This document shows positions 1 through 64,000 of a stretch of 64,000 nucleotides of DNA, one piece after another. A program made the position numbers and the translations under genes. How positions within the stretch are numbered: the stretch's first letter is position 1; each line of letters starts with the position of its first letter. The notes beneath the pieces were generated by a model. That model searched no databases. It had not been told where the DNA came from and worked only from the letters and a program-made list of their open reading frames with translations. The stretch is from Isoetes taiwanensis (Eukaryota; Streptophyta; Lycopodiopsida; Isoetales; Isoetaceae), in NCBI GenBank assembly GCA_021234155.1, contig JAJEKV010000101.1, positions 2,213,089 through 2,277,088 of the forward strand. The letters run 5' to 3'.

Positions 1-2254
1 CAGCCGCTGTAACTTTGAAGGAGAGAGATTCCTCTTAGCCTCAGAAATCCCACCTCTACCGAGTATCCCTCTCCCTTCACTCTTAATCTCACCAAGGCCT
101 ACAATCCGTGACCAATCATGCACATTAGCCAAAATGCATCTAAATATACTCTTTAAATTTCTTTGAAACAAAGAGGACAACCTTCTATATTTAGACCATG
201 ACAGCGTATCAAAACATTACAGCTACCTTTAAGTTTCTTTGAAATAAGGAGGGCAATCCTCTGTCATCGTCTTGTTCAAATAGGAAGGTGCTTGGTAATA
301 CTTTTATTTAAGTACAATCTTAAACATGGCGTATAAGCATTTACAGAAGTTCCACATCAGTCTCTAGGGACATTACATTAGTAGGAGTTTTGTCATTAGG
401 GCCGATTTGGGATCTCAAAATGGCTCATAACTTGGGTTAAAGAATTCCACGTCATATTTGCCAATTTTACTCAATTAGGTTTGCCTCATGGTTACCAAAG
501 TCAAGATAGTTGGCAAGTAAAAGAATACAGGCTTACTGGCATCCACATGGTGGATTTTCAAGGGGATGTATAGCGCAGATTGCAACAAAGATTAATGGTC
601 TCAGATTTTTCTCGAGAATCATCATACCTGCACTAAAAATAATGGCTACTGTCCCAGCCACTGCCGACGCAAAGAAACCCCTTATCAAATTTTGGTACCA
701 TGCTTCTCTATACATTCACCTCGGGACCTCCTTCATACATCCTCTTTTACTCACTCCTTCATCTAGGAGTCTCCGATTCTGCCTTTATGCAATGAACTCC
801 TGGGCGTGGAAGAAGTGAGAGGTTTTGCCTCCATAGGTCTGGCAGGATGAGCATGCTGCCACCAACGAGGGCAAGCATAGAGTTGCTCTAATAACTGCAG
901 CGCATCTAATCTTTGACCCACTGGATAGGAGCATGCATCTGCTGAACTTGTAGCAACGGAAGTGGAATGTATGACAATACCTATTACGTATACACCCCTT
1001 CCGATATGGGCAAAAGAGCTTTAATCAAAGAAAATAATAGTTTCCCAAAACCACCCTCAAAATGATAACCACCTTAAATGGATCACACAATGAGAAGTCG
1101 ACCGCCGCCTATTTAAGTAAAATACTAATTTCACCAAGGATCTCCTTATCTTCATTTATTTTGCTGTCTTCGCCTTTACAAGCATAATTTTTGTGCGTGC
1201 TTATGCTAATCGACGCCGAGGATGTCGTTCATTTAAAAGCATTACTTAGTATCCTTGTCGCTCACCATATAGACATTGGGTATGTCCTTTCCAAGGTATG
1301 GATGTTGTGGCATTGCTAAGTATGCGATCTCATTTACTTCTGCATGATTACACCGTGAATGTTAGGGAGTAGCTTGAGGCCGCTTGAATTGCCCCTTAAG
1401 TGAACCGTAAGCTATTGCACTCAATCTATGAACAATGTAATTGCAAATGAAGAAATACCTTAACAGGAGGGGTACAACTAGGGATGTCCTTAAAAATGGA
1501 AGTGTGAGAATGAGTTTCAAAATCTTCACAATTCATTTGAGGTATTTGCTAACATATTCCGTAGATGGCCTAGGAAGTTCAAAAGTCTCAAGACATATAC
1601 GCCATTTCAGCCTTTGCCGAAGTTTGTGGATGGCCTATTTTTGGTCCCTCTTGCGGGACGCTCGATTCCAGGAATTATCGGGTCAATTTATTGTGCCGCC
1701 GCGATAGTTAAACTTCTTTAAGTTCGCCAGATACTTTCTTCCAAAATAGTATTTATATGTTAATTGTCAACTAGAACAAAGAAGAAAATGTAGTAAAGAG
1801 AGGCTGCACATCTTATTGGGGTGCCGCTTGAGGACCATAAATAAACAATCTCGGCGCGCTTAGATATTCTGCATGGCTTAGGAGGAAGTCATTTATTTAG
1901 CTAGCTACAATGGAAGTTTAATGGCCATTATCGTAATCCAAGAGTGCTAATGGAGATAGAGGAGATTGCATCTAACTTTCATTATTTCATTGATGGCATT
2001 AGGGTTGGCTATAGGCAAGAGTGTAATGTAAAGTTTGATGAGTTTGCAATCAACAAGAAATTGTCTATTGCTTAACGATTTGAATTTCGTTTATTTTTTC
2101 GTTTGTGTGGAATTTTTCTATAGGGATCCGTACAATTATTTAAAAAAGTTACCAAGGTATTTTACGTTTAACATCCGTTTTTTACTATTTGTCTCTTGTC
2201 AGGTGTCTATTTTTTGCCAGTGTCCGTAGTATAAAGTGCATCCATTGAGAAGCC
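1..2254. other. Intergenic, no recognised gene
   Basis: I see no convincing gene here. Short open frames (510-818, 1441-1707, 2035-2229 on plus) have no motifs I recognise and no splice-site support. A short diverged direct repeat lies at about 153-187 and 229-262, sharing a TTTCTTTGAAA core followed by a GAGG-CAA-CCT stretch. The rest is AT-rich unique-looking sequence. Confidence 0.5.
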
Positions 2255-3113
2255 ATGGCTAGAACTAAGTAAACTGCAAGGATTCATCCAGGTGGTATAA
2301 GGCCGGGTGATTACATTACTCCGCCTCCTTCACCCGCTTCTGAAGTCTCTAATAGAGATTCTTCTCCTCCGACTCTGACTATGCCTAATAGAAGGAAAAG
2401 AACTTCACATGACAGACGGCGGGGAAAGCAGCTCTAGAGTAACTGGGGAGGTGCATTCTGGTTCGGAGACAGAAGATGAAAATATGACAGATCAGCAAGC
2501 AGAGTATGATGCCGGATTGATTATTGAACATTCGACTCTTCCTGCTCCTCCTGTGAATGCGTCAAAAGCTTCTAATTAAAGAAGGAGAGCTCATCCAAAA
2601 AAGGGGATGACGACCAGAAATGTGAGGAGATGGTCGGAAGAGGCGGCCGACCAGCAGCCTAGAAATGAGATGGGTGAGAGTAGTGGCCAAGGTGCAGGCG
2701 TAGAGCAGCCGCAGTAATAGCCAGCAAAGCAAGGAAGAAGGAAGCGGAAGATGAAGCTTAGCATTAAAGCACTACGCAAGACAAGGAAGTACCAGAAGAG
2801 CATTGACCTGGTTATAACCTGGTTATTCCACATCTCCAATTTGCTAGGTTTGTGAAAGAGTTGTTGCAAGAATGTGGTGCTATACATAATGCCACTTACA
2901 AGATTCAAGCAATTGCCTTGGATGCTCTTCAAATGGTAGCAGAAGCAATTGGTGTTCAAGGATTCCCAACTTGCAGCCATACATGCCAAGCGGGTGACTG
3001 TCATGCCGAAGGACATGCGCCTAGTCTTACACATAAGGGATCCTGAGCAATATGGCCGTAATTTTGAATCTGCATACAACAAGAAGAAAGACATGCCAGA
3101 TCCTAAGGCGTAA
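2255..3113 (+). pseudogene. Divergent histone H3 variant pseudogene (CENH3-like), intronless
   Basis: The start reads MARTK-stop-TAR, the H3 N-terminus with the glutamine codon now TAA (2270-2272). A long low-complexity tail follows. The H3 fold then appears: ALRKTRKYQKSIDLVI (from about 2770), FARFVKELLQECGAI (about 2840-2885), [11 protein letters not shown] (about 2917-2949) and [14 protein letters not shown] (about 2976-3017), which match alpha-N to alpha-3 of H3. The frame changes near 2430, near 2800-2828 and near 2966, and further stops lie at 2577, 2715 and 2718, so it cannot be translated as it stands. The tail before alpha-N is about 170 residues against about 45 in canonical H3. About 25 extra residues follow the last helix up to the TAA at 3111-3113. 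A long divergent tail behind MARTK suggests a CENH3-type variant, but CENH3 identity is inference. The lack of introns fits a retrocopy or an intronless H3 ancestor. Confidence 0.8.
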
Positions 3114-3294
3114 AGTGCCTGGGTATTTTATTCATATGTTAATATTCCTTATAAATATAATTTGTTTTGTTAGTCGATTTCTTTCTTAGAAGGTTAACTT
3201 CGCATTTTTTTAGGCTAGGATACGTGAGGATCACACGACGTGCCTTTTTTTGCATAGACTAGTTTTCGCATCATGTGATCTGATCCCTCATCCC

Positions 3295-3315
3295 AACCCT
3301 AACCCAAACCCTAAA
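3295..3315 (+). promoter_or_regulatory. Telo-box-like (AACCCTAA-type) motif
   Basis: Three imperfect telomere-type units (AACCCT, AACCCA, AACCCT, then AAA) sit in tandem. In plants such telo-boxes are common in promoters and 5' leaders of growth-related genes. They can also be tiny interstitial telomere remnants. The stretch precedes the open frame at 3442 by about 130 bases. Confidence 0.45.
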
Positions 3316-3441
3316 ATGTACGGACGAATCTCCACAACGGCTCTATGTATCCTTTCAGAATGGACAACGGCTACTTCAATTCTGCAGTTATAGCACCTTA
3401 TCGCTCTTCCACATCTTTTTGCGTTCTGCATCTATTTCGTC

Positions 3442-3717
3442 GTGGATTGTTATGTCGAGTCTTTGGAATGGCATGCATCTGCCCCATGTGCCAATGAGGA
3501 AGTTGCGTCGAATGAGATTTTTTCTTTCTATTGTAAGGAAATCGACATCATGGAAAACAGTGGCTACTGCGATGTTGCTTTATGTTTCAGCCGGAGTGCG
3601 TTAGCTCAGCGAACATGCTTCGCAAATGTTCCTGGGGTATGGATTCTGAAACCAGCTTTAGAGGAAGCGACTTCGCATTTGCAAGGATCAAAGACTTTCT
3701 TCAAGAATGCGGCGTAG
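3442..3717 (+). CDS. Unrecognised 91-residue open frame
   Basis: The frame starts with MDCYVESLEWHASAP and ends at TAG 3715-3717. I recognise no domain. It contains five cysteines but no ordered metal-binding spacing. Its position downstream of the telo-box and upstream of a plausible spliced unit (3960-4230) is the only reason to list it. It may be untranslated leader or chance. Confidence 0.2.
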   Translation: MDCYVESLEWHASAPCANEEVASNEIFSFYCKEIDIMENSGYCDVALCFSRSALAQRTCFANVPGVWILKPALEEATSHLQGSKTFFKNAA

Positions 3718-3959
3718 CGGGCTCCACCGGACTGCGTGCTTGTACTTAAGAAGATAACTTATATCTCTTTGTCGTTTGCATTTGCTAGTTATTGCAATTT
3801 GCTCAACCTTCCCATTTCCTATTTCCTCTAAATTCAATTCTTACACATCCACCCATTTACGTTTCCTTTCTGCAATTATCATGATTCCATTTCGTGCCAG
3901 CTAATTCAGCGGGAAGCATACGAGCCGAGATTTGATGTAGGCATTTCTACACAGCCGAG

Positions 3960-4230
3960 ATGTCTTCTCCTTTAGTTATTTTCTCATTCCTTTCAAATGG
4001 CAACAATTATCCAGGAAACGCCCAGATTCTTTTGCATCCAGAAAAGGATCGCCAGATTGTTAGCACCCAACAGGCTGTAGCACCGCATTTGACAATCAGG
4101 TAGGTTTTTTGTTGCATTTAGGATTTGATTCTTGCAGTAGATTAGTGCTTTGCCTTCCTTTAATCTGTGTGCTCTTTCTTCATGCAGGAAACAAAGGATA
4201 CACTTACAGCATACCCCAGCATACCCCTAA
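3960..4230 (+). CDS. Possible small spliced gene, 60 residues, unknown
   Basis: An ATG at 3960 opens a frame to 4099, where CAG|GTAGGT is a good 5' splice site. A pyrimidine-rich tract ending TTCATGCAG closes an 88-base intron at 4187. Joining to 4188 keeps the frame up to TAA at 4228-4230, giving about 60 residues beginning MSSPLVIFSFLSNGNN. A second GT after CAG (about 4248) could start another intron. No family is recognised. It may be a leader peptide or part of a non-coding transcript running toward 5.1 kb. Confidence 0.25.
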
Positions 4231-6490
4231 GAATTAGACAGGTTACAGGTATCCCGCTGTCCAAAAAGCTCCCTATTTGAGTTAAATTGTGTATGGATGC
4301 AGAGTATTCTATTCCCTTTTAATTTTGCATGTGGTTCCTTCAACTCATCCATTAAGAGTTTCATTTTTTTTGCGAATCTCAGACAATACTTGTGCCAAAT
4401 CTTCAATTTTGATTACAGAATTACTTGGCTTTTCCATTTGAATACCATACCAACTACACTCAAAATTCCTGATGGCATTAATTCCTGGTGGGCGAAATGC
4501 TGTAAAGAGCCATCATGTTGGTGCTCACACTATTGTGATGAGCAAGAGGTTCCACATAAAACTTTTGGCTAATACAACTTTTGGCTGATCTCCACTATTT
4601 TAATATACTTTTAGTTTATGTTGAAGTAAATGCTACGATTTGCTTGAGACGGTCCTTTGGCAAGCAATTGCAATGAATTTTTTTTTACCTCCTGTTTTAC
4701 ATTTGCAAAAAAAAAAAAAAAATCATTAAGGGGATTTAAGCTCTGTTTGCAAAGATTTTGGATAGGTTTGCAAGGATACATAAGCTTGTTTGGAAAGATT
4801 ATGAAGTCTCCCTTTTTCTTTTGTTTTTCTCTTGGATTTTTTTTGAACTTGCTGAACTGTGTGCCCATTCTTTTAAACTTGCTGAAATGAGTTTAGGTGC
4901 TTTGTTTAATCCCTCTGCAAGGCATGCTGGCTAATTTCTGCATGATCTCCATTTCCTTGATTGGCTCTGTACCCAACGATTTTTCAACCAACTGCAAGCA
5001 AACTTTTTCTTTTAGGCAATCAATCCAAGCTATGGTTAATATTACAGACTGTCGGGTGCACTTTTTCTTAACTCCTGTTATACTTCTGCAGAGAAAAGCA
5101 GTGGCTTGGCAATCTTATTTGGGGCTTATTTAAAGGAGGCCTTCATGTAAGTAGCTCTTATCCAATCATATTTTTCCTTAGATGTGCATCTTAGATTTCT
5201 GTTTGTCTTTGCACGGTTTACATCTTAGTCATCTAAGTGTTACATAGATAAAATATACATCAAAATCTGATTAAGTGGGAAAGTACATTTTGTTAGTTCT
5301 GTTTGCCATGAAGACAAAGAAGTACATAGTTGTGGAAAAGGTTCATTTGCTGAGTTTTGTGAAGCATCTATGTTATTATAGGTTTAAATTGTTTAAGCTC
5401 GAATTTTGTTGTTGTGATATTTAATCCTAAGCATGTAATATATAGCTGATAATATGTTCCTTCTCATGTTGTGCAGGCATTTTGCAGAGTTAAGATTGAG
5501 GCAACTTTGCAATTAAAAGAACAAATACAAGGTAAAAAGAAGAGATGACACTAGCAATAAACTAAAATAAAATATGCCATGGAGAAAAACATTTCTAGAA
5601 AGACTAGAAAATTGCCCACCTTCAGTGGGCTTTCTATGTGGTTGTATATGAAGACTGGGACACTAATGAGGTGGTAGGTTCTTGTGATGCCGGAAGTTTG
5701 CCTGAAGGGGATTGCATTTTGAGTAGCCTCAGGGCTCTTGCCGGTTAAGGTCTATACATGATACATTTCTGGCGGCCAGGGTTCACATTCATAACAGATG
5801 CTTGGGCTCAAAACAAAGTGGATCAAGTGATGTGTTGGGTTTTTAATTTGTCACTACATTCATTACTCAGAAGCAAACGCCACTTTCCGTGATAGCCTCA
5901 CTGATCAGTAGTCCCGCCAAAGCCCTAAAATGCGTAAAATGCAAAGAGTTTGATTAAATGGGAGCTCCGTATCGTGCTAGGGGCCATGCTGAAGCTCTTC
6001 GCACAGCCTTCAAATAAAGCTTGAAAAAAAAAAAAGAAGTTATTCCGTGGTTTCAGCTTTGACGTTTTGTATCCTTGCTCCTCCGGGCTCCGTACCAGCC
6101 ATTTATTTGTGTAGAATGGCAGAGCCATACAAAGGGCTTCCAACGAATCATCAAGCTCTTTTCTTCCCCGCTGTAGAATGCGAGGTATGTCAAAGTGCTT
6201 CAAATCTAATTTGTAACGCTCCTAACCGACATGTCTTCTTTAGCTAATCAAGTAAAACCGCTCTAGACGTTTATGAGTAGTCGCTTCTACCCATGTAGGT
6301 GCCCTGCAATCATATCATAATTCACTTGTCATAATGGAAGGATGGAATCTAACAAATATGTAGAATGAGATTACATACCTACAAATATGTGTATTAAAGT
6401 TACATTAACATATTTAGTGTATTTACATTTCTTTGAAAACTTAAAAGGTAAGATCATAATACTCTCTGTAGTTTAAGTCATGTCTATAAA
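4231..6490. other. Intergenic, no recognised gene
   Basis: The sequence is AT-rich with several homopolymer runs, including A-runs near 4708-4724 and 6022-6034. Short frames in both strands have no motifs I recognise. Some splice-like junctions occur near 5090-5150 and 5470, so exons of an unrecognised transcript are possible. No coding call is justified. Confidence 0.4.
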
Positions 6491-8640
6491 TTGACTAAAA
6501 TATGTAAAACATGGTGCACCTTCAAAAGCCTTGAACCGATTGGTTCTTGGCGCTATGACTTAGCGCTTCTTGACTTGGTACCATGTGTAAGGAGAGAATT
6601 CGGGCCCAACATGGGCAATTTGAGGTGGATTTGGGGGACATGTTTAGTGGATAGGGAGACAGGAAAGCATGACGTGAGTCTAGAAAATGGTATTTTGAGA
6701 CAGGAACAACTCATTGGGAACCGGAAAAGGCCAGGACAACAGAGGACAGGAAATTATGAGACTGGGAATCATGGTTCTCGATTTAAACTTGACCTTTGGA
6801 CAGGAAAGTCCTAATTGCTTCAGAAATGCCAAATCACACAAAACAGATCATTGCTTTGCTAAACTTTTGAATGGTAAAATTGTAAAAGAACCAAAACTTC
6901 GGGTTACTTTGCACGTGGAGCATTGGCTGATCCCAACAATGGCTAAGGGAATCAAGAACCAACACAAAACAATGTCGCTCTATTCTCCGATGCATCCCAA
7001 TTGGTTGGTCCAATCTTGGATCAAAATTAATGAAGAGCAAAATATGATTCTGGAAAACAAGAAAGGAGATCAATCCATGAGTTTAGAGGTAGCCCTTAAT
7101 CCGAAAAATCACCACCTGTTCCTTCTAGGACTTAGAGAACTATAATCCCGAAGCCAGTGATTGGTTGTATCCGGCTATGAAGGAGTCGCTTAATCTACCT
7201 AGGTCGAAAATAATGAAGATGGATAAAAACATTGAAATTACAGGAATGTACTAGTTACAATTCCCTTTCTTTGTGGTAGAATGTGGAAATCCAAATACAA
7301 CCCAATATCTTCTTGCTGGCACTATCTATAGAGCCAATACCCAATTTTACTTTCAAAAGTGGAATCCAAATTTGATCGCAACCTAAAATGTTTTATCCTC
7401 GCCTCTTGCACTTTAGCGATTAAATCCTATGTATTGGCATGGAAAGATATTTTTAGAGAACCGATCTCGTGGATAGGTGAGTATATTGGCCGAAGGTATA
7501 CCACAAAGAGCTCCAAAGGTTTGGATCCAAATAGATATTTTTAAAAGAAATACTGCCAAATTCAATATCGATTTCCTTTTGGAGAATTCAAAAATCTACC
7601 TCGACTAAGTGTGACTCCTCCTCCATAATGTTTGTGGCCTTAGATTGCACCTAAGCAAGGGAGGTGTTTGTCATGGAAAAATGGATGAAACATTCCTCCT
7701 CGATCCTAATGTACCAAAAACAAGGAATTTCTAGACACTTATGAGAACCCAAAAATCTGGATTTTTAGTAGCAGTAAACAATTACAGAAAACAAAAATGG
7801 GAGTGCTAATTAGAAAGGCTCGGAAACAGAAAGCCAAAGAAATGAAACAAAACAAAGGAGAAGATCTCGCCAAGGTCAAGATCAGACATGAAAGAATGGA
7901 AGAAAAATGTGAACATGACAGTAATTAATGGATGTGATAAAGGTTTTGGTCAATTCAAGTGGCTATGGAGTAGAGAATTCCCCAAGGAACCTATAAGTCC
8001 TAATGGTCGTAAGTTGAATTATCTATGGTCCCTATAAGTCCCAGCAAAATGTCAAGGTAAAGAAATTATCAAGATAATTCCCGTCTTGATAACCTCCTAA
8101 ATCATTAAAGGATACATCAACCGATATTAAACAGGGCTAATTCACCAACTCAATATGCAAAATGGAAGTTAGTTCATAAGGGAGAAACCCCCAAACTGTA
8201 AGTATATAGGTGATGATGGTCCAGAAAGCAAATGTATGATATTCTTTTGGAACCCATGGAGAAAAGGAAAAATTTGGCTAATGCTAATGGATGAAATTGT
8301 GTTGACATGGTTCTGTAAACACAAGAGGGATTTCATCAAAGATACACCAAAGATAATAATGTAAGTTTAAATTTTTCAATGCAGATCCCCTATGGAAGTA
8401 AATATTTTATGCCGGAAGGTGAGAATCAATCGAAGATCCTATAAGCCCTAATGGCCTGGAATTGGAAACAATAGACCAAATAAGTCCAAAAGGCCGTGGG
8501 ATTTGCTTATTAAATGGTGCCAAGGCCGTGGATTTGATTCCTATAAGTCCTTGTGATAAGCAAATGAAGGGGCTATTTTAGACTCCTAATACTACTAAGA
8601 AAAGGTGAAGGAAGTTCAATTTTTCGTAAAATAGCCCCCG
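6491..8640 (+). pseudogene. L1-type LINE ORF1 remnant (DUF4283-like)
   Basis: Several frames on plus carry pieces of one decayed protein. The best is at about 7340-7620, where FQKWNPN, then RTLKCFILAS, KSYVLAWKDIF, EEPISWIGE-like and IGRR pieces follow the order of the DUF4283 domain of plant L1 ORF1 (the W-R-L-P-E-Y-W then I-G pattern). Upstream, WLVQSWIKINEEQNM and a later LLGLRELYNPEASDW piece belong to the same reading. Stops and shifts are frequent. The zinc knuckle expected at the end of ORF1 cannot be read. It lies directly before the endonuclease start at 8679, which supports a single LINE. The ORF1 assignment rests on pattern resemblance only. Confidence 0.5.
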
Positions 8641-8678
8641 CCTCCAACTCGAGCACAGAAAGGAAGGAATACCCAAAC

Positions 8679-9082
8679 ATGAAGATCATCATATGGAATA
8701 TGAGAGGGACTATGATCCTTCCCTCAAAGGAAAAGGGCACTTATTGCCCTAAAGGAAATGAAGGCTCTATATTATTTTGTTGCGGTGAACATAGTCAGCC
8801 TCAATTTGAGACTTCTGCTGCAGACTGGATTTTCCGCTTCTCCCGTGGGGATCTCAAATGGTCACCAAGTGTATGGTACTGTGGGGTGGTATTTGTATGG
8901 CTTGGTGGATATAAATGTATTGAAAATTTAGACACCACTCAGGAAGGTGGACAAAAGAGTGTGAGATACAACTGGGTAAAGAAATATTTGGCATTATAAA
9001 TGTCTATGCCTCAACCGAAAGTAATGAGAGAGAGGAACAATGGACACAAATCTCTCAATGGATTCAACAAAGAGTATAGGAA
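8679..9082 (+). pseudogene. L1-type LINE ORF2 fragment: AP-like endonuclease N-terminus
   Basis: The frame opens with MKIIIWNMRG, the typical first strand of the APE-like endonuclease that begins plant L1 ORF2. After a shift, FGIINVYAST followed by EREEQWTQISQWI (about 8980-9080) matches the later INVYA...R...W strand and helix of the same domain. A stop follows at about 9080. No reverse transcriptase sequence is found to the right. This is unusual because LINEs are normally truncated at the 5' end, so a later deletion or insertion probably removed the 3' part. Confidence 0.6.
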
Positions 9083-9644
9083 AATTGGCTGATGCTGTAA
9101 CTTTAATAATACCCCAATTTGGGATCAAAAACTAGGGAAGAAAATTGAAGAGGTGAGATCTAAACTTTGGATTTCTATTTCCCTTAGAGAATTAAGTTTT
9201 GTTTGCATTTCTTACCATCTCCTTTACAGATGTGTACATCCCCGGTAATATTTGTTTGAAGTGTTCTTGCTTCGTGAATTGCACCTCAAACCTAATTGAT
9301 CATTTTTCTTCAACTCGTAATGGGATTTGGCAAAGAAATGAATTCTCAAAGATGGGTCATGGCTATGCTATAGACTCGAAGACTTGCCCTTTGGAGCTTG
9401 ATTTTACTTCAAAGTTCTGCTCCGCTCGCTTAGATGCAATCGACCTTCCGCGACGCTTTGTGGCGCAGTTCACATAGTATTTACAAGTAATGGTGCTGTG
9501 GGGTTGCCCAAAACATAAAGGCGAACGGCTTTTAATCAGCTGGAAATGGGCTATCAAAACGTAGTGCTTAATCTTTGCCGAAATGTACAATGGCTTCATT
9601 TGTCAATAGTGGCATGCAACGAAAGCAACATTTAGCGTATATAC
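9083..9644. other. Intergenic, no recognised gene
   Basis: A frame at 9199-9477 (plus) shows no known motif. The LINE reading ends at 9082 and the diverged direct repeat begins near 9645. Nothing else is supported. Confidence 0.4.
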
Positions 9645-9880
9645 TCTAGATTGTTATCACTAGTTCCATGTCTTCGGCGATAATTGGAGTTGTTTTAATT
9701 GTTTGAAGTGATATAATGCATGATTTGTTGTTCCATGTCGTGGACAATCTACCTACATCACATAAAGCAATGGTCAATCATGCCTTTTTGTTCCCACAAA
9801 GGTGTTTTATGTAACAAATTTTGGCTAATATATCCACTTTGATCTATAGAAGGGCATGCCTCATATCTAGCTTTAATTCT
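9645..9880 (+). repeat. Diverged direct repeat, copy 1
   Basis: This stretch of about 236 bases matches 10922-11160 in the same order and orientation. Shared blocks include TTGTTTGAAGTGATATAATG, GACAATCTACCTAC and GGTGTTTTATGTAACAA. Small indels separate the copies. They may be the ends of a small mobile element or a segmental duplication. Confidence 0.8.
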
Positions 9881-10921
9881 AGGCTCTTTAACGTATGCAA
9901 GTAGGTTAGCTTACTATGAATTTTCTGAGCATTATGTCAGTCTTAACCCTCATAACGACATCAAAATCAAGTAGTTGGTGCATGTAGATTCCAATAAAAA
10001 TAATAGTTTCTTTTTGGCATTTGTTTCTCCTACCAAAGATCAAGCGAAGAATATGTACTAAATTTGTTTGACCTTTTGCAGCTTTGTGGATCATGCACTG
10101 CATTTCCTAAGAGCAACATTTCATCGCTAGCTGTGATTCATTCTTATCTCACATTGTTTTCGTGCTCCAAAGCATGAAACTCTGGATTTGTTTATTGTGG
10201 AATGTCCATGCACTTGAATCAAGTGTAAATGTCATTTTGGGTAGCAAGATTTGTGAATGATCCATGGAATACTCCTAAGGGCTAAACTTAGCTATTTGGC
10301 TTATTTTTTGAGCACATTTCAAAAAAATTTGGCTAAAGTAATGGAAAAATTAAAAATACAATTTTAGCTTTAACTTTTTTCGGGATCAAGGCTAACCTCT
10401 CGGAGCTTCCTTTAGAAGCCAAATGCTAGAAAGTAAGAGAGTGAAATTTTGTATTGTTTAGCTAAACTATAGAAACTTTTTAGAATGAATTTCTAAGTTA
10501 GTTTAGCTAACATCATTCTAGTTTATATATGAAATATAAGATTAGTAGTTTAGTTTCTAGCATTATGAATTTAATTTGAGTTTTAGACTTTGCTAGTTAG
10601 CATAATACTTTAGAATGTTTCTACAAAGACAATGACTAAAAGGCCAAGTGGGAATATATTGAAAAAAAGTATCGTAATTTGCTTAATATTTTCTCTCGTT
10701 GGCTCTACCCATAGAAATGGGATGATGTTTAAGGTTTAGATAAACGTTAGAAAGTATGAGAGGAAAATGTGTATAGTTTAGCTAAATCCATGTAAGGTTT
10801 TGGGATTAATATTTGTGCAAGTTTAGCTAAAGTAATTCTTGGCTAATAAAAAATATGCTTATTAGTAATTTATTCCCCTCGAATGATCAATAATTAGCAA
10901 AAATTCTATATGGTCCGTAGA
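9881..10921. other. AT-rich spacer between the two direct-repeat copies
   Basis: No gene is seen. From about 10270 to 10870 the words TTAGCTAA, GTTTAGCTAA and GGCTAA recur in irregular spacing, giving a weak internally repetitive AT-rich block of the kind seen in non-autonomous DNA elements. No clear terminal inverted repeats were found. Confidence 0.4.
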
Positions 10922-11160
10922 TTTAGATTGTTACTACTACTAGATCCATGTTTAAAGTGATAATGGAGTTGGTTAATTGTTTGAAGTGATATAATGCATA
11001 TGGTTTTGTTGTTCCATGCGCCGGACAATCTACCTACTTAAAGCTATGGTCAATCATGCAGCCTTTTGTTCCCAATAAAGGTGTTTTATGTAACAATTTG
11101 CCAATATATCCACTTTGGATCCATTAGGCTGGGCATGCCTAATATCTAACTTTAATTCTT
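10922..11160 (+). repeat. Diverged direct repeat, copy 2
   Basis: This is the second copy of the repeat at 9645-9880, about 1.28 kb away. It has scattered substitutions and a few single-base indels. Confidence 0.8.
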
Positions 11161-11279
11161 AAGCCATGTTGTTTGTGTACCCATCTTTAATTTTACAAAG
11201 ATGGTATAGAGCTAATTTTACAAGTTATAGATATTAACACATGCCATGATAAAGTATAAAATATATAAAAGGGAGTTAT

Positions 11280-11760
11280 AAATAGGAATGTGGTAAACAT
11301 TGCAAATGGAAATGGGGATTGTTGCATATGGAAACGGGAACACATTGCATTGTATGTAGAAAAATGTAAAGCACTTTTTGATAGAGGATATATATCACAA
11401 GTGTATTTCGTTGTCTTATTGGGGTATGAACATTGATTGTTTTAACGGCACGCATATATGGAATGGGGTACAAATGAAGAAATTTTCGGAGTAAGGGTAT
11501 ATCAAACTACAAAACTGCCAAAAGGGGATTGTTTAGAAAAAAGGGTAAGGAATAGTGGTCAAAAGAAAATGGGGTATGAATATTGTATATGTAGAAATGG
11601 GGTACAATCAAGAAAGTTTCGGTAAGGGGGATTACATGGAAAGCGGGTATGAATATTAGTTGCAAGAAATGGGTACTAAATATTACATATTGCAATAGGG
11701 GATATAAAACACTTCCACATAAGAGGATACTAATCTACAAAATCACAAAGGGGGGAATGT
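11280..11760 (+). repeat. Degenerate internal repeat block
   Basis: Related words recur: GGGGTATGAA followed by ATTG, then AATGGGGTACAA, then AAGAAA-TTTCGG and a TAAGGG stretch. Copies are seen near 11418-11500, 11570-11630 and (partial) 11645-11710, with a spacing of roughly 160 then 75 bases. No gene is recognised. Confidence 0.5.
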
Positions 11761-12087
11761 GGGATAAATACCCCATTTCAAAATCATTGCTATTCCAAAT
11801 TTTAAAAAGGGATTTTGAGGGGTTTTGTACGGGATGATGTGGGCATCATTTTGATGTGTTGCAGCGTACGCAGCATGCTGGAATATGCTTACTTATGATA
11901 AACAATTTGTAGATGGTAGCATTTTAGATTTATCTTTCTCTTCCAGCTTTTGTATCTTTTAACCATTTTAATATGTGAATGTTTTCTGACTATGGACAAT
12001 ATGCTTTAACATGGCAGTGCTGACTTTAGAAAAGTACCTAAGAGCAAAGCTTAAATAGTTAGCAAGATTCCTGATCACAGATATAAC

Positions 12088-12447
12088 AATGATGATAGCA
12101 AACGGACGGACCTAAATATGCTCCAAAATTATCTATACTAATACATATACCACGTGAACATTCTTATAATGCCATGCTCGAAGATAATGTGAGGATGCGG
12201 CGGCATAGGATTGTAGCATGCCTGCAAAATCCTTACCTTGGACATCAAGAAGTTGCTGCACAGCAAGCAAAGATAAGAGTTTCTATTCAAGCTATGAATT
12301 AAAAAACATTAGAAACAACCCTGATGTTACTAAGATTCAAAGCTTCGTACCTTTGTAGTGAAGCATTTCGCCCTGGCCTAGATGTCTAATGAATACATGC
12401 CATCATAGTTCTTAAGAAGCATCAATATCACCTGCAGAGAAAGGCAC
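12088..12447 (+). repeat. Tandem duplication, unit 1 (period about 373-377 bases)
   Basis: The unit begins AATGATGATAGC and ends CCTGCAGAGAAAGGCAC, and is followed almost directly by a second copy at 12461-12824. Within it, blocks such as ATACATATACCACGTGAAC and GAATTAAAAAACATTAGAAA are shared. No open frame is evident, and both copies carry small deletions relative to each other. Confidence 0.85.
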
Positions 12448-12460
12448 TTATTTATTACAA

Positions 12461-12824
12461 AATGATGATAGCGGACAGACAGACCTAAACATGCTCCAAA
12501 ATTATCTATAATACATATACCACGTGAACGTTCTTATAATGCCGATGCTCAGCAAGATATAGGAGATGTATACATAGGATTGTAAAATGCATAAGGAAGC
12601 ATGATGTAAGAATCCTTTACCTCGGACAATGAAGAAGCTTGCAGAATAGCAAGCAAAGATAATTCAAGCTATGAATTAAAAAACATTAGAAACAACCCTG
12701 ACGTTACTAAGATTCAGAGCTTCGTACCTTTGTAGCACGGCATTTCGCCTTGGCCTAGATGTCTAATGAATACATGCCATCGTAGTTCTTAATAAGCATC
12801 AATATCACCTGCAGAGAAAGGCAC
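12461..12824 (+). repeat. Tandem duplication, unit 2
   Basis: This is the second copy of 12088-12447 in the same orientation. It differs by substitutions and by short indels around 12545-12660. Confidence 0.85.
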
Positions 12825-12948
12825 ACTATTAAAACGACATAAACAATAGACAAAACAAAGATTTGCTACAAAAATGCTTGAATATTTGACCTTTTTATGC
12901 ATCTTCTTTTCCAAGAACGGGGGTGGCTGTGAAGCTTTAATACATCAT

Positions 12949-13030
12949 GTTAGGGATTCTCAATGTTAAGAGAAGTAATAGCAAGGAGAGAAGAAAAAAG
13001 ATTTGCTTAAAGTGATGCCATAGATTTGTT
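12949..13030 (+). repeat. Short direct repeat, copy 1
   Basis: It shares GTTAGGGATTCTCAATGTTA and GAGAAGTAATAG-AAGGAGAG with 13492-13586, both ending at CCATAGATTTGT. The second copy has an insertion containing GCTTGAAGAGAAGCC. Confidence 0.75.
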
Positions 13031-13491
13031 TGGATATGCAGCACAAACCGCTTCTAGCCACATCATTCAAACATTCGACCAAGCTGACAACGCGACTAAA
13101 CTCAAAGTAACGCTCGTACTTCAAAAAATGCCCTTCCAAAGGATGCTCTTTCAACACGTTAGGAATGACTCCATCTTACCTATGTAGTAATATGAAATAC
13201 ATGGCTTATAAATGATTATGCTACATGTGTTTACTGTGTTTGAAAAATCCAGGATCATGGAGGCATTTTTACCAGCTTCTGTTTTCTCTTACATGTTTCA
13301 TCTACCAAATTCGAGATCTCATTCTTTTATGCAGTCGCGTAGCACAAGACATTCATAAGTGCACCCAATTACCGAAATTTACAAAGATCACAGAGTGATA
13401 AATTCTATAATGCTATTGAGCAAGCAATTTAGTAAGAAAAACCATACCTAGACCTATATTGCTTATGGAGATGGATTGTGATACAACCCTC

Positions 13492-13586
13492 GGTTAGGGA
13501 TTCTCAATGTTAAAGAGAAGTAATAGAAAGGAGAGAAGAAAGAAGATTTCTCGCCTCATTGCTTGAAGAGAAGCCATAGATTTGTC
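13492..13586 (+). repeat. Short direct repeat, copy 2
   Basis: This is the second copy of 12949-13030. Within and just after it GCTTGAAGA/GAAGCCAT is itself repeated (13560-13620). Confidence 0.75.
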
Positions 13587-13599
13587 ATTGTTTGAAGAG

Positions 13600-15394
13600 A
13601 AGCCATTGCTTGAAGATAGAGCAGCGAGGCATGTTGCGACATTTCTCAGCAAGGATCGCTTTGTTAAGCAGGAGTGTAAGCTTGATACCCAAAACTACTA
13701 ACAATCTACATTATAAAACATATTGAGTCCTCATCGCCTGCCCTTCTTGTTGCCAGCAATGCTCCTCTCCTATTTTGAAACATGGTCAATTTAAGAACAC
13801 CTATAAAAGTTGAAATCCCTGCTTATTCTTTTAAGGGTCCATAAAATGCATTATCACCACCAAGATATACTTATGTCCTCGTTTCCACACCGCTTATGGT
13901 TTACGCCTAAATGCCATAAGAATAAACCTTTCACCTCTTGCACCATTTCAGGGGCCTCAATTTATAGCACGGGAATGAAGTTATACTTTAAATAAACCTC
14001 TTACTTCTTTCACAATCTTAATGGTCTAGATCTAGGCCATGTGGGCGAATGTGTGTTGATCTAGTGGAGGGACAGACGCCATAGTTTTATAATATAGGAT
14101 CCTTGAACATTTATATCAAATTTGTTCAACTGTCAAATGTGTATCTAACCATCAATCATCAAAATTATATATACTCCCAATACATTTTAAGGTTATACTT
14201 TATAAGATGATTTAAATAGTAGATATGAACTAATGACGCTATTCAACACCAATGCAAAAGTGTAGTGATCAATGCTAGAGTGGGATTCCTACCCAAAGAT
14301 GGTTGCCAAATTCTTGAGATGGGCATGAGGTCCCAAATTACTTCCATGCACGCACCTTGGAAAATATGTTCACCACTTGAATGACTATGAGGACCTTGAG
14401 TAAATTATGTTAGAGATTGAGGTTGAATCCTCAAATATCACTGTACTAAGAGAGAGTTTCCAAATCAAGCCAAAATTAAGGGTTTACTATGGGCCGCAAG
14501 AATTTTTGCAGAATGATATGGAGTTTGGAGTCCTTTGGATTTCCGCTATCTCAAACATCTAAAATTCAATTAGATGTTGATAAGTTCATCAATCTCTTGG
14601 ATAGTGTGTTCCTATAAATACATATATGTCCAGATTCAAAGTTCATAAATGCCATGGATGCTATTTTGTTAACGAGTACATGGTGCAAAATGGTTTAGAT
14701 GTGTAGCATGTTGAAATGCCAAACCTTAGGCATTGTTATAATGAATGTGCTCCTCATCTATGGTACTATACTATCTCCACTAATAAAGATGCGTCACTCA
14801 TAAACATGTATATCTTGGCATGTGATAAGTAATTTGCGTCTATAGACTACAACAATATGCTCGAACCCATGTCCTAATATATATATCCAATATATCCGCT
14901 GCAACTTCAATTTTAAGATTCTACCATATTTAAGGGATTACATGTAAAATTTATCTCTATTGTAATTCCAACTCCATAGCTAGCACTTTATTGTAGTTGT
15001 ATTTTTATGAAGGTAAATATCAAATAATGCTACTGCTTCTACTTTTTGTACAGATAACCTTTTTACTTCCACTTCGTGTGGAGACAACAAAAGTCTCGAG
15101 AACCATTGAAGGTGAGTCATACATGTGCATAAATCATCATAATCTTGCATATACATATAATGCCTAGAATAAAGCTTTAGCTTTATTATTTTAGAAACCT
15201 CCATGTTCTTTCTCTTCTTGAACGCATCTTTATGGCTATACAAGACAATACAAAATTATGACTTCAAACATCTAAATAGGGCTCATATGGGGAGGTCCCA
15301 CCCTAAAATACCACCGATGTGGCTAACCATCCTTTATACATGACACCTATTATCAAACTAAGTCGCTAAAGAAAAAGCCGGTTAGGCATGTGTT
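13600..15394. other. Intergenic, no recognised gene
   Basis: AT-rich sequence with short frames on both strands (for example 13810-13995 plus, 14980-15243 minus) and no motif I can assign. No long repeat was noticed within it. Confidence 0.4.
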
Positions 15395-16484
15395 GTGGCA
15401 GCAAAGACTAAAGCCCTGAGGTTGGAGTACAATATGGAGAATATGGATAAAGTTTACGTTGGCCAAACATCCAATCCACTAGCAATCGAGATTGAACCTG
15501 CTCAAACATTTTCGCGAAGCACGCCAAGATGTTGTGCTGTAAATTTATGCACCCCTCCTTCGTCAAGGGGAGACACAAAATTTTGGCAAGATCGCCGATG
15601 CTTGAATGCCATGGTTGTAGAAAATTCAAATGTATTAAGTGAGCTCAAGAAGTGGAAGGATCTCGCTTGGACACATGAGATGTGCGTTAGAATTCATTCC
15701 AAGATTCCATCACGCCGCATATTGATGAAAGTAGAGTTCAATTATTTCTTCCAACAATGGTGGGCCAGAGTTTTATTGCAGTCTATGGACTTGAATATGC
15801 ATGAATTTGGTACATCATCTCAAAAAAGACCCATTGGAAGATCCTACAAAAGCACTTATCCTGTAGTGGCGAAAGTAACCCTCTTACAAGACACCTGGCC
15901 ATGAAACCAACACTCAGAGAAGGAAATGTTTGAAGCGCAGATGCACGACAAAGATTAGGGCCTTGAGATTACAATATAATGATGTCCATGATGATGTAGA
16001 TTCGACAAATTTTGATCACTTACCTGAGGGCGTACCAAGTGCAGGAGGATGTTAGAATCTTGATGAACAAATAACCAATCAAGTGGTGTGTATGAATGAT
16101 GAAGGGTTTAGTTCACAACCTCCTACAGAGCTCATTGGGATGTTCCCTCAACAAATACCACATATGGCATCATGTAACCCCTCTTATCAGATGTCGAAAT
16201 GGAGAGAAACCTTCGAAGTAGGAAACACTTGCATAATAGAAGGAAGGAAAAGCATATGACTTTGAGATTGGGATTTGACAATGTCTATTGTACTGATGTT
16301 GGTCACCCAACCACTCGAGTAGCAACTGGAGCTGACCAACAAAATCTTGATGAGCATACAAGTAATCAGGTGGTAGCTTCATATGATACCCTAGTAGCTG
16401 AAAGAATGTCGCAGAGAAAAAGATGTCTGAATCATAGAGCAAAGGCAAGAGCTCGAGCTTTAAGACTAGAAGACATAATTGCAG
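15395..16484 (+). pseudogene. Probable Helitron Rep/helicase N-terminal remnant with internal coding repeats
   Basis: A 169-residue open frame at 15395-15904 and further pieces to 16484 share a recurring motif of basic residues followed by ALRLE or ALRLQY-like sequence. Examples lie at about 15411, 15955, 16260 and 16450. Two copies of NLDE-(Q/H)-TxNQVV are also present (about 16060 and 16350). Basic repeated N-terminal segments precede the zinc-finger region in plant Helitron proteins. The sequence stops at the LTR of element C, and Helitron zinc-finger and core coding resumes on the far side of that element in the same orientation (47.97 kb). The Helitron assignment of this left part is inference from position and composition. 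An unrelated repetitive gene is possible. Confidence 0.4.
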
Positions 16485-18150
16485 TGTCCTAAGTAGAATG
16501 ATGACGCCTCCCTAAGCAAAATATAAGTGATGCTCGACCGCACACCCGTAGGAAATCCCCATCCGCCCCGACCGCGACAAAGTTCCTCCTGCCTATCCCA
16601 AGCACTGGGTATCCCTAGCGGAAGGGGACACGGCGTGTTCATGCTTCCTTCCCTAAGGGGCTCCTATCACAAATGAAGCATAAACAACGCCAAACTAGCA
16701 ATAGCAATACATCACACTCACTCAAGGGTAGCACATCCACATATCCATAGCTACAAATGTAGATAAATATATGTCATGTAAAACATGAGAGCTCCTACCC
16801 AAGGCCTTACTCTGGGAGGTAGACCTAATGGGCTAGGCTCCTTCAAGATAGAGCAAGTAATTTCAAGTCATAACAATGTATGTGGTCGCTATAGACAATG
16901 GCTAGGGCTGGGATCACCCATCCTCCCCAGGTATACTTTGCAGCATGGGCTAGATCAAGCTCGCATGACTCTAGGCTCTTTCTGGATATGCAATCCCATA
17001 AGATCACCCACGTGACTACTCCTGTGTTGCACTTCCCTGGTCCGCTGAGGCAGAAGGTTTCATCTCCCGCCCTGTGGTCTAGAGGTTCCACGGTGGCTAG
17101 AGAATCATGGCAGCACACCCATTCATCCCCACTTACTCCCAAACAAGACCCGTGCCAACACCTCGCGAACTCTTGAGAGGCAGTGGCAACACCAAGTAGT
17201 TCTCAGATAAGTCGGACCCATGCCCGGCCCACAATGGGCGACCAGCCATACCTAGCCTAATCATGGGGTCCCCAGTAGCCACGCCAGCAGGACCCCTCCC
17301 CTCCGTGATCTTTCTAGCCCCGCTTGTGTAGTGCTGAGTCACGCCATAGCCCCCTTTAGCCCTATGGGTTCCATGCACGTGCCTAATTATAGAAACCAAA
17401 GGGTCTAACCAGGAGCATTACTTGCTAAGGCTACTTGTGGCCCTACCCCTCCTAATACAAGAGGAGCAAACATGATCAACCATCATCATACAACATCATA
17501 TCATGATAATTTATCATTAACATCTAAATCTAATCATAATGATCTAACTTATAGTTAGGTTCCTTGGATTAGGGTTCAAGATGTTGAATAGGGGTTCTAG
17601 ATGGCTCTATTCTAGATACGAATACCTAATTCATCCGGGAGTGCTAATTTCCGTGATGAACTACTATGAACACTACTCCAAATACCTGCCCAAATGCTCC
17701 CTCCCATTCCCTCGGGCGCTCCATGGTCCTTGAAGTGGTCAAGCCGCTACCACTCCAAGATCGCAGGTACACACTCCGGGCCGGGCCGTGACCAGGCTAT
17801 GCCATAGCAAACGACGCCAAACGGGGTTTCCAAGGCGTGCTAGGCTAGTTCCTGGTGGTTAGGCCTGGTGGTGCTGACTAGGGTTAGGCTTAGGCTAATA
17901 GTAGATTAGGTCCACATGGGATGACACATGGCTCCACGCGGCCCAATGGGACAGGCCATGTGGCTGCTGCCCAATAGGTAAGGTCATGTGAAATGGGCCT
18001 TTTATTCTAAGGTTATCTGCTATATATACATAACTTAGATATGCACCCATGCCACTTCCTAAGGTATAAAGGCCACGAAGTACAATTTTTTGTATAGTGA
18101 TCTTAACTTAAATATAATGCATTTATAGCTTATATTCCCCGAACGCCACA
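16485..18150 (-). mobile_element. Element C, 3' LTR (left copy)
   Basis: This 1.67-kb segment matches 46314-47968 in the same orientation over its whole length. Shared blocks include ACTAGCAATAGCAATACATC, GGTAGCACATCCACATATCC and ATGATCAACCATCATCATAC. The outer boundaries are less clear than in the right copy: it starts near TGTCC and ends at GCCACA. Reverse transcriptase and gag coding between the two copies is on the minus strand, so this is the downstream LTR. A short purine run (GAGAGAA on minus) adjoins it at 18151-18157, a possible polypurine tract. No matching target duplication was found. Confidence 0.75.
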
Positions 18151-19250
18151 TTCTCTCATGCCAGTGTGACTAACCTCCACTATCCCCTCGCAAAACAACA
18201 TAAGTATACAACTTCAATTTAACTGAAATGATCAACTTCTTATTAAACAGCTGATGATGTAATATAGGCTATATTTCTACTTATACAAAATTATATATAG
18301 CCTTTAACAAGGTTACTAGTCAAAAACATTATTACAAAAGTTATTAGGTTCATAATTTGCTCCAAATCATGGGCTCCCCATCTCCACGCACACGCCCTCC
18401 TCGAGCAGCGTTCCTTCTCACTTGTCCGCATGAGTAGCACATTACGCTAGTTTAGTTAATAAGTTTGTGGTTTTATGGGACCACCCCACTACCTCCTCTT
18501 TGAGCCAACTACTAGCTCAAGGTTACCTTACTACTTTGGCGCCGATCATGGCCCCATAAAAGGATTTGAGCTAAGGACCATTTAAGATGATCCTATCATT
18601 GCCTATGATCAAGTGCTACCTTGTACTCATTCCCGTGTCGGTAATTCCCAAAGGCTCTTTGCTATGCTTCAGGGTTTAAAGTTAGAACGCTCACGCATCC
18701 CATCATCGACATTACGCGATCACTTATACCTCACCATGACCCCTATGCGGTCAGGGTGCTTGCCCCGCGATCGCGGGCATAGAGATTAACCATTGTGATG
18801 TCCTATCATCGGCCTACACCATGCCTACTTCCCACATGACCTCTCGTCATGCGCACTTTGGTGCGTGTTGCCTAGAGAATGCCTTTGGGGCGTATCCCAT
18901 CATCGCTTACACGCCAAGATCTTGGCACATGCACCTTTATCGCTAGAATGCATGTGCCTTTGCCTGCTTAACTAAGAGCACACTAAGCTAAGCACCTGCA
19001 AGTTGATGTCATTAAGCTCTCGAGACAAGTCAGCCCATCTAACTCCCTATGAAGTCTCTGTGCATTGCTCAAGGCCATTCATCTTCTTGGAGTCGACAAG
19101 CACTACCTCTTCCTTCTGCATGAGGATCAAGCTCGCTACTTTACAGCACTGCCGCCACTAGCTTATCCCTTCTTTGCTTGGATCCGCAGGATAAGGACCA
19201 AAGGTCAAGGGTTAAGCAAGGCTCTTTGAGCTTCTCAAAAGGAGGCTTGG
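18151..19250 (-). pseudogene. Element C, distal pol remnant, too decayed to read
   Basis: RNase H and integrase would be expected between the reverse transcriptase and the 3' LTR, but only about 1 kb remains and I cannot identify an HHCC finger or a DDE pattern. A large internal deletion is likely. Confidence 0.4.
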
Positions 19251-20000
19251 ACATTCTTGGAGCCAATGCTTTGTCCAAGCAACTTTACCTTCTTATCTTT
19301 GGTGAAGTCCTATTGCAGGGGACGTTCTTAATTTGGCGAAGTCCTTCACTTAACTCCTCGATAATCGCCAAGTCGAGGAAGCTTCTTACTTCCACATTCC
19401 CAGCCCCAATCCACTATGGCTTCAATCTTGCTCCGATCAAGGATCCCTTCGCATGACACCCGCCATGACACCGCTAAGCGGCGTGGCACTTGGTGTTTGC
19501 CGCATACCCATGCCACCTTAGCTTCTCCAAAACCCTTCTGCGTCAATTTATGCTCTTTCTATGGACTTGTTGTAGACCGTGATGTCATCGAAAAATAATG
19601 ATGACAAATTCATCTAAGAATTTCTAAAGATGTCGCTTATCGTGCGCATGAAGGTTCCCGGGCGTTGATAAGCTAAAAAAGGCATTATCGCGGAACTCAT
19701 AGTGCCCATACCACATATCTCCGGCGTGTTTTATGGATATCTTCTTCCTTGATCCTTATTTGATGGTAGCCCTAATCTTTTGTGTGGTCAATCTTGGAGA
19801 AGACTTTGCTCTCGAGCCGTCAATTCGTTATCCGCTTCTGGCGTAGCATATTTATTCTTTATCATTTGCTTATTAAGTCGACGACATAATCAATGCACAT
19901 CCTCCAACTTCCTCGCCTTTCTTTCGATTTAAAAAGGATGGGTGCTCTAAAAGGAGACACTTGTTTTATGAACTGAAGCTCAAGCAGCTTCTTGCAATCG
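19251..20000 (-). pseudogene. Element C, Ty3/gypsy reverse transcriptase remnant
   Basis: On minus from about 19990 the frame reads ELQFIKQVSPFRAPILF, then GSWRMCIDY, the classic first RT block of Ty3/gypsy elements (P-x-x-AP-x-LF ... RMCIDYR). After stops comes KVFSKID, then GYHQIRIKEEDIHKT, which is RT block 2. Near 19570-19600 follows a frameshifted FDDITVYNKS, the catalytic DD block, and lastly SKIEAIVDW (about 19400-19430), the start of the connection to RNase H. Several stops and single-base shifts make it non-functional. The plus-strand frames here are shadows. Confidence 0.85.
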
Positions 20001-21569
20001 CTGAAGCCTCAATTCGCCCGAGTGCTCATCCTATAGGGTGCCTTTTGGTAGGCTTAGTATCCTGAGCTAGTGTGATTTCACACTCTACACCCCTATAAGG
20101 TGGTAGCACCTAATTTCACCCGTGAATACGCCCCAAACTCCTTAATGGCCTTTAAGCATCGGGCCAAGACAATCATTTCCACTTGGTTCACTTCCCTTTG
20201 CTTTACTTGGCCAACCGCTTCTACTCTTCAAGATGTAATCCACCTCTGCTTTCTTATTATTTTCTCAATCAAGCTCATAGAGATACATTGCATAGCTGAA
20301 GTTACCTTCTTACCTTTACTATGCATCGATTGTCAGTCCGTGTCAGCCATATAGAGATTTCGCTAGCCGCAATCTATCATAGCTTTTACCGGCCTTAGGA
20401 ACTCCATTCCTACTATGAGGTCATATTCCCAATGTCCATCACTTTGGCCTACCGGCCACTTGTTTCCACTGCAGATCTATGTCAAAACCCATTCTTCTCC
20501 CCTTAGTGTGGCTGTAATGGCCACTTGTCATGCTAACTGGCCTTGGCTTGGACTTCAAGGTCTTATTCTTCATGAGAGCGAGCAAGCCTTGGAGAGGCAA
20601 AAGTTGTGGGAACTACCAGATCTATCAAGACTATATATGGCTTGCTATCTATAATTCCTTCCGTAGAGATTACCAGACTGATTCTTAACCTCCCCGACTC
20701 AATAGCTGCACAAATTTTACACTCACCTTCTCTATGAAGTCTTGGGGTTCCCCGCGATCACCTTCTTCTTCATCTCCCTCGGGTGTGATTCCTAATCGGC
20801 GAAGTTCAAATAGAGCCGCATGAAGGGACAATTGTGCGCTCGGCTGCCCGGCCGAAGCAATTCGAAACACAATTTTCTCTATGCATTCCTCGCTTTTCTC
20901 CTTTGGGATGCCGTCTAGGAGAAATTTAATTGACTTGCCTCCCTCGATCCTTCCCGTGGCTTGGCGGTCTCCAAAAAGACTTCCCCCCGAGCTTTTCCTG
21001 GTACCGCCTCCCCGGGCCGGGCGAGGCCGCTTTGCCTAGTTTGATACCGCCTGTCTTCCCTTTGAATGGTAGTTGTTTCTGCCTGAGTTACCGTGCCTCC
21101 TCCAAACTCAAGGCCTTATCCTCAGCCTCCCCCGACTATCCTCGCTGATTTCGTTCAACCAACCTCTTAATGTTGTTGTTCAACCCTTCAATGTATCCAT
21201 CCACCGCCTTTTTCCGCGGATTCTGGGTACACATTGAGTCTCAAAATTTCATGAACTCTTGTATTTCTATTACCTGATAAGTTGCCACGATCCCGACTGT
21301 GGCCCGATGTATCTTCCATCTCGACACGTGGGTAACTTCGCGGAACATGCTTCAATAAAAAGTCCCTGAATCCAATTGTTTCTTCTCAAATTTTGTTGGA
21401 CTTTTCGTATCCTTTTCCACCATATTCTAGCCGGGCTCTATCAAGTTTGCCGTTGCCACTTTACCTATGTCCTTATCCTTCATTCCAGAAGCTTTCAATT
21501 CTTCATCATCCAGCCATGCTTTCACCTCCATATATGACTGTCCATGCCCGTGAACCGCCTGACTTTCTT
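20001..21569 (-). pseudogene. Element C, C-terminal gag and protease remnant
   Basis: From 21569 downward on minus the pieces include DGYIEGLNNNIKRLVE (about 21200-21160), typical of the C-terminal half of chromovirus-type gag. Later comes LDGIPKEKSEECIEKIVFRI and a 61-residue open frame at 20685-20870. At about 20450-20370 YDLIVGMEFLRPVKAMIDC resembles the YD-ILGMDWL block at the end of gypsy proteases. Many stops interrupt. The upstream part of the same gag continues beyond inserted element A, at 32587 and higher. Confidence 0.65.
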
Positions 21570-21574
21570 GTCTT
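21570..21574 (+). repeat. Target site duplication of element A, left copy (GTCTT)
   Basis: GTCTT directly precedes the TGTTAG start of the 5' LTR. The partner at 32582-32586 is ATCTT, a 4-of-5 match. The length fits Ty3/gypsy integration. Confidence 0.7.
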
Positions 21575-22161
21575 TGTTAGTCCCAGGCCTCCGGTGCAGA
21601 CTATTCATGACTGGACGGTTAGAAGTCAAGGCCAAAGATCCACAACCAGGGTCGGTCGCCAAAGGCCCGCCCGAGACTGCGGCAAACCACGCCAAAGCTC
21701 AAGTCCCTCAACAACAAGAGGCTGGAACCAAGTGACGTCCCCGCCACCGCCTCAAGACTAGAAGGCGGCCAGTGATTTCAAAGCTTTTCAAGAGGCACCG
21801 CCAAAGATTCCTCAAGAATCATCAGGCCTCCTTCCGTGAGTCGGCACCGAGATCGGGCCGAGTGTCTATATTGGGCCAAAGGCCATTGTACTATACATAT
21901 GAGTAGAGCTAGCACATGAGTTTTAGATGAGTTTTGAGTCTTGTCTCACTTCAGTTTTCTCTATGGCGAGCTCATGCGTCATCATCGCGATATCAAGGAA
22001 GCTTATCATTGTTGTCTCATTGTTCTTTTTTTGTTTTCTTTCCTTCCTTTTGGTTTTCTTTGCAAATCCCACGTGACATAGTCCCCCTATCCTCCCCGTT
22101 AGATCCAAGGGTCCTCACAGAGGGTCGTTTTGTGAGTTCCCCGAACCCGTACCCCCAAACA
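21575..22161 (+). repeat. Element A, 5' LTR
   Basis: This 587-base copy starts TGTTAGTCC and ends CCCCCAAACA. Its partner is 31997-32581. A TATA-like CTATACATATGAG lies at about 21892, and a T-rich stretch at 22010-22065. A primer binding site right after the LTR could not be matched to a tRNA. Confidence 0.9.
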
Positions 22162-22499
22162 CCGCCGCCAGCTGGTTCTGATTCGATTTTCCTTTTCTTC
22201 CCGCCGCCATGTCCGGCCCGGAACTTCACGCCATAAGAACTCCCTTTTCCCTGGAGCGCCATCATCGGCTGGAAGCCTCTCGCTGGCTGCATGTGCGGAT
22301 CCGCTTATGACATTGAGGAGGCCACATTCTGGCCTAGGGCTCACGGGCCACCCACCCCTCGTGGTCCGTCCCGCCTCACCAAGCCGCGGTAAACATTGCT
22401 CATGTACCACCACCTCATCACTATCAGAGCCCGGCTGCAAAATTAACCTTCTCAACCTTACTTTCATACCCACCACATGCCTACATCCATCATTCTTCC

Positions 22500-24250
22500 G
22501 CCATAATGCCTCCCTCGCCTTCACAACCATCATCTCCTACTTCTGCGGACGTCGTGATATCCACTCACCTTCTTTTGCTCCTCCCTCGTGAATTTCTTTC
22601 CTACATTTCTCCTCTCTCCCTCTCACTCGCTTTTTTTACAACCTTACAGACCTCAAAACCAATGATCGGGCACCTCCAGTACCTCCACCTCAAGAACCCC
22701 TTCATCGTGGTCTTTCGGGCACTATGCCCTCTCCAACTCCACCTCAATATATACCTATCCCGCTCCCCGGCCCAGCCAAGCACTTTCACCTCTACCTTTC
22801 AGACCCTTTAAGTGGGATTCTTATCCAACCTTTGGCAACACGGAAGGCAAACCATTAGACCAAAGTGCTCGGCCCACATGGAAGAATTCGAGGCCTCGCT
22901 GCCCTAAATGGTCATGCACAACCTCAACTAAAATTCCATATTTTTCCACCACACCGCTGGGTTTCCTCATCAATGGCTTATGTCCAACAAAAGCCACTGA
23001 AAACAAGATTGGTCCGGCCAAAACCGCTTTTTCTTTCTCACTATGGCACCACGGATGATGATCAACTTCATCTCAAGCAACTCAATGACCTTCAACAAGA
23101 ACCCACGGGAGTCCGCCCAGGATTTTTTGCCGGGACGACTTCACATCCTCGCCAAGAAACTCAAAGAGTACCCGGCACAAAGCCGGATCTTTGGTCTCGT
23201 TTCTTCAAGGACTTCCTCCCGCTATCCGACTCATGATCAATACCCGCCCAAGACTTTGGGGAGGTGCTATCGACCTTGTCAATCACTCGGGCCAATGCCT
23301 CCCCCGCGGGCGCGGCTCTTCAGAGCTCCCTTTATTCCACCAATCATGGTTCCACAGACGGCCGTTCCAACCTCAACACGCCAATCGCTAGCCAAGCAAG
23401 ATCTCGGGTGCCATATCTCAGAAATACCAAGGCCATGGCAAATGAATGCAACTCCACCAATGGCCCGGGCCATTGTAAAAGATGCAACATGTGCAAATAT
23501 GCACTAAGAGTGCACTCGCGACTCATCCTACCCCTTTCCAAAACAAGATGGTTTATCAAGTGCAAACAACACCTCAACACCTATCACAATATCACCGCGA
23601 ACCACAAAGCAGCTCAACCCAATCAACTCTATCAAGAATCGGAGCAACAACGGGACCCAACACACTTTTGATCCTTCTAAAGCCTCGCTGTTAATACACG
23701 TCACGAATGGGGGCATACCACCACATGTCCTCAACTTCCACAAGTTCAAAAGTTCCCCGCACCAATCGTATTCACTCACCCTCACGGCTTACTAACTCGA
23801 TTGCCAATGGCAAACAAGGCCCGTCGCCCCGCTTCTGAAGCCACCTCACACCCAGAATCACGCTTATCAACCAGCTCCCGCCAATCAACCTCGATGGATC
23901 AACAAGCACAGTGAAGAAAATTTTTCGTGCTCTTAATCCTCCGTCCAAAGAGCCAAATTGGGTTGGTTTGGTTTCACGCTGCACTGTATGGCCACGCCCC
24001 TTAACCATTATTCCTAATGGCACGCAACCCGCCTTTGCAGTCTTGGCACCATTCCTCATGAAGAGGAAAAAAGGTTCACTTTGCACCTGACTTGAGAAAC
24101 TCATGCCGCATGTCATGCCTAAAGTTCGCCAAAGCATTTTGAACCTCATGCAAGTCAAGGCCGCGACGCTATGGCTATGTTCATGCCACCACCAGAGCTC
24201 AACAACGACAAGATACACCTTCCACATCTCAACCTCCACGCCTCGCATAT
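22500..24250 (+). pseudogene. Element A, gag remnant
   Basis: Frames at about 22870-23310 read MEEFEA, then HQWLMSNKSH and MINFISSNSMTFNKNPRES, matching the gag of element B piece by piece. FLQGLPPAIR (about 23205) is the usual end of the retrotransposon gag domain. A zinc knuckle CKRCNMC follows at 23474, with its histidine and last cysteine lost through mutation, whereas element B still has CX2CX4HX4C. Frameshifts are many. Confidence 0.8.
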
Positions 24251-24499
24251 CCAAATATTGCTGCAGAGGTTGACCTACTCAAAGAAGTTTGCGCTTCATT
24301 ACCACGCGCTCCAAAGACCGGTGGATCCCGCAGATCCTTTTTCTCATGTGCCTCCTCGAACTCCAAGAGGAGTTGGCAAAAATCAAAACTCCCCTAAGTC
24401 TAGCAACAATTTTGAAACTATGTCTTGCTCTCAAGGACCGCTTACCACTCCCAACAGCTTTGGTTGGGGCTGTTGCAATTTACACCCACGGTCCATGCC

Positions 24500-24880
24500 A
24501 CGGTAAGCAATCAACAAAGTCAATCATGTTCAAATTGACGGAGGTAGCGTCATTAATCTCATCAATGACAAACTCCGCAAACAAATGGGCATCAAACAAC
24601 TCTATCGTGCCCCCATATGACATCAAATTGGCTAATAGCCATATCACGAGACCTCAAGGCGCCAATGCCTCTTCTTCACATCAACATTGGTGATCTCCGA
24701 TTCCCTTGAATTTGGTGTTTGGAAAGCCGGAGAAGATCCAAATTGATTATGAAATGTTGGTTCGCAGACTTTTCTCTCTCCAAAGCCAAGAGTATCCATT
24801 ATTGGGCCACCTGGACGCTTAGTCATCACAGATGGTCACCTCAATGCCACTATGGACTTGAAACCTGTATAAGATCATTT
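24500..24880 (+). pseudogene. Element A, aspartic protease remnant
   Basis: NHVQIDGG-S follows the D-G-G-S variant of the aspartic protease active site common in plant gypsy elements. It is followed in shifted frames by NDKLRKQMGIKQLYRAP, FGVWKAGEDP and VITDGHLNATMDL, each matching element B at 40340-39990. Confidence 0.7.
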
Positions 24881-25479
24881 TCGGCCGACAATACGAACCT
24901 CTCTCCCGGCCACGCATTCCCGGGAGGACGCCGTGCATATCTATGCCCAGGCTCCACCTCCAGGAAATTCCGCTCACCATCCTACCTCGGAATATGCCGA
25001 TCCTTGGGAGAAATAACTTTGATCGACCACCGTCAGGTCGCCTTGTTGACCCCCTACCCGCCCTTGCAATCGCGATCCAACGTGGTTCATCACTTTCAGA
25101 TGTCAAACTTTGATCCCCGCGACATGTCAACGCGTCATGAAGCAACCTCCTGGATGAAACTCAACAACCTCTTTCTTCACCACGCAGAAGCCCACGATCC
25201 CGCCATGCTTCAACCTCCTCGGCCATATTAACCAAGACACTGGTTATCCCACATATTCGTGAATGTCGAGATTGTGGATGTGGGCAAATAATCACCGCCC
25301 ATTGCCGCAAATCTTCCCGCCACCCTATCGTATCAAAGCCGCCACGCCTTCAAAAGTTCAAACACATTTTCGGAGTTACAGAGACCTTCTGGGATCAACA
25401 AAACCTTGGGGAACTCACCATTCCTACCAAATCATGCACGCCCCGCATAGCAACGACATCGCTCAACCCCCACTACCGT

Positions 25480-26140
25480 GGATCGCTGGGCCAAGGCGTA
25501 AATTGACAAACCCTTGCCGCAGTTTGATCTATGAGGTCAAACATTCAATGGGTGAGCCCCTTTGTGTCATTGCACCTCAAACACAATGGAAAGATCCGGT
25601 TTTATGCGGACTACCGAAACTAAATCAAAGCCAAGCTGAGCGCGATCATTTTCCACTTCCCTTCACGCACTGTGTTCGAAGAGGTTGGTTTGACATGAGA
25701 TGTACTCTTCATGGATGGTTTTTCTTCGGGCTACAATCGATCTCAATCAAAGAATCTGATCAACTCAAGACTACTTTCACCACCCCGGGGGCACTTTTGC
25801 CCCGCAAGGTGGTTCCTTTGATTATCAAACTCTCCATCAACGCTTTCAACGCATCATGCTCTCGATTTTGATTTTATGAAGGAAAACCCTTCTTGCAAAT
25901 TTTCAAGATGACTTCCGGCCCTACATGGTATGGCTGACCATTTGGATAAATTGAACTCGCCTTTCGTGAAATGTGATGAGTCCCACATTAGTCTTAATCC
26001 CCAGAAATGCACCTTTTAAGGCCACTTCAGTGTTCTCATTAGGACACGCTGTACAAGAAAGGCAGGTATCACCACTGATCCTCGCCAAAATCGGGCTTGT
26101 GTGCTCAAAGCTCAAGCACCAATATCAAGGGGACACGCTT
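25480..26140 (+). pseudogene. Element A, reverse transcriptase remnant
   Basis: Pieces in three frames give KIRFYADYR, FPLPFT, FMDGFSSGYN and QSISIKESDQLKTTFTTP, then LSNSPST and a DDF catalytic core at about 25897-25915 (one T shorter than in element B, hence the shift). LNPQKCTF (about 25993-26015) marks the end of the palm. The order and spacing are those of Ty3/gypsy RT. Confidence 0.8.
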
Positions 26141-26149
26141 CTTTCCCCG

Positions 26150-26720
26150 GTAAGGTAAATTATTACTCCACCTTCATTCCCGGACTTGCAGCCATTGCCG
26201 ATCCCATTCATAAACTCATCGGTGATGAATCCACCTTGCTTGGAATTCCTCAAAGATGTCGCTTCCAACCGCTTGAAGCTTTTACTTGCTCAGGCCCCGC
26301 TTCTTGTTCCTCCTCAATGGGACAAGCCCTTTCATGTCCATGTAGATGTCTCTGCTGCTCGCTATTGAGATGTTCTTTTCAAGAATATGATGCGCATTAA
26401 TCGACAAAACCAAAACCCATATGCCGCCAGTAAAACTCAATTGGAGCCGTTGAACTACTCGCCACCGGCTGAAGCCTTGGGTTTAATTTTTCGTGTTCAA
26501 CGCCCGCCACTATCTTTAGGCAATGATCAAATTCTTGTTGACCACCAAGCACCTTTATTTGATCAACAAATCCACGCCTACCTGCCGCATTGCTCGTTGG
26601 GTTCTCCTTCCGCAAGAATTTGCACCTTTGAAATTGTTCACAAGGCAGGCAAATCTCATGTTGTCCCGGATACACGCATCCACGTGATGATCCTCCATGG
26701 GAGTCTCGTGATGCCTTTCG
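26150..26720 (+). pseudogene. Element A, RNase H remnant
   Basis: YYSTFIPGLAAIADPIHKL (26160-26216) is the connection segment. LKLLLAQAPLLV and DKPFHVHVDVSA (26270-26360) are the start of RNase H. ICTFEIVHKAGKSHVVPD (26620-26670) is its end. All are strongly matched by element B. Confidence 0.8.
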
Positions 26721-27049
26721 ACGCCAACTCTTTCTCGGGTCACGACCACGCCACATTGGTTCCACAACTTTCGCCAGATCTCCTCACAGCGCCTTTCCAC
26801 CGGAGGACGCCTTCCTCCAGCCAAGCCGCCAATCCCGCCGACACCAATTTCTCCGCGAGGTCCGCGGATCACACCCATGGTTGCGCAGCCATCTTTACAA
26901 AAAGGGCAAGGGATACCGCCCTCGATGCCGTGGTTCTCCTCATAAGGTCCCAGATATTGTCCGAGAAGCCCATGAAGGGCTCTGGTGGTGGTCATTTTCA
27001 TGGTGACACCACCAAGACGCAAAAATCCTTCTTGGCAGTTATTTTGGCC

Positions 27050-27960
27050 CATGCTCTTCAAAAGACGCCACACGCCACGACGCGGTGATGCTTGTCGGGG
27101 TGGGGAAGGCCCACGTCCGGTGATGCTCTTTCTCCTCGACGCCGGCCGCCACGCCACTTCCTTTCAAAGAAATGGAGATGGATTTTGTGGGACCCATTGA
27201 TCCGCTTCAAGCACATATCACACCCGCGTTCGCCACATTCGGGTTTCAATCGACCACGCTTACCAAATGGGCTTTAGCTTGCGCACTTCCGACAACACCA
27301 GCCAAAGCACCGCCAAGGTCATCTATCGAAGAAATCATCACGCTGCTTTGGCTGCCCCACCTGAGTCGGGTCGCTGATCGCTGTCCATTTTATCAATCAT
27401 ATCATCAAGGAGCTAACGGATTATCTATGATCCATCATCACAAGAGCACACCTTACTATCCCCAAGGAACGGATTGGCCGAAAAGCACCAACAAAACTCC
27501 TCGGGTCACAATTCTCAAGAAAATTTGTGATGCTTCTCAAATCGATTGGCAAAACAAGCTTCCTATAGTTCTTTGGGCTTACAATACTTGTTTCAAAAAA
27601 TCGCCATCGGGTCACACTTTCAAATTGGTTTATGGTCAAGAAGCTCTAATGCCCTTTGAATACATTCTTTCAACTCTCCGCTTTTCAACCGCTACAGCCA
27701 TAACTACCACGGCCAAGACTCAAAGAAAGGGTTTATCAATTGGAACAGCTTGGATGAACTTCACAAGGATGCTTATATTTGTGTTCTTCATGGACAATCT
27801 ACGTAAATCATTGCATGACAAAAGACTTAAGACAAAAACATTCAAAGAAGGAGATTTGGTTCTTCTTTATGATTCTCGCTACAAAAACTTTCCTAAGTTA
27901 AAGTTTCATGGCTTGGCCCTTATCAAATTGTTCAAGTAGTGCAACCCGCTGTTTTCAAGT
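27050..27960 (+). pseudogene. Element A, integrase remnant
   Basis: MDFVGPIDPLQAHITP (27178-27230) opens the integrase core. KWALACALP (27268-27295) and later WQNKLPIVLWAYNTCFKKSP (27550-27605) with LVYGQEALMPFE (27625-27660) are the middle and end of the core. DKRLKTKTFKEGDLVLLYD (27820-27875) is the C-terminal segment. The frame from 27172 to 27939 is open for 255 residues, the best-preserved part of the element, though pieces of the catalytic core are missing. Confidence 0.85.
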
Positions 27961-28129
27961 CGGCTGAATTAGATGGAACTCCATTACCTACACTAGTTAA
28001 TGGCTTTCGCCAAACAATTTCATATACACCGTAAAGTGCCAATCATACAAATGATGCCGCTCAAGACAAAGACACAAATGATAGTGACTAACCAAGCAAG
28101 ATATTTATATTATATGGGGGAATTTTTTA

Positions 28130-28734
28130 CAAAATATGGGCAGAGCCCATCTATTTCCTCGCTATGGGCAGGGCCCTATTTACAAAAAATGGCCGAAATA
28201 CCTCTATCTACTAAATCCTAAGGAGAAAACTCCTCTACCCCGGTTTGAGCAGAGGTGATACGCAGGATGTGGTAGTAATTCCTTTCCGTGGTCCCAAATA
28301 AGCAGTAGACCACCTCCATCCTCGATTGTATGGGGATCGGGATGCTCACCATCCCCGCGACACCACCCGCATCCATGGCAATGCCACCTGCCAGGCACCG
28401 CTAGAGGTCCAGGCGGTCCATTTTACAAGTGATCCACTGCATGCTTAGACGGCATAGTGCATTTGTCATGCAATCCAAGAGACATATACCGAACGCCATC
28501 GTGTCTCAGCTTCAACCCTCGTTTTATATAGCCAACCGAGGAACTCTTCACGACGTGGACCAATCGTAAAATTCGCCAACGTGGTTGCAATGCAAGGTCG
28601 CTTTCTAAATGGAGCACCGTTTCTCCCCCAAAGATATCTAGCCATGGTACCTTCTCGACATTCGCTTTTAATGATATCCCACTTCGAAGTTGCCGATTAA
28701 ATGATATTCTTTTCTTTTCACGCACGTCGAACAT
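28130..28734 (-). other. Unassigned minus-strand reading frame inside element A
   Basis: On minus, 28734-28423 (103 residues) and 28398-28204 (64 residues) lie in one frame separated by a short stop-containing gap, making about 175 codons. I recognise no family. It falls in the part of element A that B lacks, so it may be a further insertion, an antisense frame of the element, or chance. Confidence 0.3.
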
Positions 28735-28749
28735 TAATATATGTCGTCC

Positions 28750-31700
28750 TTTAGCCCAAATTGATTCATCTCATCATTCTCTCCGCCTCATCTCCACCGC
28801 CTCATGCTTCTCCCTTTCTTGTTTGGGGACTTAGCCAAAATTTTGCCTTTCAATTGCCTCCTTGATCTCGTTGCCACCGGCATCATCAACGTTTCTTTGT
28901 TTAAGCCCTCATCATGCCCCCCTTCTACACTTTGCGCCCTAAAACCTTTTAAGCCTATCTCGCCTTAGGTCTTCCTCGGCTCTCCGCCTTCTCACGGTTC
29001 TTATGCTAAACGTTCTTCGCCATGATTTGCATTCAAAATTTCCTACACTTCAAGCTTAACCTCCAAGGATGTTTGCTTCGGTCCGGTCACGGTCTTTCGG
29101 CAGCCACCTTCGAGGCCCCCTTGTTGGTCCAGCCTGAAATAGCATTAACGCCACAAACTTTAAATTTTCACAACTTGAGCTCCCTACCCCAAATCCCAAC
29201 AATTGCAGCGGTTCATCGCCACATCACCAACAAGCCCTGGAAGGTTGCTACGTGGTCGACATGCCACCACCATTTTACTTTACTCAAAGATTTAATTTCG
29301 AGGTATTCAAATTATTCCTTTGCAAAACCTTCTGCCTCTTGGGCTGCTTTTACAGACATGGACGCCACTCAGCTTTGGTGCTCCCGCTATCAAGCCAACC
29401 AAAGATCGCCTCACAATATTGCCAAGCCACATGACACTTTTGTGAAGTTTCAGGGCGAAATTGCTTTGGGTATTCCATCAAGAACACCCATATCAATAAG
29501 CCGCTTTTATAATATAGTCATCATCGCCATCCACTCCAATCTCCATGTTGATTGGCCACGCCTATTGTTCTACCGCTTCTTTCAAGAAGTAGACCGCATT
29601 CGGCTACCCCCCCTCTGCCTCTCGAATTTTAGTGGGTGGCCATCTTCGTGCACTCATTCGTCATTATCTTCCCCGTTTCTTGAGCCCTTCCGCTTCACAT
29701 ACCTCCACTCACCGCTCACTCACGTCATTCCCAAAACAAACCCAACAGCCGGACTTTCACGCCAAATTTCACCTCGCCCTGCACCGCACCACGCGTCATC
29801 AGATCCTCTTCCTCCCCCTCAAGCCACGCCTTCCAATTCCCGCCATTCTCAACAATGAGAACAAGGCTGACAGGCCCTCAGACCTCCACATCCTCGGGAT
29901 AGCCCTGCAAATTCCGGCGAGGATGTTCATAGCCCATGCCATGCGCAATGCATCACGGTGAGGCTCTCATGAATGGTGTTCAGCGCCCCTCGAGGCTTCC
30001 CACAGCTCAAAGAGACCTCCAAGCCGCGAATGGCACAAGTTCAAACTTTGGAGGCCCAACTTCAAGAAAAAGCATCGGCTCTCTACGTGCCCATGTAGAT
30101 CTCAAAAAGTGCTCGGGATCGCACACGCCTCCTTGAAGATCACCGATTTCGGTTTCAAAACACAATTCAAGACTTGTTGGAACGAGAACAAGTCAAAAGA
30201 TACCCTCCGGGTGACAAGGAGAAAGCCATTGCTAAGCTAGAAACCTTGTATTCGAGCTTTCTCTAATTAATGCTCAAGTTCATGACCTTTACCGAAGTGA
30301 CGCTAAACTCACCTCCCTCCTCAAGCTCGGCTTTTCCACGGCGACCAATCAGCCTAACGCCCATCCGTGATCGCTTCGGAGGCTCGTAAACGTAAGGTCA
30401 TCGATGACGCCGAGATTGCCACGCTTCACTCCAAACTCCAGTGGCAATCCTCTTCACATGCCACGCTTCCTAGTAAACGGGTCCGTGATCGGTCCCGCCT
30501 TTTGTTAGAAAAGGAGAATCGGATCCGGACCTTGAACATCGGCTCCGCCAGCGGTTCAATCCGGCCAAGAAGCCCAAAACAAACAGAGGGATATATTGAC
30601 ATTGCTACCAACATCCCCGTGGACTTCTCTACTCCTTCCAAATTATCTTGACTATGTGGTGGCCTCCGCACCTTTTCCTTTTGAAGTGGTATCGGCGCCA
30701 ATGGCAATGTTCATCAACAACCACTCAAAAGTGTGGATTTCCTTCGGATCTGGCCGGATCTTTCTATAGAAGACAAGGGTTTATTTTGTGCCCTCTTAGT
30801 CTTTGATCAGCTCACTTCTGAAGATCCTGAATTGGTCATTTTCTGTGTTGTTCAGCCCATGGCTTATGTTTTTCATGACTTCTACCTGGCGGATCGCCAG
30901 GATAAAATTCCGCCCCCATTGTGTTTTCCTCGAGGCAACTCCAATGCCGCTTGGTTGTTATCATCAACCAACCAATATTTCAAGGATCCCCGCTTTCGGT
31001 CCTCGACCTTTGAACAGAGTACATGCTGAACTTGCTCGACTTACCTCCTCTCTGGCGGTGAAACATTGAACAGTAAACAAAAATTTGGCGCATCCTGACG
31101 ATCTTGAGTTCGCCCAAATTTATATGCAGCACTTGTGAGGCTACAATCAACTCCGTGGCCTTCTGGAAAGCAAGACCATCCCAACAGGTTGGGTAAATCC
31201 CCCTGTCTATCAATTACTCTCTACTTCAGAATGGGACCATTGGTGTCGTGCTCTTGATCAAGATCTCGTTCGAGCATTCAGGGACATGGCTCTGCAACCA
31301 ATGCACACAGGCCTGCTTCCCTCTCCATATGCTTCCTTAGGAGTCCCTCCGCATACGGTTCCTCTCTTCCGGTGGCGTCTTCCCTTTTGAACGAAGGTCC
31401 TGGATGGCCACGCTGGGTCGACTCCGCCTCAGATCTCGACGGATCTCCGGTGGGATCCCCGATTTGTTAGCCGCTCCAATTGGGAGGATAATGCCACCTT
31501 GGACACTCCTGAGAATTGGATTTACATCGGTAATGAGCGTGGTTGGCAATGGCCTGTTGATGCTTTGCATGGTCTTGATACCTTCTTGCGAGAATGCACC
31601 ACCTCACCCGACCCTTCCCAGATCAAGCTGGTTTACGTGCTTTGCTCTCAAATGCATCTGCGCTCAGCTCTTTTAAATGGCGCGTCAATCTTTCCATTGC

Positions 31701-31990
31701 AATCCGAATGCCAGCGTCAGTGCCTTCGGTCTCCAGACCTGCCTTCTCATGGAGTGCCAGTTTGTTCCTTCGGACGCTCATGCTGCCTTGGAAGACATGG
31801 TGCGCTCTCACTTCCTCATTGCTGCCGATCCTGCACTTGGGCTAAACACTCCTGACGCTCTTCAAACACGCCAGGACCTCATTGCTCATTACCATAATGG
31901 TGCCCGTCCTCATTCCCGTGAAGATCACTTTTCTTTGGTTTCCGCCCTCGGGCTTACTTCCTCCTTTTCTTGGTGAGTGTCGTTTGGTGG
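28750..31990 (+). pseudogene. Element A, extra ORF downstream of integrase (aORF)
   Basis: A decayed sense-strand coding region of about 3.2 kb lies between integrase and the 3' LTR. It includes a 278-residue frame at 29022-29858 and a coiled-coil-like part (LLEDHRFRFQNTIQDLLERE and on, about 30130-30200). DFLRIWPDLSIEDKG, FHDFYLADRQD (30733-30905), then PENWIYIGNERGW (about 31508-31546) and QMHLRSALL (31648-31675) follow. The last 1.3 kb has clear counterparts in element B (35440-36780 minus), so it is a conserved part of the family. The function is unknown. Extra ORFs after integrase are known from several plant gypsy lineages. Confidence 0.65.
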
Positions 31991-31996
31991 GGGAAG

Positions 31997-32581
31997 TGTT
32001 AGTCCTGTGCCTCTCCTATGCGAGGACTATTCATGCATTCGGCCGGACCAAGTCAAGGCCAGGATCCACAACCGGTAGCGATTAGTCGTCAAAGGCCCAA
32101 TGAGAAGACCAAGCGGCCGGACCCGCGATCAAAGCTGCGTCCGTCAACAACGGTATTTTCGGACAAGTGGCTGACCCTTCCCGCTCCCGTCTGCGTGATT
32201 CCGGGCTTTTCAAGAGGCACCGCCGTGCATTCCTGCAAATCGGGCCTCCTTCGAGTCGGCGCAGAATCGATCGAGTGTCTATATTGGGCCAAAGGCCATT
32301 GTACTATATATATGAGTAGAGCTAGCACATGAGTTTTAGATGAGTTTTGAGTCTTGTCTCACTTCAGGTTTCTCTCTCGGCTATTTGAGCTCATGTATCA
32401 TCATCATTGATATCAAGGAAGCTTATCATTGTTGTCTCATTGTTCTTTTGTTTTCTTTTCCCCTTCCTTTTGGTTTTCCCGCGGCAAATCCCAAGTGACA
32501 TAATCCCCTGATCCTCCTGTTAGATCCAAGGGTCCTCCAGAGGGCTGTCTTGCGCGGAGTTCCCCAATCGGACCCCAAACA
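31997..32581 (+). repeat. Element A, 3' LTR
   Basis: This 585-base copy starts TGTTAGTCC and ends GGACCCCAAACA, preceded by a purine tract. It has TATATATATGAG near 32305. It differs from the 5' LTR at many positions, indicating an old insertion. Confidence 0.92.
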
Positions 32582-32586
32582 ATCTT
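32582..32586 (+). repeat. Target site duplication of element A, right copy (ATCTT)
   Basis: It directly follows the 3' LTR and matches GTCTT at 21570-21574 in 4 of 5 positions. Confidence 0.7.
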
Positions 32587-33029
32587 CCGGGCGTTGCTCA
32601 TTGCCCGCTTCTACCTTCTTTTTGATAATCGCCCGCCTTTACGTTTCTTGTTTACGCCCGGTGATGTGTCTGATTCATTTGTTGAGCTACCGCCGGATCC
32701 ACTCTCCGAGGTCTCCGACCGCTAGAACTGAAGGTGACCGGACTCCTCCTACCTCTTCTTTTCCTCTTTACTGTTTTCTCGACAACCTAATTTTTCTTCC
32801 CTTTTCCGGAGCTTTCGCCAATACCTCCCACGGTGGTGGAGGTCCATACTCTTGAGCATGCATTAGTGGTGTTGCCCAATCAGTAATTGTCCGTGATCTG
32901 ATTCCTCATCTGAGCCAACATTGCATTCATTGTTTCAACCGTCATGTCTTGTTTGTCGTCATGTTCCCGGCCGAACAAATTCCTAGGTTGCCACTGGTGC
33001 TGCCGGCCTTGGCCTTGAGACCTTGAACC

Positions 33030-33605
33030 GGTGTTCCTGGCTGCAAGTATTGGTCATTAATGTTGTTACTTAGGTTATACATTATTCAACTTTATTTACA
33101 AGTCAATTATTATTAAGTATGAAAGAAATCATGTCAAATTTCAACTTATAAGTTAAAAACAAGTTATGGCAATTAATATACGAGAGTTATACATTACATA
33201 GAATTATATAGTGATACATGGACTGACGACATTTTTATGCATTTTAATAATATTAAAACAAAAGTGTTTATCTTCGAGACCCCTTCATTGATACATATTC
33301 TAAACGAGGTGCACCTTGGACTACCACAGTCGTCGGATCTGTCAATCCTATGGCCCAGACTGTATGTTGGAGCTTCTTGACACCTCTCGTTTCGATTATG
33401 CTCAATTATGATTGGGGACGCCTATGATTTTAAGATGTCGAATACGAGTTTGCCTAAGGTTTTGATGGTATATCGAGCCTCTATACGGTTTGGCTTAAGC
33501 TTTTAGAATATGAAATACGGGGATTCGAACCTCTACCAAAATAACTCAATGTCCTAATACGACTACTTTAACCAATCTAACCAGTGAGCTAATGTGACTA
33601 TTTTT
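33030..33605 (-). repeat. tRNA-derived SINE-like unit
   Basis: On minus an A-box TAGCTCACTGG (33581-33591) and a perfect B-box GGTTCGAATCC (33521-33531) form an internal Pol III promoter. Sixty bases separate the two box starts, longer than in a simple tRNA, and no acceptor stem closes, so a SINE is favoured over a tRNA gene. The body is AT-rich sequence unlike the GC-richer gag around it. The 3' boundary near 33030 is a guess from base composition. Confidence 0.5.
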
Positions 33606-34875
33606 TATCTTAAATCTATGTTTTTTTTTTATAATAACCCATTGAATTGTTTTAGGGATATGGTTTCAAGAATTATATCTATATCAAATCCCCCTGGAAC
33701 CCCCTGTTATTTTGCTACATATTGAAGAAGTTCTTCACGTTCCTAAGTTGAAGGCCTTTGCCGACGTTGCGCAAGATGTTTCTAGAAGATCCACCTTCGA
33801 GGGCTTGAGCCATTTGAGGCGCAAGGAGTTCGGGTGCCGTTGCCGCAACAACCATCAATGGTGCGTCTCTCAAGTGGCCCCTAGCGAAGTCGAGGCTGTG
33901 GAGTACCACAGATCTCTTAAAGAGGATGATGTGATCCGTGTGGCTGCTCAGCTTGGCGTGCTGTCCGAAGCCAGAGAGCACTTTGTGGAGCGCCACGGAC
34001 TCTTCCCCTCGCGGGCTGAACTCCTTGTGAAAAACTGTCATCTGCCCTTGGCTGAGGACTGGAAGGTAGTACCGGTGTGCCTTACCTTTCCTATGATCTT
34101 CGAACCTGTGCCCTTTCTTTGAGCTGCTTCTCGTAGACGTCTAATGCCAAGAGGTCTTCATGGTCTCTCCACATAGTGGTTGTGCTTTCCAGGTTGATGC
34201 TACTGGATGCCTCCCGCATGCTCCTTGATCGAACCGTTCGGCTAGAGCTTGGGCCCCTCCCCCCCGGTTTGTATAACTTTTGCTTTGGATCTCCCGAAAT
34301 TCTTCCTCGGAATGATCGGGCAGCGTTGACGATACATCTCCCTTTATGTGCTCGTGGGGTGGCGATGTCGACATCATCTCACCGGCGTAGGAGTGCCTTT
34401 CTGCTACTTCTCTTGGAACCTCATGATAAGAGTAGTCGATGAAGTCACTCTGTTGTTCTTTTGCGATCAGGCCTAAGAGCTCGTCGATTCTAAGCCCTTT
34501 TTCTTGGCAGTATGGAAGGTTGAGGATGTCATTTTGCCGGAATGTACTCCTCTCCTTGATTACTATCGGGCGCCGATTGGTGGTTCATTAGCCGCCTGAT
34601 GTCATCATCGTTACCTCGCTATCGCCTCTCCATTCTTGTTGTCAGCCTCCCCGCTTTCCCAACACGGTTTTCTTCCCCTAGCTGCTTTCGTAATCTTGCT
34701 CAATTTGGAATGCCCCTATTCTTGTGCCATGGTACTTTTCAGTACTCACGGACTCGATCTCATGTATCCGGCCTCGCTCCATTCTTGTGTTGAGTGGCGC
34801 TAGGTCCAAGGGGCGGATCGAGGGCTCTCCACCTTGTTGCCTCGCCTTCTACTGCATGAATAGAGCGAGGGCCGC

Positions 34876-34880
34876 ATGTG
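34876..34880 (+). repeat. Target site duplication of element B, left copy (ATGTG)
   Basis: ATGTG directly adjoins the LTR and matches 43284-43288 perfectly. Confidence 0.88.
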
Positions 34881-35431
34881 TGTTTGGGGTGCGGGTTCTG
34901 GAACTCCTCGAAGACAGCCCTCTGTGGAGGACCCGTGGATCTAACAGAGAGTCCGGGACTATGTCACGCGATTTGCAAGAAAAGAACAAGAAGAAGAAAA
35001 CGTAACAAATATGAGGGAAAATGATAAGCTTCCTTGATATCAATGATGAACATACATGAGCTCTCAATAGAGAGAAAAAACTAAAGGAGACAAGACTCAA
35101 AACTCATCTAGAACTCATGTGCGAAGCTCTAGTCATATATATAGTACAATGGCCTTTGGCCCAATATAGACACTCCCGACCGATCTCGCGTTACGACTCA
35201 CGGAAGGAGGCCTGATTCTGCGTGAATGCTTGGCGGTGCTTCTTGAGGTGCTCTGGGATCACGCCGACGCCGGGGTGATGGCCCGCCACTTGTCCGAAGG
35301 GCCTCTTGGAGTGGTCACGCTGGTCTTCATGGGGCCTTTAGATGATCACCCGCGGTTGATCGCGGGATCCTTGTGCTTGACCTGGTCCGTCAGATGATGA
35401 ATAGTCCCGTACTGTGAGGCACAGACTAACA
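34881..35431 (-). repeat. Element B, 3' LTR
   Basis: A 551-base copy paired with 42731-43283. The TATA-like CTATATATATGAC (minus) lies near 35130-35142. Substitutions relative to the 5' LTR are scattered. Confidence 0.93.
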
Positions 35432-35439
35432 CTCTTCCA

Positions 35440-36780
35440 CCAAACGACACACTCGAAAGGAAGAAAAAGGAGGAAGTGTTTCGGGGGGTGGGAAGCCATC
35501 CCCCTCAAAGTGATCCTCACGGGAGTGAGGACGGGCACCATTATGATACACCGGCCAATGAGATCCCCGGGCGTTTTGAAGAGCGTGGAGGTGTGTTGAG
35601 GCCAAGGGCGGATCTGCATCAATAAGAAATGGAGATCGCACCACGTCTTCAAGGGCAAAGATGGGCGTCGGAGGAAACGAACCGACATTCCATGAGGAGG
35701 CGGGTCTAGAGGCCGAAGGCACCGATCGCATTCGGATTGCAGTGAAAAATTAGGCCGCCTATTCAAGGAGCCGAAAGCAAGAGGCATTTGAGAGCGCACA
35801 AAACCCCGCTTGAAGATGAACTCAAGGGTCCGGTGAGGTGGTGGCATTCTCGCATAAAGGTGTCGGAGACCATGAAGCGCGATCGCCGGGCGCTGCCAAC
35901 CACGCCATTAGCAATATAGATCCAATTTGTCGGTGGTATCAAGAGTGGCACCCTCCTCCCAATGGGAACGGGCGAACAAAAACGGGGGATCCCACCGGAG
36001 ATCCGCCGAGATCCGAGGTGGAGTCCATCCAAATGGCCATCCATGATCTTTGTCCAAAAGGGGAGGCTTCAATCGAAGTCGTGAACCCGGGGCATGGAGG
36101 TACTCCCGGGGAAGCATATGGAGAAGGAACCATGCCCGTGGGGGTTCTTGCCGAAATGTCTCCCCGGAATTGATCGACAAGATCCCGGATCAAGAGCTTG
36201 ACACCAACGATCCCAAAGAGAAGCGTAGAGTTGAGAGTTGACAGGAGGGCTATCCCATCCCGTGGGGACCGCCTTGCTATCCAACAGCCCTTAATTGATT
36301 ATAACCCTTGCAAGGTGTTTGCATATAAACTTGTGCATAGGGAAGATCCTCGGGATGTCCTAAACTTCCTTACTGTTCGCCGCCTTAAACGCGAGAGAGG
36401 TAAATGATTGGCAGCTTCGGGCATGTACTCTGATGAAGAGTGTGGGTCCGAGCATGATCGCAAGATATGGATTGTTATCCCGAAGCAACCATTGCACCGT
36501 GGGGTCACCCCCGAAAGAGAGGGCGTGGCCCATCTCCGTTTTCCCCGTATCACCTAGATAGAAATCATGAAATATGTAAGCCATGGGCTGAACAACTCAA
36601 GGGTGATAAAGTCCTGATCGGCCACAGGTATGAGATCAAAGACCAAAAGGGCACAAAGATAACCCCTTTGTCTTCAATGGAGAGTTCTGGCCAAATCAAG
36701 AAAATCGGCAAAGGCGCTAGGAATATCCACGTGTCCATTCGCCGTATGCCACTTCAAAAGGAAGAAGTGGTGTTTGCTTC
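35440..36780 (-). pseudogene. Element B, extra ORF downstream of integrase (shortened aORF)
   Basis: On minus, pieces such as MAYIFHDFYLGD (36584-36549), SLWDRWCQALDPGS (about 36218-36175), WMAIWMDSTSDLGG (about 36050-36005) and a 169-residue frame at 35847-35338 match the last 1.3 kb of the extra ORF of element A. The first 1.9 kb of that ORF is missing, removed by a deletion whose junction lies near 36790. The function is unknown. Confidence 0.65.
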
Positions 36781-36872
36781 TTGAATCATCTGTTTGGTGA
36801 TTTTTAAACTTTACGTGTGATGAAATGTTTTGAGGCTAAAACCATTAACCAAGGTAGGTAATGGAGTGCCAT

Positions 36873-37860
36873 CTAACTCTGCCAGGTTGGAAAACGCTGG
36901 TCCGACCACTTGAACAATTTGATAAGGGCCAAGCCAACGAAACTTGAGTTTACCCTAAAAATTTTTGTACACGGAATCATAAAGAAGAACCAAATCGCCT
37001 TCTTTGAATGTTTTTGTCTTCGATGTTTGTCATGTAAAGATTTTTGCAATCGTTGTCCATGAAGAACACGAATATAAGCATCCCTTCGAAGTTCATCCAA
37101 GCTTTCTAATTGATAGACCCGTTCTTTGAGTGCGGCAGTGGGATCATGAGCGGTTGCCGGTTGAAAACGGTGTTGGAAGGATGTATTCAAACGGCATGAG
37201 AGCTTCCCGACCATAAACCAATTTGAAAGGAGTGTGACCCAGTAGCAATCTTGAAACAAGTATTGTAGGCCCAAAGAAACGAGAGGGAAGTTTTGTTTGC
37301 CCACCTGTGCGTGAAGCATCACAAATTTTCTTGAGAATGGTGACGAGTTTTGTTGGTGCTTTCACAAACCATTACCTTGAGGATAGTAAGGTGTGCTCTT
37401 GTGATGATGGATCGAGATAATCCGTCAAATCGACTCCTTTATGGTATGATTGATGAAATGGACACCACGATCACCGACCCGCTCAGGTGGGGCAAATCGC
37501 GTGATGATTTGTTGATAAAGGACCGGCCGTGGCTTTGCCTGCGGTGTTGTGCGGAAGTGCACAAGCTTCCGCCCATTTAGTAGCATAGTCGGTGAGAACC
37601 AGAATGTAACGCACGGTGTGCTGCGCAGAGGGTCGATGGGTCCCACAAAATCCATTCCCCATTTGCCGAAGGGAAGTGGCGCGGCAACCGGGCGTCAAGG
37701 GAAGAGCGTCACGGCCGTCGGCCGCCCCACCACTGGCAAGCATCACACGCGGCTTGGCGCGTGCGAGCGTCTTTGAAGAGCGTGGGCCAAAAATACCCAA
37801 ACTAGAAGGATTTTTGCGTCGCGGTGGTGTCACCATGAAAATGACCACCATCTAGCCCTT
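36873..37860 (-). pseudogene. Element B, integrase remnant
   Basis: Minus frames give MDFVGPIDPL (37655-37626) and YILVLTDYATKWAEACALP (37600-37545, with the first catalytic Asp in LTD). Next come LVYGREALMPFEYILPT (about 37215-37165) and DKHRRQKHSKKAIWFFF (about 37020-36975). CDACQWWGG-like sequence (about 37750-37715) is the last half of the HHCC finger. The segments are split among frames. Confidence 0.82.
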
Positions 37861-37964
37861 GATGAGCTTCTCGAACAATATCCGAACTTCATGAGGTAGA
37901 ACACGGGCGTCGAAGGATGGTGTCCTTACCCTTTTGTAGAGATGTCCCGCAAACCATGGTGTAG

Positions 37965-38804
37965 TCACGCGGACCTCGCGGAGAAATTGATGGCGACGGA
38001 TTGCCGCTTGGCGAGAGAGCCGCCTCGCCTTCCGTGGAAGAGCACCGTGAGGAGGTACTGCTGAAAATCATGGAACCAATGTGGTGTTGCCGCGACTAAA
38101 AAGAGTCGAAAGCATCGTGAAAGGCGCCTCGAGACTCCAGTTGAGGGATCATCCGTGTGGATGCGTGAAAGATAATCCGACAACATGAGATTTGCCGCCT
38201 TATGAACGATTTCAAAAGGGCAAATTCTTGGAGAAGAAGGACCCAACGTGCAATGCGTCCGTGGGCGGGACTTGTTGATCAAATAAAGGAGTGCTTGGTG
38301 GTCCACAAAGAACTTGATTTTGACTGCCCAAAAGGTAGTGACTGAGCGTTGGACACGTAAAATGAGACCCAAAGCTTCACGCCTGCGGGCGTAATAGTTG
38401 GGCGCCGCCAGAATTGAGTTTTCTACCGGTGTATCGATTTGGTTTGTCGGGCAAAGATCATACTCTTGGCAAAAGAACAGCTCCAATAGCAAACGCCGAG
38501 ACATCGACATGAACATGAAAGGGCTTGTCCCATTGAGGAGGAACAAGAACCGGGCCTGAGTAAGCAAAAGCTTCAACCGTTGGAAAGCAAAGATCGCCTG
38601 GGAATTCCAAGCCCGTGGATTCGTCACCGTGAGTTTATGAATGGGATCCGCAATGGCCGCTAGTCCAGGAATGAAGGTGGAGTAATAATTGACCTTACCC
38701 GTGAAAGACCGCGGTTCCCCTTGATATTGGCCGGGTGCTTGAGCCTTGAGCACCACAACCCATTTTGGCGGGATCTCGTGGTGATACCGCTTTCTGGTCG
38801 ACAA
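37965..38804 (-). pseudogene. Element B, RNase H region
   Basis: A 279-residue open frame on minus starts in the thumb (PPKWVVVLKAQAPGQYQGE), passes KVNYYSTFIPGLAAIADPIH and DPRAWNSQAIFAFQRLKLLL (connection), then EALGLILRVQRSVTTFWAVK, KIKFFVDHQALLYLINKS (RNase H core) and CPFEIVHKAANLMLSDYLSR (its end). This is the longest intact piece of pol in the window. Confidence 0.88.
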
Positions 38805-38859
38805 CGCGGCTCAACAACACCGAGGGTGGCGCAAAAGGTGCATTTCTCGTGATTGAGAC

Positions 38860-39400
38860 TAATGCCTGGACTCATCACATTTCTCGAAGACGAAGTTCCA
38901 ATTTATCCAAATGGTCAGCCATGGAACCAGAGGCGTAGAAGTCATCTTGAAAAATTTGTAAGAAGGGATTTTCCTTCATGAAATCATGAAAACCGAGAGC
39001 ATGATGCGTTGAAATGTTGATGGAGAGTTTGATAATCCAAAAAGGAACCACCTTGTAGGCAAAAAAGCCCCCTGGTGGTGAAAGTAGTCTTGAGTTGATC
39101 AGTTCTTTGATTGAGATCTCGATTGTAGCCGAAAAACCATCCATGAAGGAGTACATCTCATGTCCAAATACCTCTTCGAAACGATCTGTGAAGGGAAGTG
39201 GAAAAATGATCACGCCCGCGGGGCTGATTGAGTTTTCGGTAGTCCACCGCACGCGGATCTTACCATTGTGTTTGAGAGGCAATGACGATGGGGCTCACCC
39301 ATTCGAAATGTTTGACCTCATAGATCAAACCCGCAAAGGGAGTTTGTCAATTTCCCTTGACGCGATCCGCACGGTAATTAGGGTTGAGCCGGTCTGCATC
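38860..39400 (-). pseudogene. Element B, reverse transcriptase core
   Basis: On minus the frame 39282-38875 reads NGKIRVRWTTENSISP, FPLPFTDRFEEVFG and HEMYSFMDGFSATIEISIKE. Then follow FFAYKVVPFWIIKLSINIS and FLQIFQDDFYASGS (catalytic DD at about 38945). Spacing and order are those of Ty3/gypsy RT. Small indels replace the usual GYNQI and NSPSTFQ segments. Confidence 0.88.
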
Positions 39401-39851
39401 GTTGCTAAACCGGTCGCGGCATCGATTTGGTAGGAATGGTGAGTTCCCCAAAGCTTTTGTTGATTCCCGAAGATCTCGTAACTCCAGTGAAAATGTGTTT
39501 GAATTTTTGAACAGCTTGACTACCCCACAATACGATAAGGGGCGGAAGATTTGGCAAAAGAATGCGACGGGTTGATTGTTGCCCACGCCCACGATCTCAA
39601 CCCGAGTCTCAATATGAGGGATCACCGGTGTCTTGGACAATATGAGCGGCGGTTGAAGCATAACAGATGATCGTTGCACTTTTATGGTGAAAAGAGGGTT
39701 GCCGAAGTTTCATCCAGCCAGAGGTTGCTTCATGACGCCGTGTACATCAACGTGGAGTTGCGGAGGTTCAAAGATCCGAAAAGTGATCAACACGTTGGAT
39801 TCGATTGCAAGGAGCCGTAAGGGTCAAGCAAAGCGCCCATACCGGTCCCGA

Positions 39852-40544
39852 TCAAGAGTCATTTCTCCCCAAGGATCGGATATTCGGGTAGGATGACGAG
39901 GCGCACTCACGTGGAGCCTGAACTTGATAAATATTTTGAGCTTCCTCAGAATCCGTGTCCGAGAGAGAGGGTTCCGCATGTTCAACAGAAATGATCCTGC
40001 CTGTTTGCAAGTCCATGGTGGCATTGAGGTGACCATCAGTGATGACTAACTGGTCCGTGGCCCAGTAATGGATACTCTTGGCCTGGCGGAGAAAAGGTCT
40101 GCCGACCAACATTTCATAGTCACCGGATCTTCGCCCGGCTTTCCAAACTCCAAATTCCATGGGGAAGCGGAGATCACCGATGTTGATGTGAAGAAGAGGC
40201 GTGACGCCTTGAGGTCGCGTGATATGGCCATTAGCCAACTTGATGTCATATGGGGCACGAAAGAGTTGTGTGATGCCCATTTGTTTGCGGAGTTTATCCG
40301 TGATGAGATTGACTGCGCTACCTCCATCTATTTGAACATGGTTGACTTGCTGATTACCCACCGTGGCATGGACCGTGGGTGTAGAGGTAGCCACAGCCCC
40401 AACTAAAACAGTTGGGAGTGGTAACTGGTCCTTGAGAGCGTGACGAGTTTGAGAATGGTTGCCAAGCTTAAAGGAATTTTGATCTTGGCTAGCTCCTCTT
40501 GGAGTTCCGTGAGGCACATGAGAAAAAGGATCTGGCGGTTCCAC
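39852..40544 (-). pseudogene. Element B, protease region
   Basis: A 230-residue open frame on minus contains VQIDGGSAVNLITDKLRKQM (the D-G-G-S active-site loop), YDIKLANGHITRPQG, FGVWKAGRRSGDYEMLVGRP and VITDGHLNATMDLQTGR. This is the retropepsin-like domain of plant gypsy elements. The start of the frame (DPFSHVPHGTPRG) is the gag-protease linker. Confidence 0.82.
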
Positions 40545-41045
40545 GGGTCTTTGGAGTCGCGTGGTAGTGAAGCGGCAACTTCTTTGAGTAAGTCAACCTC
40601 TGCGGCAATATTGGGATACGCCCGAGAGCCGTGGAGGTTGAGATGTGGAAGGTGTATCTTGTCTTTGTTGAGCTCCTCGTGGTGGCATGAACATTCGCTA
40701 GCGCAGCGCCTTCAAAGCAGCCTTTGCATGAGATTTAAAATGCTTTGGCTAACTTTAGGCATGACATGTGGCATGAGTTTCTCCAAGTCGTGCAAAGTGA
40801 ACCTTTTTTTTTTCCCTCATGAGGAATGGTGTCAACCGCAAAGGCGGTTCGCGTGCCATTTGGAATAATGGTCAAGGGCGGATGCCCCGGTGAAATCGTG
40901 TAACCAAACCAACCCAATTGGATGGCTGGACCGGAGGATTAAGTGCCCGAAAAGATTTCCTCCTGTGGCTTGTTGATCCAAATTTTAGGTTGATTTGCCG
41001 GAGCTGGTTGATAGCGTGATTGCCGAGGGCGCTCTTGGTGGCTTC

Positions 41046-42596
41046 TTAAGAACTGGTCACCGCCTTGTTTGCCATTAGCAATCGAGTTGGTAAGCCGAGT
41101 GAGGCGGACCGATGTGGTCCGATTGGTGCCGGGAAGCCGCACGAACTTGTGGAAGTTGAGGGCACCGCCGTGGTGGTATGACCCCATTCTTGATAGTGAT
41201 AACACCGAAGCTTTAGAAGGATCAAAAAGGAGGACGGGTTGGGTCCCCGTTGTTGCCCCCTGCTACCGGAGCAGAGTTGAGTGGTTGCACCGGGGTGGTG
41301 GGGCCGATAGTGCGATTGTTGATGAGGTGTGGTTTGCACTTGATAAACCGGTTTGTTGCGAATCTGTGGGATGAGTGCGAAAGTGCACTCTTCCGTGGCA
41401 TGATTGCACATGTTGCATCTCTTGCAATGAGGCGGGCCATTGGTGGAGTTGCACTCATTTGCCAAGTGGCCTTGGTATTTGCAGATATGGCACCGATCCG
41501 ACCGCTACCGCGGATTTGCGTGTTGAGGGCTGGACATCCGTCTGCGGAACCATAACAGTGGAATGAAAGGGAGCTCTCGGAAGAGCCACGCACGAGAGGA
41601 AACATTGGATCGAAAGTGATTGACAAGATCAATAGCCCGCCCAAGGTCTTGGGACGCAGTATTCCGCCATGAGTCAATAGCCGGAGGAAGTCCTTGGAGA
41701 AACCGCACCAAAAAATCGCTCGTGGTTGATACCCCGGAGTTTACCGAGCGTAATGTGAAGTCGACCGCAAAATCCCCTGCGCACTGCGGGCTCTTGTTGA
41801 AGTTCATTGAGTTGCTTGAGATGAAGTTGATCATCATCCGTGGGTCCCATAATGAGAAAGAAAAGCAGCCGCATTTCACCTCTTGTTTCCAATGGCTTTT
41901 GTTGGACATGAGCCATTGATGAGGAGAGCCACGCAGGTGGTGGAAAAGATGTGGAATTTCAGTTGAGGTTGCGCATGACCATTTAGGGACAGCTAGAGCC
42001 TCAAATTCTTCCATGTGGGCCCGAGCACTTTGGTCTAAGGGTTTGCCTTTAGGTGTTGCCAAAGGTGGGATAAGTCGGTTCCGAGTCCGGAAGGTAGATG
42101 TGAAAGTGCTTGGCCGACGTAAAAACAAAGATAGTGAGGATATTGAGGTTGAGTTGGATGTGGCATGGTGCCTAAGGACCCTCCCCGATGAAGGGGTGAT
42201 CATGGTTGAGGAACCCAAGCTGCTTGAGCATTGGTTTTGAGATCCGTAAGGTTGTAAAACAGAAGGGCAAGGGGAAATGTAGGGGAAAGGATATTCTGGG
42301 TAGGTGCAAAAGAGACTTGTGGATATCCTTGCCCACCCGGGAGATGATGGTTGTGAAGGAAGAGGCGATGGGTCAAGAATGATGGATGTAAAACTGTTCA
42401 GTGTATGAAAGTACCTGTTGAGAAGGTTGAGCCCCTGATAGGGCTCCCCATAGTGATGAGGAGGTGATCGAGGCCGGTGGAGCAATGTTTGCACGCTTGG
42501 GGCGGGAACCGGACGAGACAGACACGAGGGGTGGGTGGCCCGATCGGCCCTAGACCGAAGATGGCCTCCCTCTATGTCATAAGCGCATCCATACAT
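41046..42596 (-). pseudogene. Element B, gag
   Basis: A 363-residue open frame on minus (42596-41505) carries MEEFEALAVPKWSCA, LRGSPHQWLMSNKSHW and MINFISSNSMNFNKSP. DFLVRFLQGLPPAIDS closes the retrotransposon gag domain. After a shift, 41465-41046 holds a zinc knuckle CKRCNMCNHATEEC (CX2CX4HX4C, about 41430-41390) and a second, imperfect one (CYHYQEWGH). Gag proteins coat and package the element RNA. Confidence 0.85.
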
Positions 42597-42730
42597 GTCG
42601 CCACAGCTTCAACCGATGGCGCTCAAAGCTGAGATGCCGCCTGAAAGGAGTTCTTCCGGGCGGAAATTTCTAACACATGGGCGCATGTAAGAAAGTATGA
42701 TTGAATCGCACTCCACGGCAGGACATGGGC

Positions 42731-43283
42731 TGTTTGGGGGTCCGGGTTCGAGAACTCTCGAAGACCCTCTCCGCGGAGGACCCGGTGGATCTAACAGAGA
42801 GTCCGGGGACTATGTCACGCCGATTTGTAAGAAAAGAACAAGAAGAAGAAAAAAGGGGGAACAAATATGAGGAAAATGATAAGCTTCCTTGATATCAATG
42901 ATGAACATACATGAGCTCTCGCAATAGAGAGAAAAACCGAAAGGAGACAAGACTCAAAACTCATCTAGAACTCATGTGCGAAGCTCTAGTCATATATATA
43001 GTACAATGGCCTTTGGCCCAATATAGACACTCGACCGGGATCTCTGCCGACTCGAAGGAGGCCCCGACAGGGAATCTTGCCGGGCAGCCTCTTGAGGTGC
43101 TCGGGATCACGCCGACGCTGGCGGTGATGGCCCGCCACTTGTCTGAGCGGCGCTCTCTGAGTGGCCGCCGCTTGGCTTCTCTTGGGCCTTAGATGACCAC
43201 CTGCGGGTTGACTGTGGATCCTTGTGCTTGACCTCGGTCCGTCAGAGCATGAATAGTCCTCGCACGAGGCAATGTGACTAACA
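42731..43283 (-). repeat. Element B, 5' LTR
   Basis: A 553-base copy starting (on minus) TGTTAGTCACATTG and ending GGACCCCCAAACA. The internal region begins at 42730. No tRNA primer site was recognised directly after it. Confidence 0.93.
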
Positions 43284-43288
43284 ATGTG
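43284..43288 (+). repeat. Target site duplication of element B, right copy (ATGTG)
   Basis: Perfect match to 34876-34880. Confidence 0.88.
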
Positions 43289-46200
43289 CCGAAACATACC
43301 TGCCTATGGGCTCTACAAGTCATGTAGTCGGGCATGTCCCTCTCCCTCTCCCATAGCTGCCCCTTACCTCGATCCCCCCTCATGGCTCGGCTCAACTAAT
43401 CTAGAGATACCCACTTCCCTCCCTAGGTGGAAGGCTAACTTCCCGGGGTAAGATCTGGCGGTCATCTCGGGCAAAATATGTCGAGTGTAGTAGGGGGTCC
43501 TAGTCGTGGCTTGCATGCAGGTCAAAGAGATGGTCAAAGGCGGAAAGCCTCTCCAGGGAAATCACGGATGTGGTCGCAATCGGTCGTATCATCAACAAAG
43601 TTGGTGGGCCATTGAGCGAGAGATGGATATAAAAAGATGGTTTAGAAGAACCGGATGAGAGCCCGGAAAATCGCCCCTAAGATGGTGAGAGCAATTTAGG
43701 TGAAGGGAAAATGGCAAATGACTTTTATAGACTAGGGTTGCCTCGGCTTAGGTAATGCCTGAGGGTTCTTGATCGAACATACCTTTGTTCTAAGGCTATG
43801 GATCTCCAAATAAGGTACCATGAAGTGCAAATCCCACGAAAACAAGGCAAGAAACACTATATGGCATTTTGTTGGGTCCAATTTGGACAATCTTGGTCAA
43901 CCGGGTCAACTTCGAAAGTGGGCTCGCAGTGAAAGGGTCTCAAGCGCCGAACGCAGAGGCGTTTGGCAGCCCGAGTCACCCGCTTGACCAATTTCTCGAG
44001 AAAACTAAATATTTCTAAGGGTTGTAAGATACTAACATGTCTATTTGGATCAATTCTAACCTAGCTAGTAACTTATTTCATGCTAATTGGACATATAGAA
44101 GTGCTATTTCAAGGCACCCGGGCAAGTTGGCGCTGCTTTAATGACAGAGGGCGCTTACGGACTTACCGATTTAGCCAATTTACGCTACTTTTGGGTATTT
44201 TTGGCCAAAATTAAGTTCTAAACTAGATTCCTACGCAAATTCTAAGCATTCAACTAACTTTTGCACAAAATTTAGATCAATTTTGCCCCAAAATCGATGT
44301 AATTCCGTGGGTTCGCTACAAGCGGATTCAACGTCCCTTGAGCAGGCGCGCTAGTGCGGACTCACCCGTGTCGCCAATTTTGAGCCAAATTTTGATTCTT
44401 ATGCTAAAATTTTATGCTAATTAAACAATCCTAAACATTCTAATTATGATACAAAAAGATTATACTCACAATTAATTCATACAAGAATACTATTATATCG
44501 TAGAAGAGCTTATTTTTACGCAGAAAAAATTGACTTTTATAGATAGTAAGTACAATATAGAGGGAAAACTTATATTTATAATGTTTACAAAAATTGGAGG
44601 TCTTAAGGGCTTCTCCTTGCGGATCCTCCTCGGCCAGATCGTGAGTCCTTTGGCATCATCGTCACCCGCTTGGCGGATTGCGCACGAGGTTGCCTTCTTC
44701 GAAGAGCTGGACCAGCTCCGCTCTGATGCCTCCTGCCAGGGCCGGACCATCGGGGGTGTCACCCCAGTTTTTGTCCTCAACTCCCCAGAACCTCCCAAAG
44801 GAGCAGCTCGAGCGGCACCTTCGATGAGGAGATTAGTACGCTAGAAGTGCCTAATCTGTGAAACTCCAGTGCAGATTAGGTCCATGATGGACCTTCTTGA
44901 TTAACCGGCCTTGTGGTGGTGTTGGCGGCTGGTTCTTGTGCCCACCCTTAAGCGATACTTTTTATGCGTTCTACTTCTGATACCAATCATTGTACCTCTT
45001 CCCTTGGTGGAGGTACTCTGGTACACTTTCTTGCGGCGGCCGGAATTCCGCGATCTTGCTTTAACATGAATTCCGGCTAAAGCCCTGCTCTATCTTGATG
45101 ACCTTTGGTGGCTTGGGCCACTTGGGATATAGTGGCGTGGGGTTTGAGAGCTCCGTCCTGGTTCCGGGCTCTTCTTACATTTTACTTTGTTGCTTCCACT
45201 TTCCTCCTCTTCTTCCTCCTCATCGGTGGGGGTCCCGGCCCGAGGCTCCTCAATGTGGACCGTCCCCTTGGGTAGTCTTGAGTCCCCGGACCTTTTTCTC
45301 TCTCCTTCTTGCCTCCTTTTCCCCCCTCGCTTTCATCCTCCCCGGCCCGTCTCCTTGGGCCCACCGCCACCTTCTCATTCCCCTTCTTCTTGCTCGAGGG
45401 TACCAACCTGGCGTGCTCTTCTGCCGCACTCCTATTCTTGTTCTTGCTCTTCTTGCCTTCTTTGCTCTTGCTCCTAGCTGCTCACTCTTGCTCCTTTGCT
45501 GGTCCCTCCTGCTGCTCTTCCTCTGGTCCGGACAGAGAACCAAAGTGAGCGGTCGTCCATCTGTTGTGTCTCGACGAAGGAGCTACTCTGGGCCTCCTCC
45601 TGGGAGGCGTGGAAAGTGTCGTCCGTGGAGCTAGACGACTCTTCTTCCCTCCTCGGTTGAAGATGCTCGGGGATCTTCTTGCACACCTGCTGGCTGGCCG
45701 CCGCCATGGAGGGTGTGTGGCAATTGAACTTCCCCGGCGATGCATTTGGTCCCTCGCCATATCTTCACTTAAAGCAACCGATTATGTTAAAATTTGGTTA
45801 ACAAAAAGGGGGGAGAAATGGGGTGGCAAGAAAATATTTAAAAAGGAAGATGCTCTAGGAAATAATCTCTTACCATTAATCGCCCTATTAATTAGCCTCC
45901 CCTATTAATTATCTTGGTATACCCCTTTATTAGTATATGATTAATGCTATATTATACCATGAAATTCGAATTTTTCTAATGGTTTGAAGTGTTAATCATG
46001 AATTTGCACCATTTTTCACCCGGGTCTCGGACTGGGATGATTCTTCGACCCATTTTGGGTGAAATCTGATGCTGATGCATAATTTTCACTCCAACTTTAC
46101 TAGAATGTTAATTTGACTCATTCTTTTTTCCCCATCTAACAACTTAGCCTATTCTTACGGATCCACTACCTAGGAGAAAATTTTCCCCTTTTTCGAGGTT

Positions 46201-46299
46201 CCATGGTGGGGAATTTTCATTCCACACCCTATTAGGGCCTGTTAGACTACTTACTAGGGACATGGTCGCTTAGCTAGTTCCCCGGTCAACCAAGAACAT
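43289..46299 (-). pseudogene. Element C, leader and N-terminal gag region
   Basis: Downstream (on minus) of the 5' LTR and primer site lies a frame of 77 residues at 45707-45474 beginning MAAASQQVCKKIPEHLQPRR. Low-complexity basic and acidic frames follow to about 45.1 kb, then PKWPKPPKVIKIEQGFSRNS-like sequence to 45.0 kb. The stretch 44640-44800 (minus) reads EDKNWGDTPDGPALAGGIRA and ELVQLFEEG. From 44.5 to 43.4 kb no coding is seen. It is positioned as gag but not recognised by motif. Confidence 0.45.
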
Positions 46300-46312
46300 C
46301 GCCTCGATACCA
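46300..46312 (-). other. Element C, primer binding site (tRNA-iMet type)
   Basis: On minus, TGGTATCGAGGC follows the LTR after one base. It matches the plant initiator-Met primer site TGGTATCAGAGC apart from a one-base deletion and a nearby shift. This fixes the orientation of element C as minus. Confidence 0.7.
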
Positions 46313-46313
46313 T

Positions 46314-47968
46314 TGTGACATTCCCTACAAAATATATGACGCCTTTCCGTATTTACACTCCGTGAAAAATCCCCCATCCCACCCCTTCAACCGATTTAAG
46401 GCCTCCGCCTATCCCGCAAGACAGGGGTATCCCTAGTCGGGAAGGGGGACACGAAGCCGCCTTGCGCCCCCTTCCCCTATGGGCTCCTATCACAGCAGAA
46501 GTATAAACAACGTCAGAACTAGCAATAGCAATACATCACACTACCTCGAAGGGTAGCACATCCACATATCCATAGCTACAACAGAGATAACCTATGTCAT
46601 AAAACATGAGAGCTCCTACCCAAGGCTCATACTCTGGGGAGGTAGACCGGCTGGCTAGGCCTCAAGATAGAGCGGCACAGAGTCATAACAATGGCGGGCT
46701 GGCTATAGACAATGGCGAGGTTGACCACTCCATCCGCCCCTCTGTGTGCATACTTTGCAGATGGGCTAGATCGGGCTTTGGCATGACTCTAGCCTTCCAA
46801 ATATACAATCCCATGGTATCACTCTCCACGGACTACTCCAGTTGCATCTCCCTCGCCCGTTGAGGCAGGAAGGGTTTTATCTCCCCTTCACGGTCTAGGA
46901 GGTTCCACGCGGCTAGAGAATCATGGCGCACTAACATTCGCTCCCCCACTTACTTACCCCCAAAACAAGAGCAGGCCAACACCTCGCAACTTGAGAGGCG
47001 AGGGCAACACCATTGCCCCGGGGAGGTGTCGGACCCATGCCCGCCCCACCGCAAGTGACCGCCATAAGCCTAGCCCGCCATGGAGTCCCCAAGAGCCACA
47101 CTCCGCAGGGGCCCTCCCTCCGTATCTCTTCTAGCCCCGTTGTGTAGTGTGAGTCACGCCATAGCCCCTTAGCCTTGCGGTGGGTTCCTATGCAGGCAGC
47201 ATAATAATAGGAACTAAAGGGGTCTAACTAGGAGCATTACTAAGTAAGGCTACTAGGCTTCTCCCCCTTCCCAATACAAGAGGAGCAAACATGATCAACC
47301 ATCATCATACAACATCAGATCATGATAATCATCAGAATAACTTCTAACCTAATCATACATATCTAACTTACAGTTAGGGTTCCTTGATTAGGGTTCAAGA
47401 TGTTGAATAAGGGTTCTAGGATGGCTCTACTCTAGATCTTTAAATCTTGACTCATCCGAGGTGCTAACTTCCGGATGAACTACTATGAACACTAATCCAA
47501 ATACCTGCCCCGAAGTGCTCCCTCCCATTCCCTGGCGTCATGGTCCTTGAAGTGGTCGGCCCAGCCACTCCAAGATTGTGCACACACTCTGAGGGTCACG
47601 AGACTAGGCTATGCCATAGCAAACGCGGCTCGAAATGGGGTTTGAAAAGCGTAAGAAGGTTCCCAAGGTGTTAGGGCCCGAGAAAAGAGGACTAGGGTTA
47701 GGGTTTAGGTTAATATAGGTTAGGGTCCACATGGGATGACACGCGTGGTTCCACGTGGCTCCAATGGGATATGGCCATAATGGCGGTTGCCCAATAGGGT
47801 AAGGTCATGTGAAAATGGGCCTTATCCTAAGGTTATCTAAGTTATATACATAGCTTAGATATGCACCCATGCCACTTCTAAGGTATACAAGGCTACTTAA
47901 GTAGACTTGTATAGTGACGACCAAAAATATCGTGTTTATTTATAGCGTATATTTCCTCGAACGTCACA
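46314..47968 (-). mobile_element. Element C, 5' LTR (right copy)
   Basis: This 1655-base copy begins (on minus) TGTGACGTTCGAGG and ends GGGAATGTCACA, so its termini form the inverted repeat TGTGAC/GTCACA with TG...CA ends. Its partner is 16485-18150. With A and B removed, element C would have been about 12 kb. Flanking bases (AAAAC right, TGCAG left) do not match, so the target duplication is lost or the left boundary is misplaced. Confidence 0.82.
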
Positions 47969-48842
47969 AAAACGACCTATTGGTAGAAGAGGTTTCAATA
48001 AGATAGCATGGACATGGAGTTTACCTCCCCACTCATGACCTTAGTAACATGGACCATAGATGTTTGTATTGTGGGGCTATGCAATGGAAAGCGTAAGAAG
48101 AAATGTCCCCGCATGTGCAAATGGAAACATTCAACCGCCATTGAATCGAGAACTACCACATGCATTGTTTGTCCTATATAACGAGAACAAATAGTTTGGA
48201 TGATCATTTTTTCGCATCAACATTAGAAAGTATAATAATATATTCTCATTTGCCTCTCGGTGGGGCGTGAAAATTGATGAGGCGCCGGGCAAATGCCGTT
48301 GGTGGGGCCTATACTTTTTTAGGGTCAATGGCCGCATGTGCCATAAGATGGGAACACTATTGCCAATCGCAAGGGCATCAAAACATGCAAAATTTGCACA
48401 TGATATACATCTTGGATGGTGATGACATGCAAGTTGAATGTAGGATGTCTATATTTGATGGATTAAAAGCAAGAAATAGTGGTGCATTTGTAGGCCCTTA
48501 TGACATAATCCATTTGTTAGCATATTCTTGAGTGCGCACAAATTATGCGTATTCATCCAACCATGGATATCTGTTTTTCATATACCTTCTTGAAATGTGC
48601 AGAATCCTGTGAGGAGACAATATAATGCTCCAACTGCAAATGAAGTGGCTATCTTAACGCCTATTGAAGATAAGCCCAAAGATGGTCAGAGGGACATTAT
48701 TGGATGGTGGTGTGAAGTTTATATAGATGCATACCACTCGTCCTACGATCCATTCCACTCTATGTTACTTCTTCCCTACGGTACACATGGGTGGCATCTT
48801 AATGTAATTGATGCCATTTTGCAAATTTTGCACAAAGATTGA
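47969..48842 (+). pseudogene. Helitron Rep/helicase fragment (zinc-finger and pre-Rep region)
   Basis: On plus, MDHRCLYCGAMQWKA (about 48051-48095) gives the C-x2-C-G-A-x-x-W finger that opens the conserved part of plant Helitron proteins. KIDEAPG (about 48270) and YTFLGSMAACAIRW/FRVNGRMCHKMGTLLP (about 48310-48365, two frames) match the INGxxYHRIGSLLP block. IYILDGDDMQVECRMSIFDG (48402-48462) and NPVRRQYNAPTANEVAIL then RDIIGWW (48600-48720) follow, and SSYDPFHSMLLLPYGTHGWH (48738-48800) is the block directly before the HUH Rep domain. The Rep catalytic and helicase parts are absent. Stops and shifts are many. Confidence 0.75.
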
Positions 48843-49135
48843 TTGTCTTAAGCAACCTTAACCAAGTAGAATCCACTGAGATTGATCCAAATGCCAGGTT
48901 TCCGGTCAACACATGGTGATGGACGGGTTTCCCACCATGGAGTCTTATGGGGTCTGATAGACTTGTTAATCCTCATGGATATTAATGTTCAGTTCAAGTC
49001 AATCCAATTTGGGATCTTCATATGCCTTTGCATTCTAGTTTATTATAAGTATGAGGACATTTTGACACAGGGCATGTAATGACAACATGTTGACTTCATG
49101 CTGAGTCATATGGATGAGAGTAGGGCAATGATTGT
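48843..49135. other. No recognised feature
   Basis: A short unassigned stretch after the Helitron fragment. The Rep HUH motif expected next is not found. Confidence 0.4.
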
Positions 49136-49149
49136 ATGGTGGTGCTTAC

Positions 49150-49385
49150 AAAATTATCTATAAAGAACCTTAAGAAATCACACGACTTTAGAGAGCCATA
49201 CTTCCTAAAAGACACATTCCTTAAAAAACTACACTTATTGATAAATCACACCTCCAAAAACTATACCTTCTTAAAAACACCACCACCTCAAAAAACAAAA
49301 ACTACAGTTCTTTTAAGAAAAAAACATACGTCCTTAAAAAACCACATCTCCTAAAAAGAAAAAACCACAACTTCTTAAAACTGCG
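49150..49385 (+). repeat. Degenerate minisatellite, TCCTTAAAAAACCACA-type
   Basis: Words of the type C(T/C)TCCTTAAAAAAC(T/C)ACA recur about ten times with spacing of roughly 15-25 bases, separated by CACA and CCTC stretches. One long frame on plus is a by-product. Confidence 0.65.
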
Positions 49386-49389
49386 ATTT

Positions 49390-50250
49390 GTGGCAGTTCT
49401 TGATGAATTGAGAATCAAGAATTGATGGACGAGTTATGGCAATATATTGAAGAATCCGTAATTGTTGGACGGAACCATCTCTTCTTTGTTGGGTCGAGCA
49501 AGATTTATGTGGATCTAGCTATAGCTATGCATAAAATTTGCTATGGATTTCTGTATAAGAATTTCTCGTAGTTTCTATCCGGTATAAATAGAAATAGATT
49601 GGCAATGCCGGCAATGTTTCTCAACTCAGTAGGATTGATAAGCAACACCTAGTACCCAGTGCCCTATAAGGTATGTCTTCTATCTTCTATTTCCTAGATG
49701 TGGAAGGTTTCGTCTGATTTGTGATAAAAGAGTTTAGATAAGATCTACCAGGCAAACATGGAATTGCATGAAGCTTTATCTCATAAAAGAGTCGATCTCG
49801 CTCCAATCAGCTCCAATCTTCCTTCTAAATCACCTAAACCACCTTGAAGCCAGGTACTTGGGCTTTCGTCGTACTACTTTTTCTCTAAACCAATATGGCG
49901 GACCCAGATGGGCCTCATAGTGAGAATACCATGGTCATAGGAAACCCTCTATCTAATGGATGCACGAATACACACAAGACAATACCATAGGTTCAAATCC
50001 TATGCCACAAATATCCCTATGTAGTTACTCACTTCCCCAAATGCAAGGGAGTTGGGGAAAGAGAAATGTTCGCGTCGCGATAAATTTCTTGTAATTATAT
50101 ATATTCTTTGATGTGGTATAGTAGGTTGGCATGTAAAATGAGGAACAATAAAATATAATTGAAGGTATAAAAAAGTAGATAGCATGCATGCAAGCGTTAC
50201 CATAAAAAAATTGAGGCATGGCCAAAATATAAGCGCAGTTTTGGCTACCG
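49390..50250. other. Intergenic, one T-arm-like hairpin
   Basis: No gene is seen. At 49986-50004 CATAGG-TTCAAAT-CCTATG is a perfect tRNA T-arm-like hairpin and contains the B-box GGTTCAAATCC (49990-50000) on plus. No good A-box was found 30-60 bases upstream, so a SINE or tRNA call is not made. Confidence 0.35.
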
Positions 50251-50319
50251 GCTATGCCAAATTTTTTATGGTGAACCCGAGGGCGTATGCGTTATCTCCC
50301 TTTAACGCCTTCGTCGGTC

Positions 50320-50570
50320 CGAGGTTTTGCAAGAGAAGCAGGGGCGCCATCGCCAGAATGGAGAAGCATCGCCGGAATGGGGCGCCATCGCCAGAAGCAG
50401 GAAGCATGGAAGCAGGAAGCATGGAAGCATGGAAGCAGGAAGCATGGAGGGTTTGCAACAGAAGCAGGGGCTGCACCATCGCTGGAATGGAGGACTGCCG
50501 CAACTAATCTGCCGGAATGGAGGAGCCCTGCCACAACTAATCTGCGTGAAGCTTCCAATCAGCATTCTTA
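50320..50570 (+). repeat. Compound minisatellite (AAGCATGG / AAGCAGG and CGCCGGAATGG units)
   Basis: Alternating GAAGCAGG and AAGCATGG units occupy about 50396-50448. They are flanked by repeated words such as GGCGCCATCGCCAGAA and GCCGGAATGGAG on both sides. Frames on both strands through this block are by-products of the repeat. Confidence 0.8.
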
Positions 50571-51640
50571 TGGGTCATCAGATCTGGCCCTAATCTTCTA
50601 AACCAGGATTTCTCTGTTTCTCTGCTCCCGCAAATCATGTTCTGGCAATGCTTTTTCTGTCAGACAAAAACAAGAAATCGTATTCTCATATTATTCTAGG
50701 ATTTTATAAGATTTGCATGCTAACACTCTAGGATGTTACAGGAAGTTGCGAGAAACAGAGCATAAAATTTCAGCCACTCAGATGTTATTAGCTGATAACA
50801 GCATTTTGATCAACGGCTGAGATTAAATCTCAGCCTGTAAAACCGAGGACCAGAGCGTTAAGGAAATCTACGTTTTTACCTATCCGTTATATCTATCTAA
50901 TTATTAAGCTGATTGATTTTAGCAAGGGGGAAGTTTGTTCGTTAAGAAAGAGTATTTTTAGCGTCCTATGGGTCGAAAATATCCTTGGGGCCGAGAAGGT
51001 TTATCGATGCTAATTTTGTTCGCTAAGGAAAAGTACATTTAGCGTTCTATGGGTCGAAAATATCCTGGGGACCCATTTATACTAGTGGGCCAAATAAAGC
51101 AGGAGTGGTTGAGGCTCCAATTATGGAGGAAGTAGACTTGTAACTCATCATACTAAAACGGATCTCTAAATTTAGAATTAGGCGACATAAATAACGAAAA
51201 CGAGCCTTAAAGTACAAAAAAGAACCCGCCTATGACGTGGATAAATCTTGGCAATCTAACCAAACATAGCAACGGCGGAGATTAATTCTCGATGTTAAGA
51301 TCTATCTAATCGTTTGCCTAATCTGAAGCGTTGGGATGAAGGGCTGCGATGAGAGGAAATAGAATATTCTGTTTTTGCTTTTAAGCTTCCCACCTTCCTG
51401 GCCGTTGCCGCTAAGCAAACGCACGGAGGATGGAGGGCTGGGATGTGGGTAAAATGACAGCTCAATATGTGGGGAGGATCTGGGCGGTTGAAGGGGATAG
51501 GAGGGGGAAAGGGACGGCGGGGATTGGAGCTGCGTTGTGGGAGAGGATCTGAGCCGGATGTGACACGTGGAAAGGTGGGAACGTGGTTTGCAAAGAAGCT
51601 CGGCGCCAGGGAAAAGGCAGAGAATAGAGAAGAATGAGGA
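50570..51640. other. Intergenic, upstream of the SHOU4-like gene
   Basis: No gene is seen. A diverged direct repeat of about 57 bases lies at 50934-50992 and 51015-51070 (shared: TTTGTTCG, then TATGGGTCGAAAATATCC). The end of this stretch may contain the promoter of the gene at 52142, but no clear TATA box was fixed. Confidence 0.45.
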
Positions 51641-52141
51641 GGAGGCGCGTCGCCGGAATGGAGCAACAATGGAGGATTTAGGGTTGTGCCGGAGCTCCCT
51701 TTTGCCATAGCTTTTTGCCGGATCTGCCCTTTCTCTTCGGCCCCAGCTCCATTTCTAGCTCCCCTGCTGCCGGATCTGAGCCTGCCTTACATTCGTAAGA
51801 GTTTTTCTCTGTTTCCTTTGCTTCCACAGAATTCCTTTCCCTGTTTCGCGATTTTATTTCAGCTCCTCCTTTTCTGTCATACATACATTGTCCTAAATTC
51901 AGTGGCGGGCTGTAACGATACACGATTGAAAAAACGGATCTTCAATTCTAATTGATTCCGTCGTTTGTAAGTATTGGTTAGTACTTGAGCAATATATGAG
52001 AGCAGCCTTGTGAGTTGAGTTTTTTCCTTGTGACGAAAAACTCATTTTATACAAGGCAATAACAATAGCATTCTGAAGCCGATCGCTTTTCTAACTTGTT
52101 CAGTTTATTCCATCCACACCGACATATCGTAGCAGTTCACA
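51641..52141 (+). promoter_or_regulatory. Probable promoter/5' leader of the SHOU4-like gene
   Basis: A GC-richer, pyrimidine-rich stretch (51680-51860) is followed by TTCGTAAGAG (about 51795), a plausible 5' splice site of a leader intron, and later pyrimidine tracts. A GGATTTAGGGTTGTG word at about 51671 is telo-box-like. The exact transcription start cannot be set. Confidence 0.35.
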
Positions 52142-54443
52142 ATGTCTAATAATAATACCGGTTTCAACATACCTGTTACGAATTTTCCTTCACATCAGCT
52201 TAGCAATGGACTGTATGTTTCGGGGGCGTCCTGATCAGTATAAAGGAAAGGACGCCCACAATGACGTCCACCGTAATGCCCTACACAGGTGGTGATATTA
52301 AGAAGTCGGGGGAGTTGGGAAAGATGTTTGATATTCCAGTTGAAACAGTAGCAAAGGGAAAAAAATCAGGATCACTTGGAACAACTCCGGCAAAAACTGG
52401 AGGAACAACTGTGTTATCTCGTTCCCACTCCGGGCCCTTACCTTCGGGGGCCCCTCGATCAGCATTCTCTACGTCTGGACCTCTTGCATCCGGTGGATCG
52501 ATTAAGCAGCCCAGCACTACCCAAAGGTGTAATTCTGGCCCACTTACAGGAGCTGGAGTTCCAGGCTCACATGGATCAAAATCTGGGCCAATAACAAGTC
52601 AAGGTCTCAAAACCTCAGGCCCTCTTTCTGGCGGTGCCACACCTAACCCACTCAAGACATCAGGACCTCTTACTCCTAATCTACCAGCAACTGGTCTGAT
52701 CACGTCGGGCCCCCTTTCGTCTACTGGAGCTCCAAGGAAAGGGTTGTCTGGTCCTCTTGAATCTGGTCATTCAGGAAGGTTTGTTCGAGCAGCATCTGTG
52801 CATAGTCAAGCCATTAATAATATGAGCCATGAGACCCATTACTCTTTCAAGGGCAGCTTTCCAAGGATTATCTTGTGGACCGTTGTTCCTCTCTTTGTCA
52901 TGGGGTTCATTGCGGGGGGTTTTATTCTGGCAGCTGTTCAAAACCCTATACTGCTCATTGTTGTGGGGTCACTTTTTGTGGCATTAGTGGTGCTGATTAT
53001 TTGGAATGCCTGCTGGGGAAAAAGAGCAGTTTTTGGATTCATTGCGAACTTCCCAGATGCACAGCTTAGCAATGCAAAAGATGGTCAATACGTGAAGGTC
53101 ACTGGGGTATGTTATGTTTGTTTCTGCTGTTGAGGTATTAACATGCTAGGCTATCTAAAATAGATTTGTGAAACTTACGTCAAGAAAGGCAATTAAGGAA
53201 CTGCTTATACGAATCAACAATTGCATTGTGGAATAAAAAATGTTATGTCAAGCCTTGCACCAGGTTTCTAATATCCCTGACTGCAAAAGCTATCTTATCT
53301 TCCCCTGTATTCTGATGGATGAACACTACATGCTTGGTGTTTGTTAGTCATGCATCTGGGCCTGTTCTTGAGACAATCTTTATAGAAAAATGGTTTGCAT
53401 CACGCTTTTATGTATGGATAAACGGGTCTAGACACACCTTAAACACATGATTGCGCTTCTTGGCTGTTCAATATGGAATCATTCCTGAAATGGCCGCTTA
53501 TGAATTTCTTTTGCCTTTCCTGACTGACAATTATATTTCTGTTTGTATTGCAGGTAGTAACTTGTGGAAGTGTACCACTTGAATCTTCATATCAAAAAGT
53601 GAATCGCTGTATATATACCTCAACTGGACTCCATGAATACAGAGGGCTTGATTCCAAACCTGTCAATGAAACACAACGCCGTTTTAGTTGGGCCACCCGA
53701 CACTTGAGGTTGGTTAAAAACTTCTGACATCTGGGCTTCTGATGTTTTCTACGAACAAGCAATTGCAAAGTAATCATACTATAATGTCCCTAATTGGTGT
53801 TTGCTTATGGCAGAGGCATGTTGTTGATTTCTATATTTCGGATTTCCAATCTGGCTTACGAGCTTTAGTAAAGGCTGGTTATGGTGCTAATGTGACATCC
53901 TATGTGGAAGAAAGTACTGTTGTAGAGATTGCTAGCAAGGAATCAGAACTGCCAGTGGATTTCACCCATTGGTTGGGAATAAGAAACCTTTCAAGAGAGG
54001 ATCGCCGTATGCGGCTCACAGAAGGGTATGTGGCCTTGAACTCAAAGTGTAAATTTATCTGCCTGACATTCTTAGATTTGAAGGAACACACTTGACATGA
54101 ATATCTCAAGCTTATATCGTTTTAAGTATTCTGCTGGATCTGTACATGTGAAATGCTTGTAAAACTTAGTTGATTCAACCTAAATTGGTTTGACTACTGT
54201 TTGTTGTTTTCTTTAACATTTGTCCGGTATTAATGACGGTTAACTTACAGGTATATCAAGGAAGGAAGCACTGTTACTGTATTAGGCGTGGTCCAACGAC
54301 ATGATAACGTTTTGATGATCATTCCTCCACCTGAACCAGTATCAACTGGTTGCCAGTGGACAAAGTCCCTTTTGCCCGCTAACCTTGAAGGAATTGTTAT
54401 CAGATGTGATGAAGTTTCTAAAGTTGATGGCATACCACTATGA
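52142..54443 (+). CDS. SHOU4L: SHOU4/SHOU4-like protein (At1g16860 family), four exons, two apparent frameshifts
   Basis: Exon 1 starts at 52142 (MSNNNTGF, FPSHQLSNGLYVSG) and runs to 53106. Exons 2-4 are 53554-53712, 53814-54025 and 54251-54443 (TGA), all with GT-AG introns in phase. The exon 2/3 junction could instead be 53708/53816. Family hallmarks are MPYTGGDIKKSGELGKMFDI (from 52279), repeated SGPL motifs (about 52430-52770), two membrane segments (about 52860-53025), then FYISDFQSGLRALVK and EGSTVTVLGVVQRHDNVL-like blocks, ending GIVIRCDEVSKVDGIPL. Arabidopsis SHOU4 and SHOU4L are membrane proteins that restrain exocytosis of cellulose synthase complexes. Between 52142 and 52261 one extra G near 52224-52228 and one near 52248 shift the frame. 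The reading is otherwise intact, so sequence error is as likely as a real lesion. An internal ATG at 52261 would give an N-terminally shortened protein. Confidence 0.93.
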
Positions 54444-54740
54444 ACCAGCCTCAAGCTATTTTCCTTTTTCAGCCTTTGTTTATGTTTATAATTGCCTCTG
54501 TTGATTGGAGCTTCTTGCTCCAGTTGGTAGCCAAGCTGTGAATGCCTTTTTTCTTTTTCCTTATGGCTGCTGGCGTATAGCCAGGGCTACTGTAAGTCTT
54601 AAGCTTCAAGGTGAACGTCTAAAGTTCCTTCTGCGTTCATCACCATATTTCAGAAACTCTTCCCTATGTGCTTGACCATATGAATTACCTTGCAGTGGGC
54701 TTGCAGCAATTTGAAGCTGACGAGGTTCGTAATAAACATT
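54444..54740 (+). other. 3' UTR of the SHOU4-like gene
   Basis: T-rich non-coding sequence follows the stop. An AATAAA lies at 54731-54736, a plausible polyadenylation signal, although plant signals are loose and the true end may differ. Confidence 0.45.
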
Positions 54741-55685
54741 GTCAAGAGCTTGGGTAGGGTGACCAAGTTGTATTCATGAGATTGGAATTTCAAAGGGTCT
54801 TTCAGCTCAATAAAGCCTTCGAAGGGACATGCCAGTAGGCAGCGAAACATTCTCACCACTAATTTTTTAATGCTTGACCATACATGTACAGTGTGCCAAT
54901 AACATTTTTGTACTTCTCATACTTGACAGTATGTTGAATATGTAGGGCAGCTTGATCTGGGTCAAGCTTTTGTAGTAGGATGTAGATAAAGTGAAATTGA
55001 GTTCTCAGTAGAGTAATGGCAGTTTTGAAGTATATTCATGGCGATGATGTGGAGGATTTAAGACCTGTTTTGCAGAGATCTTTATGTACACAAATTATGA
55101 ATTGATTATTCTGGGCTTTCTACTATAAAATCTCTATGGAACGGACCAGTATGAGTTTTCTTTAGCAACAGCTGTGACTACTTGTACATTTTTTTGATTC
55201 ATGTATGTAACCTCTCTAAAGTTGTATATTGATTGATAGATTGCTTCATGCAGCTGGCTTACCTGTTTACGCGGAATGGCATTCATAAAAAACTCTGGCA
55301 AGCACTTCCCTTGCCTTCTCGTTATGCTGCAGAGAAATTGTTTAATGGCTTGTGCGCGATTACTTAAGTGTAAAGGCGTAAGTTGTCAACTTTGAAACAT
55401 CACCATTGCAGGCTTTTCTTTGGAGACAACAGGTGCAAAGTGTATTATTAAGAAACTGCAAAGTAAGCATGTGATGAGAAAGTGACAAAATGAGGAAGCA
55501 TAAAATAAACTGTCAAAGCATGTTATACGGCATCTAGAGGTTGTGCTGCTTCATCAATATTAATAATCTGGCTCAATCTTGTTACGAAATTGTCATGGAT
55601 CAGGTGGGGACCCAGCTGTACATGTTTTTGCCTTATTAACGTGGAATATTTATTTAGGGCACACGTCCACATCTTCTCATATTTG
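54741..55685. other. Intergenic between the SHOU4-like gene and the HUH element
   Basis: AT-rich sequence without recognised genes or repeats. Short frames on both strands look random. Confidence 0.45.
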
Positions 55686-55710
55686 ATGGCTCAGCAACCT
55701 CTGACAAGGT
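55686..55710 (+). repeat. 25-bp direct repeat, left copy, flanking the HUH element
   Basis: It begins ATGGCTCAGC and ends CTGACAAGGT. An identical copy lies at 58347-58371. Flanking bases on either side differ, so the match is exactly 25 bases. It may be a terminal direct repeat of the element or a long target duplication. Confidence 0.85.
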
Positions 55711-55953
55711 GTGTATTATCGCTTAAGTGTGTATTATCGCTTCTTAACCGTTAGATTAAGTGTTTTTAAAAAAAAATTCAATGGTGCACAAGTCAAGATG
55801 CTCTCTCCTGCAATCCTGTGCGTCCATTCTGAGTCTTTTACAGGTCAAACTTGGGGTGTTTGACCTGCACCTAAAATACACACAATATACATCAGACCAT
55901 GCTGTATTATGGCAAGAAATACAGTCCTGTGTATTATACATGTTAAAGAGGAC

Positions 55954-56077
55954 CTGGGGAATCGAACCCCAGTTAAACCTGAACCTGAACTCAAATACCT
56001 GTATGTGTCAAAGCAAAAGAGAACCAAATGAATATAAGGAAAACCAGAAACTAGGAGTCTGAGGAATTGAACCTCAG
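55954..56077 (+). repeat. Two co-varying hairpins near the left end of the HUH element
   Basis: Hairpin 1 (55954-55972) is CTGGGG-AATCGAA-CCCCAG. Hairpin 2 (56059-56077) is CTGAGG-AATTGAA-CCTCAG. Stem length (6) and loop length (7) are equal, flanks are similar (GA..CTG, CAGTTA), and the stem difference is a compensated base-pair change. Read on minus they resemble tRNA T-arms with B-box sequences, but no A-box or acceptor stem is found at a fitting distance. Related hairpin-prone words occur at 56290-56306 and 56337-56353. Confidence 0.6.
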
Positions 56078-56517
56078 TTACTAGCCATTACTCAACCATG
56101 CATAAAGAGGCTTCACAGTGGAGCCACGTTATCTAAAGGGGCCAAAGCCCTCTAAAGCTGAAAGGTAGCGTCAAGAACAAGATACATTTGAATAAAATCA
56201 AAAAGATGTCAATGTCATTCATTTACCACAAATTGTCAAGAAAGAAGAAACGTAAAAGTTAACATGAAATCGCAAGTCAAGCGGGGTGCGCGGGGATCGA
56301 GATCCCACACTCACACCAAAGAGCGACCATCGGTACGCGGGGATGAGGTCCCACGACCCACTAAAAAAGACCCATAAAACAAGCAGTGGGCTGCCACCAT
56401 AAATGGCAGCCAAGATAAAAGTTATTTTCAGCAGAGTTCAACATGTTTCATTATCGATCAAAACGACCAAAGTTCAACAAGTTTATCAATTTCTAGCCCG
56501 CCCAACCATAGCATCCC

Positions 56518-57326
56518 TCACCAACAAGTCAATTTGCGGATCTCCGAGTCGGTAAAAGCCACGGCAAGGCTCATGTGAGAGCGTAAAGCATGGATATCCG
56601 ATGGCAAAACACCAAGGCGATCCCAACTGACTGCAGATAAGGCAGCATCCATAGCCCCATAGAGGCTGCGAAGCTGCCTCTTAAGTATCCGCAAGGAAGC
56701 AGCTATGCGGTGAGCTTCAAGACCAACCTTGTATCACACAATTTAAAAACTCCTCGGCCAGGTGAATGTCTCTTCTTCTTCCCGAGGATAAGCAAGAGGA
56801 TTTGGATGAGAGTCATCCACCGGCATGACCACAAACCCAGGGCTTATATGCACATCAACAGGAGTCACATGCACAGGAGTTACATGGACTTCAGAAGCTT
56901 CCGTCTCCATAACACGAAATCAACCTGGAAAATTACAAAGCAAACAAACAAACAAGCAAGAATTAGAAACCTGTACATAGCTCGCCCACAAAAATGGATC
57001 TCATCCGATTTGCCATTGTATGATCTCCAAAGATGAATGGGGATGAAATCGGCACCAACATCGGTACATTGGCCCGAGAACCAAAAGACCTTTCATCCGT
57101 GTCCTCAAAGTTCTCGTCCCGCTTTCGTCTGCCCGGGGATGCTATCATCCCAATAGCGGCGCCGCCGGCCCATTCCTCTCAAGCTGGAACATACCCCACC
57201 GGCGACCCAAATATAATAGCCCCGACATCCGATGGCAAACAAGAGGAAGGATTCGTTACACGCCAAGCGACCCTTACTCTATGCTCATTAATATGAGCAG
57301 AATTAGAAGGATGATCCAGAGTCATT
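56518..57326 (-). pseudogene. Downstream coding pieces of the HUH element protein
   Basis: On minus, a frame from about 57326 reads MTLDHPSNSAHINEHRV and EEWAGGAAIGMIASPGRRKR, then ANVPMLVPISSPFIFGDH, to about 56963, with one TGA near 57175. After a short T-rich, intron-like stretch ending TTTTCCAG (about 56925), METEASEVHVTPVHVTPVDV starts at 56910. The same frame carries on past TAA (56743-56745) and TGA (56734-56736) into RIAASLRILKRQLRSLYGAM, ending TGA 56518-56520. The good codon structure suggests these are the C-terminal exons of the HUH gene, now with a few stops. No domain is recognised. Confidence 0.45.
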
Positions 57327-57354
57327 TGAGCGTATATTTAGAAGACCTCAACAT

Positions 57355-57363
57355 CTTACATAC
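57355..57363 (-). other. Strong candidate 5' splice site at the end of the HUH exon
   Basis: GTATGTAAG on minus overlaps the apparent C-terminal Cys-Met-stop of the HUH frame, implying that the visible stop lies inside an intron. Confidence 0.5.
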
Positions 57364-58150
57364 AAAGATAAGTTAGACTAGGTGTATGCCTCCGTCCGCC
57401 ATGGTAAAAAACAAAGTGAGCAGCCTTATTCATCAGATTTCTGTTATCAAGAACACACAATCCTTTAGTATCACCTGCCCCCCATCTAAGGTATAGATCT
57501 TTACCCCTTTCAACCATTCCCTCGGATACATTGTACAGATGACAAGTATAATGCACTTTGCCGATATCCTTCATACAATACCCGACCATGCCCTCAAAAC
57601 AATGGAGCTTGGTGTTTTTTAAGGCCTTGCAGATCAAAACTACGCCCGTGGGCTTGGGCTTCCAGTTAAAAGCAGATTTAATAGCCTCATTCACGCTCTT
57701 TGGATTTCTAAAACGACATCTTAAAACGGCCTGTACATGCAGATGGTCGGCTGAGGACCCTCTTTCTAATGCCACAGCACCAGCCAGGCATTTAGAGTTG
57801 CAGAACAAAACAAGGCCATCATAAAATGATCTTGGCACATCTTGGCCAGAAAGACCCAGCGTGACAGAAACATCAAGCCAATCCAGATTCATATTCAAAT
57901 CCACAAGTGGAACAGACTGGGTTGCCTGGCCTGGGCCAGATGGGAAGGAAGCATCAGCCTGGCTTCTAGCAAGCCGACCACTTCTGGCTGCTCGACGCAG
58001 GGACATGGCAACAAGAACAAGGGACCAAGACAGCAAAAAAACAGAAGAACAGGGATGGCGCAGGCGCTTACCTTCAAGGGCCGATGAAGATATGTGAGCA
58101 AGATCATCGGCTCCATGCCCATCCTCTGCGCCAAATTTAGAATCGCCCAA
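57356..58150 (-). CDS. HUH endonuclease domain protein, Replitron-like
   Basis: The open frame of 264 residues has an HUH motif HLHVQ (the two His codons lie within 57737-57745) preceded by AVALERGSSAD. About 55 residues later comes the tyrosine motif GYCMKD (YCMK at 57569-57580) within FEGMVGYCMKDIGKVHY. HLYNVSEGMVERGKDLYLR follows. This His-x-His then Tyr-x-x-Lys order defines single-tyrosine HUH nucleases, which nick and rejoin single-stranded DNA. The segment after YCMK resembles what I recall of Replitron nucleases in algae and oomycetes. No helicase follows, unlike Helitron or viral Rep. The last codons overlap a strong 5' splice site (GTATGTAAG on minus, 57355-57363), so the gene probably continues downstream. 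GTAAGCG near 58073 and CAG near 57990 could also be an intron, so the N-terminus is uncertain. Confidence 0.72.
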   Translation of the reverse strand: MGDSKFGAEDGHGADDLAHISSSALEGKRLRHPCSSVFLLSWSLVLVAMSLRRAARSGRLARSQADASFPSGPGQATQSVPLVDLNMNLDWLDVSVTLGLSGQDVPRSFYDGLVLFCNSKCLAGAVALERGSSADHLHVQAVLRCRFRNPKSVNEAIKSAFNWKPKPTGVVLICKALKNTKLHCFEGMVGYCMKDIGKVHYTCHLYNVSEGMVERGKDLYLRWGAGDTKGLCVLDNRNLMNKAAHFVFYHGGRRHTPSLTYLCM

Positions 58151-58346
58151 TCAAGCGCTCTCCTCCAAAGAAAATAATAGGAAGGCAAGAAAGGAACCAT
58201 CGAAATAAAACTAAACCCTAAAATACCCTTTCTCGGCCAAACTCAGGTATTTTATCAGTATTTATACGGTTTTAATACAAATACATTCCAAAAACCTTTA
58301 TAAATCTTATGTAAGAAACATACGACATTTCAACCAGCAGACATTA

Positions 58347-58371
58347 ATGGCTCAGCAACCTCTGACAAGGT
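58347..58371 (+). repeat. 25-bp direct repeat, right copy, flanking the HUH element
   Basis: Identical to 55686-55710. TTAAGTCTTGG follows it, whereas GTGTATTATCG follows the left copy. Confidence 0.85.
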
Positions 58372-58940
58372 TAAGTCTTGGTGGGTGGTCTTTTGCTTCC
58401 AGATTTCGAGGTCTATGTGTTGGGGTCGCTTTTTAAAAATTTCGACTTTTGTCTTGTGCAAACATTTACACTATATCAAACGGTACCAACTATTTCCTAC
58501 ACATGTGCTACTGTTTTAGCGTTTGTTATTTGTTAGCTTGTCATTCAGCGCTAAAGTCTCCCTCCTTCAATATGGTACGAATTCTGTTATTTGGCCAAAT
58601 GGGCCCTTTGCTTAGTATATTCTTTGTCTCCCAAATTCTTTTATTGTTTGACCGTTGCATTTTATATTTGACAAAATGTTATGGAGATTCAAAGAGGACT
58701 TGCTTATAACGGCATCTTTTTATGAACGTGAATTGCTTACAACCCTTTTCTTATCTTAAGGAAAACCATAAAAACCATGGATCTGGTGAAAATAATGATG
58801 TAAGCTCTATTACGTCATGAGGTTGTACATCTACTACTTGCTATACACATGTACTTAGTTGGGAAACTTAATGTTTCCTTATATCACTAATATATATACA
58901 GGTATTATTAGATGTGTGGTTTTGTCATCCCATGGGCGTG
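58372..58940. other. Intergenic, no recognised gene
   Basis: A frame at 58449-58709 (plus) has hydrophobic stretches but no recognisable motif. Nothing else is supported. Confidence 0.4.
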
Positions 58941-58943
58941 TTC

Positions 58944-59133
58944 ATAGAGATTCATCCCAGCCGTCCAATCACGAAATGGAAGGCCAAGATAATGCCACAT
59001 CATTGTGGGGTGCGGAGGCATTCATGCGCATGCACCACATAGGGATTCATCCCAACTGTCCAATCACGAAATGGAAGGCCACGATCATGCCACCTCATAG
59101 GGGATGTGGAGGCATGCATGGGCATAGCTGTCG
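58944..59133 (+). repeat. Tandem duplication, period 95 bases
   Basis: Two units starting near 58944 and 59039 share ATTCATCCCA, GTCCAATCACGAAATGGAAG and GGAGGCAT-CATG. The units differ at several positions. Confidence 0.8.
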
Positions 59134-59319
59134 GATGCAGGAAGTCTTGCCTCGCGTTCAAACAACCATATCTTGCAATGGGGGCATCGGATCAAGGCGG
59201 GGCTAGTGCCGTTGGATTCCTCTCGTCGAGAGCTTTTTAATTAGTAGGTTAGTATCATTTTGTCGCTAGTTTTGTTGCTAGTGGAGCCAATGTGGTCAAA
59301 TTTTAAGAGGTCAAATTTT

Positions 59320-59960
59320 AAGAATTGTTGTGGAATCTTAGAATTTTAAAATCTATGGTAATTAAGAGAATCTTCATGGGACCTAAGAGAATCTAGGAGA
59401 ATCTCAAAAGAATTTTAAGGAATCTACAAGAACCTTAAAGAGAGTCTTTGGAAATGTAGGGGAATCTAAGGGAATCTTCATAACATCTTTGAGAATCTAT
59501 TAGAATCTTAATGGAATCTCGAAGAATCTAGGGGAATCTTCATAGAATCTAAAGGAATCCAAGGGAACCTATATAGAATCTTGGAGAATCTAGCAGAATC
59601 TAGGAACCTAGGGGAATCTTAAGAGAATCTTCGAGAATCTACTTAGAATCTAAAAGAATCTTCATAAAATATAAGAGAATCTAAGGGAATCCTTATGGAA
59701 TCTTAGGAATTCCAGGGATTCGTCATAGAATTTAAAAGAATCTAGGCGAATTTTCATAAAATATTTGAGAATCTAGGGGAATCTTGATAAAATCTTTGAT
59801 AATCTAGGGTAATCTTTTTATATTATAAATCTATGAGAAGCTAGGGGAATCTTCATATAATCTTACGAAATCTATGAAAAGTTTTATAGAATCTTAGGGA
59901 ATTCAAGACAGCCTTAATGATATCTCAAGGGACCAAGGAAATCTTAGAGAAATCCAAGTA
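59320..59960 (+). repeat. Degenerate GAATCT minisatellite
   Basis: GAATCT or close variants recur more than 30 times, mostly at 14-18 base steps, in words such as AGAATCTAGGGGAATCTT and ATAGAATCTTGGAGAATCTA. Copies are heavily diverged, so the array is old. No gene lies in it. Confidence 0.9.
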
Positions 59961-60208
59961 AAATTTTGTGCGTCATTTTTTGCAGGCCCTAAACCTAACA
60001 ATTTCTTGTATTCATATACATATATGCATAACCATAGCAATAACAACAACATTATGGCAATATTACTGAATCTGTCACATGATCCACAAATTCTGCTACA
60101 TTGATGGATATAGATTGTGCATGTTCAAGGTTCCACATTTCTTTTAGCGACAAGTATTGAGATAACAAAACACTATTAATGGTGGCAATAAGCAAAATGC
60201 AATAGTAG

Positions 60209-60480
60209 TTTTTTTTTTCTTGAAAGTCATTTTATTCATTAGCATCTCTTTTACATTAAATGAACCACAAAGAGCAGCTTCATGTGACAGTACAAATGCC
60301 CAACCTTGAACTTGTGATCGTTCTAGATTGATGTTGGCCATACTTGAACCCATGACCTCGAAACTATTGAAAATAGTGGCCCTCTCTTCTTTTTGAAGGC
60401 CCCATCCTCTCCTCTCCCATATGGGAAGCGTATATGGAGGGGGTTTCAAAACCTCAGATGTGCCCATGCCTATTGTGAAA
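60209..60480 (-). repeat. SINE-like retroposon remnant with poly(A) tail
   Basis: On minus a B-box-like GGGTTCAAGTA (60341-60351) lies about 120-130 bases before a tail AAAAAAAAAA (60209-60218 as T on plus). A clear A-box is missing and no flanking target duplication was found. The sequence could also be a processed transcript fragment. Confidence 0.35.
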
Positions 60481-62380
60481 ACTCTCCATTATATCTTCCT
60501 TCCTGTCCTGTCATGGTCTTCTACTTTTGAGCTCCCATCTCCTGCCTTATCCTGCTCGAGCCTGTTCTTTTCTCCGACTTGAGATGTTTGAACTACCACT
60601 CTAATTCTCTTCTCAGTTGGCTTTTTGCTGCAATCTTTATGGTATGGCTTCTCTTTGTTCTTCTATAATGATTCGATCTTTTGATGATTCGAGCTTTTTG
60701 GAGATGATTTGATCTTAGTGATAACTGCATATTGCAATTTTTATGTTTTTGTGAGGGAAGATATCTTGGTGAGTTTGCATCTGGAGACTCTGTATGCTTC
60801 AAATCTTATTCGTTTGGTTCCAGATCTTTAATCTCTATGTTTATAGATTACACATGTTTGAGAATCAAGTAGTCTTTTCTATTTTTTATTTTGTCGTTAT
60901 ATATGTTGTTTGATTCTCGTTGATCTCATGAGATGCAAGATCGGGGACATTTTGGCATCACTACATGGTGATCTTAAGCAGAACCCTCCTTTTTTTGAGT
61001 ATTCATCATACAAGGGAGTCTCCACCAATTCTTGATGCTACTCCAGAGCTTGGGGATAGATTTCGACTGCTTTCCTCTTCACCCTTCTCTGGGCTGGCCA
61101 TCATTTTTTTTCTTTCTTGTTCCTTCTTTATTGCTTTGCCATGGATTCCAGATGGTCTTCAGAGATACAATTGTTGGTAGAGATAGATTAAATCCTTCTT
61201 GCAAGCAACTCAAAGAGTCTAAGCTTTGTTCTTTAGATCTTTGCGAGGCCATTTTGGGAGGAGCAATATGCGAGCCGCAGGTCGTTTGAAGCAGCTGGAT
61301 TTGCAATCTGGGGGGGCAGGGTCCAGACATGAAGCAATCCAATGTGTGCAGTTTGCATTGGAATTTTCAGGGCTGAGGCATTCTAAATCTAGAGCTCGAG
61401 TAGTTTTGGCCAGAATCTAACATTTTTCCACTCTTTAATCTTCTTCAACCTTCTGGGCCTCGCAAATTAGATCTTGATTGTTAGGGGTGTGCCCAATTGA
61501 TTTTTTGGGGATCCAGTGGCAGTTGGTCGGATTGTAGCAGCTCAAATATACATCTAGTGCAGGCAATTCAAGGTATGTTAACGATTCTTTGAATTTCTTT
61601 GCAAAAGCAGCTCTGGCATGTGCTTTTCCATTGCATCTGACAGAATTATGTTAAATTCCAAATTCTTCCCAATCGAGAAGTCCGGGACGGATTGCTTCTA
61701 AACCATAGATTTGATTAGGGCATCCGACAGAGGATATCTTTACTCTGGTTTGGGTTGATCCTGCCCTCGGGGATCACTATATGGGATCCCCTCATCCAGG
61801 ATCCGGACACGAGATCCCCTTCTCCAGGATCCCATGGTTAACTGCGCAGCTAATGGCTTACTGCACAGTTTAAGCCAATTTTTTTGCCAGATCGAAGCGA
61901 GGCTATTGCAACGCTGCTCTCTTTATTTCCTCCTCCGCTGCTGCTTGCTCCTCTTGTCCACCCGATTTTGATCAGCCATGACTAATCCCATCCGTTTCCG
62001 TGGCAAATTGAGGGAGAAAACGAAATTTGCTCTGAATTTCCCTATAAAGGCCAAGAATTTTGCGTAGTTACTACGCAGTAAGGTGGGATTCCGTCCTTGA
62101 GGATCGCATCTCTTGGAGATCCTGACTTGAGTCATAGCACGGGGGAGTGGTTCACGGCGGCAGGGTTATGGGGCATGGCAAAATATGGCAAAGTATGGCA
62201 AACATTTGATGGCAAGAGATAACCATTGGAAATTGGAAGGGGAGATACACATCACTAGGGACCTTTATTACTTGAAATATCAATAAAAGGTGATCACATT
62301 ATAAGATGGGGTCGAGGTGATAAAAAAGGGCATTAACTATTTTACTCAAAAGGGCCAAGGTTTCTAAAGATAAGGGCCTT
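60481..62380. other. Intergenic, no recognised gene
   Basis: Short frames (for example 60965-61180, 61032-61289 plus) lack motifs. A GGGATCC/GGATCCC-rich patch at 61765-61850 is locally palindromic. ATGGCAAA(A/G)T words repeat three times near 62175-62205. The left boundary of the LTR element that follows lies somewhere after about 62100 but was not resolved. Confidence 0.35.
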
Positions 62381-62385
62381 TTCCT

Positions 62386-63087
62386 TATAAAAGGGCGTTG
62401 ACCAATATTAGGACAAGGTGCACCTTTTGAAGCAGGGTGGACACTCAAATAAGGAAGATATTATTATGGGCAATTGCCTTTTCAAAAAGGCAATGAAGAT
62501 ATAAGAAGGCATCGACCTGTAACAGCGGATTTACCGAGGGCCGACATCGGGCAGCAAGACAGGGCCATGAATAGTGATTCTTGGACCGTGAATAGGGATT
62601 CATGGGCGAACACCAACACCCAGAAATCGGAGCTGCCCAACAGACCGGCTGTCAGGCAGGAGCCAAAGCCGATCAGATGAATTGTGGGCATCAATGGCAA
62701 GCCGAGATCTGTCCTTCTGAGATAGTGAGGAAGTCTGCCAATCTGAGATGATGCAGAAGCTAGCCGACCTCTGCTCGGAGTTGCAGAACCTTGATTTGGG
62801 CCGAGTTCTGTAAACCAGCTTAACTTTAGAGAAGTGGATTCTTCTTATCTGATAAGTGGATTATCAGTTATTGTTCAAGAGCTACGCGGAGTAGCTACAG
62901 AATGTTTGCTGAGGCTTGTAAGCCAATTGCCATCTGCACTGCCATAACCTTGTGGACCCGGTTGGGTGGTTAAACGTGCTCATCAATGTATTTGTCTGTG
63001 ATATATATGATGTTCCTGGATCTTGTTCTTCAAATAAGATGCTGTTGTTCAGCTGTTTAGTTTTTCCATAAACAATGAATTGTATCA
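62386..63087 (+). mobile_element. 5' LTR (right part) of an LTR retrotransposon running off the window
   Basis: The segment ends in TGTATCA two bases before a tRNA-iMet primer site, as expected for an LTR. A TATAAAAG box lies at 62386-62393, which fits a U3 promoter. The LTR start lies further left but could not be set because the second LTR is outside the window. Confidence 0.6.
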
Positions 63088-63089
63088 AG

Positions 63090-63101
63090 TGGTATCAGAG
63101 C
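63090..63101 (+). other. Primer binding site, tRNA-iMet type
   Basis: TGGTATCAGAGC matches the standard plant initiator-Met primer site exactly and follows the LTR end CA by two bases. Confidence 0.88.
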
Positions 63102-64000
63102 GGAAGTTTGCGATTCTTCTGGGAATCTATGGGCTATGGAAACATCACTGGGATTTGAATTCCTACTTTTGATTTGAATCAAAGAAGATGGAACAAGTGG
63201 TGGTATTATACTCTAAGGCTGCGACACACCGAGAATCTTGCAAGTTTATGCTGCAAGTACAGTTGGGTTGAACTTCGTCAAAAAGTGTGTTGGGGGCCAA
63301 GTATATGAGTGAACTGGCAAATCCTTGGCGAATCTTTGGAGCCTGGCATCCAAGTAAGGAGGATTTGACGACTACTATTGCAAGTGAAGCTGGAGCATCA
63401 GTAGCAGAGAAAAGAAAAGTCCGGTGCTTTCGTGGAGAATGCACGAAGCGTATAGGGACCGACTTGTTGAGAACGAGTTCGCGTTATTGGGGAAATTCCT
63501 ATGATCCTTTGGGGGATTATGGAATAAATAAAAGCATCTTGCTTGGAATTGCAGAGTCAGATCGTGGTGATCTGAGAGGCCGATTGGCCGTGGTATAAAT
63601 ATTTGACTTTGGAAGTCATATTAACACTTGACCTTATTTGCAGGTTTGCCTAGTGTTAAGTATTGGGGAGGACACTTTACCTACAAGCTGTCAAGGACAT
63701 GGATGCAAAAATTTGGATGCGGAATCTCAAATTATTTTCCTATAGAACAGACTTATGGGTAAAGTTCGTAAGTTGATTTTCTTTATGCGGAATAGAGAAT
63801 AAGAATTTTATTTCTTGTGTGTATCCATGGTGGATTAGTATCGTGGAGATACAATCAAGTAGTACCGCGGAGGTACGAAAAATAATAACGTACCGCGGAG
63901 GTACAAGGATATATCGTACTGTGGAAGTACGCGGATATCCATAACTGCTTCTAGAGTTTTGCAGAAATTGAAAGAATGGGGACGTGGAGGTTCCAATGGG
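63102..64000 (+). mobile_element. Leader and beginning of the internal region of the LTR retrotransposon, truncated by the window
   Basis: An open frame of 103 residues at 63287-63598 (MLGAKYMSELANPWRIF and on) shows no gag motif I recognise. No copia or gypsy domain is reached before the window ends, so the superfamily is undecided. iMet priming is common in Ty1/copia and in many Ty3/gypsy elements. Confidence 0.5.
63838..63930 (+). repeat. Array of four hairpins with co-varying stems
   Basis: Units are GTATC-GTGGA-GATAC (63838-63852), GTACC-GCGGA-GGTAC (63862-63876), GTACC-GCGGA-GGTAC (63890-63904) and GTACT-GTGGA-AGTAC (63916-63930). Each has a 5-bp stem and a loop G(T/C)GGA, at 24, 28 and 26 base steps. 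Stem differences are compensated on both sides. Confidence 0.85.

Follow-up and report, generated by a model that had tools for sequence, protein, structure and literature searches.

An Isoetes taiwanensis Replitron lineage with exact 5′ ends, ragged 3′ ends and a covarying T-arm-like module

An open frame in a 64,000-nucleotide stretch of Isoetes taiwanensis contig JAJEKV010000101.1 (positions 2,213,089 to 2,277,088; hereafter the window, in which all coordinates are given) carries the motifs of a single-tyrosine HUH nuclease, which raises the question of what kind of element this gene belongs to and how such an element moves. The coding part of the locus comprises the following features.

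57356..58150, minus strand: HUH nuclease open frame of 264 residues, with a probable start codon at 58006
57491..57868, minus strand: Replitron_HUH domain (PF21859), from the Pfam match
57731..57748, minus strand: DHLHVQ, the His-U-His motif, from the alignment of the genome's sequences
57566..57583, minus strand: GYCMKD, with the expected catalytic Tyr and Lys, from the alignment of the genome's sequences
56923..57363, minus strand: continuation with the C-terminal domain, frame-shifted in the window copy, from tblastn with a paralogue's protein

The probable start codon is the M of MSLRR, and the 48 residues that precede it in the frame are therefore probably untranslated and not part of the protein. 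In a Pfam-A scan, the frame matched PF21859 (E = 6.9e-19; 68.9 bits, the cut-off being 28.5) over residues 95–220, that is, positions 1–127 of the 128-position profile, and no second family was found at E ≤ 10 by a search whose HMMER filters discard most matches with E above about 0.1. The match implies that the pairing of HLH (residues 136–138) with GYCMKD, on which an earlier note on this DNA had based its identification, is not due to chance. Indeed, both histidines, the tyrosine and the lysine are invariant in 11 of 11 aligned sequences from the genome, the window frame itself being one of the 11. All four paralogue proteins with open frames that were scanned match PF21859 (E = 1.3e-18 to 5.2e-22) and, at 14.4–16.7 bits and so under the curated cut-off of 27, PF21860, Replitron_C. 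The earlier note was thus right in placing a Replitron-type HUH nuclease in a land-plant genome and in describing a frame devoid of helicase: Pfam scans of the window frame and of the four family proteins revealed no helicase domain. Outside the host genome, a set of 5.8 billion proteins yielded no relative at E ≤ 0.001 among the 265 candidates scored and none at E ≤ 1 among the 8000 candidates with the most words in common; since this set may contain few plant proteins, the result is uninformative with regard to novelty. Among viral contigs, 48 stretches fit the peptide pattern and none of the 48 encodes a relative, and a PDB sequence search returned four antibody chains alone (E = 0.16–0.8).

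The founding description of Replitrons is reportedly that published by Craig in PNAS in 2023. The available text of a review gives direct terminal repeats of 5–11 bp, duplications of 2–8 bp and sizes of 0.9–4 kb for these elements, and includes lycophytes among their hosts; the duplication range is descriptive and does not define the family. Accordingly, both the Replitron family and its occurrence in lycophytes were already known, and the Isoetes copy does not extend the known range, as the earlier note had thought it might. The Isoetes element agrees with that text in its HUH domain and single Tyr motif, in showing no detectable helicase domain, in the short ATAAT or TAAT present at both ends with no terminal inverted repeat found, in its size of 2.6 kb, and in its host, which lies inside the listed range.

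The limits of the element, its terminal features and the repeats that flank it are as follows.

55709..58346, minus strand: Replitron element, 2638 bp, from the limits of homology to paralogous copies
58308..58322, minus strand: 5′ subterminal small hairpin TATGT-TTCTT-ACATA, 5-bp stem, within chance
55743..55760, minus strand: 3′ subterminal hairpin CTTAA-TCTAACGG-TTAAG, 5-bp stem, within chance
55709..55738, minus strand: 3′ tail, one 18-bp ATAATACACACTTAAGCG-type unit and a second unit ending after ATAATACACAC
58347..58371, no strand: 5′-side flanking direct repeat, 25 bp, an exact match to 55686–55710, read as a target-site duplication
55686..55710, no strand: 3′-side flanking direct repeat, 25 bp, of which 2 bases overlap the element tail

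Homology to five close paralogues spans 58346–55709 and ceases within a few nucleotides of both positions, the 5′ end being 58346 and the 3′ end 55709 (ambiguous by 2 nt). An internal stretch is missing from e4, one of these five, and the 3′ end of paralogue e6 continues into an inverted second element; this arrangement, L006 with L035, is an inverted pair of related elements lying tail to tail and about 85% alike. Further copies exist across the host genome (1,658,258,908 bases in 1110 contigs), where at least 145 places match the nuclease frame, 145 of 3756 candidates having been scored. The element does lie beside a conserved plant gene, as the earlier note had it: an At1g16860-like gene has its coding stretches between 52204 and 54440 on the plus strand (three stretches by tblastn, preceded by one recognised by eye), and the element lies about 1.3 kb past the last of those found.

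The 5′ end of the elements is exact at TAAT, and the 3′ end is ragged, stopping at different positions within a tandem ATAATAC unit. At the 5′ joint, four groups comprising 6, 3, 7 and 8 copies each have a pairwise identity of 1.00 at TAAT and of 0.00–0.57 upstream of it, save for one or two common bases directly before TAAT in two of the groups. At the 3′ end, the units containing ATAATAC are mostly 18–19 bp long. By an objective periodicity rule, a tandem tail is present in 21 of 32 elements, a count that includes the two marginal elements L065 and L067, and its second unit runs for 4 to 23 nt and then breaks off; 11 of the 32 have no such tail. Most copies carry ATAAT at both ends as a direct terminal repeat; in the window copy a T precedes TAAT, hence its terminal repeat is 4 bp. 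Terminal inverted repeats were not found, none of four inverted-repeat pairs being located at the ends. Perfect stems of 5–6 pairs precede the tail in the window copy, L028, L030 and L022; terminal hairpins are individually within chance, stems of at least 6 pairs arising in 11–26% of shuffles for the four ends tested.

Of the 18 elements with both ends located, 3 are flanked by exact repeats anchored at the junctions: L009 (17 nt), the window copy (25 nt) and e4 (29 nt, of which 24 precede the common TAATG). Two others (e2 and L008) have an 8-nt junction repeat, and in 13 the match is only 3–6 nt, which is the chance level. All three repeats of 17–29 nt terminate at the 5′ joint or no more than 5 nt from it. 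Among 306 cross-pairings of unrelated flanks, the longest match was 8 nt, reached once. The 8-nt repeat of L008, which equals this maximum and lies more than 20 nt past the tail, was not counted as a duplication, and 10-nt matches in e3 and e5 were discarded for their positions inside the element. A wider search, covering the 41 loci (of 54) whose 5′ end was recognised, some of whose 3′ ends may lie outside the stretch covered, added L061, where a 13-nt repeat including TAATG stands at the 3′ end, separated from the tail by 5 nt of unexplained sequence. The repeat extends into sequence that the tail unit predicts, by 2 nt in the window copy, 4 nt in e2 and 5 nt in both L009 and e4. We read these overlaps as suggestive of joining by microhomology, a reading based on these four elements and from which L061, with its 5 intervening nt, differs. 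Of the five cases in which a repeat makes the target visible, three (e4, e2 and L061, not the window copy or L009) have TAAT there, right at the joint. With only short matches in 13 of the 18 elements, the long repeats may reflect an infrequent event or a different cause; in addition, base errors of the assembly might conceal repeats or blur 3′ ends.

The joints may be explained in more than one way. The reading we favour, and consider reasonably probable, is that the window element is one copy of a multi-subfamily Isoetes Replitron lineage, in which an HUH nick at TAAT would produce an exact 5′ joint and the host would repair the 3′ joint. The single-tyrosine HUH protein would nick the sense strand at the 5′-terminal TAAT and remain on the nicked 5′ end via a phosphotyrosine; the nicked strand would then be transferred into the target, giving the exact 5′ joint. 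Strand transfer would terminate anywhere in the tandem ATAATAC tail, the 3′ cut being made at no fixed base, and host repair would join the 3′ end through a few matching bases, whereupon gap filling would leave either no duplication or one of highly variable length. According to the available text of PMC13231165, HUH enzymes remain bound through a phosphotyrosine to the 5′ end of the strand they cut, and a 5′ end held in this manner would fit the exactness of the 5′ joint; end joining by the host would be in keeping with the ragged 3′ joint, the few bases of overlap and the variable length of the duplications. We infer this chemistry, the sequence of its steps and the involvement of repair at the 3′ joint. 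The way in which a helicase-less HUH element is copied and inserted in a eukaryote should leave testable signs in a lineage of this size, whose 5′ ends are exact and whose 3′ ends are ragged.

Alternatively, this might be a wholly ordinary Replitron whose duplications are short or absent and whose 3′ end is precise at ATAATAC, the long repeats and ragged tails having arisen by later rearrangements or assembly errors. Such a view, which appears to us rather unlikely, would accommodate the repeats of at most 8 nt in 15 of 18 copies, the likelihood of assembly errors at CHG sites, and the 7 of 21 tails that break 4–7 nt into the second unit, close to ATAATAC. It has more difficulty with three exact repeats of 17–29 nt situated so close to the 5′ joint and with tails that continue for up to 23 nt in the element's own unit sequence, as would not be expected from errors. 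Flanking repeats of up to 25–29 bp, as opposed to the 2–8 bp of the review, the ragged tail of tandem units and the T-arm-like module described below also set the Isoetes elements apart from the available text of that review; the Replitron descriptions consulted, in the parts available, mention no such tail, no duplications as long as 25 bp and no such module, and some of these features may be covered by Craig (2023).

The module, of about 115 nt, lies upstream of the element's 3′ end and is accompanied in the window by a second, weaker copy.

56048..56161, minus strand: structured module composed of a small hairpin, a long hairpin, a T-arm look-alike and an acceptor-like closing stem, from model R1 and covariation
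56059..56077, minus strand: T-arm look-alike CTGAGG-TTCAATT-CCTCAG, from the motif
55943..56027, minus strand: second, weaker module copy (23.8 bits, E = 7.3e-4)
55954..55972, minus strand: T-arm look-alike of the weaker copy, CTGGGG-TTCGATT-CCCCAG, from the motif

The T-arm look-alike has a 6-bp stem and a 7-nt loop, TTCRANT, and its 3′ side passes directly into the acceptor-like stem. The motif GGTTCRANTCC, which we take to be the T-loop or B-box sequence of tRNAs, was found in the 54 loci at 44 sense-strand sites and at 4 sites on the other strand. For the alignment, a stricter first motif filter that left only 5 loci was replaced by a looser rule, which skipped 20 of the 54 loci and left 34; L029 (spanning two loci), L057 (equal to L054) and e4 (equal to e3) were then dropped, and L014 was retained despite its poor fit. 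RNAalifold, applied to the resulting 31 sequences, gave 26 pairs, 13 of them with changes on both sides. The structure covaries: 94.4% of paired cells can pair, compared with 83.5% in shuffles and 28–50% when the pairing is slid, and the covariation score is 0.362 compared with 0.177 in shuffles, neither value being attained by any of 500 shuffles. Less clear are the number of pairs with a change on both sides and that of further pair types, which were attained by 31 and 8 of the 500, respectively. Base errors at CTG/CAG might mimic covariation at CTG/CAG pairs; helix 2, however, changes from C-G to A-U and from A-U to C-G, which is not of this kind.

With covariance model R1, whose training set contains the window copy, the window module scores 98 bits (E = 1.6e-22). 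Of the 54 element loci searched, 38 contain the module with a score of at least 70 bits, the window copy being included and L029 and L042 taken as one. Training rows came from 31 of these 38, the others being L004, L025, L027, L029, L050, L057 and L066; the modules of L004 and L057 have the same sequence as training rows, and that of L066 lies on the strand opposite to its own HUH gene. No match at E ≤ 0.1 was found in the subfamily comprising L013, L017, L019, L020, L022, L028, L030, L051 and L062, nor in L012, L021, L023, L055, L059 and L071, and L063 gave a weak match of 34.8 bits. A genome DNA search with the L058 module retrieved at least 40 places, 40 of 442 candidates having been scored. 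Nine of ten module stretches taken from places away from the known HUH places adjoin Replitron-protein coding sequence by tblastn, which indicates, at the level of sequence, that the module belongs to Replitron elements. One locus, L081, contains Replitron coding parts only outside most of the HUH domain.

Which strand folds can be addressed from the pairs themselves. G-U cells outnumber A-C cells by 66 to 10 (42 to 10 without one column), and this excess favours the sense strand as the folded one. Fold energies show no preference for the sense strand, the z-score of the other strand being lower in 5 of 9 sequences; on the sense strand, z is below −3 in 7 of 9, with −1.7 for L068 and −0.9 for the window copy. 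By itself, the window copy thus folds no better than shuffles, and it is partly degraded or miscalled. If the module has a role, we favour one on the sense strand, which might be exerted either as RNA, in transcript processing or translation, or in the transferred single strand, the two being about equally probable. More tentatively, and with somewhat less confidence than doubt, it may be proposed that Isoetes Replitrons carry a selected tRNA-like module that aids movement or expression on the sense strand, and integrate asymmetrically, the HUH protein making an exact 5′ joint and microhomology a 3′ joint within the tandem tail, with duplications of zero to about 25 bp. If a T-arm-like fold were conserved in a DNA transposon, it would bring together tRNA-like structure and rolling-circle-type mobility, an uncommon combination.

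The tRNA-like domain of tmRNA, mascRNA and plant mitochondrial t-elements have no full cloverleaf, their T-arm being stacked on an acceptor-like stem. The Isoetes module shares this stacking and differs in residing in a DNA transposon, with no CCA end seen and no tRNA match in Rfam. Neither ARAGORN nor Rfam recognised a tRNA gene, and no full cloverleaf was recognised. At a loose threshold, the only Rfam matches were far under the gathering scores, to microRNA families and to a tmRNA fragment (13.8 bits against a gathering score of 47), and none fell within the window's element. A long hairpin just past the module of L009 (3442–3537) is weakly microRNA-precursor-like (E = 0.0032, far under the gathering score). 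The T-arm-plus-stem pattern had no exact match in viral contigs, and "tRNA-like structure" was absent among the matches listed for the literature on HUH elements. The module might nevertheless be a tRNA-derived SINE or a tRNA fragment acquired by an ancestor and functionless in the element, as the GGTTCRANTCC motif and the existence of a whole subfamily without the module would allow. We regard this origin as unlikely in view of the negative tRNA searches, the 3′ position of the module in diverged subfamilies, the changes on both sides of half of its pairs and its association with Replitron coding sequence at the further sites.

Whether the lineage still encodes a working protein is a separate matter, for the window copy has frame breaks in its C-terminal domain. 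The assembly, according to the available text of PMC8566536, was made from nanopore reads polished with racon and pilon, and amounts to 1658.30 Mb in 204 scaffolds and 909 unplaced contigs. When the window copy is compared with four full-length paralogues, 28 of 42 difference blocks fall at CAG/CTG, where 8.5 are expected; none of 2000 placements was as high, and three control motif pairs were at or below expectation. The same clustering is seen in e2 (15 of 25 blocks), e5 (38 of 52) and e6 (32 of 55) and is absent in e3 (2 of 14), with some control motifs mildly raised in e3, e5 and e6 as well (lowest fraction of placements, 0.014). Among the window copy and paralogues L002, L005 and L006, differences concentrate at CAG/CTG sites. 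The 104 differing columns of the window copy consist of 29 indels, 31 transversions and 44 transitions, a mixture for which deamination alone is a poorer explanation than nanopore errors at CHG-methylated cytosines, and the frame breaks may thus be such errors instead of decay. Given these CHG-linked differences, transposon genes of the Isoetes assembly may appear broken though intact.

That the element is a decayed relic of a lineage without a working protein, as the broken C-terminal domain and the stops in many of the matching places could suggest, is improbable. Besides the clustering of differences at CAG/CTG, the window copy has near-twins, stretches of e2 and e3 being 99.5–100% identical to it, and purifying selection acts on the open frames of the family protein, with dN/dS of 0.09–0.18 in 9 of 28 open-frame pairs, those with estimable dS. 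Finally, a Helitron or the Rep of an integrated CRESS-DNA virus, with which the frame has HUH and Tyr motifs in common, is a most improbable identity: the profile search left Replitron_HUH as the sole Pfam-A family, with no Helitron or viral CRESS Rep family at E ≤ 10, and Helitrons, which also use an HUH nuclease, insert between A and T without duplication (available text of the review); neither a helicase domain in the four family proteins nor a Rep-plus-helicase protein was found here.

Other repeats occur in the window. Close to the element, at 59349–59928, 31-bp units of the GAATCTAGGGGAATCTTCATA type form a degenerate tandem array. The segments 21825–28037 and 36808–43063, each about 6.2 kb long, are inverted copies of each other with 77% identity; their frames resemble pieces of a retrotransposon polyprotein by eye, and four of them had no Pfam match at E ≤ 0.001. 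A direct pair of 1.6 kb, 78% identical, lies at 16585–18150 and 46402–47968.
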